Assembly: GCA_023473425.1 (NCBI GenBank)
Contig: JAMCYG010000019.1
Coordinates: forward strand, 1-46,780
Source of the DNA: Candidatus Martarchaeota archaeon
Lineage (GTDB): Archaea > Micrarchaeota > Micrarchaeia > Micrarchaeales > Micrarchaeaceae
Direction: 5' to 3'
Length of the DNA: 46,780 nucleotides
A model generated the notes under the pieces. That model saw only the letters and a list, made by a program, of their open reading frames with translations. It had not been told where the DNA came from and ran no database searches. Position 1 is the first letter of the stretch. Every line of letters starts with the position of its first letter. Both the position numbers and the translations under genes were made by a program. Below, piece after piece: positions 1 through 46,780 of the stretch.

Positions 1-142
1 CGAAACCCGCTAACCTGAGCACATCTAATCCGCTCGCCTCAAATATTATCCCAGTAATAAAGCACATAAAAGCGAGATTTCTGTCGAAGCCTATTTTCCG
101 TAATATCTCCCTATTAAATCTGAAGTGGCTGGATTTAGTCAT
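1..142 (-). CDS. Partial hypothetical protein (C-terminus beyond window)
   Basis: Reading leftwards from an ATG at 142-140, the frame stays open for 47 codons to the window edge. A GGTGG ribosome-binding site sits about 7 nt upstream of this ATG, which supports a real start. The visible N-terminus is basic (MTKSSHFRFNREIL), followed by a hydrophobic stretch near residues 24-34 that could be a membrane segment. I do not recognise the family; the rest of the gene lies outside the window. Confidence 0.55.
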   Translation of the reverse strand, partial: MTKSSHFRFNREILRKIGFDRNLAFMCFITGIIFEASGLDVLRLAGF

Positions 143-195
143 AGCTAACCACCCCATAGATTGACAATAAATAGAGACTGCTGAATAACGCAAAG

Positions 196-213
196 AATTT
201 ATAATTTAAAAGC
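196..213 (+). promoter_or_regulatory. Probable TATA element for the small membrane protein gene
   Basis: An AT-rich element (ATTTATAATTTAAAAG) lies 35-50 nt before the ATG at 248. Transcription would begin near 230 and give a short leader containing GGTG. Archaeal TATA boxes usually lie about 25 nt upstream of the start of transcription, so the spacing is reasonable. Inferred from sequence only. Confidence 0.35.
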
Positions 214-247
214 ATGAATAGATGTTTGATTATAGGTGTAACTCTAG

Positions 248-457
248 ATGAAGAAGCTGGAGTTGTATTTGTATATTGCGTTGACTGCCCTAATATGGGG
301 TTCGTGGATAGTGTTCCCATTCCTGAATATAAGTCCGCAACATTGGGCATCGTGGATTGCCCTGCCGTTCCTGGCATGGATTGGGCTGTCTGTGTATTAC
401 CTGGTAAAATGGATTGGGAAGAGAATGCACTCGCACCCCGTGGCTGCGAAAAAGTGA
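248..457 (+). CDS. Small membrane protein, two predicted TM helices
   Basis: A 69-residue protein with two hydrophobic segments (about residues 6-27 and 33-55) and a basic tail ending HSHPVAAKK, so it is probably an integral membrane protein with a cytoplasmic C-terminus. A GGTG motif lies about 10 nt before the ATG and a TATA-like element lies further upstream. An overlapping 92-codon frame (214-492) has no such organisation and is less likely. No family recognised. It is followed 50 nt later by a GNAT gene on the same strand. Confidence 0.6.
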   Translation: MKKLELYLYIALTALIWGSWIVFPFLNISPQHWASWIALPFLAWIGLSVYYLVKWIGKRMHSHPVAAKK

Positions 458-507
458 ATAAGTTGGTGCGGAAATCAGCGACCCCAAATTAGGGTAAAGG
501 TGTGTGG

Positions 508-795
508 ATGGCCAGATATGAGATAACGCATGAAGATGGAAGGTTTCACACTAAGACAGAGCATGGAGAGGCCGAACTCCTTTATAGGATAGATGGAAGG
601 AGGATGGAAGTATACAGGACATTCGTGCCTGAGGAGGATAGACACCAAGGTATAGCCAAAGCACTCATGGATATGGCTGTGGCATTCGCGGAGGAGCGCG
701 GGCTTGAGGTAGTGCCGTCATGCGAATACGCGCATGCTTACATGAATGAGAGGGCAAAAGGCGGCGAAGCAGGCGCAGTCGGCGCGCCACAGTAG
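508..795 (+). CDS. GNAT-family N-acetyltransferase-like protein (YjdJ/COG2388 type)
   Basis: A small (95-residue) single-domain acetyltransferase-like protein. The acetyl-CoA-binding signature appears as VPEEDRHQGIAKALMD (the R/Q-x-x-G-x-A/G loop), followed by a helix and the family's VVPSCEYAHAYM segment, whose cysteine is conserved in this compact GNAT subgroup. The ATG at 508 is preferred over a GTG at 502, because GGTG lies 5 nt before the ATG and the family usually begins close to this point. The substrate cannot be deduced. The last ten residues are Gly/Ala-rich and probably disordered. Confidence 0.8.
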   Translation: MARYEITHEDGRFHTKTEHGEAELLYRIDGRRMEVYRTFVPEEDRHQGIAKALMDMAVAFAEERGLEVVPSCEYAHAYMNERAKGGEAGAVGAPQ

Positions 796-865
796 ATATT
801 TTATACTTTGTCAGCACTGTATAAACGTTGCGTGGTGAAGCACACCTCGCCTAGGGAGTGATCTG

Positions 866-1609
866 ATGTTCGAAATAAAGATAGATGACGCAAAGTACTG
901 GAAGAGCTGCATAGACTCTATAGTGAGCCTGATAGAGGAAGGTTCCTTTAGCATATCAAAAGATGGAATATCGCTTAAGGCCATGGACCCTTCTGGAATA
1001 AGCATGATATCCTTCTTCATACCGAGCAAGGCCTTTTCCACATATAAAGTGGATACACAGTCTTCAATAGGCCTAAACCTGGATAGTTTCAGCAAGATAC
1101 TTGCCAGTGCAAGGAGCGGGGAGCAGCTCCAGATGAAGGATTCTGGAAAGAGGTTCAGCATAGAGTTCATAGGGAAGAACAGCCGCAGGAGGTACACACT
1201 GCCACTCATAGATGCTAAGAAGGAGCCGGACAAAGAGCCGAAGATAGACTTCGAGTCATTTGTGGAAGTTAAGAGCGAGTCGCTGAAAGAGATACTGAAA
1301 GATGCAAACTTACTCTCGCCATATATAAGCTTCAAGACTGACAAAAACTCATTCGCCATAAGCGCGAAGGGCGACGCTGGAGATCTCGAGGAGGAGCACC
1401 AGAGCGACGGAGAGTACATAAAGAAGCTGAAAGTTGACAAGCCATCGGCATCTACGTTCAACCTCGACTACCTGAGCAGAATGGTCTCTGCAACAACACC
1501 GAACTCTACAGTTAAGCTCGCACTAAAGAACGAGGAGCCGACCAAGATAGAGTATAGCATAGGCGATGCAGAAATCACCTACTATCTTGCGCCTTACATG
1601 GAAAGCTGA
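866..1609 (+). CDS. pcn: DNA polymerase sliding clamp (PCNA)
   Basis: A 247-residue homologue of archaeal PCNA, the ring-shaped trimer that tethers replicative polymerases, FEN1 and ligase to DNA. The PCNA N-terminal signature is clear (SLIEEGSFSISKDGISLKAM, then DPSGISMISFFI), and the C-terminal domain ends with the family's typical YYLAPYMES. Length is normal for a single-subunit clamp. A TATA-like element (ATATTTTATAC) lies about 60 nt upstream, and GGGAGTGATCTG, with a GTGAT Shine-Dalgarno core, precedes the ATG. It heads an operon with the DJ-1-like gene (1 nt apart) and rnp4. All seven isoleucines in the first 37 residues are AUA-coded. Confidence 0.97.
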   Translation: MFEIKIDDAKYWKSCIDSIVSLIEEGSFSISKDGISLKAMDPSGISMISFFIPSKAFSTYKVDTQSSIGLNLDSFSKILASARSGEQLQMKDSGKRFSIEFIGKNSRRRYTLPLIDAKKEPDKEPKIDFESFVEVKSESLKEILKDANLLSPYISFKTDKNSFAISAKGDAGDLEEEHQSDGEYIKKLKVDKPSASTFNLDYLSRMVSATTPNSTVKLALKNEEPTKIEYSIGDAEITYYLAPYMES

Positions 1610-1610
1610 T

Positions 1611-2174
1611 ATGCCTGATACAATAAACAGGCAATTAGCAGGTAAGATGAAGGAAATGAACTTTGCTGTGTTCGTGCCGCCTAGGGAGTTCAAGGATGAA
1701 TCGCTTTCCTCAGTCAGGATGTTCCTTGAAAAATGGGGCGTGCAGTACAAGATAGCAAGCTATGGCAACAGCAACTGTACTGGTTACCACGGCTCTATCT
1801 GCAGGAAAGATGTAGACGCCCTGAAAATCAACCCAGCAGACTACGACGGCATAATAATAGTCGACGGCTTGGGAATAGATTCTACGCGCCTGTACGAGTT
1901 CAGACCGCTGCTGGATATGGTGATGCTCTTCAACAGCGCTGGCAGAAAGATAGTCGCCATGGGTAACGCAGTCAAGATACTAGCCAGGGCCAATATAATA
2001 AAGAACAGGAGGGTATCAGTGCGCGACCCTGAAGCGAAGAGGCTCGTTACACTATTTCATGGCGTGCCAACTGAGGAGCCGATAGAGATATCCGACGGCC
2101 TGATAACCATAGACAGCCAGGCCGACATGGAGGGCTCCATGAAAAAGATGCTGAGCAGCTTGGGAATAATATGA
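1611..2174 (+). CDS. DJ-1/PfpI-superfamily protein lacking the nucleophilic cysteine
   Basis: A 187-residue alpha/beta protein of the class I glutamine amidotransferase-like (DJ-1/PfpI) superfamily. The NFAVFVPPREF start, the DGIIIVDGLGID strand-turn and the long helix after IVAMGNAVKILA match the fold. At the nucleophile elbow, where active members have a cysteine (AICHG-like), this protein reads AMGNAV, so the usual catalytic residue is missing. Two other cysteines lie in NSNCTGYHGSICRKD. The start at 1611 sits one base after the pcn stop; an upstream in-frame ATG at 1566 lies inside pcn and is unlikely. The 3' end overlaps rnp4 (ATGA). A non-enzymatic or binding role is possible. Confidence 0.7.
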   Translation: MPDTINRQLAGKMKEMNFAVFVPPREFKDESLSSVRMFLEKWGVQYKIASYGNSNCTGYHGSICRKDVDALKINPADYDGIIIVDGLGIDSTRLYEFRPLLDMVMLFNSAGRKIVAMGNAVKILARANIIKNRRVSVRDPEAKRLVTLFHGVPTEEPIEISDGLITIDSQADMEGSMKKMLSSLGII

Positions 2175-2476
2175 AATACCGCAGCGACAGGGCTTTTCTT
2201 AAGAAGATTGCACAAGAACGAATATCAGTCCTTGACTCTCTTTCTGTGAGCAGCGCAATCAGCGAGCCACAGCTCTCGAAATATTACACGACCCTCATGC
2301 AGCGCATATCATCGCATTACAAGGTAAAAATGCCCAAGGGTGGCGTGCCTATATGCAAGCGCTGTGGGACACGCATGGTGCCCGGAGTCAATGCAAAGGT
2401 AAGGCTATGCAGCAGTGGAAGATATGTGGCGTACTCCTGCAGCGCGTGTGGGTATGAGAAGCATGTGCATTATTAG
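2171..2476 (+). CDS. rnp4: Ribonuclease P protein component 4 (Rpp21/Rpr2 family)
   Basis: A 101-residue protein with a helical N-terminal half and a C-terminal zinc ribbon: CKRCGTRMVPG, then CSSGR, then CSACGYEKHVHY. The PICKRCGTRMVPG motif is diagnostic of the Rpr2/Rpp21/SNM1 family. In archaeal RNase P it pairs with Rnp1 and helps the RNA bind and cleave the 5' leader of pre-tRNA. The start overlaps the previous stop (ATGA), so it is translationally coupled to the DJ-1-like gene. Its end overlaps the convergent HIT gene by four bases. Confidence 0.9.
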   Translation: MKYRSDRAFLKKIAQERISVLDSLSVSSAISEPQLSKYYTTLMQRISSHYKVKMPKGGVPICKRCGTRMVPGVNAKVRLCSSGRYVAYSCSACGYEKHVHY

Positions 2477-2901
2477 GATGCATCGCGAACAGCATCTGAA
2501 AGCAGCCTCTTCAGCTCAGCTCTGTACTCATCAGTTATTTCTGAATGCTTCTTGAAGCCTGAGGGCCTTTTGCCATTTGCATATCTAGGTATCACATGCA
2601 CATGGAAATGCATTATCAGCTGGCCTGCGAGCGCGCCTATGTTGGTGGAAATGTTTACTGCTGCGGCACCGAGGCTCTTCTCCTGTGCCTTTGCAAACAG
2701 CTTGGCTACTTCGAACATGTGACATATGATTTCATCTGGCGCCTCGAGCATGTTAGCGTAATGCACCTTTGATATCACCAAAACATGGCCATAATCAGAG
2801 GGGTATAAATCCGGCACGACGACGCATTTATCATCCTTGTATAAAACGTCGCCGCCTTTGCCGTGATGCGACGCTATGCTACAGAACACACACTCTTCCA
2901 T
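2473..2901 (-). CDS. HIT-family nucleotide hydrolase/transferase
   Basis: A 142-residue histidine-triad protein. It carries an N-terminal CVFCSIA zinc-type pair, the substrate loop and the triad motif HFHVHVIPRY with the catalytic histidine. HIT proteins of this size (Hint/Fhit-like) hydrolyse nucleoside phosphoramidates or dinucleoside polyphosphates; the exact substrate cannot be read from sequence. The ATG at 2901 gives the usual MEECVFC start; an in-frame GTG at 2910 would add three residues. It is divergent from pyrG and shares its promoter region. Confidence 0.9.
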   Translation of the reverse strand: MEECVFCSIASHHGKGGDVLYKDDKCVVVPDLYPSDYGHVLVISKVHYANMLEAPDEIICHMFEVAKLFAKAQEKSLGAAAVNISTNIGALAGQLIMHFHVHVIPRYANGKRPSGFKKHSEITDEYRAELKRLLSDAVRDAS

Positions 2902-2934
2902 TGCAACCACACACGCACTCGCTTATTGTTGCGG

Positions 2935-2947
2935 AATAAATATATAG
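2935..2947. promoter_or_regulatory. TATA box between divergent hit and pyrG genes
   Basis: AATAAATATATAG lies between the two divergent start codons, 31-43 nt before the pyrG ATG and 34-46 nt before the HIT ATG. The near-symmetric ATATAT core could load TBP in either direction. A GGTG motif 3 nt before the pyrG ATG suggests a short leader with a ribosome-binding site on that side. Confidence 0.5.
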
Positions 2948-2977
2948 ATTATTTGATAATACGGTGCTTGTGGTGTT

Positions 2978-4624
2978 ATGGGTAAATATATTTTTGTCAC
3001 TGGGGGTGTGATGAGCAGCTTAGGAAAGGGTATCGTGTCTTCTTCTACTGCAAACCTTATGATAAGCGCAGGGTACAAAGTAGTTTCTATAAAAATAGAC
3101 CCATACATAAACGTAGATGCTGGAACCATGAACCCGTATGCTCATGGTGAAGTGTTCGTCACTGAAGATGGGTATGAAGCGGACCTTGACATGGGGCATT
3201 ATGAACGATTTACAAACATGCTCACATCAAGGGACAACAACATAACCACAGGGCAGGTATACCAGTCAGTAATACGAATGGAGAGGGAGGGTGCATATCT
3301 CGGAAAATGTGTGCAACTTGTGCCGCACATAACGGATGAGATAAAGAGAAGGCTGCGAGATGTGTCGCAGAAGAGCGGGGCAGACATTACCATAGTGGAG
3401 GTAGGCGGCACGGTCGGGGACATGGAAAGTCAGCCTTTCTTAGAGGCGATAAGGCAGATGAAGCTGGACGAGCCTGCCGGCAGTATAATGTACATACACC
3501 TTGCACACATCCCATTCCTTAAGCATACTAACGAGCTTAAGACCAAGCCCCTGCAGCATTCAGTGCAGGAGCTGAGAAGGATTGGAATACAACCAGACAT
3601 GATAATATGCAGATCGGAAAATGGGATTAGTGATGATATAAGGCGCAAAGTATCACTTTTTACCAGCGTGCCGTATGATATGGTGATATCTGACCCAGAT
3701 GCATCGACAATATATGAAGTGCCATTGGTGCTTGAAAACCAGGGCATGGTAGGCAAGATCTCAAAGATGCTGCAACTCGGCATTAAGGAGGCAGATACAA
3801 AGCAGTGGAAAGGATTTGTGGACAGAATAAATAATGCCAGGGCCGACCTGAATATATACATGATAGGAAAGTATACAGATGACAGGGACAGCTACATGAG
3901 CATAACAGAGGCAGTGCACCATTCTGCTGCAGCTGTAGGCGCACGTGCAATCATACATTGGGTGGAATCCACTAACTTAGAGGACGGCAGTATAAGCGTA
4001 AATAGTATATTGGATGACAATGCCGGCTATGTCATACTGCCCGGCTTTGGCAAGAGGGGCACCGAGGGGAAGATAGCCGCTTTAAAGGAGCTGCGAATGA
4101 GGAATGTGCCAGTGCTTGGAATATGCTTTGGAATGCAGCTAATGGCGATAGAGATTGCGCGTAACGTAGTAGGAATTGAGGGCGCTGGATCAACAGAACT
4201 GGATCCCAACACAGGGCACCCAGTGGTCGACATGCTAGAAGAGCAGAAGAAGGTAAAGATGATGGGCGGCACTATGAGGCTAGGATCCAGAAGGGCTACG
4301 CTAGTAGATAACACCCTTGCACATAAGATATATGGCTCAAATGTGGTATATGAGCGCCACAGGCACAGGTATGAGATAAACCCTGAATATGTAGAGGCGC
4401 TAGGCAAAGCCGGCTTCATAGTGAGCGGATATAGCGATGAAGGATTCCCAGATTTCATGGAGCTGAAGGACAACTTGTTTTACATAGGCACACAGGGCCA
4501 CCCTGAATTCAAGAGCAGGCCGCTCAGCCCTGCACCATTGTTCCGTGCGTTCATGGAAGCAGTAGCAGAGCGCAACATGCTGAAGAAAGAGGATATTAGC
4601 CGCACAAATGCCGTATCTAAATAA
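2978..4624 (+). CDS. pyrG: CTP synthase
   Basis: A full-length (548-residue) glutamine-hydrolysing CTP synthase making CTP from UTP, ATP and glutamine. The N-terminal amidoligase domain has the P-loop region GVMSSLGKGIVSSS and KIDPYINVDAGTM. The C-terminal class I glutaminase domain has its nucleophile in GICFGMQLM and the catalytic His-Glu in QGHPEFKSRP. It is monocistronic, with its own TATA box and GGTG site. All the expected catalytic motifs that can be judged by eye are present. Confidence 0.98.
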   Translation: MGKYIFVTGGVMSSLGKGIVSSSTANLMISAGYKVVSIKIDPYINVDAGTMNPYAHGEVFVTEDGYEADLDMGHYERFTNMLTSRDNNITTGQVYQSVIRMEREGAYLGKCVQLVPHITDEIKRRLRDVSQKSGADITIVEVGGTVGDMESQPFLEAIRQMKLDEPAGSIMYIHLAHIPFLKHTNELKTKPLQHSVQELRRIGIQPDMIICRSENGISDDIRRKVSLFTSVPYDMVISDPDASTIYEVPLVLENQGMVGKISKMLQLGIKEADTKQWKGFVDRINNARADLNIYMIGKYTDDRDSYMSITEAVHHSAAAVGARAIIHWVESTNLEDGSISVNSILDDNAGYVILPGFGKRGTEGKIAALKELRMRNVPVLGICFGMQLMAIEIARNVVGIEGAGSTELDPNTGHPVVDMLEEQKKVKMMGGTMRLGSRRATLVDNTLAHKIYGSNVVYERHRHRYEINPEYVEALGKAGFIVSGYSDEGFPDFMELKDNLFYIGTQGHPEFKSRPLSPAPLFRAFMEAVAERNMLKKEDISRTNAVSK

Positions 4625-4640
4625 GAACGGGAAATAAGAA

Positions 4641-4715
4641 TGGGCTTGGAGAGATTTGGACTCTCGACCTACGGCTTATAAGACCGTCGCTCTAACCAGG
4701 CTGAGCTACAAGCCC
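4641..4715 (-). tRNA. tRNA-Ile with UAU anticodon
   Basis: A 75-nt cloverleaf with acceptor GGGCTTG/CAAGCCC, D-stem GCTC/GAGC, anticodon stem ACGGT/GCCGT, loop CTTATAA and discriminator A. The anticodon at positions 34-36 is UAU, reading AUA. Most archaea instead decode AUA with a CAU tRNA whose C34 is converted to agmatidine. The T-loop reads TCCAAAT, with C rather than U at position 55. No intron and no encoded CCA. Confidence 0.9.
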
Positions 4716-4801
4716 GTGCAAAATATTTGTTCAGGACATCATTTAAAGCTTATCTGGGACTATGCAGGCATGCGCTATGCAGCAGCACCCTCATGGCGTT
4801 G

Positions 4802-7800
4802 TCATGGCATTGTATAGTTGTTGTGAATGTATGAAGGCTTTGGTATTACAGGCGGTAAGCTGCCTGTGAAGTTGTCAAGGGCAAATATCCTTAATGGTAT
4901 GGTGTAGTTTACGTAGTTTATGCCTGTGGAATTGCTAGGATATACAGAATGGAAGCCAGGCAGCCTTCCCAGGTAGAAGCCGTCATAATAGTTTGACGTG
5001 TAGAACTGGGACGGGGCGTTTGTTATAGTTCCATTCGCAGAGTTTGGTACGTAAATCATTAGAAACTCTATGAAAGTGGTGCCGCCCAAGTTTATTGTAC
5101 CTAGAGGTGCGGATGACTGGATGTAAGCGTTAATTTTCGTGCCGTTCTGGTAGTATTCAGGCAGAGCGCCATTCTTGTTAGGTAGTGTTCCTATGCATGC
5201 TGTCTGGTTTGAGAGTGATGTGCCTGTGAGGAGGTAAGACTTTACGAACTCCTCTGATGCGTTTACACTAGGCAGCGAGCAGTAGTATGCGAGGTTCTGC
5301 GTGGTACTGTTAGACACTAGTGCGGCAAGCGGCAGCAGCGCGAACTGAGGATCATGGGATAGCTCACATGGGGATGTGCCAAGTATGAACGGGGCGCTGC
5401 TGTTGACTGAAGCTGCAGCTGCCTTCGCGTATGCTTCGTCTGTAGCATTGATGTTGACGCATGCAAGGAAGTCAAGCGCCTGCCACTTACCCACAAGCCC
5501 CTGGCTGAATACTACGTACTTAGTCTGGTTGGTATTCATAACGTTTGCAAGCGTAGCCGAGTTATAGCCGTAAGCAGGGCCGAGGACGAAGTTTGCAGCA
5601 GTAACATAATCTGCCTTTGCCACTGAATTGTCTCCCCTGAGCACTGCATTGGTATTGCCAAACCAGTTTATCCAGTCGCCATAGTCCCACCATGCCAGTA
5701 CTCTTGGCGCATATGGCCCAACATTGGTGCGCATCCAATCGGCGGCAGCAAGCCAGTACGAAGGTACAGTATTGCACTTCATCTCATATGCCAATGCGTT
5801 GTTAGAGCCAGCTATAGAGTTGCATGAGCTCGTAGACGCTGCAAAAGATGCAATGAGGTTGCTGCTTTCTCCGTATACGAAATGGCTGGTTACTACAAGC
5901 GCGCCTACTTCTATAAGTACGAATAGAACGAACAAAGCCCACAGGTATTGCCTGTTGCCTATCTCCTTCTTCATAAATATTAGGTAAAGCAGTATTATGA
6001 ATGCAAGTATGGTCGATATGAAGAATACGCCTATGACTAGCAGGAGGGCGAAGTATATCCCGTTTTCAGAGAAAATTTCTGGGAGGTATAACTCCTTCCT
6101 GCCGCTGCCTAATGAGTTAAATATGTTGAATTTGAAAGCGTGTGATATTAATGATGCTATGAATTGTGGGATGACCGCTATCAGAGCTATGAAGTTTTCG
6201 CCTACATGCCTGAAGCGGTTGGATGCCATGTATGATATTTCACCTATCATTATGGCAAACAGCATTATGAAGGCTGTGCCGAAGTGCGGGATATATTTTA
6301 CCTCGGTGAATCCTGCGACCATAAGGGGTATCGATATTGCGAGGTAAAGCACGCCGGTCTGGCTTCTCCTGTATACTATACTCATGAGTATTAGTATGAA
6401 TGAGATTGCAGATATGAACCAGACAAGAATCGGTATGCCAGCTATGCTTGCACCTATTAAACCGAACCCTGATGAGCCAAAGTTAAACATTAGCCCGGTA
6501 GGCGCGTATTCAGCTACCGTCATGAAAAGCGCGCTGGACGGGCTTGTGAATTTCTGGCTGAGTGCAAGGTAACTCTTTACAGGCTTGCCTATCGGAGTAA
6601 ATAGTACTGCTATTAAGCTGAGTATGATAAGCACCACCAGCCATCTGGCATAATCAGTAGTGTCCAGGTGATGGAATATTATGCCGCGCTTGTTGAGAAG
6701 CCTTGGCACGTACTGCAATATCGCTACCAGCAGTAGCGCAATTATCGGCCCTGAAACTGTTATGGGTATACCGAGTATGTTTGGTATGCGGCCGCTGAGA
6801 GTGGCGCCATACGGGTGGTAGAACACCAGGAATATTGCTATCACAGCTATAACTATTGCATTCATTCTGTAGAAGTCCTTCGTCAGATTGTTCCTGAAGA
6901 CGTCTATTACTCCCTCGGCAAGAATATACAGGACCAAAACGCCTGTGTCCACAGTGTAGTAGTGTGCGCCCAGGAACGTAGATGCAAATGCAATGCCGGC
7001 AAGGATGGCGAGCTTAGTATTTTTCATATTCTTTATTGCAAGCATGTATGTTGCGAAGAAGAAGAACAGCGTGAATATGCCCCAAGGCTCCAGCAGCTGT
7101 TCGCCAGCTATGAACGTGGTTATCAGTATAGGCATGGATGCTACCAGGCCAGCGGCTATAAGTGCTATCTTGTGATCGTATTCATGATATATGAGCATGA
7201 ATATTACGAACACAAGCAATGCGGCTGTTATCGGAGGATAGAAACTGCCTACATAACTCATCAAAGATGTGCTGAAAGTAGTCAGGTGCGGGCCAAGATA
7301 ATTGGCTAGGTCGTACCAATATGCCTCGAGATATGGGATGAGGGGTTGGAGGCGCAGGTTTGTGCCTGCAGCGACCGTTGGCCAAGCAGATGGGGAGAGC
7401 AGCGCCTGCTGCCCATATGTAAGTATATACTGGGTTCCAATCATGTCAAAGTATGGGTCGAACTCGAAGAAGTTTGGCGCCACGCTTATGTTTGATATAC
7501 GGGATGCGAACGTAGCTATCATTATGAAGAACAGAACCCACCACACCCAAGAGGGAGTGTGCTTGCCAGACTGGGCAGGCTCTGCTACCGGCTTCTTCGC
7601 AGATATCTTTTCGGAAAGGAAATTCTTTATGTCAGATAGCACGCCGTACTTGTAGCATAGGGCAATGCCTATTATTGTTAGCACGAGCGCGTTCGCCTCG
7701 AAAAGCGCCAGGGAGAACGAGAACACGTGTATGAAGTTTATTAGATAGGATTCTATCCATGTAAGGGTTGCCGGCGCTATAAGGCCAAATATGAAGCCGA

Positions 7801-7918
7801 TAGTGAGCTTCTCGAATTTGGTTATTGCGGTGCCTTTGAGGAGAGCTAATGCCAATAGTGCCCCTGGCACGAAAAGCGTCAGGAATGCTATTATAATACT
7901 CTCGATTATGAATCCCAT
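4802..7918 (-). CDS. aglB: Dolichyl-phosphooligosaccharide-protein glycotransferase (STT3/AglB)
   Basis: The catalytic oligosaccharyltransferase of archaeal protein N-glycosylation, transferring a lipid-linked glycan to Asn in N-x-S/T sequons outside the membrane. The N-terminal ~650 residues are a multi-pass membrane domain with an acidic EFDPYFD motif in the first external loop. The WWDYGDW signature follows at about residue 743, opening a soluble C-terminal domain. At 1,038 residues it is at the long end for the family. The ATG at 7918 is chosen because GTGGTGA precedes it by 2 nt; an in-frame start at 7930 is possible. It lies 70 nt downstream of the S3 gene and may be transcribed with that operon. 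Its own soluble domain is rich in sequons. Confidence 0.95.
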   Translation of the reverse strand: MGFIIESIIIAFLTLFVPGALLALALLKGTAITKFEKLTIGFIFGLIAPATLTWIESYLINFIHVFSFSLALFEANALVLTIIGIALCYKYGVLSDIKNFLSEKISAKKPVAEPAQSGKHTPSWVWWVLFFIMIATFASRISNISVAPNFFEFDPYFDMIGTQYILTYGQQALLSPSAWPTVAAGTNLRLQPLIPYLEAYWYDLANYLGPHLTTFSTSLMSYVGSFYPPITAALLVFVIFMLIYHEYDHKIALIAAGLVASMPILITTFIAGEQLLEPWGIFTLFFFFATYMLAIKNMKNTKLAILAGIAFASTFLGAHYYTVDTGVLVLYILAEGVIDVFRNNLTKDFYRMNAIVIAVIAIFLVFYHPYGATLSGRIPNILGIPITVSGPIIALLLVAILQYVPRLLNKRGIIFHHLDTTDYARWLVVLIILSLIAVLFTPIGKPVKSYLALSQKFTSPSSALFMTVAEYAPTGLMFNFGSSGFGLIGASIAGIPILVWFISAISFILILMSIVYRRSQTGVLYLAISIPLMVAGFTEVKYIPHFGTAFIMLFAIMIGEISYMASNRFRHVGENFIALIAVIPQFIASLISHAFKFNIFNSLGSGRKELYLPEIFSENGIYFALLLVIGVFFISTILAFIILLYLIFMKKEIGNRQYLWALFVLFVLIEVGALVVTSHFVYGESSNLIASFAASTSSCNSIAGSNNALAYEMKCNTVPSYWLAAADWMRTNVGPYAPRVLAWWDYGDWINWFGNTNAVLRGDNSVAKADYVTAANFVLGPAYGYNSATLANVMNTNQTKYVVFSQGLVGKWQALDFLACVNINATDEAYAKAAAASVNSSAPFILGTSPCELSHDPQFALLPLAALVSNSTTQNLAYYCSLPSVNASEEFVKSYLLTGTSLSNQTACIGTLPNKNGALPEYYQNGTKINAYIQSSAPLGTINLGGTTFIEFLMIYVPNSANGTITNAPSQFYTSNYYDGFYLGRLPGFHSVYPSNSTGINYVNYTIPLRIFALDNFTGSLPPVIPKPSYIHNNYTMP

Positions 7919-7988
7919 TTCACCACACAAAATTCAAGCCAGCGTTGAAGCATAGTTAAACTTTCCTCATAATAGCATAGATATGACA

Positions 7989-8612
7989 TCAGTATGTCAT
8001 TATGGCTTTTGGTATGCTTAGGTTTTTCACGTCCTTGTCTGGGAATACAGTCCCTGGAGGGACTATTCTGACTTGTATGCCTATGGCCCCGTACTTCGGG
8101 TATGCTGCTGTGACTGCCTCGCGTACCAGCTCTGTGACGTTGCCTGCTTTCGGCATGTATCCTACACTCTTTATTATAGACTTGGACCTTGCCTTCTTTG
8201 CGACGAGCTTGCCGCCTATCCTTATTTCAGCGCCTAGCGCGCCGTTTTCTATTATGCTTCTAAGAGTTGATTGAAGCAGCCTTCTTGGATTTATGCCGCG
8301 CTCAAGCTTTTCGGCGATCATCTTTGCGACTAGGAGCGGCTCAAGCATGCGGTTTTCCACCTCTACAACACTTATCTGTGGGTTATCGATGCCGAACCTT
8401 TTCTTTATGGATTCAGTAAGCGTGTCTATTGTCTTGCCGCCACGGCCTATCACTCTACCAGGATTGAGCACATAAAGCGTGATCCTTGTTATTACAGGGG
8501 TCTTCTGTATGTCAACCCTGGAGAATCCAGCCCTCGAAAGTTCATTGCTGAGGTACTTGGATATGTTCATCTTTATTACAGAGTCTTCTATGAAACTTTT
8601 CTCTATAGTCAA
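7989..8612 (-). CDS. rps3: 30S ribosomal protein S3 (uS3)
   Basis: A 207-residue uS3 with the type II KH domain around NPGRVIGRGGKTID and the C-terminal domain (GAEIRIGGKLVAKKARS, KYGAIGIQVRIVPPGTVFP). It forms part of the mRNA entry site of the small subunit. Translation probably starts at TTG (8612-8610), because homology to archaeal S3 extends to that point (TIEKSFIEDSV) and GGTG lies 5 nt upstream. The next ATG (8573) would remove conserved N-terminal residues. It directly abuts the L22 stop codon. Confidence 0.96.
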   Translation of the reverse strand: MTIEKSFIEDSVIKMNISKYLSNELSRAGFSRVDIQKTPVITRITLYVLNPGRVIGRGGKTIDTLTESIKKRFGIDNPQISVVEVENRMLEPLLVAKMIAEKLERGINPRRLLQSTLRSIIENGALGAEIRIGGKLVAKKARSKSIIKSVGYMPKAGNVTELVREAVTAAYPKYGAIGIQVRIVPPGTVFPDKDVKNLSIPKAIMTY

Positions 8613-9335
8613 TCAAACACCATTCTTTGCCTCTATTGGTTTGGACGGCTCTGCATGCGCTGGTCCGTTCTGTTTATCAGTATTGCTGGAATTTTTCTCC
8701 GATGTTTTTGGCTGCTTGTCCTGCGGCTTCTTCTCACTCGCAGCAGCATGCTTATGCTGTGTAATTACAGGCTTCTGAATTGAGTTACGTCTTTCAGTAT
8801 ATTTTTGTGCGCGCTTTATTGCAGATTTCATGACCTCGCTCAAACCAGGCTCCGTGCCCTTTGCCAGGCCTATCTCTATCCTAGCATGCTCTAGATTGCT
8901 CACTCTTGAGCTCAAGTATCCCATCGTGTGGTTGCCAGGTACCGCGCGAACGCCCTTCGGCGGCATGCGACCCCACGTCTGTGTCTTGTTTGCTGCAGCG
9001 TGCACCACATACATAAGTTCCGGCTCATAATCTTTGTTCCTTGCGTTGGCTGCAGCGTTGTTCACGACCTTCATCACGAGCTCTGAGCATTTCTTGGGCC
9101 ATCTGCCTTTTCTTCCACCGAGCTCATGCCTATGACCCATGCCTTTATTGTGCCTTCTGAATTCTATGGGCCTCTTGCCTTCTGAAGCTTCGCCAAGGAT
9201 CTCTACGGCTTCTGCATAGCTCCTGTACCTTATTGCGGCGCAGACGGCCGCCAGGTCCTTAAAGCTCGCATTGACGTCCTTTAGGCTGGCGAATATGATG
9301 CCTTCTGGATTCCTGTTGAAAGAATATTTCACCAT
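8613..9335 (-). CDS. rpl22: 50S ribosomal protein L22 (uL22) with long hydrophilic C-terminal tail
   Basis: The first ~160 residues are a normal archaeal uL22, which lines the exit tunnel (RHNKGMGHRHELGGRKGRWP, then HAAANKTQTWGRMPPKG). Beyond the core, about 75 residues rich in Lys, Glu, Ser, Asn, Gln and Pro form a low-complexity tail, making the protein about 240 residues long against a usual 150-160. ATG at 9335 is preferred over GTG at 9341, with GGTGAAGTG just upstream. The start region lies next to the S19 stop. Confidence 0.95.
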   Translation of the reverse strand: MVKYSFNRNPEGIIFASLKDVNASFKDLAAVCAAIRYRSYAEAVEILGEASEGKRPIEFRRHNKGMGHRHELGGRKGRWPKKCSELVMKVVNNAAANARNKDYEPELMYVVHAAANKTQTWGRMPPKGVRAVPGNHTMGYLSSRVSNLEHARIEIGLAKGTEPGLSEVMKSAIKRAQKYTERRNSIQKPVITQHKHAAASEKKPQDKQPKTSEKNSSNTDKQNGPAHAEPSKPIEAKNGV

Positions 9336-9337
9336 TG

Positions 9338-9748
9338 TCACTTCACCGATAGGAACTTACTTCCACGTGTAGCCTTTATTCCAGGAGCTGAGTGCTGGAC
9401 GCGCTTTGTCGAATATGCAAACTCGCCTAGCTTGTGGCCAAGCATGTTAGCAATTATGTCAACAGGCACGAACTGTTTGCCATTATACACCTCAAACCTC
9501 ATACCTATCCATGAGGGCAGTATCACAGCTTCCCTGCAATGCGTCTTTATTGGCTTTGCTGCACCTTTGCCTTTAAGTTTGCTGATCTTCTCAAGAAGGT
9601 TTCTGTACTCGAGCGCATTCCTTTCTATGCTCCTCCTGATGTGCGACCCAACAAGTCTCTTGAATTCCTCATCGGTGACATGAACTGCTTCGGAGGAGGT
9701 CTTGCCTTTGAAAGCTACCTTCTCTTTCTTCTCTATAATCTCAGCCAT
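9338..9748 (-). CDS. rps19: 30S ribosomal protein S19 (uS19)
   Basis: A 136-residue uS19, a protein of the small-subunit head that contacts S13 and the A-site finger. The conserved core is clear: IKTHCREAVILPSWIGMRFEVYNG, then LGHKLGEFAYSTKRVQHSAPGIKATRGSKF. The last two segments are the family signature. It is located 4 nt after the L2 gene in the S10-type operon order. Confidence 0.97.
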   Translation of the reverse strand: MAEIIEKKEKVAFKGKTSSEAVHVTDEEFKRLVGSHIRRSIERNALEYRNLLEKISKLKGKGAAKPIKTHCREAVILPSWIGMRFEVYNGKQFVPVDIIANMLGHKLGEFAYSTKRVQHSAPGIKATRGSKFLSVK

Positions 9749-9752
9749 CTAA

Positions 9753-10466
9753 TCATCCTTTCTTCTTTCTCCCTATGCGGCGTGCGGCTATATGACCCAC
9801 CTTTCTTCCAGGTGGCGCATTCCTCGAAGTCATGCTGCTCTTTCCTTTGTGGTGCTGCTTGCCGCCGAATGGGTGCTCGGAAGGCTGCATCTTCACTCCG
9901 CGCAGCCTGGGCCAGTACCTGTTTAGTGCGTGCTTAATATAATGGTTCTTACCTGCCTTCATTATTGGTGCTTCGTTCATGCCTCCTCCGGCAACTACAC
10001 CCAACTGCGCTCTGCAGTTGTTGTCAACAGTCATCTTCTGCTTCGACCTTAGCTGTATTATGCTCCCCGACTCTGAATGTGCAAGAATGCTCGCAGATGC
10101 GCCGGCTGCCCTAGTGAGTTTACCACCGTCGCCAGGTATAGACTCTATGTTGTATATAGGCGTTCCTTCAGCTATATCGCCTATGCGCATGACGCTGCCC
10201 AAAGAGTAGTTCTGCGCATTTATCTGCACCTTGTCGCCTATCTTTATGCCTTCCGGCGCAATGAGATATCCATCAGTCATATCCTCATACAGTATATGCA
10301 TGAGCGGTGCTGTGTGGCCAGTATGATTTATCAGTTCGGTCACCTCACCGGTCTTCTTGGATTGCCTGTCAGCAGCATAGCTCGGGTCTATGTCATAAGT
10401 GCCCGGAAGCTTTGTATACGCGTTGGAGTTCTTACCCCTCCTCTGCTGACGTAGTTTCTTTCCCAT
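9753..10466 (-). CDS. rpl2: 50S ribosomal protein L2 (uL2)
   Basis: A 237-residue uL2, close to the peptidyl transferase centre. It shows the GKKLRQQRRGK N-terminus, the SIPGDGGKLTRAAGASASIL core and the catalytic-centre loop region GVVAGGGMNEAPIMKAGKNH, with a basic C-terminal tail (GKQHHKGKSSMTSRNAPPGRK). A GGTGTGAC site lies just before the ATG. Length and order are as expected for archaea. Confidence 0.98.
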   Translation of the reverse strand: MGKKLRQQRRGKNSNAYTKLPGTYDIDPSYAADRQSKKTGEVTELINHTGHTAPLMHILYEDMTDGYLIAPEGIKIGDKVQINAQNYSLGSVMRIGDIAEGTPIYNIESIPGDGGKLTRAAGASASILAHSESGSIIQLRSKQKMTVDNNCRAQLGVVAGGGMNEAPIMKAGKNHYIKHALNRYWPRLRGVKMQPSEHPFGGKQHHKGKSSMTSRNAPPGRKVGHIAARRIGRKKKG

Positions 10467-10469
10467 CAG

Positions 10470-10721
10470 TCACACCAACTTAAGCTTTACCGCAACATCG
10501 CTGGCCTTGTAGCCAGCGGCGAGCTTTATGAACGTCTTCTTCGTGTTTTTTTGTGTGCTTAGCGACCTTATATTCTGCACTTTTACCCCAAACATAGATT
10601 CGAACTCCTTCCTTATCTGGCCTTTGGTCGCTCTCGCGTCAGTTATGTATGTTATGACATTGAGCCTGTCTATCATTCCGACAGCTTTTTCTGTTGATAC
10701 AGGATGTATTAGAGTAGCCAT
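10470..10721 (-). CDS. rpl23: 50S ribosomal protein L23 (uL23)
   Basis: An 83-residue minimal uL23 located at the exit of the peptide tunnel, where SRP and chaperones dock. Features are HPVSTEKAVGMIDRLNVITY, the KGQIRKEFESMFGVKVQNIRS helix region and a basic C-terminus. It is flanked by L2 and L4 with gaps of 3-4 nt and has a GGTGATC ribosome-binding site. Confidence 0.96.
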   Translation of the reverse strand: MATLIHPVSTEKAVGMIDRLNVITYITDARATKGQIRKEFESMFGVKVQNIRSLSTQKNTKKTFIKLAAGYKASDVAVKLKLV

Positions 10722-10725
10722 CAGA

Positions 10726-11529
10726 TCACCTTAAAGACCACTTCTTCGAGCTTTCGTCGAGTGCCAATATCGCATTTTCGCTCCATATAGTTATTCTTCC
10801 TGGGTTGCCACCCGGAGCCAGAAGGCTTGCCCTTATTTCCTCAGAAGTGCAAACATCAACTCCAGGAAGGTTCCTAGCAGCCTTTTCAGCCTTCTTCTCG
10901 CCCGGGCCTAAGACCAGTAGCACAGACCTCTTGTACCTGCTGCGCGCAGAAACGCGCTTATTGTTAGACGCACGCCTCTTCGATTCGTGGCTCTCATCGA
11001 TATACTTGTCGAGGCCGATTGCCTTAAGTGCGGCCATGAAATCCTTCGCTTTTGATATGGACTCTATCTCGTTAGACACCACTATTGGCAATTTCGCCTT
11101 GTCTATGAATTTTGTATCAACATAATCTGAAGCCGTGGCTGCTATCGCGCTCATTATTGCTTTCTGATATTCGCGTTTATTCATCTGCTCGGTTAGATTC
11201 TTCTCAACGTGATGTGGGTGGGCTCTCCTACCCTTCACTGCAGAAGGTATCTTCTTAACCTTACCCTGGCGACCGCCTCCAAGGTGCTCCCTCGGCCTTT
11301 GTGCCCTTCCAGTACGCCTTCCAGAGCGCCATGTATACATCCTTCCATGATACGATGCTGAGGTCTGCATTCCAGCAAGCAGGTAGTGCCCCTGTGGCTG
11401 GACTGAAAGCGCATTCTCTGCAAGTACTGCTCTCTTTATTATGTCAGGTCTTACCACTTCAGAGAATGCCTTAGGCATGCTTGTCTGCCTGTTGACTTTC
11501 CCATCTATGGATATTACACTTGCATTCAT
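10726..11529 (-). CDS. rpl4: 50S ribosomal protein L4 (uL4)
   Basis: A 267-residue uL4 that lines the exit tunnel. The tunnel loop is visible (SGRRTGRAQRPREHLGGGRQ, then KGRRAHPHHVEKN), followed by the globular part with VLLVLGPGEKKAEKAARNLPGV. The ATG at 11529 (NASVISIDGKV) is chosen because the earlier GTG at 11538 overlaps the L3 stop and GTGAT lies upstream of the ATG. The L3 stop and L4 start are thus nearly coupled. Confidence 0.96.
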   Translation of the reverse strand: MNASVISIDGKVNRQTSMPKAFSEVVRPDIIKRAVLAENALSVQPQGHYLLAGMQTSASYHGRMYTWRSGRRTGRAQRPREHLGGGRQGKVKKIPSAVKGRRAHPHHVEKNLTEQMNKREYQKAIMSAIAATASDYVDTKFIDKAKLPIVVSNEIESISKAKDFMAALKAIGLDKYIDESHESKRRASNNKRVSARSRYKRSVLLVLGPGEKKAEKAARNLPGVDVCTSEEIRASLLAPGGNPGRITIWSENAILALDESSKKWSLR

Positions 11530-11534
11530 TTTTA

Positions 11535-12503
11535 TCACGATGCCGAGGTAGACATGTAGTTTATACGGGGCTCTTTGATGCCCTTTGCATTTCTGCCCCT
11601 TATAGATTTCCTGACTCTGACGAGCCTCTTTGCAGGACCCGGAACCGAGCCTTTTATGAGCATGAAACTATTCTTTATGTTACCATAGTTCTTGAAGCCG
11701 GCTTTTGGGTTTACTGAATTAATTTCTACAGGTGTGCCTAGCTTGAGTATTCTCTTATCCTGCTCTGTCCTGTAATTGAACCCAGTCTGGCCAGCCATAG
11801 GCACTGTATAATAGACCCGGCCAGGCCTCATAGGTCCAAGAGAGCCTACGTGCCTCCTTTTCTGCGTAACTTTCCTTCCCTGCACCTTTACTCCGTGACG
11901 CTTCACAGCACCCTGCCAGCCCTTACCCTTGCTTATTGACACAAGGTCGACATACTCGCCGGATTTGAATACATCAGATATGGAAAGTTCCTTCCCAAGC
12001 TTAGATATGGCTACCTCGAACTTGTCAGGAAGCGTAGATCCTGCGACTGATGATTCAAACCTTATTATGTGGTGCTGACCAGTACTGGTACCAGCAGGCT
12101 GTGCAGCCATAAGGAGTTTCACGTCCACAAAATCAGACAGTTTCTGCTTGATTTCTTCCAGCTTTGCACTGTTGTTATGTGGTATCTTAAGCTTCTTGGA
12201 TACGGCATCGTCATATATTTCAGTTTCTGCCTTTTTGTATCCTGTTGAAGAATCCGTCTTGTACAGCCTTATACCATAGACTTCTGTCTTGGGCATTTCG
12301 AGAACAGTGCAGGGTGTGCTTACTTCCATGCCTTTCGATGGCCCATCAGAGTCATCACTCATCAGCACATGCAGCATGCCTGCCTTGAATGTGATTATAT
12401 TAGCCACGCTTCCTTCAGATAGTGCAGGCTCTGACCTAACCCTCGGTAACCTTTTTGATGCACGCCTGTGCGGCCAGTACTGTAGTGATCCATGATGGGG
12501 CAT
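11535..12503 (-). CDS. rpl3: 50S ribosomal protein L3 (uL3)
   Basis: A 322-residue archaeal/eukaryote-type uL3 and the first gene of the S10-like operon. It has the HHGSLQYWPHRRASKRLPRV N-terminus, the SKGKGWQGAVKRHGVKVQGR signature and the RRHVGSLGPMRPGRVYYTVP segment near the peptidyl transferase centre. It begins with an ATG at 12503 with no clear Shine-Dalgarno, so a leaderless or short-leader mRNA is likely. Confidence 0.97.
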   Translation of the reverse strand: MPHHGSLQYWPHRRASKRLPRVRSEPALSEGSVANIITFKAGMLHVLMSDDSDGPSKGMEVSTPCTVLEMPKTEVYGIRLYKTDSSTGYKKAETEIYDDAVSKKLKIPHNNSAKLEEIKQKLSDFVDVKLLMAAQPAGTSTGQHHIIRFESSVAGSTLPDKFEVAISKLGKELSISDVFKSGEYVDLVSISKGKGWQGAVKRHGVKVQGRKVTQKRRHVGSLGPMRPGRVYYTVPMAGQTGFNYRTEQDKRILKLGTPVEINSVNPKAGFKNYGNIKNSFMLIKGSVPGPAKRLVRVRKSIRGRNAKGIKEPRINYMSTSAS

Positions 12504-12659
12504 AATAACGCCAACAAATACATATTAGCACAAATCGTATCTGTAAAATCAGCAGTATTGACTGCCGTATGTGCTTTTGTGGTCTTGCTATTGACCTATT
12601 ATTTTAATATGCTGTTAATTTAAATATATTCCCTCGGTTCCGTTATTATCAAGGTAAAG
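12504..12659. promoter_or_regulatory. Intergenic region upstream of the L3 operon
   Basis: A 156-bp AT-rich gap between the pcc1 stop and the L3 start, both genes on the minus strand. On the minus strand an AT-rich element (TAATATGTATTTG) lies about 20-25 nt before the L3 start codon and is the best candidate core promoter for the ribosomal operon. No ORF or clear hairpin was seen. Confidence 0.4.
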
Positions 12660-12923
12660 TCAAATTCCTGACGATGCTTCTGCAACTTGCAGATCCCTTA
12701 GCACCGAATTCGCCGATGCACGAAGGGCAGTAGCATCAGATGCAAGTATTTCTATTGCTGCGCCAGATGCATTATGTGTGATTTTTATTGTGCTTCTTTT
12801 GTACTTACCGCCTTGGAGAGCAGCAGCATATTTTGCGGCTTCCGACGTCTTAAGAGTTATGATGCATTTGTATTTCTCAGTCTGACGCCTCGTTGATGAT
12901 GCTCCCTTCGCCACTTTTTGCAC
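12660..12923 (-). CDS. pcc1: KEOPS complex subunit Pcc1
   Basis: A small alpha/beta protein (87 codons) matching the CTAG/Pcc1 family: a two-strand unit (STIKITHNASGAAIEILASD) followed by the signature helix ATALRASANSVLRDLQV. Pcc1 dimerises and bridges Kae1 in KEOPS, which makes the t6A37 modification on ANN-decoding tRNAs. The start may be GTG at 12923 or GTG at 12914; the latter has GGTG about 5 nt upstream. The gene overlaps the end of the Brix gene by 38-47 nt. The other KEOPS genes are not in this window. Confidence 0.85.
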   Translation of the reverse strand: MQKVAKGASSTRRQTEKYKCIITLKTSEAAKYAAALQGGKYKRSTIKITHNASGAAIEILASDATALRASANSVLRDLQVAEASSGI

Positions 12924-13215
12924 CTTTTACGCGTTTTATAGACATGCTTAGATTAGACTTTGCAACAGAGTATGCTGCTGAAACATTATATTCGCTCTTC
13001 GATTTTGATGTTTTTATAACAGTTGCAACAGCCCCGTTACCGGACTTGCCTATGATTATTATATTGCTGAAGCCTTTTGAACGTGAGTCAGTTACTATTT
13101 CTTTGATAGATTTCCTGCCTCTTCTTTGGACCGTGAACTTATCGAACATGGCGCCCAATGCATGGCAGTATGAAAGTAGCTCTTGCCCTTTTTTAGAATA
13201 TGTTATGTAGGGCAT
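12877..13215 (-). CDS. Short Brix-domain protein (Imp4-like rRNA processing factor)
   Basis: Contains the core of an archaeal Brix domain: FTVQRRGRKSIKEIVTDSR, matching the family's R-G-K-x-S-hydrophobic-E motif, then NIIIIGKSGNGAVATVI. Brix proteins bind rRNA during ribosome assembly. At 112 residues it is clearly shorter than typical archaeal Brix proteins (roughly 150-190), apparently through loss at both ends. ATG at 13215 is preferred over TTG at 13221. Its end overlaps pcc1, and it lies between L15e and pcc1 on the same strand, matching the usual ribosome/KEOPS neighbourhood in archaea. Confidence 0.7.
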   Translation of the reverse strand: MPYITYSKKGQELLSYCHALGAMFDKFTVQRRGRKSIKEIVTDSRSKGFSNIIIIGKSGNGAVATVIKTSKSKSEYNVSAAYSVAKSNLSMSIKRVKGAKSGEGSIINEASD

Positions 13216-13280
13216 AGACAAACCCTGCGGATGTTATTTTAGGTTGCAGCAACTATCTTATTTTTAGCACAGAAAGGTTT

Positions 13281-13790
13281 TCAGGAGGTGAGGCCCCTGT
13301 GCTTTATACCAGCGCTGGTAAGACCTCTGTAGGATCTCCCATTCTTGCTAGATATGGCAGAGTATATCGGAGATTTTGCTGCAGGGGAGCCTTTTGATAT
13401 CATTATTACTTCATAGTATTTCATCGAACCGGCGCTGCCAACAAAATAGGAGTTTATGACTTCGCAGTTGGAGAATTTTGCGCTTGCTCTATTCTCAGCT
13501 ATGGCCCTCATAGATATATCACGGGTAAAGAACCTTCCAGATTTGGATGGTTTCCTGCCGCCATCAGGCTTGGCTCTCTTCTTCCTTCCACCCCTCAGCC
13601 TTACTCTTACCACTATGATTCCCTGCTTTGCCTTGTATCCGAGCTCCCTCGCCCTGGATAGGTTAGACGGGTGATCAATCCGGATTATAGGGCTCTGGGA
13701 ATTCCATGCCGTTATCTTATCCTTATAAGGTTGTGACCTTTCTTTGTATTCGCTTATAAGTGTCGACCTTATATGTTTGTACATACTCAT
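13281..13790 (-). CDS. rpl15e: 50S ribosomal protein L15e (eL15)
   Basis: An archaeal/eukaryotic eL15, a core large-subunit protein wrapped in 23S rRNA. Matching segments include MYKHIRSTLISEYKERS, RIDHPSNLSRARELGYKAKQ, IVVRVRLRGGRKKR and CEVINSYFVGSAGSMKYYEVI. The start is ATG 13790 or the next ATG at 13784; both fit the family N-terminus and GTGAT lies before 13790. A longer in-frame reading starting at 13841 (TTG) would add an unrelated hydrophobic leader and is rejected. Length (169) is somewhat shorter than usual (about 190). Confidence 0.94.
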   Translation of the reverse strand: MSMYKHIRSTLISEYKERSQPYKDKITAWNSQSPIIRIDHPSNLSRARELGYKAKQGIIVVRVRLRGGRKKRAKPDGGRKPSKSGRFFTRDISMRAIAENRASAKFSNCEVINSYFVGSAGSMKYYEVIMISKGSPAAKSPIYSAISSKNGRSYRGLTSAGIKHRGLTS

Positions 13791-13841
13791 GAATATCACT
13801 ATAGTAACAAGATACAGAGTAATGTCAGATAAGGAACTCAA

Positions 13842-14091
13842 TCATTATTATATTTTTCTATGTACTGCCCTTTTGTGGACTGCTTGTAGGAAGCCCGAAT
13901 AGGGTGTGGATTGTAGCTATTTAGTTTGACCTTTTAAAGAACATTGACTTTTCCGAATCGGTATAATCGATATTTATGTCAATATCTATATGCTTCTTAG
14001 TTAGTAAGGTATAAATATTAGAATATGCGCGGAAATGTAATGGGCTTAGGCCCGTCCACTCCACTACTTATAATGTATTAAAGGTACTTCC
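13842..14091. promoter_or_regulatory. Divergent promoter region between rpl15e and TFE
   Basis: A 250-bp AT-rich gap. On the minus strand AAAATATAATAAT (about 13843-13855) lies roughly 55-65 nt before the L15e start. On the plus strand TTATAATG (about 14067-14074) lies some 20-25 nt before the TFE ATG, so the TFE mRNA is probably leaderless or nearly so. A further TATA-like GGTATAAATATTAG lies near 14008. A short GC-rich palindrome, GGGCTTAGGCCC at 14042-14053, lies between the elements. No ORF seen. Confidence 0.45.
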
Positions 14092-14979
14092 ATGGCTAAC
14101 AATAGATCAAAGTCTAGGTCACCCAAACTCAAAAAAGAGGGTAAAAAGAGCTCTATAGAGGGCAGAAACAGGAATAGTAAGGCAGGTTTTGGTAGTAAGA
14201 AGGTTACCAAAACAAGAGCAGCAGTAAATTCCAATAAGGGCAGTGGATATGTGAAAAACGTATCTGTAAGAATGCACCCAAAGACTACCAAAGCCATAAA
14301 ATCCGGAGCGCAGAGAATGACCAATCCTAAAAAGATAGTTAAGAGGGTGGCAAACACTATTGCAACTAAAAACAAAAAAGTGGAACCAGCCCAGCATAAG
14401 AGAAAGGCAAAACCGTCGATAAACATACCCTCTATTGAAGATTCGAGGCGCGTTCTGGACACGATATCATCCAATCAGACCGCGGTAAATTACATAACTA
14501 AGAACATAAGCAGGAGAGTACTTGATGTTCTCAACTTGCTTGAAACACCAAAAAGTGATGAGGAGATAGCGCAGACCCTCGATATGAAGATAAATGCTGT
14601 GAGGCGGATACTTAACATAGCACAGGAGTATGGGATTACCAATTACTACGTCACAAAGAATACAAACGGTTGGCTCTCATTCGCATGGTACATAAACGCA
14701 AACAAGCTGCCATATTTCCTCGAATATATAAATAGCAATAACACAGTGAAATCCGTAATTAACGATGACTGCAATGACTATTTTATATGCAAGACATGCT
14801 ATGGAAAGGATAAGGTAGTATTCACTTTCGACGCTGCTTTCGAGAATGAGTTTAAGTGTAATGTATGTGGCACCGATTTTGTCAGAATGGATAGGGAAGA
14901 GGCAAAGAAGTTGATATACCCAAGCTCGGATGAGGAAAAGAGCGGAGGAAAACTGACTTCTTCATCAGATAAGCCCTGA
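14092..14979 (+). CDS. tfe: Transcription initiation factor E (TFE-alpha) with long basic N-terminal extension
   Basis: The archaeal TFIIE-alpha homologue that stabilises the open transcription complex. The winged helix spans about residues 140-215 (PKSDEEIAQTLDMKINAVRR, then a GW-containing wing TNGWLSFAWYIN). A zinc ribbon follows with C233, C236, C256 and C259 (ICKTC, KCNVC). Unusually, about 110 residues precede the domain and are dominated by Lys, Arg, Ser and Asn with very few acidic residues, resembling histone H1 tails. Normal archaeal TFE is about 150-200 residues; this is 295. The frame is open throughout and begins with an ATG close behind a TATA element, so the tail is probably translated. 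Confidence 0.92.
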   Translation: MANNRSKSRSPKLKKEGKKSSIEGRNRNSKAGFGSKKVTKTRAAVNSNKGSGYVKNVSVRMHPKTTKAIKSGAQRMTNPKKIVKRVANTIATKNKKVEPAQHKRKAKPSINIPSIEDSRRVLDTISSNQTAVNYITKNISRRVLDVLNLLETPKSDEEIAQTLDMKINAVRRILNIAQEYGITNYYVTKNTNGWLSFAWYINANKLPYFLEYINSNNTVKSVINDDCNDYFICKTCYGKDKVVFTFDAAFENEFKCNVCGTDFVRMDREEAKKLIYPSSDEEKSGGKLTSSSDKP

Positions 14980-15068
14980 ACGACTAATTTGCTATATTAC
15001 CGTATTAACCATATAGAATGTATTATATAATTTCTTTTAGATAGTAATGCACCTATTTGTTGTTATAA

Positions 15069-15143
15069 AGCGAGGTAGGGTAGTCTGGAGTGCCCGTCGG
15101 GCTCATAACCCGAAGATCGGTGGTTCAAATCCACCCCTCGCTA
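15069..15143 (+). tRNA. Initiator tRNA-Met (CAU)
   Basis: A 75-nt tRNA starting AGCGAGG and ending CCTCGCT+A. Anticodon stem TCGGG/CCCGA surrounds loop CTCATAA. The three consecutive G-C pairs beside the anticodon loop, together with the A1-U72 pair, mark it as the archaeal initiator rather than elongator tRNA-Met. T-loop TTCAAAT is standard. An AT-rich element (TATTATATAAT, near 15020-15030) lies about 40 nt upstream and is the likely promoter. No intron. Confidence 0.96.
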
Positions 15144-15262
15144 TCTTTCGAATAAAAAATAAACAGACTTTACTCAAACTGCCATTAATTCTATAGCCTA
15201 CACCCCACAATTCCGCTATTCGCACTCGCTATGTTATTATATAACACAACAAAATAAAACTG

Positions 15263-15274
15263 TTTTATATATCT
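15263..15274 (+). promoter_or_regulatory. TATA box of the GINS gene
   Basis: TTTTATATATCT lies 45-56 nt before the GINS ATG, giving a predicted leader of roughly 20 nt that contains the GGGGTT ribosome-binding motif at about 15310-15315. The remaining sequence between the initiator tRNA and this element shows nothing else recognisable. Confidence 0.5.
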
Positions 15275-15318
15275 AATCAGAAATTTCATCTAATGAATTA
15301 TGGAAGTGTGGGGTTCTC

Positions 15319-15816
15319 ATGGATAACAACTTCAATTTTGATTATATATGGACAGTTTACCAAAAAGAAAAGCAGACTAATAAACTGACTCTGATCCCAA
15401 AGCAGTTTTACGAAGACGTGAATACATATGTTAGCAATATAAACAAGGCAAATCTTGAAGGACAGTCTTTAATTGCTAATACGTTACAGACAATAGATCT
15501 AATAATTTCGTCTAGGAAACGAAAAATCATAATATACGCTGCATATTCGAAACCGCTGCCACAACCAATTCCGGACGAAGAAAGGGATTTTTACAGCAAA
15601 CTGCTTAACCTGATAAAAAGCTACAATATTTATAACAAAGAGTCATCAATCAATACAGAAATCAAGCCAATGCTCAAAGTAGTAATTGCAGTACCTGAAA
15701 TAACACTACCTTCGGGAAATCATATTGGCCCGCTGGATAAGGATCAGCTAATAAATGTAGAAGACGAAGATGACAGACGGTATCTAGAGACAAACAAGAT
15801 ATGCACTAAACCGTAA
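15319..15816 (+). CDS. gins51: Archaeal GINS subunit (Gins51 type)
   Basis: A 165-residue replication factor of the CMG-type helicase complex (Cdc45/RecJ-MCM-GINS). The N-terminal ~105 residues are helical (A domain), and a small beta-rich B domain lies at the C-terminus, containing the family motif VPEITLPSGNHIGPLDKDQL. The A-then-B order identifies Gins51 rather than Gins23. In many archaea Gins51 alone forms a homotetramer. Divergence is considerable, so the call relies mainly on the B-domain motif, the size and the replication-gene context. Confidence 0.75.
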   Translation: MDNNFNFDYIWTVYQKEKQTNKLTLIPKQFYEDVNTYVSNINKANLEGQSLIANTLQTIDLIISSRKRKIIIYAAYSKPLPQPIPDEERDFYSKLLNLIKSYNIYNKESSINTEIKPMLKVVIAVPEITLPSGNHIGPLDKDQLINVEDEDDRRYLETNKICTKP

Positions 15817-15903
15817 CACACAACATAATAAACGTTTTGCCAAAATACTTGAAACTGTGAATCTTTGGATATTTACTCTACTAAGTAAAAATAGGTAATT
15901 GAA

Positions 15904-16185
15904 ATGAAGGCACCGAAGCAGATAATGGCATACTGCCCAAAATGCGGCAAACACACGCTGCACACATCATCTTTGTACTCTAAGAGGCCGGACAGCGGTC
16001 TGGCGATAGGCACAAGAAGGGCAGCCAGGAAGAGAAAGGGATACTTTGGAAAGGTAAAAGGAAAGGCAACAGCAGTAAAGATCGGCAAGCGCCAGAAGCT
16101 TATGATGAAATGCAACGAATGCGGTTATACCATAGAAAAAGTCTATGGTGGCAGGACAAAGAAGAAACTTGAGATAGCTGCATAG
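15904..16185 (+). CDS. rpl44e: 50S ribosomal protein L44e (eL42)
   Basis: A 93-residue zinc-binding eL42 near the E site. It shows CPKCGKHT at residues 11-18, the basic segment KRKGYFGKVKGKATAVKIGKR, and the second cysteine pair in KCNECGYTIEKVYGGRTKK. It starts an operon with aIF2-alpha (25 nt downstream) and PAC2. The normal neighbour S27e is missing from the 25-nt gap. Confidence 0.96.
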   Translation: MKAPKQIMAYCPKCGKHTLHTSSLYSKRPDSGLAIGTRRAARKRKGYFGKVKGKATAVKIGKRQKLMMKCNECGYTIEKVYGGRTKKKLEIAA

Positions 16186-16210
16186 TGCCATGCAATCAGT
16201 GTGATATATA

Positions 16211-17014
16211 ATGCAAGAAGTCGGAAGAACGCCCAAGGTTGGAGAGCTGCTCATAGCCGAAATAGCAAAGATAACGAAGTTCGGGGCGTATTGCCACCTG
16301 CTAGAATACAATAATGCAGAGGCATTCATGCCAATAAAAGAAGTATCATCAGGCTGGATAAAAAACATACACGAATTCATACACCAAGGGCAAAAAGTGG
16401 TATGTAAAGTAATATTTATCGACAAGTACAAGAATACAATAGACATATCACTGAAAAAGGTAACCCCTAAAGAATCAAAAGAGAGGATTGGTAAATACAA
16501 CCTGGAAAACAGGCTGCACGGCCTGATACTGCAATCAATAAAAATGGCAGGACTCCAATCGGAAAAAGATAGCATATTCGCCAAGATTGATAGTGCATTC
16601 CCTTCCTATACAGAATTCGTGATTAGCGCGTCCGAGGATGCGCCTGCCTACGAGTCCTTAAACATACCAAAAAAATTCAAGGAAGCGCTGATCGAGACTA
16701 TAAAAGCGAACATGAAGGAAAAGAAACACGAGGTCTCGTATATAGCCACAGTATACACACAAAACACTATGGTTGGAATAGACGAGCTCAGAGCAGTCTT
16801 TTCAAAAATGATTGCTAATGGGGTGAAAGTCGGGTACATAAGTGCCCCTAAATATAGAATTCAATCTGAAGGTGCCAGCTATGCCGAAGCAGAAGCCAAG
16901 GTGAAGAAGGCTATGGACGCGATAAAATCATTCTCAAAAGATATTACATACTACACAGAGAAAGAGAAAATAAAGAAAGAAAAGCAGGATACTCTTTATA
17001 ATATGGGCATCTAA
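16211..17014 (+). CDS. eif2a: Translation initiation factor 2 subunit alpha (aIF2-alpha)
   Basis: A 267-residue aIF2-alpha, part of the heterotrimer that delivers initiator tRNA-Met to the ribosome. An S1 OB domain covers about residues 8-85 (GELLIAEIAKITKFGAYCHL, then GQKVVCKVIFIDKYKNTIDI), followed by a helical middle domain and a C-terminal alpha/beta domain that contacts the gamma subunit (ISAPKYRIQSEGASYAEAEA). It begins with ATG after GTGATATATA, and lies in the conserved L44e-aIF2a-PAC2 gene string. Confidence 0.95.
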   Translation: MQEVGRTPKVGELLIAEIAKITKFGAYCHLLEYNNAEAFMPIKEVSSGWIKNIHEFIHQGQKVVCKVIFIDKYKNTIDISLKKVTPKESKERIGKYNLENRLHGLILQSIKMAGLQSEKDSIFAKIDSAFPSYTEFVISASEDAPAYESLNIPKKFKEALIETIKANMKEKKHEVSYIATVYTQNTMVGIDELRAVFSKMIANGVKVGYISAPKYRIQSEGASYAEAEAKVKKAMDAIKSFSKDITYYTEKEKIKKEKQDTLYNMGI

Positions 17015-17034
17015 ATAATAATCAAGTGTAAGAA

Positions 17035-17820
17035 ATGCCTGTATCAACCAACATACACATAAGCAAAAAATTTAGGATGAAAGATCCGATAATGATTGTC
17101 GGTCTTCCAGGTCTCGGTAGTGTGGGCAGGCTTGTAGCAAAGCATTTAATAAAAGAGCTCAAGGCGAAGAAGTTCGCCACCCTAACATCCAACTACTTTC
17201 CACACAATATAGTAATGCTAAAGAACGGCACAATAAGGCTGCTAAACAATAGGTTCTACTACGCGGCCACTGCTAAGGCTATAGGGAGGGACATAGTGAT
17301 TCTTACTGGAGATACGCAGGCCATAACACAAAAAGGGCAGTATGCGGTCAACTACAAGATAACAAAGTTCTTCAAAGAGTACCTGAAAGGGTCGTTCATA
17401 TACACTATAGGTGGGTACGCCTCACAAGAGATGTCGACAGGCAAAGTCTATGCAAATGCAACTACAAAGGAAATAGTAAAGAAGTTTTCCGGTTCCGACA
17501 TAATATTCGGCAAGTCACGCGGCACGATAGTCGGCTCTGCAGGCATGATAATTGCATATGCAAAATCCATGAAGGTGGGTGGCATATGCCTTATGGGCGA
17601 GACTGCGCTTAACATAGATCCAGGCGCAGCAAAGAGCGTAATCAAAGTAATCTCAAAGAGGCTTGGCATTGACGTCGACACATCAGAACTTGACAAGCTT
17701 GCCCACACAATAAATGAGCAGGTAAAAGCGCTAGAAAAAAATGTCTTTCCATCAGGAATACAAGGCTTCCAGCAAGAAGGACTTCCAGGCGGTGGAGAAA
17801 GACCATCATATATAAGGTAA
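17035..17820 (+). CDS. PAC2-family protein (proteasome assembly chaperone 2-like)
   Basis: A 261-residue member of the archaeal PAC2 family. The N-terminal signature IVGLPGLGSVGRLVAKHLI and the segment ILTGDTQAITQKGQY match the family, as does the central GGYAS loop. PAC2 in eukaryotes assists 20S proteasome assembly; the archaeal proteins are homologous but their function is not established. It is 20 nt downstream of aIF2-alpha. The position normally occupied by Nop10 between these genes is empty. The last ~20 residues are Gly/Gln-rich and probably flexible. Confidence 0.88.
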   Translation: MPVSTNIHISKKFRMKDPIMIVGLPGLGSVGRLVAKHLIKELKAKKFATLTSNYFPHNIVMLKNGTIRLLNNRFYYAATAKAIGRDIVILTGDTQAITQKGQYAVNYKITKFFKEYLKGSFIYTIGGYASQEMSTGKVYANATTKEIVKKFSGSDIIFGKSRGTIVGSAGMIIAYAKSMKVGGICLMGETALNIDPGAAKSVIKVISKRLGIDVDTSELDKLAHTINEQVKALEKNVFPSGIQGFQQEGLPGGGERPSYIR

Positions 17821-17823
17821 GCA

Positions 17824-17896
17824 TGCGAGTGCCGGGATTTGAACCCGGGTCACGAGCTTGGGAAGCTCGCGTCCTACCAGGCTAGACTACACTCGC
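17824..17896 (-). tRNA. tRNA-Gly (CCC)
   Basis: A 73-nt cloverleaf: acceptor GCGAGTG/CACTCGC, D-stem GTCT/GGAC, anticodon stem CGAGC/GCTCG with loop TTCCCAA (anticodon CCC), T-arm CCGGG/CCCGG with TTCAAAT, discriminator A. It lies 9 nt downstream of the DUF92 gene on the same strand, with no obvious separate TATA box in the gap, so it may be transcribed from within or through that gene. Confidence 0.95.
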
Positions 17897-17905
17897 GCAA
17901 ATGCC

Positions 17906-18622
17906 TCATACCATAACAACGAAAAGGGCCATGCCTACAACTCCCCCTATTACGCTGCATATGAAGTTAGATGTGTACTTATTACCATACCCTCTTTCTT
18001 CAAAGTAGCCGAACACAGAGTCGACTATTGTACCAATAAATCCAGCAAATACTATTATCGTGGCAATCATACCCATCTCATTGCTGCTGAGTGCTGAAAA
18101 TGAGCCAGACCCAAACAGATTTACTGATGGCGCCAAAAATATAGTTGCAGCGACAATGAACGACCCAAGAAATCCGGCCAGCATGCCAAGCGGCGTAACC
18201 GCGCCAGATTTGCCCTTTTCAACCTTTTTGAAGCTGAATAATTCTACAGGTGTGCCATCTAGCACGCCTATCTCACTGCTAAATTTGTCTGCCATAACGC
18301 TTGCCACACTCGCTACAAATCCTATCATAATTACAAGCACTATTGATTGCAAGCCAAAAACATCACTCAGAAGAACACATACTGCTAGTATCAATGGCAT
18401 AAGCCCGTTTGCAATGACGTTCTTTGGGCCCCTAGTGCCTTGGTAAAGGCCCATCTTTTTCTTCCTACTTCTTTTTATATATGTCACAATGCCAGATACT
18501 ACTACGAAATACACCATTAATAGCAGGAAGTATAATCCCTGCGCACCCCCACTCACTAGCATTATGGCTCCCATAACCATGGCTATTATTACACCGTTCC
18601 TGTCAAGCGTCATAAACTGCAT
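17906..18622 (-). CDS. DUF92 family membrane protein
   Basis: A 238-residue polytopic membrane protein (about six hydrophobic segments) of the DUF92/TIGR00297 family. Characteristic segments are YQGTRGPKNVIANGLMP, ASVMADKFSSEIGVLDGTPVELFSFKKVEKGKSGAVTPLGMLAG (read here in parts) and the C-terminal GTIVDSVFGYFEERG. Plant relatives (VTE6) act on phytyl phosphate, so the archaeal proteins may be prenyl-phosphate kinases, but this is untested inference. A TATA-like element (TTTATAATT, minus strand) lies about 30 nt before the ATG at 18622, suggesting a leaderless mRNA. Confidence 0.85.
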   Translation of the reverse strand: MQFMTLDRNGVIIAMVMGAIMLVSGGAQGLYFLLLMVYFVVVSGIVTYIKRSRKKKMGLYQGTRGPKNVIANGLMPLILAVCVLLSDVFGLQSIVLVIMIGFVASVASVMADKFSSEIGVLDGTPVELFSFKKVEKGKSGAVTPLGMLAGFLGSFIVAATIFLAPSVNLFGSGSFSALSSNEMGMIATIIVFAGFIGTIVDSVFGYFEERGYGNKYTSNFICSVIGGVVGMALFVVMV

Positions 18623-18689
18623 AATACCACAATTCCGCTAATTGGAAAGAATTATAAACCTATCAATCAACAATATTACTAGCGAGTTC

Positions 18690-18830
18690 TCTACAATGAG
18701 GGTCGTGAAGAACTGGTCGCCTTGCCAGCGTGTAAACCACGCTGGCCTTATCCTATTTAATCTCAATTACTTGCACGCGAAGCGCCGTTTCAAGGCACCA
18801 GCGTGCCCAAAACAGCGTTGTAAGCTATAT
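18690..18830 (+). other. Possible structured RNA or leader upstream of radA
   Basis: The 270-bp gap between the divergent DUF92 and radA genes holds strong inverted repeats. GCCAGCGTG (18724-18732) and CACGCTGGC (18738-18746) form a perfect 9-bp hairpin with a 5-nt loop. A third copy, CCAGCGTG (18798-18805), could compete with the first arm for pairing. GCACGC (18773-18778) pairs with GCGTGC (18801-18806), enclosing a smaller GCC/GGC stem, and an ACA trinucleotide follows at about 18812. The GC content is higher than in the flanking AT-rich sequence. The strand is uncertain. A 90-codon frame here lacks family features. Confidence 0.35.
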
Positions 18831-18839
18831 GTTTCAAAG

Positions 18840-18853
18840 GTTTATATAGTTTT
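18840..18853 (+). promoter_or_regulatory. radA TATA box
   Basis: GTTTATATAGTTTT, preceded by an AAAG purine stretch that could act as BRE, lies 40-53 nt before the radA ATG at 18893. Transcription would begin near 18875, giving a very short leader. This places the inverted-repeat region upstream of, not within, the radA mRNA. Confidence 0.5.
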
Positions 18854-18892
18854 ACAGCAATATTCTTCTGTAAATAATTTTAAAGTGTGCGG

Positions 18893-19843
18893 ATGGCAAA
18901 GGAAAAAGCTATAAGGGAGCTCGAGGACCTGCCAGGCATAGGCGGTACTACGGCCGAAAAGCTTCGCGCAGCAGGGCTTGACACCTTGGAAAAGATCGCA
19001 GTGGCATCACCTCACGAACTCTCTGAAATGGTTGGTATAAGCGTCGAGGCAGCCAAGAAGGCAGTCCAGGCAGCGAAGGAGTCTACAACCTTGGAATTCA
19101 AGACGGGCAGCGAGATACTCGAAAGAAGGCTCAGCATGGGCAAGATAACCACTGGATCTAAGGAGCTCAATGCTCTCATAGGTGGCGGGGTAGAAGTCAA
19201 TGCTATAACAGAAGTATATGGCAAGTTTGCCAGTGGGAAGACTCAGCTAGCCATGCAGCTTACGGTAAACGTGCAGCTCCCACGGAAGGAGGGCGGTCTT
19301 GAAGGCACGGCACTGTACATAGATACTGAGGGTACATTCAGGCCTGAGAGAATAGAAGACATGGCGAAAGCGAAGGGCCTGGATTCGAAAGAGGTCCTGA
19401 ACAACATAGCCAACATCAGGGCTACGAACACCGAAACCCAGATACTTTCTGTAGAGAGGGCTGATAAGCTCATACAGGAAAGGAACGTCAAATTGATAGT
19501 TGTTGATTCAATGACCTCGCTTTTCAGGTCCGAGTTCATCGGGAGGGGTGCGCTCGGGGAGAGGCAGCAGAAGCTCAACCAGCACGTTCACAAGTTGCAG
19601 ATGCTGGCTGACAAGTACGACGTCGCGATATTTATAACAAACCAGGTAATGGACAACCCCGGCATACTGTTCGGGGATCCGACAACTCCCATAGGCGGAA
19701 ACGTGCTTGCACATGCGGCCACTACCAGACTTTACATGAGGAAGAGCAAGGAGAGCAAGCGTATAGTCAGGCTAGTCGACTCGCCAAATATGCCTGATGG
19801 CGAGTGTGTAATAAAGATAACGACAGAAGGTATAACTGACTAA
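18893..19843 (+). CDS. radA: DNA repair and recombination protein RadA
   Basis: The archaeal Rad51/RecA recombinase, 316 residues. The N-terminal helix-hairpin-helix domain (ELEDLPGIGGTTAEKLRAAG) is followed by the ATPase core with Walker A GKFASGKT at about residues 110-117, Walker B LIVVDS and loop motifs FRSEFIGRGALGERQQKLN and FITNQVMDNPG. The ATG at 18893 is preferred over the GTG two codons upstream. It forms filaments on single-stranded DNA for strand exchange. It is followed by dph5 and endA on the same strand. Confidence 0.98.
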   Translation: MAKEKAIRELEDLPGIGGTTAEKLRAAGLDTLEKIAVASPHELSEMVGISVEAAKKAVQAAKESTTLEFKTGSEILERRLSMGKITTGSKELNALIGGGVEVNAITEVYGKFASGKTQLAMQLTVNVQLPRKEGGLEGTALYIDTEGTFRPERIEDMAKAKGLDSKEVLNNIANIRATNTETQILSVERADKLIQERNVKLIVVDSMTSLFRSEFIGRGALGERQQKLNQHVHKLQMLADKYDVAIFITNQVMDNPGILFGDPTTPIGGNVLAHAATTRLYMRKSKESKRIVRLVDSPNMPDGECVIKITTEGITD

Positions 19844-19880
19844 CAGCGCGGCATACCGCTCTGGTGATTTTATCACGCTC

Positions 19881-20654
19881 ATGCTTGTAGGATTGGGGCT
19901 TGACTATGGGGACATATCTCTCAGAGCCCTCAAATCCATCAAAAACACTGATTTTATATATTTTGAGAAGTACACAAGCACAATCTCTGATAAATATATT
20001 CAATTTCTGAAGGATGAAGTCGGCCATGACATAGTCCAAATAAACAGGAGCGATTTAGAAGAGAAATCTAGCGCGCTTGTGAAGAAAGCAGTAAATAGTA
20101 TAGTGGCCTTGCTAGTCCCTGGCGATCCGCTAGTCGCCACCACACATCACATATTGATCGAATCTGCATACAAAGCCGGAGTGGCTGTTGAAGTATATCA
20201 TTCATCATCTATATTATCTGCCGCGATAGGCGAATCAGGGTTGGACATATACAAATTCGGCCCGACCACCACAATACCTTTCTGGAAAGACAATTACAAG
20301 CCCATATCATTCATAGACACGATAAACAAGAACGTAGTAAACGGCAATCACACTATGGTCCTAATGGACTATGATCAGTCTACAGGCGCGACCGTGCAGC
20401 TCTCGGAGGCAATAGAAAGGCTACTCTTCTCAGAGAAAGAACGCGGATACAAAATATTCAATGAAAGGAGGATAATGGCTATGTTTGACATAGGAAAGCC
20501 TACATGCAGCATAACAATGGCAAGCACTGCTGAACTTCTCGATGTGTATGCAAAAGCTGTTAAAAGAGGCATGCTAACTATAATAGTGCCTGGAAAGATG
20601 AGTTTTGCCGAAGAGGAACTCTCATCAAGATTTTTACAAGACGTGCGTAAATGA
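19881..20654 (+). CDS. dph5: Diphthine synthase
   Basis: A 257-residue tetrapyrrole-methylase-fold enzyme that uses SAM to trimethylate the modified histidine of elongation factor 2 during diphthamide synthesis. Matching motifs are MLVGLGLDYGDISLRALKSI at the N-terminus, ALLVPGDPLVATTHHILIESA and the C-terminal IIVPGKMSFAEEE. Length matches the family. The 3' end lies 13 nt before the endA start. Confidence 0.95.
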   Translation: MLVGLGLDYGDISLRALKSIKNTDFIYFEKYTSTISDKYIQFLKDEVGHDIVQINRSDLEEKSSALVKKAVNSIVALLVPGDPLVATTHHILIESAYKAGVAVEVYHSSSILSAAIGESGLDIYKFGPTTTIPFWKDNYKPISFIDTINKNVVNGNHTMVLMDYDQSTGATVQLSEAIERLLFSEKERGYKIFNERRIMAMFDIGKPTCSITMASTAELLDVYAKAVKRGMLTIIVPGKMSFAEEELSSRFLQDVRK

Positions 20655-20667
20655 CACTGGTGCTCAA

Positions 20668-21825
20668 ATGCTTTCGCTGAAGATGGTTTCAAAGAACAGG
20701 ATAGTACCTAACGACCAGTCAACCAACGACCTGCTCATCAAAGGCAGCTTCGGCGACGTAGTAGAAGGCGAGCTAAGGGTAAGACCTGAAGAGCTGCTCT
20801 ACCTAATGGACGTAAGGAATGCAGAATGTTCTATCAACGGCTCTGCGGCATCATTCAACGAGGTTGCATCTATATTTTCAAACAGCAAGAAGCTTGCGGC
20901 AAGATACTTCTCGTACAAAGACTGGAGAGACAGGGGTCTAATTGCCAAATACTCGGATCATAAGTACACTGAGCCTAATACGCTGCCTGTGAAAAAGTAT
21001 CCTGCGCAGGCGATTAATCTACCGAAATATAGGCTAACTGGCGTGTTCTTCAAGGATGACCTCTTCTCTATGGTGGGCTCTGACGAGAAAGCAAGGGAAA
21101 TATATGATAAATTCTGGATTGGCCAGTATGGCACTTACAAAGCTGCAGAGAGAGGAAAAGCCAACAAGCTCGATATCTTTGAGACAATGTTTCTAATGTC
21201 GCGCGGAATGCTTAAGCTGGATAATTCAAGCAAACGCGCTGTTGAGAAGGCGGCTTCTGCCAGAAGGAGCGATTTCAGTATGCTGAATCAGGTATACGAA
21301 GATTGGAGAACGAAAGGATTCGTTATAAAAACCGGGTTTAAGTTCGGCACGCATTTCAGAGTGTATTTTCCTGGCGCCAGGCCAGTAAAGGATGAGAACT
21401 GGATGCATTCCAAACACGTAATACAGGTATTCCCCAAAAACTCGAAGATGCTTATATCAGAATGGGCCAGGGCTATAAGAGTTGCACACTCTGTCAGGAA
21501 GACATTCATACTAGCAATTCCAGGTAAGAGCGGCGCGGCTAGGGGCAAGAAAGGTATAGATTATATACTCTACCACAGGGCAGGCGGCGAAGCGTGCTTT
21601 CCGCCAAACGATGCGCCGAAATATGCGATGCTATCCCTTGGAGAAGAAGAGTACATAGGCGGCCGCGAGCTCGCTTCTGCCATAAGGCAGGCCATAGACA
21701 AGAAGATGGAACTGATATTAGGAATCGTTGACAGGGAGACTGCAGTAACATACTACAAAGTAAGGAAAATAGAACTCCCGAAGAGCAGGCACGAATACTA
21801 CGAAATAGACTGGATGCAGCCATAG
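20668..21825 (+). CDS. endA: tRNA-splicing endonuclease, single-chain three-unit (epsilon2-like) type
   Basis: Cleaves pre-tRNA at bulge-helix-bulge motifs. The C-terminal catalytic unit has the triad at about Y233 (KFGTHFRVYF), H247 (WMHSKHVIQVF) and K278 (VRKTFILA), followed by another beta-rich unit (DYILYHRAGGEACF to the end), while the ~200 residues before the catalytic unit contain another degenerate unit. The 385-residue length exceeds the alpha4 (~180) and alpha2 (~300) types and fits the three-unit epsilon2 enzymes described from ARMAN archaea. ATG 20668 is chosen over an earlier frame start at 20605 because GGTG lies 6 nt upstream. An intron-containing tRNA-Trp in this window is a natural substrate. 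Confidence 0.92.
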   Translation: MLSLKMVSKNRIVPNDQSTNDLLIKGSFGDVVEGELRVRPEELLYLMDVRNAECSINGSAASFNEVASIFSNSKKLAARYFSYKDWRDRGLIAKYSDHKYTEPNTLPVKKYPAQAINLPKYRLTGVFFKDDLFSMVGSDEKAREIYDKFWIGQYGTYKAAERGKANKLDIFETMFLMSRGMLKLDNSSKRAVEKAASARRSDFSMLNQVYEDWRTKGFVIKTGFKFGTHFRVYFPGARPVKDENWMHSKHVIQVFPKNSKMLISEWARAIRVAHSVRKTFILAIPGKSGAARGKKGIDYILYHRAGGEACFPPNDAPKYAMLSLGEEEYIGGRELASAIRQAIDKKMELILGIVDRETAVTYYKVRKIELPKSRHEYYEIDWMQP

Positions 21826-21840
21826 CTGGGATAGCTAATA

Positions 21841-21915
21841 CGGGTCCGGGGGGATTTGGACCCCCGACCTACTGGTTAAGAGCCAGCCGCTCTGACCAAG
21901 CTGAGCTACGGGCCC
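21841..21915 (-). tRNA. tRNA-Lys (CUU)
   Basis: A 75-nt tRNA with D-stem GCTC/GAGC, anticodon stem GCTGG/CCAGT and loop CTCTTAA (anticodon CUU), discriminator G. The acceptor stem GGGCCCG/CGGACCC has a C4-A69 mismatch. The T-loop is TCCAAAT, with C at position 55 instead of U. A TATA-like element (TTATAAATAA, minus strand, 21948-21957) lies 33-42 nt upstream, the usual distance for an archaeal tRNA promoter. No intron. Confidence 0.93.
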
Positions 21916-22003
21916 AGGATAAGTTACAGATACCTTTATTCCCGTGATTATTTATAACTATTCCTGCAACTGCATGCGAGCAGCATATGGTTGCCAGGTG
22001 CCG

Positions 22004-22399
22004 TTATCTACCTATGTATGAGGTTAGTATTGAAGCGAATATCAAAATATCTAGCGCAGAGCAGTACAAGCACGCCTTGCCCAGAGCAATCATCGATACT
22101 ACTGAATAAAACACACCTACCAATCCAAGCAGGCCCCAAACGTTTACAGCAAATGGCATTTTCTCTCTCCCTATCTTTAAGAAAAGGACCAGCGCAACAA
22201 CAGTCCAAATTAGCCCTAACACTGCGAGCGGCACTCCAAGCACTACAGAATACTGGCTTTGTACTACACTTGCGCAGTCTATAAGTGAATTTCCACTTGG
22301 GCAATAGAGCGCCGCTGGGCTGAAGTGAACTACAACTAAATAAGCTGCATCTATTGTGCCCACTAAAAGCAATATAAAAAGCAGTTTAGCATACTTCAC
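22004..22399 (-). CDS. Vitamin K epoxide reductase (VKOR) family thiol oxidase, copy 1
   Basis: A 131-residue membrane protein with about four hydrophobic helices. It has the VKOR pattern of a loop cysteine pair C33 and C42 (in CPSGNSLIDC) and the active-site CxxC at C110/C113 (KACLYC). VKOR homologues in prokaryotes reoxidise a thioredoxin-like partner to make extracytoplasmic disulfides, passing electrons to quinones. Translation starts at GTG 22399, three bases after the upstream gene, with GGTG in the end of that gene. No DsbA-like partner is encoded nearby. Confidence 0.9.
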   Translation of the reverse strand: MKYAKLLFILLLVGTIDAAYLVVVHFSPAALYCPSGNSLIDCASVVQSQYSVVLGVPLAVLGLIWTVVALVLFLKIGREKMPFAVNVWGLLGLVGVFYSVVSMIALGKACLYCSALDILIFASILTSYIGR

Positions 22400-22402
22400 A
22401 GG

Positions 22403-23719
22403 TTACACACCACTAGCAAACTTCGATATTATCGTATCAAAATCATTCCCACGCGGCTTCAATTCGTAATGTACTTGTATTATGGGCTTATTGGCTTTTA
22501 TAACTGCGTTAAGATTAGTGGGTGTAGCGGATAATACTGCATCACACTTAGACCTATTCACAGTACTTTCAAGGTCCCTAATCTGTTTTGCCCCATACCC
22601 CATAGCTGGGAGTTCCTTTCCGAGCCGCGGATACTTCTTATATGTGGCAAGTATCTCGCCTACTGCATATTTTTTGGCGTCGACGATACTAGATACTTTG
22701 TATTTTCTTGCAGCAACAGTACCTGCACCTATACCCATCCCTCCGTGCGTTATTGTGGGCCCATCTTCTATGATCAGCACTTTCTTTCCCTTTACACTTG
22801 CAGGGTTATCCACCCAGACTTCAGATGCAGCATAAAGTATCGTTGCCCTGCTATTTATCTTCTTCAGGTTAGTAGCCACTTCATGAACGCTCTTTTTTGG
22901 TGCTGAGTTTACCTTGTTTATCAGCAGCACGTCAGCCATTCTGGCAACTTCATCTCCAGGATAATAGCTGAGCTCATTTCCAGCCCTGAACGGATCAGCA
23001 ACTGTTATCATCAGGTCCGGCTTTATAAACGGGGCATCATTATTTCCCCCATCCCACAATATAACATCAGCTTCCTTTTCAGCAGCCTTTAGTATTTTCC
23101 CATAATCAACTCCAGAGTACAGCACAAACCCATTCCTTATGTGCGGCTCATAATCTTCCCTCTCCTCTATGGTGCAGTTGTACTTATCCAAATCTGAGAG
23201 TTTAGAGAACCTCTGGACAGCCTGATCTTTCAGTATGCCATACGGCATCGGGTGCCTTATAACAACTACCCTAAGCCCTTTATCCCTAAGTAGCTTTGCA
23301 ATATATCTTGATGTCTGACTCTTGCCGCAACCGGTTCTCACTGCACAAACAGCTATCACTGGTTTCGAGGATTTTATCATCGCCTTTTCCGGCGCGATAA
23401 TCCAGAAATCTGAGCCAGCCGCGTTTACTATACTGGCCTTGTCCATCACTGCTGAATATGGCAAATCGCTGTACGCCATGACGCATATGTCGGCGCTGTA
23501 CTTCTTTATCAGGCTTGGGAGCTCTGACTCGTCATATATCATTATTCCCTTTGGATAGAGCTTCCCGCTCAATTCCTTTGGATAAGATCTGTTGCTTATA
23601 TATGGTATCTGCGCTGCAGTAAATGCGACCACCTGATACTCTGGGTTGTCCCTGAAAAGCACGTTGAAATCGTGGAAGTCTCTGCCAGCGGCCCCTATAA
23701 TTATTACCCTCTTAACCAT
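22403..23719 (-). CDS. P-loop protein related to cyclic 2,3-diphosphoglycerate synthetase (COG2403)
   Basis: A 438-residue protein with an N-terminal Rossmann-like domain (KRVIIIGAAGRDFHDFNVLF), a central P-loop domain (AVCAVRTGCGKSQTSRYIA) and downstream switch-like motifs (DVILWDGGNNDAPFI, then LLINKVNS). This layout matches the cDPG synthetase-like COG2403 family. Whether this organism makes cyclic 2,3-diphosphoglycerate is unknown; many members are annotated only as predicted GTPases. The ATG at 23719 is preceded by GGTGTGTGGG. It lies between the radical SAM and VKOR genes on one strand. Confidence 0.8.
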   Translation of the reverse strand: MVKRVIIIGAAGRDFHDFNVLFRDNPEYQVVAFTAAQIPYISNRSYPKELSGKLYPKGIMIYDESELPSLIKKYSADICVMAYSDLPYSAVMDKASIVNAAGSDFWIIAPEKAMIKSSKPVIAVCAVRTGCGKSQTSRYIAKLLRDKGLRVVVIRHPMPYGILKDQAVQRFSKLSDLDKYNCTIEEREDYEPHIRNGFVLYSGVDYGKILKAAEKEADVILWDGGNNDAPFIKPDLMITVADPFRAGNELSYYPGDEVARMADVLLINKVNSAPKKSVHEVATNLKKINSRATILYAASEVWVDNPASVKGKKVLIIEDGPTITHGGMGIGAGTVAARKYKVSSIVDAKKYAVGEILATYKKYPRLGKELPAMGYGAKQIRDLESTVNRSKCDAVLSATPTNLNAVIKANKPIIQVHYELKPRGNDFDTIISKFASGV

Positions 23720-23761
23720 CCCACACACCAAAAATAAATTGATACAAAACTATAATATATT

Positions 23762-24814
23762 TCAATACAGCGCGCGTATCCCCTCGTATCTAAACCGCCT
23801 CGGCCTGCTCCCTGTTATGGGTATCGCTGCACCGCAACTCTTGCATTCGTTATTCTCATTTAGCGCCCACTTTGTGGTGTGCATATTCTCTCTACCTATG
23901 ACAAGCTTGCCACACTCTGGACAATATGTGCTCTCGTACTTGTTTGGTATATTGCCTATGTATGCATAGTTTAGTCCATTGCCCCTTGCGATTTCATAGT
24001 GCTTCAGCAAGGTTCTGTAATCTGTGATAGGGTAATCGAGCATCTTGTAATCTGGGTGAAACTGTGTAAAATGCACTGGTGTATCAGCACCCAAATTATC
24101 ATGGATCCACGACGTAAGCTTGTTGCATTCATCGAGCGAGTCTCCGACATTTGGCACTATCAAATCTGTGATCTCTATGTGTATCCCTGCTTTCTTGAGT
24201 TCGATCAGCGTCTGCCTTATTGGCTCGGTTGACGCTACCATCTCATATTTGTTTGCGAATTTCTCAGCTCCATTCCCCTTAAAGTCTACTACTGCAGCGT
24301 CTATGAGTCCCTTCATCGCGCCCACAACTTCAGAAGTAAGATACCCGTTAGTTACGAAAACGTTGTAGAGCCCCTTCTTATGGGCTATCTTAGCCACATC
24401 AAGCGCGTACTCTATAAATATTGCCGGCTCGTTATATGTGTAAGCTATACCTTCCACACCATTCTCTAATGCTATCTCAACTATATGCGAAGGATCTACG
24501 TCCACTCCAGATATCTCGTGCTCTTTAGAAATATTATGGTTCTGGCAGAACATGCATCCAAAATTGCACGAAGATGTTCCTATGCCTAAAACGTACGTGC
24601 CTGGCATAAAATGATTAAAGGGTTTTTTCTCGATAGGATCGATCTGCATCGCGTTTATCTTTCCATAGGCTGGCAGAACGAGTCTTCCGTCAATATTCTT
24701 CCTAACAAAACAGAATCCATGGCCTGATTCTGGTATTTTGCACTTCCTTGCGCATGCAGTGCACTCAACCTTGCCGCTGCGAAGTTTGTGCCAAAACCTA
24801 GCTTGTGTGTCCAT
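23762..24814 (-). CDS. AmmeMemoRadiSam-type radical SAM enzyme
   Basis: A 350-residue radical SAM protein. The N-terminal cysteine cluster CTACARKCKIPESGHGFC is followed by the [4Fe-4S] motif CNFGCMFCQN (CX3CX2C), and the C-terminus has two more zinc-ribbon-like pairs (CPECGK and CKSCGA). This matches the AmmeMemoRadiSam system radical SAM family, which is widespread but of unknown function; its AMMECR1 and Memo partners are not in this window. The ATG at 24814 is chosen: it begins MDTQARFWHKL as in the family, with a TATA element close upstream, whereas a 35-codon extension is low-complexity and unlikely. Confidence 0.88.
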   Translation of the reverse strand: MDTQARFWHKLRSGKVECTACARKCKIPESGHGFCFVRKNIDGRLVLPAYGKINAMQIDPIEKKPFNHFMPGTYVLGIGTSSCNFGCMFCQNHNISKEHEISGVDVDPSHIVEIALENGVEGIAYTYNEPAIFIEYALDVAKIAHKKGLYNVFVTNGYLTSEVVGAMKGLIDAAVVDFKGNGAEKFANKYEMVASTEPIRQTLIELKKAGIHIEITDLIVPNVGDSLDECNKLTSWIHDNLGADTPVHFTQFHPDYKMLDYPITDYRTLLKHYEIARGNGLNYAYIGNIPNKYESTYCPECGKLVIGRENMHTTKWALNENNECKSCGAAIPITGSRPRRFRYEGIRALY

Positions 24815-24828
24815 AATATTGATTATGT

Positions 24829-24842
24829 ATTTTTTATATTTA
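24829..24842 (-). promoter_or_regulatory. TATA box of the radical SAM gene
   Basis: On the minus strand AAATATAAAAAATA is centred about 21 nt before the ATG at 24814. There is no Shine-Dalgarno between them, so the mRNA is probably leaderless. This spacing also argues against the longer in-frame start at 24919. Confidence 0.55.
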
Positions 24843-24969
24843 ATCATTGGCATTTCCTTGTCTTTGAACAGAATCAAAAGGCATTTAAATGTGAAAACAA
24901 AACTACTAATAGCGAGCATTTCTTCGATACTTATTCCCGCAAAATTAGCACGAAAAGGTAGCGGTTTTC

Positions 24970-26895
24970 ATGGAGGATGGAGAGTATACAGCAAAGGACA
25001 TAACAGTCCTTTCAGGGCCGCAGGGCATAAGGAAAAGGCCTGCGATGTACATAGGGTCCACAGGTAGCCCTGGCTTTATCCATTTACTCTACGAAGTGAT
25101 CGACAACGCCGTGGACGAATCGATGGGCGGGTACTGCAAAAATATAAAAATAACCCTTACAAGAGAAGACAACTGCGACGTAGCGGAGGTCGCCGATGAC
25201 GGTAGAGGCATACCTGTAGACATCATGGAAAAGGAGGGCAGGCCAGCATTGGAGGTTATAATGACATCCATTCATGCGGGTGCCAAGTTCTCTAACAAGG
25301 TATACAAGGTGTCAGGAGGGCTGCACGGAGTAGGGCTTACAGTCGTGAACTCGCTTTCTGAATACACCATAGTCACAGTAAAGAAGGGAGGCAAAGTATA
25401 CAGAGAGACTTTCAGCAGGGGTGCACCTACCTCCTCGCTGGAAATTACCGGCAGTGTGCCGTCTGGCGATACTGGCACTTCGATAAAGTTCAAGCCCGAT
25501 ACGAGCATATTTTCAGTAGACAGTTTCGACTCGATAGAGCTTGATGAAAGGCTGCGCGATATATCGTATCTTAACCCTGGCCTGAGCATAGTTTTCATCG
25601 ATGAACGCGGCGAAGAGCGGAAGGAAACACAATACAAATCTGAAAAGGGAGTATCAGAGTTCCTTGAGTACCTGAAAGGCAGCGCAGAAGAAGTATCCAA
25701 GCCTATAAACGTATCAAAGACTGTAGATACAGTTTCAGTACAGATAATATTTCAATACGTAAAAAACTACAGTGAGAATGTAGTATCATTCGTCAACAAC
25801 ATAAGGACGAGGGAAGGAGGGGTTCATGTAACTGGATTTCACACAGCAATAACCCGAGCCATAACAAACTATTTATCCAAGAAAAATGGCAATGGGGGAA
25901 GCTCTAGGAAACCTCAGGTACCAATTACCGGTGAAGATACCCGCGAAGGCCTTATAGCGATAATAAGCATATTAATGCAGAATCCGGAGTTCGAGGGGCA
26001 GACAAAAGAGAAGCTCGGCAGTATAAGCATCAAGAGCGTAGTGGATACGGTTCTCTACAACGGGTTTAGTACTTTCCTTGAAGAAAACCCGGCAGATGCA
26101 AGCAGCATAATCGAGAAAGTGACATCTGCGGCAGAGGCGCGCGAATCTGCAAGAAGAGCTAGGGATCTGGCTAGGAAGAAGAGCGTCTTCGAAGGTACGC
26201 TACTACCTGGCAAGCTGGCCGATTGCACCGTATCAGATCCAGAAAAGACAGAGCTCTTCATAGTGGAGGGCAGGAGCGCAGCAGGATCCAGCAAGGAAGG
26301 AAGGGACAGGCTATATCAGGCTATCCTGCCGCTAAGGGGTAAGGTGCTAAACGTTGAAAAGGCAGGTATGGAGAAGATATTCAACAATGCCGAGCTGCAC
26401 GCGCTAGTAACTGCACTTGGTACAGGAATAGAAAGCACTTTCAATCCGGACAAGATAAGGTACAACAAAATAATACTGTTGACAGATGCTGATGTGGATG
26501 GTAGCCACATAAAGACGCTGCTGCTTACATTCATATACAGGTATATGCGCCCATTGATAGAGAAAGGGCATGTATATGTTGCGCAGCCTCCGCTGTACGG
26601 GATAACCCACGGTAAGGAAGTCATGTACGCTTATACTGACGCGGATTTGGAGGTAGCGATGCGCAAGTACGATAGAAAGGCTGCCGTGCAGCGATATAAG
26701 GGTCTCGGCGAAATGAATCCAGAACAGCTGTGGGATACTACAATGGACCCGAAGACAAGAGTATTAAAGCGGATAACGATAACTGATGCCCAGAAAGCAG
26801 ATGCACTTTTCTCAGTCCTGATGGGCATAAATGTGAGCGAGAGAAGAAAATTTATCGAGGAGCACGCTACGGAAGTATCCTTCCTCGATGTATAA
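24970..26895 (+). CDS. gyrB: DNA gyrase subunit B
   Basis: A 641-residue bacterial-type GyrB. The GHKL ATPase domain is shown by YEVIDNAVDESMGG, GRGIPVD and SGGLHGVGLTVVNSLS; the TOPRIM domain by FIVEGRSAAGSSKEGRDR and LLTDADVDGSHIKTLLLTF; and the tail by VQRYKGLGEMNPEQLWDTTM. It is the compact form without the proteobacterial insertion. It is followed 9 nt later by gyrA. Gyrase is bacterial in origin and reached several archaeal lineages by transfer; here it is fully embedded among archaeal genes. Confidence 0.98.
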   Translation: MEDGEYTAKDITVLSGPQGIRKRPAMYIGSTGSPGFIHLLYEVIDNAVDESMGGYCKNIKITLTREDNCDVAEVADDGRGIPVDIMEKEGRPALEVIMTSIHAGAKFSNKVYKVSGGLHGVGLTVVNSLSEYTIVTVKKGGKVYRETFSRGAPTSSLEITGSVPSGDTGTSIKFKPDTSIFSVDSFDSIELDERLRDISYLNPGLSIVFIDERGEERKETQYKSEKGVSEFLEYLKGSAEEVSKPINVSKTVDTVSVQIIFQYVKNYSENVVSFVNNIRTREGGVHVTGFHTAITRAITNYLSKKNGNGGSSRKPQVPITGEDTREGLIAIISILMQNPEFEGQTKEKLGSISIKSVVDTVLYNGFSTFLEENPADASSIIEKVTSAAEARESARRARDLARKKSVFEGTLLPGKLADCTVSDPEKTELFIVEGRSAAGSSKEGRDRLYQAILPLRGKVLNVEKAGMEKIFNNAELHALVTALGTGIESTFNPDKIRYNKIILLTDADVDGSHIKTLLLTFIYRYMRPLIEKGHVYVAQPPLYGITHGKEVMYAYTDADLEVAMRKYDRKAAVQRYKGLGEMNPEQLWDTTMDPKTRVLKRITITDAQKADALFSVLMGINVSERRKFIEEHATEVSFLDV

Positions 26896-26904
26896 TGTGG
26901 TTCA

Positions 26905-29346
26905 ATGCCGGACATAGTTGATATGCCTATAGAGAACGAAATGCAGTCGGACTACATAGACTACGCTATGAGCGTCATAATAAGCAGGGCGCTGCCAGAC
27001 GCGCGCGATGGCCTCAAGCCTGTGCAGAGGAGGATACTTTACTCAATGTATAACCTTGGGAACACGCACAATCATCCGACAAAGAAGAGCGCGAGGATAG
27101 TTGGCGACGTGATAGGAAAGTATCACCCACATGGTGATGTGGCTGTATACGACACAATGGCTAGGATGGCTCAAAAGTTCACAATGAACCATACGCTTGT
27201 CAATGGTCAGGGCAACATGGGATCGATAGACGGCGACCCGCCTGCTGCACAGAGGTACACTGAAGTGAGGCTGGAGAGCCTAGCCGAAGAAATGCTCTCA
27301 GATCTAGAGAAGGAGGCAGTGCCATTCGTACCTAACTTTGACAATACAGAGACCGAGCCGGAAATACTTCCTGGGAAGGTGCCCAACCTCTTGTTGAACG
27401 GAGCAGCTGGAATAGCTGTCGCTGTAGCTACAAGCATCATGCCACATAACCTTAGAGAACTGTGCAATGCAATCCTGGCATATCTCGAGAATCCCGCGAT
27501 TGAAAATGCCGAGCTGGTGCATTATATAACTGGACCGGATTTCCCCACTGGCGGTATAATATTCAACACCGAGTCGCTGATAGCATCATACCTTACTGGC
27601 AGAGGATCTGTAACGATAAGAGGGGTAACAGAAATAGAGGAGAATGGCCACAAGAACAGGATAGTAATAAAGGAAATACCATACACAGTCAACAAAGCCG
27701 CGATGGTTGAACAAATAGCAAGGCTCGCCAGGGAGAAGAAGCTGCCTGAGATATCTGGAGTAAAGGATGAGAGCAGCAAGGAAGGCATAAGGGTCACGAT
27801 AGATTTGAAGCAGGATGCAAACACAGAATACGTTCTTAACACGCTTTACAAGCACACACCATTGCAGTTAACTCTCCCAATAGCGAACATAGCTGTGATA
27901 GGTAAAAGGCTGGTGACATTAAATCTCAAACAGTACATCAAAATATTTGTTGACCACCGTTTAGAATCCATAAAAGCAAGGACAAGGTTCGAGCTCAGAG
28001 TGGCGACAGACCGGCTCCACATAGTTGATGGTCTGATAATAGCAGTAAACGATATAGACCGCACTGTAGGCATAATAAAAAACAGCAAGGATATCAAAGA
28101 GGCAAAGTCAAGGCTGATTGAAGAGTACTCCCTCTCAGAGAAGCAGGCGGTAGCCATACTCGACATGAAGCTTAGCAGGCTTACTAACCTTGAAACGTCG
28201 TCTCTTGCAGCAGAACAGTCAGAGCTTAGAAATCAGATAAGCAGGTATAATGCAATATTAGGTGCCGATTCCGAAGTGTATAAGATAATAGCAGAGGAAA
28301 CTACCGACATAAGGGAAAAGTATTCAAGGGAAAGGAGAACCAAAGTGATGGGCAACCTCTCTGACATAGAGATAACAAGGGAGAGCCTTGTAGTGGATGA
28401 GGACATAAGCGTAATACTCACAGCTAACGGGTACCTGAAGAGGTTACCTGTGAATTCTTATAAGGAGCAGGACCGCGGAGGGCGCGGCGTGATAGCCATA
28501 CAACCGAAAGAGGGAGACCGTGTGAAGCAGGTCCTATACTGTAGGTCTAAGGACTATCTTCTGATGCTCACAAACATGGGTACAGCATACTGGCTTAAGG
28601 CGTACATGGTTCCTGAGGAAGGCAGATATACTGCAGGAAAGGCAGCAGTGAACATGGTAAAGCTGGATGAAGGCGAGCGCATAGAGAAGATAGTCAACAC
28701 GCGCGTTTTTGAGGGTAAGCGCATAGCTTTCGTGACACAGAAAGGCATAGTGAAAAGGGTGAGTGCAGAGGCGTTCTCAAGGCCAAGATCGTCAGGTATA
28801 AGGGCGATAAGCATGGATGAAGGGGACAGCCTGGTTGACGTATGCCTATCTGATGGAAAGTCAGAGCTGTTCATATCTACGCGCAATGGTAAGGCTATAA
28901 GGTTCGATGAAAACCGCGTTAGGCTCATGGGGAGGGGTGCGTATGGCGTCAGGGGGATAAGGTTGTCTGGTGATGACAGGGTTACTAACATAATAGAAGT
29001 CAAATCCGGGGATAAAATCGCATCGATAACTGAGAACGGCTTTGGAAAGGTGACAGAAATAGAAAAGTACAGGTTGCAAGGCCGCGGTGGCACAGGTGTA
29101 CTTAATATAAAGATAACTCCAAAGACTGGGAAGGTAGTGAAGTCAATGAAGGTATCTGATGGAAACAGCGTGATATTGATAAGTTCAGAAGGTGTGGCTA
29201 TAAAGTTCTCAGTCTCTGGAATAAGGAAGACAGGCAGGAGCGCTAGCGGTGTTAGGTTAATGCGCCTTTCCAATGGGGCAAAGGTAGTTGACGCCCAGGA
29301 AATAGCAGGCCAGAGTGGTGCTGAAGAAGTGCAGCCGGCTGCGTAA
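26905..29346 (+). CDS. gyrA: DNA gyrase subunit A
   Basis: An 813-residue GyrA. The DNA-cleaving tyrosine is at about residue 118 in [11 protein letters not shown], next to the [14 protein letters not shown] loop and the winged-helix segment [14 protein letters not shown]. The C-terminal beta-pinwheel has a GyrA-box-like QDRGGRG at about residues 522-528, the element that lets gyrase wrap DNA and introduce negative supercoils, which argues for gyrase rather than topoisomerase IV. Further blades carry [10 protein letters not shown] and [10 protein letters not shown]. It ends with an acidic tail lacking special features. Confidence 0.98.
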
Positions 29347-29410
29347 TCTGCCGCATCTACAAATATTAACCTTGCGGTAAAAGCGGTAATATCTGAGGCA
29401 GTTGGGGGAG

Positions 29411-29923
29411 ATGATAACAGTACTCGCAGTGGGGAAGTGCACCCGCGAGGTCATGATTGACATATGCATGACATCCAGAGCATTCGGCGCATCAAAAGTA
29501 GCCTTTACCATCAAGGAGGACAGAAAGGTTCAAAACACGCTAAGGAAGGTCTCTAAAGAGTGGGGAGGCAAGTTCTCGATAGCGTTCAATACTGATTATA
29601 TGAAGATGATTGGCAACTCGCCAAACTACAAAACAGTATTTTTGACTCAGTACGGCGTTCCTGTTGAAAAAGTAAAACATTCGATCAGGACATACAAGAA
29701 CATGACCATCGTTGTTGCGCTGTCATCCAAATATACACAAAAGCTGATGGAGGAGGCAGACTTCAACGTGTCGATAACGACACAGCCGCACAGCAGCACT
29801 TCAGCAATAGCAGTTTTCCTGAACACATACTTCAATGGCAGGGAGAACGCCATACAGTTCGAGAATGCAACAACGAAGATAATACCTGCAGAACGCGGCA
29901 TACATATACAAAGGCGCGAATAG
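29411..29923 (+). CDS. trm56: tRNA (cytidine(56)-2'-O)-methyltransferase
   Basis: A 170-residue SPOUT-class protein matching archaeal Trm56, which methylates C56 in the T-loop of tRNAs. The N-terminus ITVLAVGKCTREVMIDICMTSRAFGAS and the knot-forming C-terminal NVSITTQPHSSTSAIAVFL, with YFNGRE, are the family's signature segments. ATG at 29411 matches the family start; a TTG three codons earlier is possible. It is convergent with the Lhr gene, with 2 nt between the stops. All six tRNAs seen in the window have C at position 56. Confidence 0.85.
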   Translation: MITVLAVGKCTREVMIDICMTSRAFGASKVAFTIKEDRKVQNTLRKVSKEWGGKFSIAFNTDYMKMIGNSPNYKTVFLTQYGVPVEKVKHSIRTYKNMTIVVALSSKYTQKLMEEADFNVSITTQPHSSTSAIAVFLNTYFNGRENAIQFENATTKIIPAERGIHIQRRE

Positions 29924-29925
29924 CC

Positions 29926-32649
29926 CTATATCGTCCAGTACTTCCTTGTCCGTATAAATCTCTTCTGCTCGTCAAGAAGATCCATAAAGAATTTTGCATC
30001 GCTTTCCCTGAACATCAACAGCGCGCGAGCTGCTGTCCTCGGCCCTATTCCATACACCTTCAGGGCTACTGCAGCCCTATATCCATATGTAGAAAACATA
30101 TCTGCCTCCTTTAGTGCATCCTTCATCGCGCGGAGGTCGCTCCCGGAAAGCTTCCTTCCTGCTATCCTCCGTTTTACCGCCTTATCATACTCGTCGCTGT
30201 ATGTGCACACCATTGGGCTGTGGCAGCTCGGGCACGAGATTCCTTTCTGCTCCCTGAGGCTTTTAAGCTCCCTTGAGAACTTAAAGCCGCAATACGTGCA
30301 CAATAACGATATATCCTTGCTCATTATTGAATCGACAAAAGATCCTACAATCTCACTGTTGGGCAGCAAAGGTGATACCAGCTCTTTAGCGTAGTATGAC
30401 GAAGCTAGTATGGCCTTAGAAAGCGGAGATGGGGCATCTAGTGCAATCTCATCAAGCCTAACTCTCCCGGTCTCGATTCCCTCGAACATTGACACTATAG
30501 CGTCCAAATCATAGAAGTTGCTGATGGTATCCCTTATCGCTTCTTCATACACAGGGGTGTCCTTGTACAGCCTGATCAGCCTATTCACTACAGATCTTGA
30601 CAGGGAAGCGTCCCTGTCCACTATACCGAACGTCTTTGCAACGTTGATGAACCTATACCTGAACAGATCAGTCTCGCCAAGCGAGCCTATAAGCATCGAC
30701 TTCACAGACTTGTGGCCAACAGACTTAAGCATATGGAGCAGATCAATGTTCTTGCCAACCTCCAATAGCACCATATACGGGGATATTTTTGTCACGATGC
30801 TTCTTCCAGTCCTGGCCGATATCATATAAGCAAGCAGCCTGCCAAGCGCAGCATTCCCAAGAGTGCCAAGTGCTGTATGCATTATGCTATGGTCCTGGAG
30901 CCTTTCTATTACCACACGCGTGCTTCCAACTGCATAGCATTTGGCCTGCTCTTTAGCAAAATCACTTATTGCACCTATGAGGCTTTTGCTGAGCCCGACT
31001 GGCACATTTTTCAGCTTTTCAGGGGCAGCTACGGCTTCAATAACGTCATTTGCAACTCCTTTACTAACTGGAATATCTTCCCCTTCCCAATCTGGCACTG
31101 CAGCATCTACATCTGTAGAAGGCTCGACACTTATGACATCTTTATCCATCGAAATTATCTTCCATGGCAGGCCCTTCGTCACAAAAACCGAGCCTTCATC
31201 TAGATTAGCAGTCACAAATCTCTCATCCAGGCTTGATATAATTTTGTTACCTATTATATTTTTCACGATAAACCTCTTCGTATCGGGTATAACGCTTAGG
31301 TGGTCGTAGTAGTACGCCCTAGTCCTAGTGCCTCTGGTAATCATTGTTCCGTCAAAGCCTATCAGCCTGTGCAACGCCATGAAGGCAAGCAGCTCGTTTA
31401 GTTTTTTAATGTCGACCTGCCTGTACAAGAATGAACCATTGACTATCTTGAGCAGCGAGTCGGCGCTTATTCCATCAGTGTCGAGTGCAATTCCACATAT
31501 CTGAGTGCACAGGACGTCACTCGCAGCCTCCTGCATCTTAAAGCTCTCGAACAGCTTTTCAATAGTGCGGTTTGCTATCACTGAAGATTCTACAAGATCC
31601 ATCATCGAAGTGGCCACTATTATTCCATTAGCCGTGCCGAACCTGCTGTGGCCGCTCCTACCAACGCGCTGTGCTAGCCTTAACGCCTGGCGTGGAGAGC
31701 CGTACTGTATAACAAGGTCGACAGCACCTACATCTATGCCAAGCTCAAGAGAACTAGTGGCGACTATACTCTTTACAGCTCCGGACTTGAATGCATTTTC
31801 CGTGCTTATTCTATCCTCCTTGTCCAAGGAGCTGTGGTGGACACGTATGCCTCCGAAATTCTTGAGCCGATCTGCATATATTAGTCTGTTCCCAAGGCTC
31901 TCTACTATCTGCCTAGTGTTTGCGAACAGTATTGTCGACTTAGAACTGCCTATATAATTTCCTATCGTGCTGATCCTTGCAAGCGAACTGGAGTCAAGCC
32001 CGAATCTCTTTTTCATAGGCTCAAGCTCCGCATCATATCCCGAACGCGGCATTTCTACCTTTACTGTCATGCTCTTGCTCTTGGTATCTTCTGCGACTTT
32101 GTATTCCCTATTGTTGAACAGATAGCTACATACTGCACCTACGTCCCCTATTGTAGCGCTTATCCCTATTCTCTGGAATCCTGGCGCAATCCTCTCCAAC
32201 CTTTCCAGCGCTATGGAAAGCTGCGCCCCTCTCTTGCTCTGGTAGAGTTCGTGAATCTCATCTACAATTACTGCCTTTACGTTGCTGAGCGCCTTGCCGA
32301 GGTACTTAGTTGGTAGTATGCTCTGAAGCGTTTCAGGTGTTGTTATCATAAACATTGGCGCCTTCCTCGCCTGTTTTGCCCTTTCACTCTGTGTTGTGTC
32401 CCCGTGCCTGACTGAAATACTTACACTATTAGAGGCACAAATCTTCTCCAATCTTAGTATCAAGTCCCTGTTCAGGGCTCTCAATGGTGTTATATACAAG
32501 AGCATTATCCCATTCTTTTCCCCCTCTGGCATGCGGGACATCTTGTCGATGAGTGGTATTACTGCTGCCTCTGTTTTTCCGGAACCAGTGGGCGCCGTTA
32601 TCAAGCAGTTGCTTCCAGACGCAATCACAGGTATGGCTACCTCTTGCAC
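29926..32649 (-). CDS. lhr: Lhr-like superfamily 2 DNA helicase
   Basis: A large ATP-dependent helicase of the Lhr group, probably acting in DNA repair. Walker A is TAPTGSGKTEAAV, motif II is VDEIHELY, motif III ISATIG, motif V SSLELGIDVGAVDLVIQYG and motif VI QRVGRSGHSRFG. A C-terminal zinc-finger-like block (CTYCGFKF, then CPSCHSPM) is followed by a helix-hairpin-helix-like GIGPRTAARALL. The GTG at 32649 is the first standard start, yet the conserved upstream Q-motif (IFGSYTPVQEVAIP) begins before it, in a frame open back to a stop near the end of the previous gene. The true start is therefore uncertain and may be a non-standard codon such as AUA at 32700. Confidence 0.92.
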   Translation of the reverse strand: MQEVAIPVIASGSNCLITAPTGSGKTEAAVIPLIDKMSRMPEGEKNGIMLLYITPLRALNRDLILRLEKICASNSVSISVRHGDTTQSERAKQARKAPMFMITTPETLQSILPTKYLGKALSNVKAVIVDEIHELYQSKRGAQLSIALERLERIAPGFQRIGISATIGDVGAVCSYLFNNREYKVAEDTKSKSMTVKVEMPRSGYDAELEPMKKRFGLDSSSLARISTIGNYIGSSKSTILFANTRQIVESLGNRLIYADRLKNFGGIRVHHSSLDKEDRISTENAFKSGAVKSIVATSSLELGIDVGAVDLVIQYGSPRQALRLAQRVGRSGHSRFGTANGIIVATSMMDLVESSVIANRTIEKLFESFKMQEAASDVLCTQICGIALDTDGISADSLLKIVNGSFLYRQVDIKKLNELLAFMALHRLIGFDGTMITRGTRTRAYYYDHLSVIPDTKRFIVKNIIGNKIISSLDERFVTANLDEGSVFVTKGLPWKIISMDKDVISVEPSTDVDAAVPDWEGEDIPVSKGVANDVIEAVAAPEKLKNVPVGLSKSLIGAISDFAKEQAKCYAVGSTRVVIERLQDHSIMHTALGTLGNAALGRLLAYMISARTGRSIVTKISPYMVLLEVGKNIDLLHMLKSVGHKSVKSMLIGSLGETDLFRYRFINVAKTFGIVDRDASLSRSVVNRLIRLYKDTPVYEEAIRDTISNFYDLDAIVSMFEGIETGRVRLDEIALDAPSPLSKAILASSYYAKELVSPLLPNSEIVGSFVDSIMSKDISLLCTYCGFKFSRELKSLREQKGISCPSCHSPMVCTYSDEYDKAVKRRIAGRKLSGSDLRAMKDALKEADMFSTYGYRAAVALKVYGIGPRTAARALLMFRESDAKFFMDLLDEQKRFIRTRKYWTI

Positions 32650-32701
32650 CGGTGTATAACTACCGAAAATCTTTAGGAAAGAATCATAGACTGTGCTTAT
32701 C

Positions 32702-34681
32702 TCATCGCCTTAGTTTCCTGCTCCTGTAAGTGTGCACGCTGATTGCAATAGCTACTATTATTACCCCCAGCGTAATCGTAAATGTTACCGGGTCTATGAA
32801 CGTTACGGTCACGTTAGAACCATAACCTGCGGCAACCTGCTCCTTCATGTTGTTGTAGTAAAGATAGCCGCCAACATACCCGTAAGGTACGTCGGTGAAA
32901 GAAATAGATCCGTTCGGGCCGAGATAGCCACTGAATACCGTACCGTTCTCGAATGTCAGCATTGCACTCGCATTCACCCTCCCACCAAGCATGCTCCTAG
33001 CGTAGACACTTACATTATAAATCTGCGCATCGAACGGAATAACCGAAGGCCCTGTCACAGAGAAATTCTCATCCACAGAAACATTAATTCCCTTGTATTT
33101 GACATAGCGCAGCTCATACGTGCCTGGAAACATAAATGCCCCATCAACCGGAAGCGTATTTCCAGATACTTCCACATAGCTGGCATCTATACTGCTGCCA
33201 TGCGCATTGCGCGGGGCGAAGCTTACTAAATACTGTGTTCCAAAGGACGCAGAAAGTAGAACAGGCCCGCTTACAACAGTTGTGAAGTTGGCCGTGCTCA
33301 AGCCGTTGCTCCACTTCTCAAATGATATTCTTGAGTTATTAGAAATATATTTTGTATAATTGCTCAGTGTTATGTGCGCAGTGCTGCCGCTATTATACCA
33401 TCCATTCCCGCTGACAACCCCTCTAGAAGATGTTACGTTTACGAGGTACTGCTCAGTCCAAATCGCATTTATTGTCATAGGCGAATTCACGCTTATTGTT
33501 GATGTGCTGTTGATAGCTCCCGCAGCACTGTTCCATCCTGTAAACACCTCCCTCACTCCTATGCCCTCGCTCAGTATTTTTGGGTATGCGCTTAATGCAA
33601 GCGTGCTTCCATTATCATACCAACCACTGCCGCCTGCGACTCCGTATTCGCTGCTTACATTCACATAATACTGCTTCTGCCAATGCGCTGTTTCGGTTAT
33701 GTTGTCGGCCATAAGCACGCTCGAATTGTTGCGAGTGCCGCTGTACGAGCCATACCCTGTCCCTGACCATCCTACAAACATCTCTCGTACGGTATTATTT
33801 ATGTAGACATATTTTGGTGCGCTTATGTACGCTATGGCGCTGCCAGAATAGTTGTTGTTAGAGCTTATGTTGCCATAGTCAGATATGATTGCAAGCCTGT
33901 ATCCGATTGACCATAGCCTGCTCTGGTTGTTGAGCGGAATCCCGGAGCCGACCCTGAAAACATTTGTATAGCTGCCTACCTCCTCCACACCATACAGATT
34001 TGGCAATAGTGTGTCGCTTCCTTTACCGTATGATATGGTGGAATAGGCTACTGGCACTTGTATGAATTCCCCATTATCGAAATACTTAAGGTTCTTGAAC
34101 TCTACAGGGTTCATATATTGGGAGTTGTCGTACACTTCAGCTAGTTCTCCCAGAGCTGAAGGAGGGTTCGCCCCAGAATTCGCAGTGCCCATGTTAGCCG
34201 ACCCTATTTTCTGTCCGTTAAAGTAGAAGGACCATACGTCACCAGATGAATTCATGGAATACGTATTGAAGCTCCCATTCTGTCCAGCAGAGTCATTCGG
34301 CCCTATTCCTCCAAGGAAAGAACTCCCGTTATAGTTGCTAGGGAAATACTCCCAGAACCATGTCGGGATGCCTGCAGATATGTAGACAGAGCCGTTACAC
34401 CCGTTTAGATTGCAGTCTGTCGGATAATATCCACTCTGATTTTCCACTTCATATCCGACCTGCACGAATGCGCCGTTTGAAAGGGTCTCGCCTACCCAAA
34501 AACCAAAGGAGCCCACCGACGTGTTCTGATATACAGTCTCTATTGTCACTGCCGCTCCAGAGTTCTGCGAGGAATTATAGGTGCCAACCGCGCCGCTCTG
34601 AAACCAATACTGCGCACTGGGTATGCCTACGCATAGTGCGATCGACAGAACTGTAATCAGGGTTGCGTATAAAGCCTTCAT
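32702..34681 (-). CDS. Large surface protein with divergent InlB-B-type repeats and C-terminal TM anchor
   Basis: A 659-residue predicted exported protein: a signal peptide (ALYATLITVLSIALCVGIPSA), a beta-rich N-terminal domain of about 200 residues (FGFWVGETLSNGAFVQVGYE), then two to three tandem units of about 75 residues sharing a pattern (YLVNVTSSRGVVSGNGWY, YYVNVSSEYGVAGGSGWY, each ending near W-hydrophobic-x-Q/T-Q-Y), a folded stalk region and a final TM helix with the basic tail HTYRSRKLRR. The repeats resemble the divergent InlB B-repeat family. N-x-S/T sequons are abundant throughout, suiting AglB glycosylation. ATG 34681 is preferred over TTG 34687. No enzymatic motif was seen. Confidence 0.7.
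   Translation of the reverse strand: MKALYATLITVLSIALCVGIPSAQYWFQSGAVGTYNSSQNSGAAVTIETVYQNTSVGSFGFWVGETLSNGAFVQVGYEVENQSGYYPTDCNLNGCNGSVYISAGIPTWFWEYFPSNYNGSSFLGGIGPNDSAGQNGSFNTYSMNSSGDVWSFYFNGQKIGSANMGTANSGANPPSALGELAEVYDNSQYMNPVEFKNLKYFDNGEFIQVPVAYSTISYGKGSDTLLPNLYGVEEVGSYTNVFRVGSGIPLNNQSRLWSIGYRLAIISDYGNISSNNNYSGSAIAYISAPKYVYINNTVREMFVGWSGTGYGSYSGTRNNSSVLMADNITETAHWQKQYYVNVSSEYGVAGGSGWYDNGSTLALSAYPKILSEGIGVREVFTGWNSAAGAINSTSTISVNSPMTINAIWTEQYLVNVTSSRGVVSGNGWYNSGSTAHITLSNYTKYISNNSRISFEKWSNGLSTANFTTVVSGPVLLSASFGTQYLVSFAPRNAHGSSIDASYVEVSGNTLPVDGAFMFPGTYELRYVKYKGINVSVDENFSVTGPSVIPFDAQIYNVSVYARSMLGGRVNASAMLTFENGTVFSGYLGPNGSISFTDVPYGYVGGYLYYNNMKEQVAAGYGSNVTVTFIDPVTFTITLGVIIVAIAISVHTYRSRKLRR
33230..33800 (-). 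repeat. Coding repeats in the surface protein
   Basis: Two clear units and one partial unit of about 70-80 codons encode the motif aromatic-Y-V/L-V-N-V-x-S-x-x-G-V-x-x-G-x-G-W-Y-x-x-G-S-T. The units are divergent at the residue level and more so in DNA, so they are old duplications rather than recent ones. The boundaries are approximate. Confidence 0.6.
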
Positions 34682-34718
34682 CAACAACAGTCCTACAGTC
34701 AGTAAGCTCAGTTAAAAC

Positions 34719-35483
34719 TTATATTCTTTCATATCTGAGTCCGATTGCGTCGAGCACATCGATTACTTTCTTCCTTTCATCAGCCTTGATACTTTTCCAC
34801 TCTATTGCCGCGAACTCTGGCATTGTAGTTGACATACTGACTGCTTTGTTGAGCATATCGGTATTGGCTACATTGTACCTCGACATTATGTACGAGAATG
34901 CTACTCCATTATTGAGCGCCATGCGCGTGAACTTTTCAGGATAATGCGTCCCGCCTATGCCTATCGCAACCTTCGGTATTGGCTGGTTAACCTCAGTTAT
35001 GGCCCTTCGTATTGACTTGGCAAGCACGCTTGCATAATCTTTGTTCTTCAGTGCAGCCTCATTGCCTCCTACTTCGACAAATAGGCAAGGCTTCTCTATT
35101 AGTGGGCCGTGATGCGTCGCCTCGTACGTGACGGCTACACCTTCATACCTGTTTTCCTTCTTTATCACATTCAGAAGCTTCCACATCGCTATTGGGTCAG
35201 ATCTGCACAATGCCTTTGGCTTGCCTCCCAGATCTGCGCTTTCACCCCAGTTGCCGCACGAATGCACAGTGAATGAGGTCACTCCTTTGGCGCTCGAGTG
35301 TTTGCTTATGAACATGACCAGCTCCGCTTTTGGGAGCTCGCTCTCGGTTGCATATATCGGTGCCTCGCTAAGCTGCACAATCTTGAACTTGTCGACGTGT
35401 GTTGCTTCGAGTAGATAAGGCTCCAGCAAATCAACAGTATTGTGGCCTACAGGATCCCCATCGTAATAGGCTAGTAGTATCAT
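34719..35483 (-). CDS. dtdA: D-aminoacyl-tRNA deacylase (archaeal DtdA/GEK1 type)
   Basis: A 254-residue DTD2-type enzyme that removes D-amino acids mischarged onto tRNA. Signature segments are SKHSSAKGVTSFTVHSCGNW, VTYEATHHGPLIEKPCLFVE and IGIGGTHYPEKFTRMAL, which carry the conserved histidines. Length is at the short end but complete. It is divergent from nuoA, with TTTTATAATAATT between them as a shared promoter candidate. The surface protein gene follows 37 nt downstream on the same strand. Confidence 0.96.
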   Translation of the reverse strand: MILLAYYDGDPVGHNTVDLLEPYLLEATHVDKFKIVQLSEAPIYATESELPKAELVMFISKHSSAKGVTSFTVHSCGNWGESADLGGKPKALCRSDPIAMWKLLNVIKKENRYEGVAVTYEATHHGPLIEKPCLFVEVGGNEAALKNKDYASVLAKSIRRAITEVNQPIPKVAIGIGGTHYPEKFTRMALNNGVAFSYIMSRYNVANTDMLNKAVSMSTTMPEFAAIEWKSIKADERKKVIDVLDAIGLRYERI

Positions 35484-35502
35484 GATTCATCATTACCTTT
35501 CG

Positions 35503-35515
35503 GTTTTATAATAAT
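35503..35515. promoter_or_regulatory. Shared AT element between divergent dtdA and nuoA
   Basis: TTTTATAATAATT lies 37-49 nt before the nuoA ATG and 20-32 nt before the dtdA ATG. The nuoA side has a GGTGCGGTAG ribosome-binding region; the dtdA side has GGTAATGATG. The position suits a promoter for both genes, but which strand it serves is not determined. Confidence 0.4.
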
Positions 35516-35551
35516 TACATGCAATTGCCATATTGCTGATGGTGCGGTAGC

Positions 35552-35908
35552 ATGCTGTACAATTACATAGCGTTGTTATTCTTCCTACTATTTGGCATCG
35601 GATTTCCAGCAGCCTTGCTACTTGGGGCTAAAATTATAGGCAGGAAGCCGGTCGGCAATCCTGTGAAGAATGCGCCCTATGAGAGTGGCGAGGTCACTAT
35701 CGGCAGCAGTATGGATGTAGATAACGAGTACCTTCCTTATTATATGCTCTTTCTACCATTTGAGCTTATAGTTGCCGTACTGATAATATGGTCGACAGTA
35801 TCCAACAAAGCCAGCTTCGGCACAGGTATTATGGTAATAGCATTAGCAATAGCTGCAATGGCGATTTCTCTGATCGGATACAAAATAGCTAGTGATAAGC
35901 ATGTCTGA
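35552..35908 (+). CDS. nuoA: NADH-quinone oxidoreductase subunit A
   Basis: A 118-residue membrane subunit with three hydrophobic helices (about residues 4-27, 62-84 and 90-111). The loop KNAPYESGEVTIGSS and the following PYYMLFLPFELIVAVL match NuoA/FpoA. It couples the peripheral arm to the membrane arm of complex I. It overlaps the start of nuoB and is the first gene of a four-gene nuo run. Confidence 0.93.
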   Translation: MLYNYIALLFFLLFGIGFPAALLLGAKIIGRKPVGNPVKNAPYESGEVTIGSSMDVDNEYLPYYMLFLPFELIVAVLIIWSTVSNKASFGTGIMVIALAIAAMAISLIGYKIASDKHV

Positions 35909-36533
35909 CGCGCCATATTCCAAAGAGGAATTCCTCAATGCAGAAAAAGAGATGAGCGCTATAACCGCGCAGTCGCTCAAAAGTTACAAAGTCCCCCCAA
36001 ATGCGCTTTTTACCAGGCTAAGCGATGTCACCAAAATGCTTTCAAAGAACATAATCAAATGGGGAAGGTCCAATTCGCTTTGGCCGGCACAATTCGGGCT
36101 CGCATGCTGCGGCATAGAGCTAATGGCATTCGGCGCATCGGGTGTTGATGCAGAAAGGAAAGGATACCTGCTTTTCAGGTCCACTCCAAGGCAGAATGAT
36201 GTGATGATAGTAGCAGGTTGGGTAACAAAATCGATGGTGCCGAGAGTGAAGAGGTTCTATGACCAGATGGCAACGCCAAAATATGTGATTGCGTATGGAG
36301 AATGTGCAACATCTGGCGGCCCCTGGTGGGAAAGCTACAATATAATACAAGGTATAGATCAGGTGCTGCCGGTAGATGTCTATGTGGTGGGCTGCCCGCC
36401 GCAGCCGGAGAACCTGTTCGCCGCGATGATGAAACTACAGGATAAAGTAGGTGGTAAAACTGTCGGAGATAGAGAGAGAAGCGTTGCTGAAGAAATTGGG
36501 AGAGCTGAAGGCGAAGGGGTACAGCTACCTTAA
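35901..36533 (+). CDS. nuoB: NADH-quinone oxidoreductase subunit B
   Basis: A 210-residue subunit holding the N2 [4Fe-4S] cluster. The four ligands are visible in GLACCGIELM, YGECATSGGPWW and VVGCPPQPENL. The ATG at 35901 overlaps the nuoA stop by eight bases and is preceded by GTGAT. The C-terminal ~25 residues are hydrophilic and their coding sequence overlaps the start of nuoC by 83 nt. Confidence 0.96.
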   Translation: MSDAPYSKEEFLNAEKEMSAITAQSLKSYKVPPNALFTRLSDVTKMLSKNIIKWGRSNSLWPAQFGLACCGIELMAFGASGVDAERKGYLLFRSTPRQNDVMIVAGWVTKSMVPRVKRFYDQMATPKYVIAYGECATSGGPWWESYNIIQGIDQVLPVDVYVVGCPPQPENLFAAMMKLQDKVGGKTVGDRERSVAEEIGRAEGEGVQLP

Positions 36534-36831
36534 GAAGATAACCGCGGTCGACTATCCTGACCGCTTTGAGGTCATATACATACTCCACAACCTACAGGCC
36601 AATGATGAGAGCATAATCAGCGTTAAGCTTCCCCATGATAAGCCATCAATAGAAAGTGTTATCGGCATATTCAAATCTGCTGACTGGTATGAGAGGGAAA
36701 TGTACGAGATGTTCGGCATAGAAGTTACTGGCAGGGTGGTAAAGAGGCTGCTGCTCGAAGAATGGAACAGCGGTGAATATCCTCTTAGGAAGGACTTCGA
36801 ATGGGGCAAGGAATACAAGAAGGCGGCTTAA
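36451..36831 (+). CDS. nuoC: NADH-quinone oxidoreductase subunit C (short)
   Basis: A 126-residue 30-kDa-type subunit of complex I. The core ITAVDYPDRFEVIYILHNL and the signature WYEREMYEMFGIEVTGRV, with YPLRKDFEW near the end, identify it. It is shorter than most homologues (150-200). The frame opens with a GTG at 36451 lying inside nuoB, behind AAGTAG; a later TTG start cannot be excluded. Its stop overlaps the nuoD start (TAATG). Confidence 0.92.
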   Translation: MVKLSEIEREALLKKLGELKAKGYSYLKKITAVDYPDRFEVIYILHNLQANDESIISVKLPHDKPSIESVIGIFKSADWYEREMYEMFGIEVTGRVVKRLLLEEWNSGEYPLRKDFEWGKEYKKAA

Positions 36832-37928
36832 TGTCAATAATGAGAATAAATGTTGGTCCCATACATCCCAGCACCCACGGAGTGCTTAGGCTCGTAGTGG
36901 ATGTCGATGGTGATACTGTGAAGGACGTAGAGCCGCATATAGGCTTCCTTCATAGAGGCGTCGAGAAGCTTATGGAGAACAGAATGTATATGCAGAGCCC
37001 TTCATATACCGAGAAGCTGGACTATGTAGCATCTTTCTGCTGGGACGACCTGTATGTTTCTACTGTAGAACTAGCTGTGGGGAATGAGGTAAAAGAGGCG
37101 GCACAGGTAGCTAGGGTGGTAATGCTTGAATTTCAGAGAATAGCCAGCCACCTGATATGGCTAGGAACGCAGTGCAACGAGCTAGGACAGATGTTTACTA
37201 TGTTTATGTGGTGCATGAGGGAGAGGCAGGAAATCCTCAAGTTCATGGAAGATGTTTCCGGCACCAGGATGTTTTATGTCAACCTTAGGCTAGGCGGCTT
37301 CAACAAGCAGCTGCCAAGCGACTTCGTTGACAGGGCATACAAGCTCACAGACTATCTCGAGAGCAACTTCTTGAAGTATCCCGAAGTGACAGAAAGCAAC
37401 CCTATATTCATGGAGAGAATGAAGGGCGCAGGAATTCTAGATAGGGAAACGGCCATAGAGTATGGCGTGTCAGGCCCAGTTCTAAGGGGCTCTGGCGTAG
37501 AATATGATATCAGGAAAAAGATGCCTTATTACATATATGACAAGATCAAGTTCGATATACCGACAGGATCCAAGGGCGACAACTTCGATAGGTACAGGGT
37601 AAGATACCGCGAAATGCTGGAAAGCATAAGGATAATAAGGCAGGCATTGGAAATGATGCCGAAGAATCCCGATGTGATGGGTCTGCCAATCAAACTGATA
37701 GGTCCATCTGCGAAGCCAGATATAGTGGTGAATCACAGGGAGCTGCCGAAGGGTGAGGGTATTATCTACATGGTCCCGGACAAGCAAAAGCCATATAGGA
37801 TATCCCTCAGGTCGCCGACATTCATTAATCTATCTGTGCTACCAAAGATAGCACAAGGTGCGAAGTTCGCAGACCTTGTCGTAATATCCGGTTCTCTTGA
37901 CCTCGTTATGGGAGAGATAGACAGATAG
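36831..37928 (+). CDS. nuoD: NADH-quinone oxidoreductase subunit D
   Basis: A 365-residue 49-kDa-type subunit that forms the quinone-binding site with NuoB. It begins MSIMRINVGPIHPSTHGVLRL, with VEPHIGFLHRGVEKLMENR, and ends GSLDLVMGEIDR, as in the family. The CxxC motifs that bind NiFe in related hydrogenases are absent, so this is a complex I or Fpo-type subunit and not a hydrogenase. ATG 36831 overlaps the nuoC stop. No nuoH-N or nuoEFG follow; the run ends here. Confidence 0.97.
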   Translation: MSIMRINVGPIHPSTHGVLRLVVDVDGDTVKDVEPHIGFLHRGVEKLMENRMYMQSPSYTEKLDYVASFCWDDLYVSTVELAVGNEVKEAAQVARVVMLEFQRIASHLIWLGTQCNELGQMFTMFMWCMRERQEILKFMEDVSGTRMFYVNLRLGGFNKQLPSDFVDRAYKLTDYLESNFLKYPEVTESNPIFMERMKGAGILDRETAIEYGVSGPVLRGSGVEYDIRKKMPYYIYDKIKFDIPTGSKGDNFDRYRVRYREMLESIRIIRQALEMMPKNPDVMGLPIKLIGPSAKPDIVVNHRELPKGEGIIYMVPDKQKPYRISLRSPTFINLSVLPKIAQGAKFADLVVISGSLDLVMGEIDR

Positions 37929-37983
37929 GCCCGATGGCAAGCATTTTAAGCGGTCGGGACAAATAATATATGAAAGTGATAGC

Positions 37984-38346
37984 ATGGAGCAAGAAGAGCT
38001 CAACAAGATGGCTGGCGAATACCAGGTAGTACAGGAACAGCTTCAATCCATATCTATACAGAAGGAGCAGTTCAAGATGAGGCAGGTGGAGTACAAAGAG
38101 GCTCTGGAAGAAGCTGAGAAAGCCAGCGGCACAATATACAAGAGCGTCGGCGGCTTCTTCATAGAAGTGCCAAAGGCTGATGCTATAAAAGATATAAAGG
38201 ACAAGCAGGAGTTCACCGAGATGCGCCTCAAGTCCATAGAAAAGCAGTACTCTGAGCTTACAGCAAAGGAGAAGGATATGAGGGCGAAGCTGTCTAGCGC
38301 TATAGGCGAGGCGCAGAACGGGCAGGCAGCAGTGCATGGGGAATGA
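37984..38346 (+). CDS. pfdB: Prefoldin subunit beta
   Basis: A 120-residue chaperone subunit with two long coiled-coil helices (about residues 3-50 and 75-110) linked by a beta hairpin (GTIYKSVGGFFIEVPK). Prefoldin is an alpha2beta4 hexamer that passes unfolded proteins to the thermosome. GTGAT lies 4 nt before the ATG. The stop overlaps the next gene (ATGA), implying coupling with the DHH gene. Confidence 0.93.
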   Translation: MEQEELNKMAGEYQVVQEQLQSISIQKEQFKMRQVEYKEALEEAEKASGTIYKSVGGFFIEVPKADAIKDIKDKQEFTEMRLKSIEKQYSELTAKEKDMRAKLSSAIGEAQNGQAAVHGE

Positions 38347-39350
38347 ACAGCATAGGCCTTAAGGAAGCGGCATCCATTCTTGCCAGTGCGGCAGACAAGA
38401 AAGTGCTGATAACCTTCCATTCGATCGGCGATACCGACTCCGTCGCCTCAGCCATAATACTCTCAAAGATCCTGAAGAACAGCATGATAGCCGCCCCGGA
38501 CTCAATAACCCGAAATGCAGCCAACACTCTCGAAAAGCTGGGCTACGGCAGCAAGTTCGAAAAGTCTTTCATTGGCGATGCCAAGCTAGTGTTGCTGGTA
38601 GACGTGAACAACTTTGAGGGGTGCGGCCCGTTTGAGGGCAGTCTGAAGGAGTTTAAACATGATATACTGATAATAGACCATCATGCGCGCAGCGAAATAC
38701 CAAATAAATCAGTGTTCTCTTTCAATGATGAGAGCTACAACTCTACATCCAGCATGGTGTACGAAATTGTGAAGGAAATGGAGGTAGAGATATCCATTCG
38801 CGAGTCTAAACTGCTGGCTCTCGGCATAATATCAGACTCTGCTGGATTCAAGAATGCATCCTATCAGACGTTCTATCAGCTTGCAGAGCTGTTTCAACAA
38901 GCCGGCACCAGCTACATAGACCTGCAGGAAGAGTTCTACAAAGAGCCCAATCCAGAGCATAGGCTAGGCATAATATCTGATCTGTGCCACTCGAAATCGC
39001 AAGTGCTGAAAGAATTATTGTTCGTATATGGTCATGCGCATGAACATGCAAGTGACGTTGCAGACGCAGCGATAAACATCGGCGCTGATGCTTCCATATT
39101 CTATTCAGAAAATGAGTCTGGAATAGCTGTATCATCTAGGCTGAGGCCGACACTTGATGAAAAGTACTCATTGCACCTCGGCATCATAATGAAGGAGTGC
39201 GCTAATATCATAGGGGGCACAGGCGGCGGGCATCCATGTGCTGCAGGCGCATATGGCCCAAGCAAGGAAAATGCAGAGAAGTTCGTCATGGAACTGGTAA
39301 AGCGAATATCAAATAGGGTGTCAGAAAGCAATGCCAAGGCGGTGAAATGA
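38343..39350 (+). CDS. DHH-family phosphoesterase
   Basis: A 335-residue two-domain phosphoesterase. Motif I is HSIGDTDSVASA (usually H-x-x-x-D-G-D), motif III is IIDHHARSE and the DHHA1 domain shows GGTGGGHPCAAGA. The motif I glycine between the two aspartates is replaced by threonine (DTD). Relatives hydrolyse nanoRNA or pAp; the substrate here is unknown. It is translationally coupled to pfdB (ATGA overlap) and followed by the Mre11-like gene with a four-base ATGA overlap. In other archaea a DHH gene commonly follows pfdB. Confidence 0.88.
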   Translation: MNSIGLKEAASILASAADKKVLITFHSIGDTDSVASAIILSKILKNSMIAAPDSITRNAANTLEKLGYGSKFEKSFIGDAKLVLLVDVNNFEGCGPFEGSLKEFKHDILIIDHHARSEIPNKSVFSFNDESYNSTSSMVYEIVKEMEVEISIRESKLLALGIISDSAGFKNASYQTFYQLAELFQQAGTSYIDLQEEFYKEPNPEHRLGIISDLCHSKSQVLKELLFVYGHAHEHASDVADAAINIGADASIFYSENESGIAVSSRLRPTLDEKYSLHLGIIMKECANIIGGTGGGHPCAAGAYGPSKENAEKFVMELVKRISNRVSESNAKAVK

Positions 39351-40570
39351 AGATAGCGATAGTATCAGATATGCATTTCGGGTACGAAAGGTTCTATGAA
39401 GACTCATTCACCCAAGCAGAAAAGGCTCTCACAATGGCAAGCGGCATGGCTGACGCAATACTGATACCTGGAGATGTGTTTGACAAGAGATTTCCGAAGC
39501 CGGATGTCCTAGCAAAGGGCCTGAGAATATTCAAATCGCTTTCTGAGAGGAATTGGACTGCCAAAGTCACGGCATATAGAAACCTACTGAACCCAAGCGA
39601 GAGAAATCATACTAATATACCTGTAGTTGCAGTGTCTGGGACGCATGAAAGGGTGGCGGAAGGCAAAGAAAATGCTCTCATGCTGCTCAGCATTGCCGGT
39701 CTTTTAGTTGACACGAGCGAGTCGATTACCGTAATAGAGAAAGATGGCGAGAAGGTTGCTGTGTTTGGCCTGGGTGGGACTTCTGAGGAAAGAGTTAAAC
39801 CTCTTCTAGAGAAGCTAGCCCCGAAGCCTGTAAGCGGGGCATTCAACATATTCATGTTTCATCAGTCTACGTACGAGCTCCTTCCGTTCAATGACGAGTT
39901 CATACACGAAAATGAGCTGCCGGATGGGTTTGACTTATATATAGACGGCCACATACACAGTAAAGTAGAGCGGACAGTCCACGGGAAGCCCTTCCTAATA
40001 CCTGGCAGTACGGTGCTCACCCAGCTCAAAGATGGTGAGCAGGATTCTAAGGGGTTCATTCTGTTCGACACCTCTACACATAAGCATGAGTTCATCCCAA
40101 TAGGTTCGAGGAAGCTGTATGTTAAGACGCTCAAACTAGAAGGTGCTAAGCCGAAGGATATAGAAGAAGGGTGTGAGCGTGAGATGGAGAGCGTGCTTAG
40201 GGAGTCAGCAGAGAAGCCCATAGTAAGAATACTGCTTGAGGGGACTATGGCCAATGGGTTCACAATCGTGGATATGCCTGTAAGGCAGGTATTGCAGAGA
40301 TATGCAGCTAAGGCATACATAAGCATAGACTCTAGCGGCATGGAAAGCGCAGAATTAGATAAGGCGATAACAGACGTCAGATCCAGCAGAGCAGGTAATA
40401 GGTCTGTAAAAGAGCTTGGCATGAACACTCTTTCGGCGAAACTAAAAGAGCAGAAGTTTACTGGGGGCATCGATGCAGCAGCGCTATTCAACATGCTTTC
40501 AGAGGAAGGTGCAAAGGACTCTGTTATAAAGAAAGTGCTTGCCATGCTGCTCGATAGCGACAACGCTTGA
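39347..40570 (+). CDS. mre11: Mre11-like DNA repair nuclease
   Basis: A 407-residue calcineurin-like phosphoesterase of the Mre11/SbcD group. The metal-binding motifs are DMHFGYE, PGDVFDKR, SGTHERVA, FMFHQS and DGHIHSK. The third motif is normally GNHD/E; here the asparagine is threonine. A capping region and a helical C-terminus follow. Mre11 with Rad50 processes double-strand break ends, but Rad50, HerA and NurA are absent from this window. The gene overlaps the DHH gene by four bases and converges on VKOR copy 2. Confidence 0.82.
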   Translation: MKIAIVSDMHFGYERFYEDSFTQAEKALTMASGMADAILIPGDVFDKRFPKPDVLAKGLRIFKSLSERNWTAKVTAYRNLLNPSERNHTNIPVVAVSGTHERVAEGKENALMLLSIAGLLVDTSESITVIEKDGEKVAVFGLGGTSEERVKPLLEKLAPKPVSGAFNIFMFHQSTYELLPFNDEFIHENELPDGFDLYIDGHIHSKVERTVHGKPFLIPGSTVLTQLKDGEQDSKGFILFDTSTHKHEFIPIGSRKLYVKTLKLEGAKPKDIEEGCEREMESVLRESAEKPIVRILLEGTMANGFTIVDMPVRQVLQRYAAKAYISIDSSGMESAELDKAITDVRSSRAGNRSVKELGMNTLSAKLKEQKFTGGIDAAALFNMLSEEGAKDSVIKKVLAMLLDSDNA

Positions 40571-40575
40571 TATGG

Positions 40576-41079
40576 CTACTGGTTCTGCCCAAATAGAGAT
40601 GTGCGTATCCTTGCGTTCTTCGAGAAGACTAGGTAGCTTATTATTCCAAAGTCTACCAGTATTGCACCGTGCATTATCGTGCAATATACACATATGCTAT
40701 GGATAACAAAGAACTCCATATAAACTAAGTACGGCACTATCATCAGGCCTATAAACCTCCAAGCAAACAAGCCCTTGAACACCGCCCTTGCCGGCCTGTC
40801 GGCTATAGTGACCAACGCTATTACTAGGAATATGTTCACGATAAACCAGAAGACCGCAAGGAAGTCCAGCGATATGTTGAACCCAAATATGCTTATGTTC
40901 GAGTACGGCGATAGCAGGACTTTGGCGCAGTTTATCTGCATCCCACTAACGTTGCCTAGCTGGCACAATGGCGGCAGAGTATGGGCAATATCCAACTCGT
41001 ATAGTACCATCGCAGAAGAGATTATCCCTATTATTGACATGGCTATAAGAATGCAAAAGTCCTTCCTGCTGCAGCGCAC
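40576..41079 (-). CDS. VKOR family membrane protein, copy 2
   Basis: A 167-residue membrane protein with four or five hydrophobic helices. C39 and C51 (LCQLGNVSGMQINC) and the C130/C133 pair (SICVYC) reproduce the VKOR cysteine pattern, with a SPYSNISIFGFNIS loop similar to the family. It is more divergent than copy 1 and also has an N-terminal C3/C9 pair. Start GTG 41079 is the first standard start after a stop; the open frame before it encodes a Lys/Glu-rich stretch without a start codon. No partner oxidoreductase lies nearby. Confidence 0.82.
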   Translation of the reverse strand: MRCSRKDFCILIAMSIIGIISSAMVLYELDIAHTLPPLCQLGNVSGMQINCAKVLLSPYSNISIFGFNISLDFLAVFWFIVNIFLVIALVTIADRPARAVFKGLFAWRFIGLMIVPYLVYMEFFVIHSICVYCTIMHGAILVDFGIISYLVFSKNARIRTSLFGQNQ

Positions 41080-41170
41080 GCAATCGCCCTTAAACTTTTC
41101 TTTTTCAGCGCCAAAGTAATAGAAATATTCTCCAAACAGTATATTAAATCATAAACTATACAGCAGGCAA

Positions 41171-42142
41171 TCACTTGATGCTATGGGCTGTTCTTCCATT
41201 TATCTCATTCCCATAGAGCTTTTCGGCCCTACGCATCATCACGACATATGCAACGATTCCTATTATTACCACTGATATTATGACCATGAAGAAACCTATT
41301 CCTAGCTGGTCCAAATTGTGGACCTTTATACCTGTATTTATCACTATACTGAATATCCCTGGATACGCTATAGTGAGCAGCCCACCTACAGCAAACACCA
41401 TACCTCCATATGCAAGAACCCATGAGCTTATTCCTCTGGAAACGTAGCGCAAACCCTTTTCCCCCAACCTCTTCACCCGCATTATCCATACACCGAAGAG
41501 GCTACCGAATGCTACTTGCATAGCCATGGTACCTATCCCAAACGCGAAGCCAGGAAGCCAAGCAACATATGGATTTGGCATAGATGGCGATATTACTGTA
41601 AATAGTATCAATGCAAAGGCCCCGAATCCGAATCCTGCAATAAGGCCGTGCACAAAAGCCAACCTTGTTGGCACAGCACGCATTTCGGTATCTTTAGAAT
41701 ATATGGGGTTCAGTGCGTGGTGCATCTCAAGACTCTGGTCTCTGCTATCCTTTCTGTGCACGCCGAATACTTCGCTAAGAAACATTTCTATAGTATGGAA
41801 ATGCGGGTACCTGAGCTTCTTCATTATATACAGGCCAGAGAGCGTCATTACTACGCCGACTACTATGTAAATTATACCCTCATAATATGGCAGGAAAAAT
41901 ACTGAAGATAGCGCAAAGAATGCTATTTCGCTCAGTATTGCGCGCTGTAATGTGAAGCCTGCAGAAAAGATCATGCCCGCCTTTGCACCTCCTGCCCTTC
42001 CTGTAGTCCCAATTGCGTATGAGAATGTAATCGGCCAAGTGTGTTCATCGGGAGTTATACCATGAACTACTCCTAATAGAAATGCAGTGATCAGTGCTGA
42101 ATAAAAGCCGGTGTAGACTGGATTAAACAGGTTTATTGCCAT
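41171..42142 (-). CDS. Polytopic membrane protein, possibly NicO/UreH-like metal transporter
   Basis: A 323-residue protein with seven to eight hydrophobic segments and a hydrophilic, histidine-containing central loop (RKDSRDQSLEMHHALNPIY). The first-helix motif GVVHGITPDEHTWP resembles the H-x4-D-H signature of nickel/cobalt permeases, and LAFVHGLIAGFGFGAFAL repeats an H-G pattern in the second half, as in the inverted-repeat LysE/NicO superfamily. The transport substrate is unknown. ATG 42142 is preferred over GTG 42148. tRNA-Gln lies just upstream on the same strand. Confidence 0.55.
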   Translation of the reverse strand: MAINLFNPVYTGFYSALITAFLLGVVHGITPDEHTWPITFSYAIGTTGRAGGAKAGMIFSAGFTLQRAILSEIAFFALSSVFFLPYYEGIIYIVVGVVMTLSGLYIMKKLRYPHFHTIEMFLSEVFGVHRKDSRDQSLEMHHALNPIYSKDTEMRAVPTRLAFVHGLIAGFGFGAFALILFTVISPSMPNPYVAWLPGFAFGIGTMAMQVAFGSLFGVWIMRVKRLGEKGLRYVSRGISSWVLAYGGMVFAVGGLLTIAYPGIFSIVINTGIKVHNLDQLGIGFFMVIISVVIIGIVAYVVMMRRAEKLYGNEINGRTAHSIK

Positions 42143-42178
42143 ACTCACTTACCTCATTCAACCAGGCTGAATCGATCA

Positions 42179-42251
42179 TAGCCCCGACCGGATTCGAACC
42201 GATGTACGCGGGTCCAAAGCCCGCGGTCCTTGGCCGCTAGACGACGGGGCT
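42179..42251 (-). tRNA. tRNA-Gln (UUG)
   Basis: A 73-nt tRNA: acceptor AGCCCCG/CGGGGCT, D-stem GTCT/GGAC, anticodon stem GCGGG/CCCGC with loop CTTTGGA (anticodon UUG), T-arm ATCGG/CCGGT with TTCGAAT and discriminator A. The A1-U72 first pair is normal for Gln in archaea. A TATA-like GGTATATAGC on the minus strand (about 42296-42305) lies 45-54 nt upstream. No intron. Confidence 0.95.
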
Positions 42252-42342
42252 ATGTACATCAATTGTGCCATTCGCCGTTAAATGTTATCTATCTAATGCT
42301 ATATACCTTCTTTTGGGCAGGCAATATCCATACATTCATGCA

Positions 42343-43227
42343 TTATCTGCTGAATAGCGACCTTACTATTATAACTGCATTGCTCAGCTCCCTAAGGCGC
42401 CTGATGGAGTAGTCAACCCATCTACTACCGAACGGCACATATATGTATACATTTTCCTTTTTGGCAATGCTCAGAGCATACCTATTTCTTATACCATTCA
42501 ACATGGCTAGTGTCATATCCTTGTGCATTGAGCGGTCTAGGCTTAATGCAAGTTCAATCATTTTCATATCATGTGTTGCAATCGTGAACCTGTCTGCATG
42601 CGCGAACAGGTACTTCATGAGTTTTGAGTAGTTTTCCGTAACCTCTGCCCTATTTGCATAAGCTATTGAATCTGACTCTTTATAGGCCCCCTTCACGAGC
42701 CTTATAACGCCATTTCTCTTTACTATCTTGCTAATATCGCGCCTGCTGCGTCTCAGATAGGATTGTATGCATATGCCTGTATCCTTCTTCTTATGGCTGC
42801 TAAGATGCTCCAAGTACAGCTTTATGGTATCTTCTACATATCTGTGGCTTTCCATATCCAGCCACACAAATACACCATTCTTTCTTGCGTATTCTAGTAT
42901 AGCTGAATAGTTCTTCGCAGCGTACATGTAGCTTATACTTAGTCCTATCTGCGTAGGTTTTACCGCTATATCAGCCCGCACATTTCCATCATGTATCTTT
43001 TTGATGAGGCTGATATATGTACTTACAGCGTCTTGGGTGTCCTTCTTATCTTTGAAGTCTTCTCCTAAATAATTCAATATTGTCCCAATTCCATGCCTGT
43101 TCAGCCTTCTGGCCCTGTCAATCGCATCTTCCATGTGTGCTCCAGCTATCCACTTTCCAGCAAAGAGCTTTTCGAATGAAAAATTCAAAGGCATACTACT
43201 ATCACTATCTAGCGCCGTATCTGGCAT
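42343..43227 (-). CDS. putA: Proline dehydrogenase
   Basis: A 294-residue PRODH-type TIM barrel that oxidises proline to pyrroline-5-carboxylate with FAD, feeding electrons to the quinone pool. Recognisable segments are VKPTQIGLSISYMY, FVWLDMESHRY, IRLVKGAYKESDSIAY, TIATHDMKM, AMLNGIRNRYAL and the terminal YVPFGSRWVDYSIRRLRE, with the two arginines that bind substrate. The ATG at 43227 lies about 18-25 nt from an AAATATTT element, so the mRNA is probably leaderless. The partner P5C dehydrogenase is not in the window. Confidence 0.9.
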   Translation of the reverse strand: MPDTALDSDSSMPLNFSFEKLFAGKWIAGAHMEDAIDRARRLNRHGIGTILNYLGEDFKDKKDTQDAVSTYISLIKKIHDGNVRADIAVKPTQIGLSISYMYAAKNYSAILEYARKNGVFVWLDMESHRYVEDTIKLYLEHLSSHKKKDTGICIQSYLRRSRRDISKIVKRNGVIRLVKGAYKESDSIAYANRAEVTENYSKLMKYLFAHADRFTIATHDMKMIELALSLDRSMHKDMTLAMLNGIRNRYALSIAKKENVYIYVPFGSRWVDYSIRRLRELSNAVIIVRSLFSR

Positions 43228-43242
43228 TAGATGATTGCACGC

Positions 43243-43254
43243 AAAAATATTTAG
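43243..43254. promoter_or_regulatory. Shared palindromic TATA element between putA and carbamate kinase
   Basis: The two divergent start codons are separated by only 50 bp. The palindrome AAATATTT (43245-43252) lies roughly 26-33 nt from the carbamate kinase ATG and 18-25 nt from the putA ATG. Neither gene has a Shine-Dalgarno, fitting leaderless transcripts initiated in both directions from one element. Confidence 0.45.
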
Positions 43255-43277
43255 TATGGGAATCAGATTAACTAACT

Positions 43278-44204
43278 ATGACAGGCCCAAAAAGGATAGT
43301 CATAGCGCTGGGCGGCAATGCACTGATGAGCCCTGGAGGAGTGCAGAGCATAAAAGAAGAGCAGAGCAAGCTTTCCACAGTGGCCACACGAATAGCTACG
43401 ATGGCGAAGGAAAAGGGAATGCAGCTAGTAATAACTCACGGGAATGGCACGCAAGTAGGGGATGAACTAATAAAGAATATCGTAGCCAATCAAAAACTCA
43501 CACCAATGCCTCTCGCACTTATGACAGCAGAGACGCAGGCCTCGATAGGTTCGATAGCAGAGATGTCCCTGAATTCCAAGTGTGAAACTAGCAGCAGGAA
43601 GTTCGCCACTGTAGTAACTCATGTCGTAGTGAAGAAATCTGACAAGTCTTTCAACAATCCCACAAAACCAATAGGCCCTGCATTTACTGCAGGGCAGATT
43701 AAGGCTTTCGATGTAGCAAAAAAGTATCACTATTCTAAGTTTGGCAACAAGTATAGGATTACGGTGCCTTCACCGCGTCCAGTAAACGTAGTAGAGACTC
43801 CAATAATAAAAAGATTGCTAAATCATACCAACGTAATATGCTGCGGGGGTGGCGGCATACCTGTTTCTGTTTCTAGTGGCTCATACTCATTCGAAGATGC
43901 TGTAATAGACAAGGACTACACATCTTCACTAATTGCGCGGGAGATAGGTGCGAACATGCTTGTCATACTCACAGATGTGGATTACGTCTATGAGGATTTC
44001 CCAAGAAATAAGATTCCAATAAAAAGTGCAAAGGCGTCTGAGATAATGAAAAGCATAGACAAATTTGCTGAAGGGTCTATAGGTCCTAAGATAGAAGCGT
44101 GCGCGGAATTCGCAGCAAGCGGAGCAGGCATCGGGGTTATCGGGTCGCTAGAAAAGCTTGACAGAGTAATGCGCCTGGAGAGCGGCACCGTAATAACAAA
44201 ATAG
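43278..44204 (+). CDS. arcC: Carbamate kinase
   Basis: A 308-residue amino acid kinase family enzyme that interconverts carbamoyl phosphate + ADP and carbamate + ATP. Motifs are IVIALGGNALMSPGG, LVITHGNGTQVGDEL, VICCGGGGIPV, DKDYTSSLIAREIGANMLVILTDVD (in two parts) and GSIGPKIEACAEF. The length and all main motifs match. No arginine deiminase, ornithine carbamoyltransferase or agmatine pathway gene lies near, so the source of carbamoyl phosphate is not visible. A NUDIX gene follows 11 nt downstream. Confidence 0.96.
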   Translation: MTGPKRIVIALGGNALMSPGGVQSIKEEQSKLSTVATRIATMAKEKGMQLVITHGNGTQVGDELIKNIVANQKLTPMPLALMTAETQASIGSIAEMSLNSKCETSSRKFATVVTHVVVKKSDKSFNNPTKPIGPAFTAGQIKAFDVAKKYHYSKFGNKYRITVPSPRPVNVVETPIIKRLLNHTNVICCGGGGIPVSVSSGSYSFEDAVIDKDYTSSLIAREIGANMLVILTDVDYVYEDFPRNKIPIKSAKASEIMKSIDKFAEGSIGPKIEACAEFAASGAGIGVIGSLEKLDRVMRLESGTVITK

Positions 44205-44215
44205 TAAGTGGTTCA

Positions 44216-44707
44216 ATGCATAAGTTGGTACACATAAGGCGCAGGAAGTTTATGATAAAGGGCAGCAGGGTCAATTATTACGAAGTAGTCGAGCCGGATA
44301 TAGTTACTATAATACCAATCTTAGACGATGGAAGAATAGTCATCGAGAAGCAGTACCGGCCGGTGATAGGAAAATACATATATGAAGTACCAGCGGGTCA
44401 CGTTAGCAGCGGTGAGACTCCAATGCGCGCAGCGGCTAGGGAGCTTGAAGAAGAGACTGGTTACAGGGCAAAGAGCCTCAAGCTGGTGCTGAGGACGTAC
44501 CACTCTGTCGGCAGTAGCAGGACTGTAAACAACTACTTCATTGCCAAAGGGCTGTATCAAGGTAATCCCCGCCCTGATGCCCATGAAGTCATAAGAGTAA
44601 AAAAGATGAGTCTGTCTGAGGCTATGGAAAAGCTCGGCGGCAAGGGCATACATGACACTAAAACTACAATGGCTTTGCTGCTCTTAACCCAAAAACGGCT
44701 TATATAA
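44216..44707 (+). CDS. NUDIX hydrolase (ADP-ribose pyrophosphatase-like)
   Basis: A 163-residue NUDIX protein with a perfect box, GHVSSGETPMRAAARELEEE-TGY (G-x5-E-x7-REUxEExGU). The upstream IVIEKQYRPVIGKYIYEVPAG is typical of ADP-ribose or sugar-nucleotide pyrophosphatases (NudF-like). It follows carbamate kinase closely, with GTGG just before the ATG. Its stop codon lies within the TATA box of the downstream methyltransferase gene. Confidence 0.93.
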   Translation: MHKLVHIRRRKFMIKGSRVNYYEVVEPDIVTIIPILDDGRIVIEKQYRPVIGKYIYEVPAGHVSSGETPMRAAARELEEETGYRAKSLKLVLRTYHSVGSSRTVNNYFIAKGLYQGNPRPDAHEVIRVKKMSLSEAMEKLGGKGIHDTKTTMALLLLTQKRLI

Positions 44708-44711
44708 ATGG
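44700..44711 (+). promoter_or_regulatory. TATA box overlapping the NUDIX stop codon
   Basis: TTATATAAATGG overlaps the NUDIX TAA at 44705-44707 and lies 34-45 nt before the methyltransferase ATG at 44745. The downstream gene therefore probably has its own promoter despite the small gap. Confidence 0.5.
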
Positions 44712-44744
44712 AATATTTATCTTTATTTGGGTAAATCTATTTAT

Positions 44745-45290
44745 ATGAACACCACTCTTGCGCGCATAAAGGAGCTTCTAAACCCAAAAAGAAAGCTGAC
44801 AGAGGATCCGCACCTGCTGATTCCGAAAAAGATTATAGATGGAAAGGCTGTTGCAGATCTCGGGTGCGGGGCAGGATACTACAGCAGATATATCGCTAGA
44901 TATGCGTCCAGGCTATATGCGATAGACAGCAATGCAGAGATGCTTTCAAAGGCCAAGGCTGTTGTGCCTGGCAGCAATGTCGAATTTATACAGGCAGACC
45001 TATCCAGAATTCCATTGCGCAACGGGATAGTCAGCGTCGTGCTCCTAGCAAACGTTTTCCATGATGTAAAGTCTGTGGGCATCAATGTAGTAGAAGAGGT
45101 ACATAGGATACTGAAAGATAACGGTATAGTGATAATCATAGATTGGAAGAAAGAAGAAATGGATATAGGTCCGCCATATAATATAAGAATGAGTCAGAGC
45201 GACTACATGGAATATTTTAGCACGTTCAAGCTTGTGAAAGAGTTCCCTGCTGGAGCGTACCATTATGGAATGATACTTAAGAAAGCATAA
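44745..45290 (+). CDS. Class I SAM-dependent methyltransferase
   Basis: A 181-residue Rossmann-fold methyltransferase. Motif I is VADLGCGAGYYSRYIA, motif II LYAIDSNAEML, a motif near FIQADLSRIPL and post-motif NVFHDVKSVG follow. It resembles UbiE/Methyltransf_11-type enzymes, which methylate small molecules, but the substrate is unknown. ATG 44745 is preferred over TTG 44727 because the region before it holds the promoter. Confidence 0.85.
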   Translation: MNTTLARIKELLNPKRKLTEDPHLLIPKKIIDGKAVADLGCGAGYYSRYIARYASRLYAIDSNAEMLSKAKAVVPGSNVEFIQADLSRIPLRNGIVSVVLLANVFHDVKSVGINVVEEVHRILKDNGIVIIIDWKKEEMDIGPPYNIRMSQSDYMEYFSTFKLVKEFPAGAYHYGMILKKA

Positions 45291-45316
45291 AGCATAGACT
45301 ATACGTAGGTGGGTAA

Positions 45317-45649
45317 GTGGCAGTGAAGGGCCAAGGCGCAGGCAGGTTCAGGAAGAACAGTGAAGATTTCATTTGCGAAATATGCGGCTTCCTGGTTAAG
45401 GGCACCGGCTATACTGACCATTGCCCAAACTGTCTCTGGAGCAGACACGTGGACGTAAATCCTGGTGATAGAGCCTCAAATTGCGGCGGGATGATGAAGC
45501 CGGTAGGCGCTGAATATATTAGGGGTAAGATACAAATCGTTTATAAGTGCACCAAGTGTGGTGCAGTTAAGAAGAACGTTTCTGCCGAAGGAGACAATAT
45601 CGAAACCATAATGTCTCTTATTGGGAGGCCGCCAGTTTCATATAAATAA
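45317..45649 (+). CDS. RNHCP domain zinc protein
   Basis: A 110-residue protein of the RNHCP family. The signature FICEICG, DHCPNCLWSRHVDVNPGDR (family name motif R-N-H-C-P, here T-D-H-C-P) and YKCTKCGAVKK gives three cysteine pairs that probably bind zinc. The function of the family is unknown. It starts with GTG 45317 behind GGTGGGTAA. It is adjacent to, but not overlapping, the methyltransferase gene. Confidence 0.85.
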   Translation: MAVKGQGAGRFRKNSEDFICEICGFLVKGTGYTDHCPNCLWSRHVDVNPGDRASNCGGMMKPVGAEYIRGKIQIVYKCTKCGAVKKNVSAEGDNIETIMSLIGRPPVSYK

Positions 45650-45675
45650 TAACAGTGGTAGCGCCATCCGTGGCT

Positions 45676-46476
45676 TCAGTTGGTCTCGTTTAAAAGTAGG
45701 TACATCGATCCCTGTGTGTTCTTGAACGATGCATATACAGTCAGCGGCATCAATGTGTAATCGGATATGCACATGCTAAATTTGCCTGCACCTGACTTGG
45801 ACGGCTGCCCTACATTCCCTGATATGTATGTGCAGTTCTGACCATCATAAGTGCTCTGGTGCACGCTGGTGTAATTTACAGTCAAACCATAACCAGCCAA
45901 ATCGCTATAGTTGAAGTGCTGCAACTGCTGTACTGAAAACCCGTACTTCGAAGCCTGCCTGCATGAAACCGTCTTGCTTTTCATTCCCAATATATTCATG
46001 CCCTCGAGCGCGGTTAGATTGGCATTAGAACACACCTCAGCGCCGCTGCTGCTGTTTACCAATTTCAGGAAGATGGGCCCTATTAGCGGAAGACCGCTGG
46101 CATTGAAGGAAAATGAGAAGTTGCCGCCAGATCTCGTATAGTTTATGTATAGCGGTGTGTCGAGCGATATTACAGATCCGAATCCTGAAAGATGTCCATA
46201 GAATATGCCATTATAGTGCACCGACACATTAGAAGAATTGCGCCCAAATCCCTGCACCATGGCAGCCAGAGTTTCGGTTGCATTTCTGGTTCCTGAAGAG
46301 TTGACCGCAGAACTGATTGCGGAGAATTCTGGGGGCACTGCACTTGTCAGGCTTGGCATAGCAGGCTGGTTGATGCTTTTCGAGTTGTTTATCGCGTAAT
46401 CTGCAACCACGGCCACTGCTATGATTATTATTATGCCAAGCGCCACAATTCTTCCTGTACCCCCAATCATACCCAT
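45676..46476 (-). CDS. Membrane-anchored extracytoplasmic protein, unknown function
   Basis: A 266-residue protein with one N-terminal TM segment (IVALGIIIIIAVAVVADYAI) followed by an extracytoplasmic domain rich in Ser, Asn and Thr, with about ten N-x-S/T sequons and several cysteines (SGAEVCSNAN, KTVSCRQAS, GQNCTYISG, FSMCISDYT). The cysteines could form disulfides made by the VKOR system. No family recognised. ATG 46476 is chosen because GGTG lies about 6 nt upstream; a TTG at 46488 also opens the frame. A TATA-like GTAATATTATATT lies just upstream. Confidence 0.65.
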   Translation of the reverse strand: MGMIGGTGRIVALGIIIIIAVAVVADYAINNSKSINQPAMPSLTSAVPPEFSAISSAVNSSGTRNATETLAAMVQGFGRNSSNVSVHYNGIFYGHLSGFGSVISLDTPLYINYTRSGGNFSFSFNASGLPLIGPIFLKLVNSSSGAEVCSNANLTALEGMNILGMKSKTVSCRQASKYGFSVQQLQHFNYSDLAGYGLTVNYTSVHQSTYDGQNCTYISGNVGQPSKSGAGKFSMCISDYTLMPLTVYASFKNTQGSMYLLLNETN

Positions 46477-46488
46477 TATCCACACCAA

Positions 46489-46653
46489 TATAATATTACT
46501 TACATACGCTAAAACGATCTGTACGCCTCATCGAGTTCCGCGCGGCCGAATACCAATTATGATTAAAAGTTTAAAGCATTATGCAAACAGCGCATAATTA
46601 CCTGCTATACTGCTTAGTAGCACTTCCACACAACATCGAGCCTAAATGGCGTT
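46489..46653. other. Intergenic gap with a short inverted repeat
   Basis: A 165-bp AT-rich gap between tRNA-Trp and the anchored protein gene, both on the minus strand. It contains ATTATGC (46578-46584) and GCATAAT (46592-46598), a perfect 7-bp inverted repeat with a 7-nt spacer, perhaps a terminator-like hairpin after the tRNA or a regulatory site. No ORF or other feature was seen. Confidence 0.3.
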
Positions 46654-46780
46654 TGGGGTTGCCGAGATTTGAACTCGGACCAGCTGGTTACTTCATGTAT
46701 CTGATTTCCAGATCCTCATCATCGCGTGAACGCTCATCTAGGTCTAAACATCTGGAGCCAGCTGCGCTGCCAGGTTACGC
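46654..46780 (-). tRNA. tRNA-Trp (CCA) with intron, 5' end beyond window
   Basis: Reading leftwards from the window edge, the sequence begins at tRNA nucleotide 10: D-stem GCGT/GCGC, anticodon stem GCTGG/CCAGC and loop 5' part CTCCA, with anticodon CCA at 46755-46753. A 63-nt intron (46751-46689, if it sits at the canonical 37/38 site) separates this from the 3' half, with T-arm CCGAG/CTCGG around TTCAAAT, acceptor CAACCCC and discriminator A (46654). The first nine nucleotides, expected to begin GGGGTTG, lie outside the window. tRNA-Trp is the commonest intron-bearing tRNA in archaea. Confidence 0.9.
46689..46751 (-). other. tRNA-Trp intron (approximate boundaries)
   Basis: The intron is bounded by an imperfect bulge-helix-bulge: CTCC of the anticodon loop faces GAAG near the intron end (one C-A mismatch), with a TAA bulge on the 3' side. 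It contains a perfect box C sequence ATGATGA (46722-46716) and a second GATGA (within 46740-46734), as in the C/D guide introns known from haloarchaeal tRNA-Trp. No CUGA box D was found, so guide function is unproved. Confidence 0.65.

Follow-up and report, generated by a model that had tools for sequence, protein, structure and literature searches.

A polybasic, predicted disordered N-terminal tail on the general transcription factor TFE in Micrarchaeota

Archaea and eukaryotes share three general initiation factors. TFE is one of them, and it has so far been treated as a protein of two fixed domains. The window (the whole stretch of DNA that was analysed, 46,780 nucleotides) carries a gene for a TFE-like protein whose conserved part is preceded by more than one hundred residues rich in lysine and arginine. 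Is this segment a genuine part of the protein, is it shared by relatives of the window genome, and what might it do? We addressed these questions by comparing TFE genes across Micrarchaeota. Families are designated f1, f2, and so on; f1 is the window genome's own family, and f2 is its sister family.

Identity and layout of the protein

A sequence-only reading of the window had assigned the winged helix and zinc ribbon to TFE, and this assignment held up. Residues 142 to 212 matched Pfam TFIIE_alpha (PF02002) with 31.9 bits (gathering cutoff, 22.9), and the four ribbon cysteines are kept: among 39 relatives (alignment A2), C233, C256, and C259 were invariant and C236 was at least 90% conserved. 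In an AlphaFold2 model that took an alignment of 39 relatives as input, most of the winged helix and zinc ribbon core had a pLDDT of 90 or more. When this model was used for a fold search of the PDB, the best match was the Thermococcus kodakarensis RNAP-TFE complex (6kf4), followed by human and yeast TFIIE; a sequence profile compared with solved structures likewise placed archaeal TFEs closest (6kf4, E value of 2.8e-23; 6pln; 1q1h). The TFE family was matched in NCBIfam at an E value of 1e-20, and the equivalog scores (73.2 versus a cutoff of 180 and 61.6 versus 149.5) did not reach the curated thresholds because the lineage is divergent. The whole genome has one TFE match, which is this gene. 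Its domains, its fold, and its presence as a single copy identify the protein as TFE-alpha.

The N-terminal segment was described correctly by the earlier reading as rich in lysine and arginine and almost free of acidic residues: residues 1 to 113 include 33 K/R (24 K and 9 R) and 3 D/E. Its statement that the tail doubles the length of the protein was too strong, since the tail makes up 38% of the protein (~113 of 295 residues), an addition of ~60%. In the AlphaFold2 model, the tail had a pLDDT of ~50 to 63 and no secondary structure, and it is predicted to be intrinsically disordered. Residues 1 to 114 had no match to a known domain in Pfam or NCBIfam, which rules out a fusion with a known domain. 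At the junction with the winged helix, an N[VI]SIPxPE-type stretch is similar in about half of the f1 TFEs (alignment A2). The positions of these features are collected in Table 1.

We used solved structures for comparison with TFEs outside the phylum. With the solved TFEs of Pyrococcus furiosus, T. kodakarensis, and Sulfolobus (chains of 110 to 195 aa), the alignment began at residue 11 to 20. They have no more than 20 residues ahead of the matched domain, in agreement with the suspicion that the layout seen here departs from that of a standard archaeal TFE. A search of the open-access literature found no description of an N-terminal extension of TFE or of TFE or TBP from Micrarchaeota, which is not proof of absence. 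By that literature, the protein is a known factor, TFE-alpha, with an unreported basic N-terminal arm.

Basic N termini are not a general property of these proteomes. For 228 open reading frames (ORFs) of at least 100 aa, drawn from the window and from 240 kb (12 stretches) of the related complete genome G031, the net charge of the first 60 residues averaged 1.2 ± 4.0. TFE had a net charge of +16 and ranked second, and only 4 of the 228 ORFs reached +12 or more. This rules out a proteome-wide trend, and the basic N terminus is therefore specific to TFE.

Table 1. Features of the TFE gene and its product (window coordinates)
Feature	Position	Strand	Basis
TFE gene (TFIIE-alpha homologue), 295 aa, ATG start at 14092, stop included	14092..14979	+	ORF, Pfam, and fold match
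Shine-Dalgarno-like AAGGT, upstream of ATG 14092	14081..14085	+	Sequence; Shine-Dalgarno statistics in relatives
Candidate TATA box TATAAATATT	14010..14019	+	Read from sequence; function putative
N-terminal basic tail, predicted disordered, residues 1-113	14092..14430	+	AlphaFold2, composition, relatives, no Pfam match
Junction motif RKAKPSINIPSIEDS, ~residues 104-118	14401..14445	+	Alignment A2, junction listing
Extended winged helix, residues 115-201	14434..14694	+	Pfam TFIIE_alpha; AlphaFold2 helices 115-179, strands 183-201, pLDDT 90+
Linker helix joining winged helix to zinc ribbon, residues 206-221	14707..14754	+	AlphaFold2 secondary structure
Zinc ribbon, residues 227-275, cysteines 233/236/256/259	14770..14916	+	Alignment A2 cysteines; AlphaFold2

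Some observations concern the surroundings of the gene. Between positions 11535 and 17014, the gene order is L3 and L15e genes (opposite strand), TFE, and L44e and aIF2-alpha genes (same strand); an ORF of 165 aa at 15319-15816 had no Pfam match. The 22 nt around the TATA-like box (TAGTAAGGTATAAATATTAGAA; window positions 14000-14025) are identical 5′ of TFE in L029, which belongs to another genus, and the distance from this block to the start codon differs between the two genes.

Spread, translation, and selection of the tail

We compared 58 TFEs, from 36 genomes of f1 and 22 genomes of f2. In 57 of them, an in-frame basic segment of 43 to 145 residues lies ahead of the TFE domain; some of these genes need GTG or TTG as the start codon. 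The remaining TFE, L045 (genome G025, f1), is divergent and has a net charge of +5. The net charge of the tail over the 58 genes was +14.6 ± 2.9 per 60 residues, and tail identity fell to 17 to 35% in more distant pairs. At the level of gene sequences, this comparison showed that the position, length, and charge of the tail are kept and that its sequence is not conserved. Alignment of related TFEs, the check that the sequence-only reading had proposed, thus supports a tail of conserved position and charge, and the absence from close relatives that it had considered was not seen: near and more distant relatives alike have the tail.

Across the class, tails were found in f1 to f7, f11, f16, f18, f20, f21, f23, f25, and f26, with a maximum charge of +78 in 173 residues. 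The tail was absent from f8, f9, f12, f13, f14, and f22 and borderline in f24; most members of f10, f15, and f17 had a short tail or none. On the TFE tree, well-supported branches require at least 6 switches between presence and absence of the tail; a parsimony count of 10 is inflated, because one f1 row (L033) was scored as tail-less owing to its TTG start. Going by this distribution, we concluded that the tail is a lineage-wide add-on, typical of the lineage and not peculiar to the window genome.

Several lines of evidence bear on whether the tail is translated. The tail frame had no stops in 5,052 codons of the 58 genes, versus 293 and 413 stops in the shifted frames. Shine-Dalgarno-like motifs preceded the distal start of 23 of 35 f1 genes but only 32 of 210 internal ATGs (Fisher P value of 2e-9). 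For the four closest pairs, dN/dS was 0.20 to 0.47 in the tail and 0.02 to 0.20 in the core; in the pair L054/L056, the tail value was close to 1 (0.96). Net charge proved uninformative as evidence of coding, since in purine- and A-rich DNA the +1 frame encodes just as basic a peptide (+15.0 per 60 residues, versus +14.6 in the tail frame); the evidence of coding lies in the missing stops, the dN/dS values, and the placement of Shine-Dalgarno motifs. That translation instead begins near residue 110, behind an untranslated leader, is very improbable and was rejected: the window gene does have internal starts (two ATGs, at residues 61 and 76, and one GTG, at residue 97), but L021, L039, and L052 have no ATG from the distal start up to the domain, and the distal Shine-Dalgarno motifs, the stop-free frame, and the dN/dS values below 1 all speak for the longer protein. 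We concluded that the tail is really encoded, translated (by indirect evidence), and under purifying selection.

Possible roles of the tail

In the archaeal preinitiation complex, the TFE winged helix lies near position −12, at the upstream edge of the bubble, and touches the nontemplate strand (PMC3223566; PMC7704642). Hence, an arm leaving the N terminus of the winged helix would begin beside promoter DNA. We propose that the tail acts as a flexible polycation whose contacts with the backbone of promoter DNA (upstream duplex, nontemplate strand, or downstream duplex) are electrostatic and fuzzy. Such contacts would increase the occupancy or retention of TFE and stabilize the preinitiation complex and the open complex in cells without TFE-beta. 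Charge and length kept without sequence are what a fuzzy electrostatic arm predicts. We infer both the DNA contact and the effect on initiation, and we put the probability that the TFE arm grips promoter DNA and stabilizes the preinitiation or open complex at about one-half. The earlier proposal was broader, namely, that the tail binds DNA or RNA or tethers the initiation complex, and as a proposal from sequence it is plausible.

TFB, in the same genomes, has an arm of its own. In f1, the TFBs have a basic N-terminal extension, with a net charge of +7 to +15 in 8 of 9 members. A motif of the IVVxxNKLxIE type is conserved ahead of the zinc ribbon, and an RGRP AT-hook-like motif is present in four of the proteins (L193, L194, L200, and L202). 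This smaller arm probably does a job similar to that proposed for TFE.

None of 146 genomes of the phylum had a TFE-beta match above the cutoff, in a search that found the Sulfolobus positive control, and TFE-beta has been reported to be absent in DPANN (PMC7289017). Loss of TFE-beta does not require a tail, because TFE-beta is missing from tailed and tail-less families alike (the latter being f8 to f10, f12 to f15, and f17). This weighs against the DNA-arm reading, and compensation for the loss of TFE-beta alone is too simple an explanation of the tail. Also to be set against a DNA-gripping arm are the repeated switches on the TFE tree, the basic residues that A-rich DNA yields by itself, the dN/dS of 0.96 for L054/L056, and the equal possibility that the tail binds RNA or RNAP.

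Some of these points would suit a different explanation, in which the tail is a weakly constrained, charge-biased disordered appendage that A/purine-rich DNA tolerates and that has little specific function. Scant sequence conservation among genera, a +1 frame that is as basic as the tail, and gain and loss within the class are compatible with it, as is the single pair with a dN/dS near 1. However, dN/dS was 0.2 to 0.5 in the four closest pairs, charge was kept in 57 of 58 genes, and few other proteins in these proteomes have such tails. We therefore regard an appendage of little function as doubtful.

RNA, like DNA, is bound by polycationic disordered tails. The arm might accordingly act on nascent RNA or on the stalk or clamp surface of RNAP, with effects on promoter escape or on the exchange of factors with Spt4/5. 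The zinc ribbon of TFE is located at the stalk (PMC7704642), and the stalk touches nascent RNA (PMC7289017). However, the tail leaves the protein on the winged helix side, near the upstream edge of the bubble (PMC3223566), and not at the zinc ribbon, and the parallel extension of TFB, with its AT hook, points to DNA. We consider a target on RNA or RNAP unlikely.

A role in chromatin was suggested by the likeness to histone H1 that the sequence-only reading had seen. The tail might neutralize or compact DNA or compete with nucleoid proteins at promoters, much as H1 tails do. The likeness stands for composition (lysine/alanine-rich, acid-poor, and disordered) and falls for relationship: the window protein had no Pfam match to an H15 globular domain, S/TPKK-type repeats occurred twice in 58 TFE tails and not at all in the window protein, and H1 or AT-hook motifs are essentially absent from the TFE tail. 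Without an H15 domain and S/TPKK repeats, the protein is not histone H1. The window genome has two histone genes and one Alba gene, and Alba was found in 137 of 146 genomes, so that compaction of the chromosome by the tail, as had been suggested, is unlikely; a general factor encoded by a single gene is also an unlikely bulk packaging protein.

The distribution of histones is less one-sided. All f1 and f2 genomes examined had histones, as did f3, f6, f8 to f10, f13 to f15, and f17; in the survey of 146 genomes of the phylum, histones were not found in f4, f5, f7 (23 of 23 genomes), f12, f16, f18, f20, and one genus of f11. The largest tails (+31 to +78) belong mostly to the histone-less f4, f5, f7, f16, and f18. 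Of the 8 groups without histones, 7 had a tail, compared with 6 of the 13 groups with histones; for f20, the TFE and histone data come from different genomes. The association between tails and loss of histones is only suggestive, because f12 has neither histones nor a tail; the same counterexample applies to the tail as a histone substitute. We consider a chromatin role for the tail quite unlikely.

We made two further observations on these proteins. The losses of histones are clean at the family level and fall roughly where TFE tails are largest. Tandem two-domain Alba proteins (frames of 207 to 239 aa with two Alba matches) occur in several genomes of f1 and in a few of f2, for example, at G003:C3:35798-36277, G020:C15:21303-21776, and G104:C5:7123-7602.

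A bolder version of the DNA-arm reading would have the basal machinery of Micrarchaeota rebuilt on polycationic arms, with the N-terminal arms of TFE and TFB replacing the work of TFE-beta in stabilizing the preinitiation complex and with the TFE arms of histone-less families (+54 to +78) also serving as local architectural binders of promoter DNA. We put this forward very tentatively.

Split TBP and comparison with known systems

TBP is normally one protein with two repeats. TBP matches were found in 141 of 146 genomes of the phylum, and in f1, TBP is encoded as two single-repeat genes of ~110 residues each. In the window genome (G000), these half-TBPs are located at C4:13040-13285 (L214:1480-1812, minus strand) and C5:12030-12275 (L221:1411-1761, plus strand), and either half can be aligned with both repeats of archaeal TBPs of known structure. 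In both species of the genus, the second half-TBP (L221 and L223) has no in-frame ATG, GTG, or TTG ahead of the domain. Its 5′ end has GAGGAG or GAGGAGG, followed by ACG-GC(G/T)-AAA-AAA with the ACG at the expected spacing, which suggests a noncanonical ACG start. One single-repeat TBP gene is present in most f2 genomes and in f8 to f10, f13 to f15, and f17, and this lone TBP is presumably homodimeric. Two-repeat TBP is found in f3 to f7, f12, f16, f18, and f20. No paper on split TBP in Micrarchaeota was found in the open-access literature. We saw no association that would make the TFE tail a compensation for split TBP, because tails accompany two-repeat TBP (f3 to f7, f16, f18, and f20) and many families with single-repeat TBP lack them (f8 to f10, f13 to f15, and f17).

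If the proposed role is correct, a polybasic arm on TFE and a smaller one on TFB, in the absence of TFE-beta, would mean that a basal transcription machine can use disordered tails in place of structured subunits. Together with split TBP and a possible link to loss of histones, transcription initiation in Micrarchaeota merits attention as a whole. Compared with the TFE tail, split TBP may be the greater surprise, and it merits a study of its own.

Among known systems, the closest are the archaeal TFE-alpha proteins (PF02002; T. kodakarensis 6kf4, P. furiosus 6pln/6xjf, and Sulfolobus 1q1h), with which the window protein shares the extended winged helix, the linker helix, the zinc ribbon, the single gene, and the fold; unlike these solved TFEs, it has a 113-residue basic N-terminal tail that is predicted to be disordered. 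With eukaryotic TFIIE-alpha/beta and archaeal TFE-alpha/beta it has the homologous alpha subunit in common, whereas the TFE-beta partner was undetected here in 146 genomes. The TFBs of the same genomes (L193 to L203) resemble it in having a basic N-terminal extension before a conserved zinc ribbon; their extension is less basic and contains the IVVxxNKLxIE-type motif and, in four members, the AT hook. The C-terminal tails of histone H1 are similarly rich in lysine and alanine, poor in acidic residues, and disordered, but the TFE tail comes without an H15 domain, essentially lacks S/TPKK repeats, and sits at the N terminus of a general transcription factor. Finally, basic N-terminal tails have been described on archaeal histones of Heimdallarchaeota, Huberarchaeota, and Bathyarchaeota (PMC6136690). 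In both cases a basic N-terminal tail is attached to an archaeal DNA-associated protein; here, the tail is carried by TFE and not by a histone fold.
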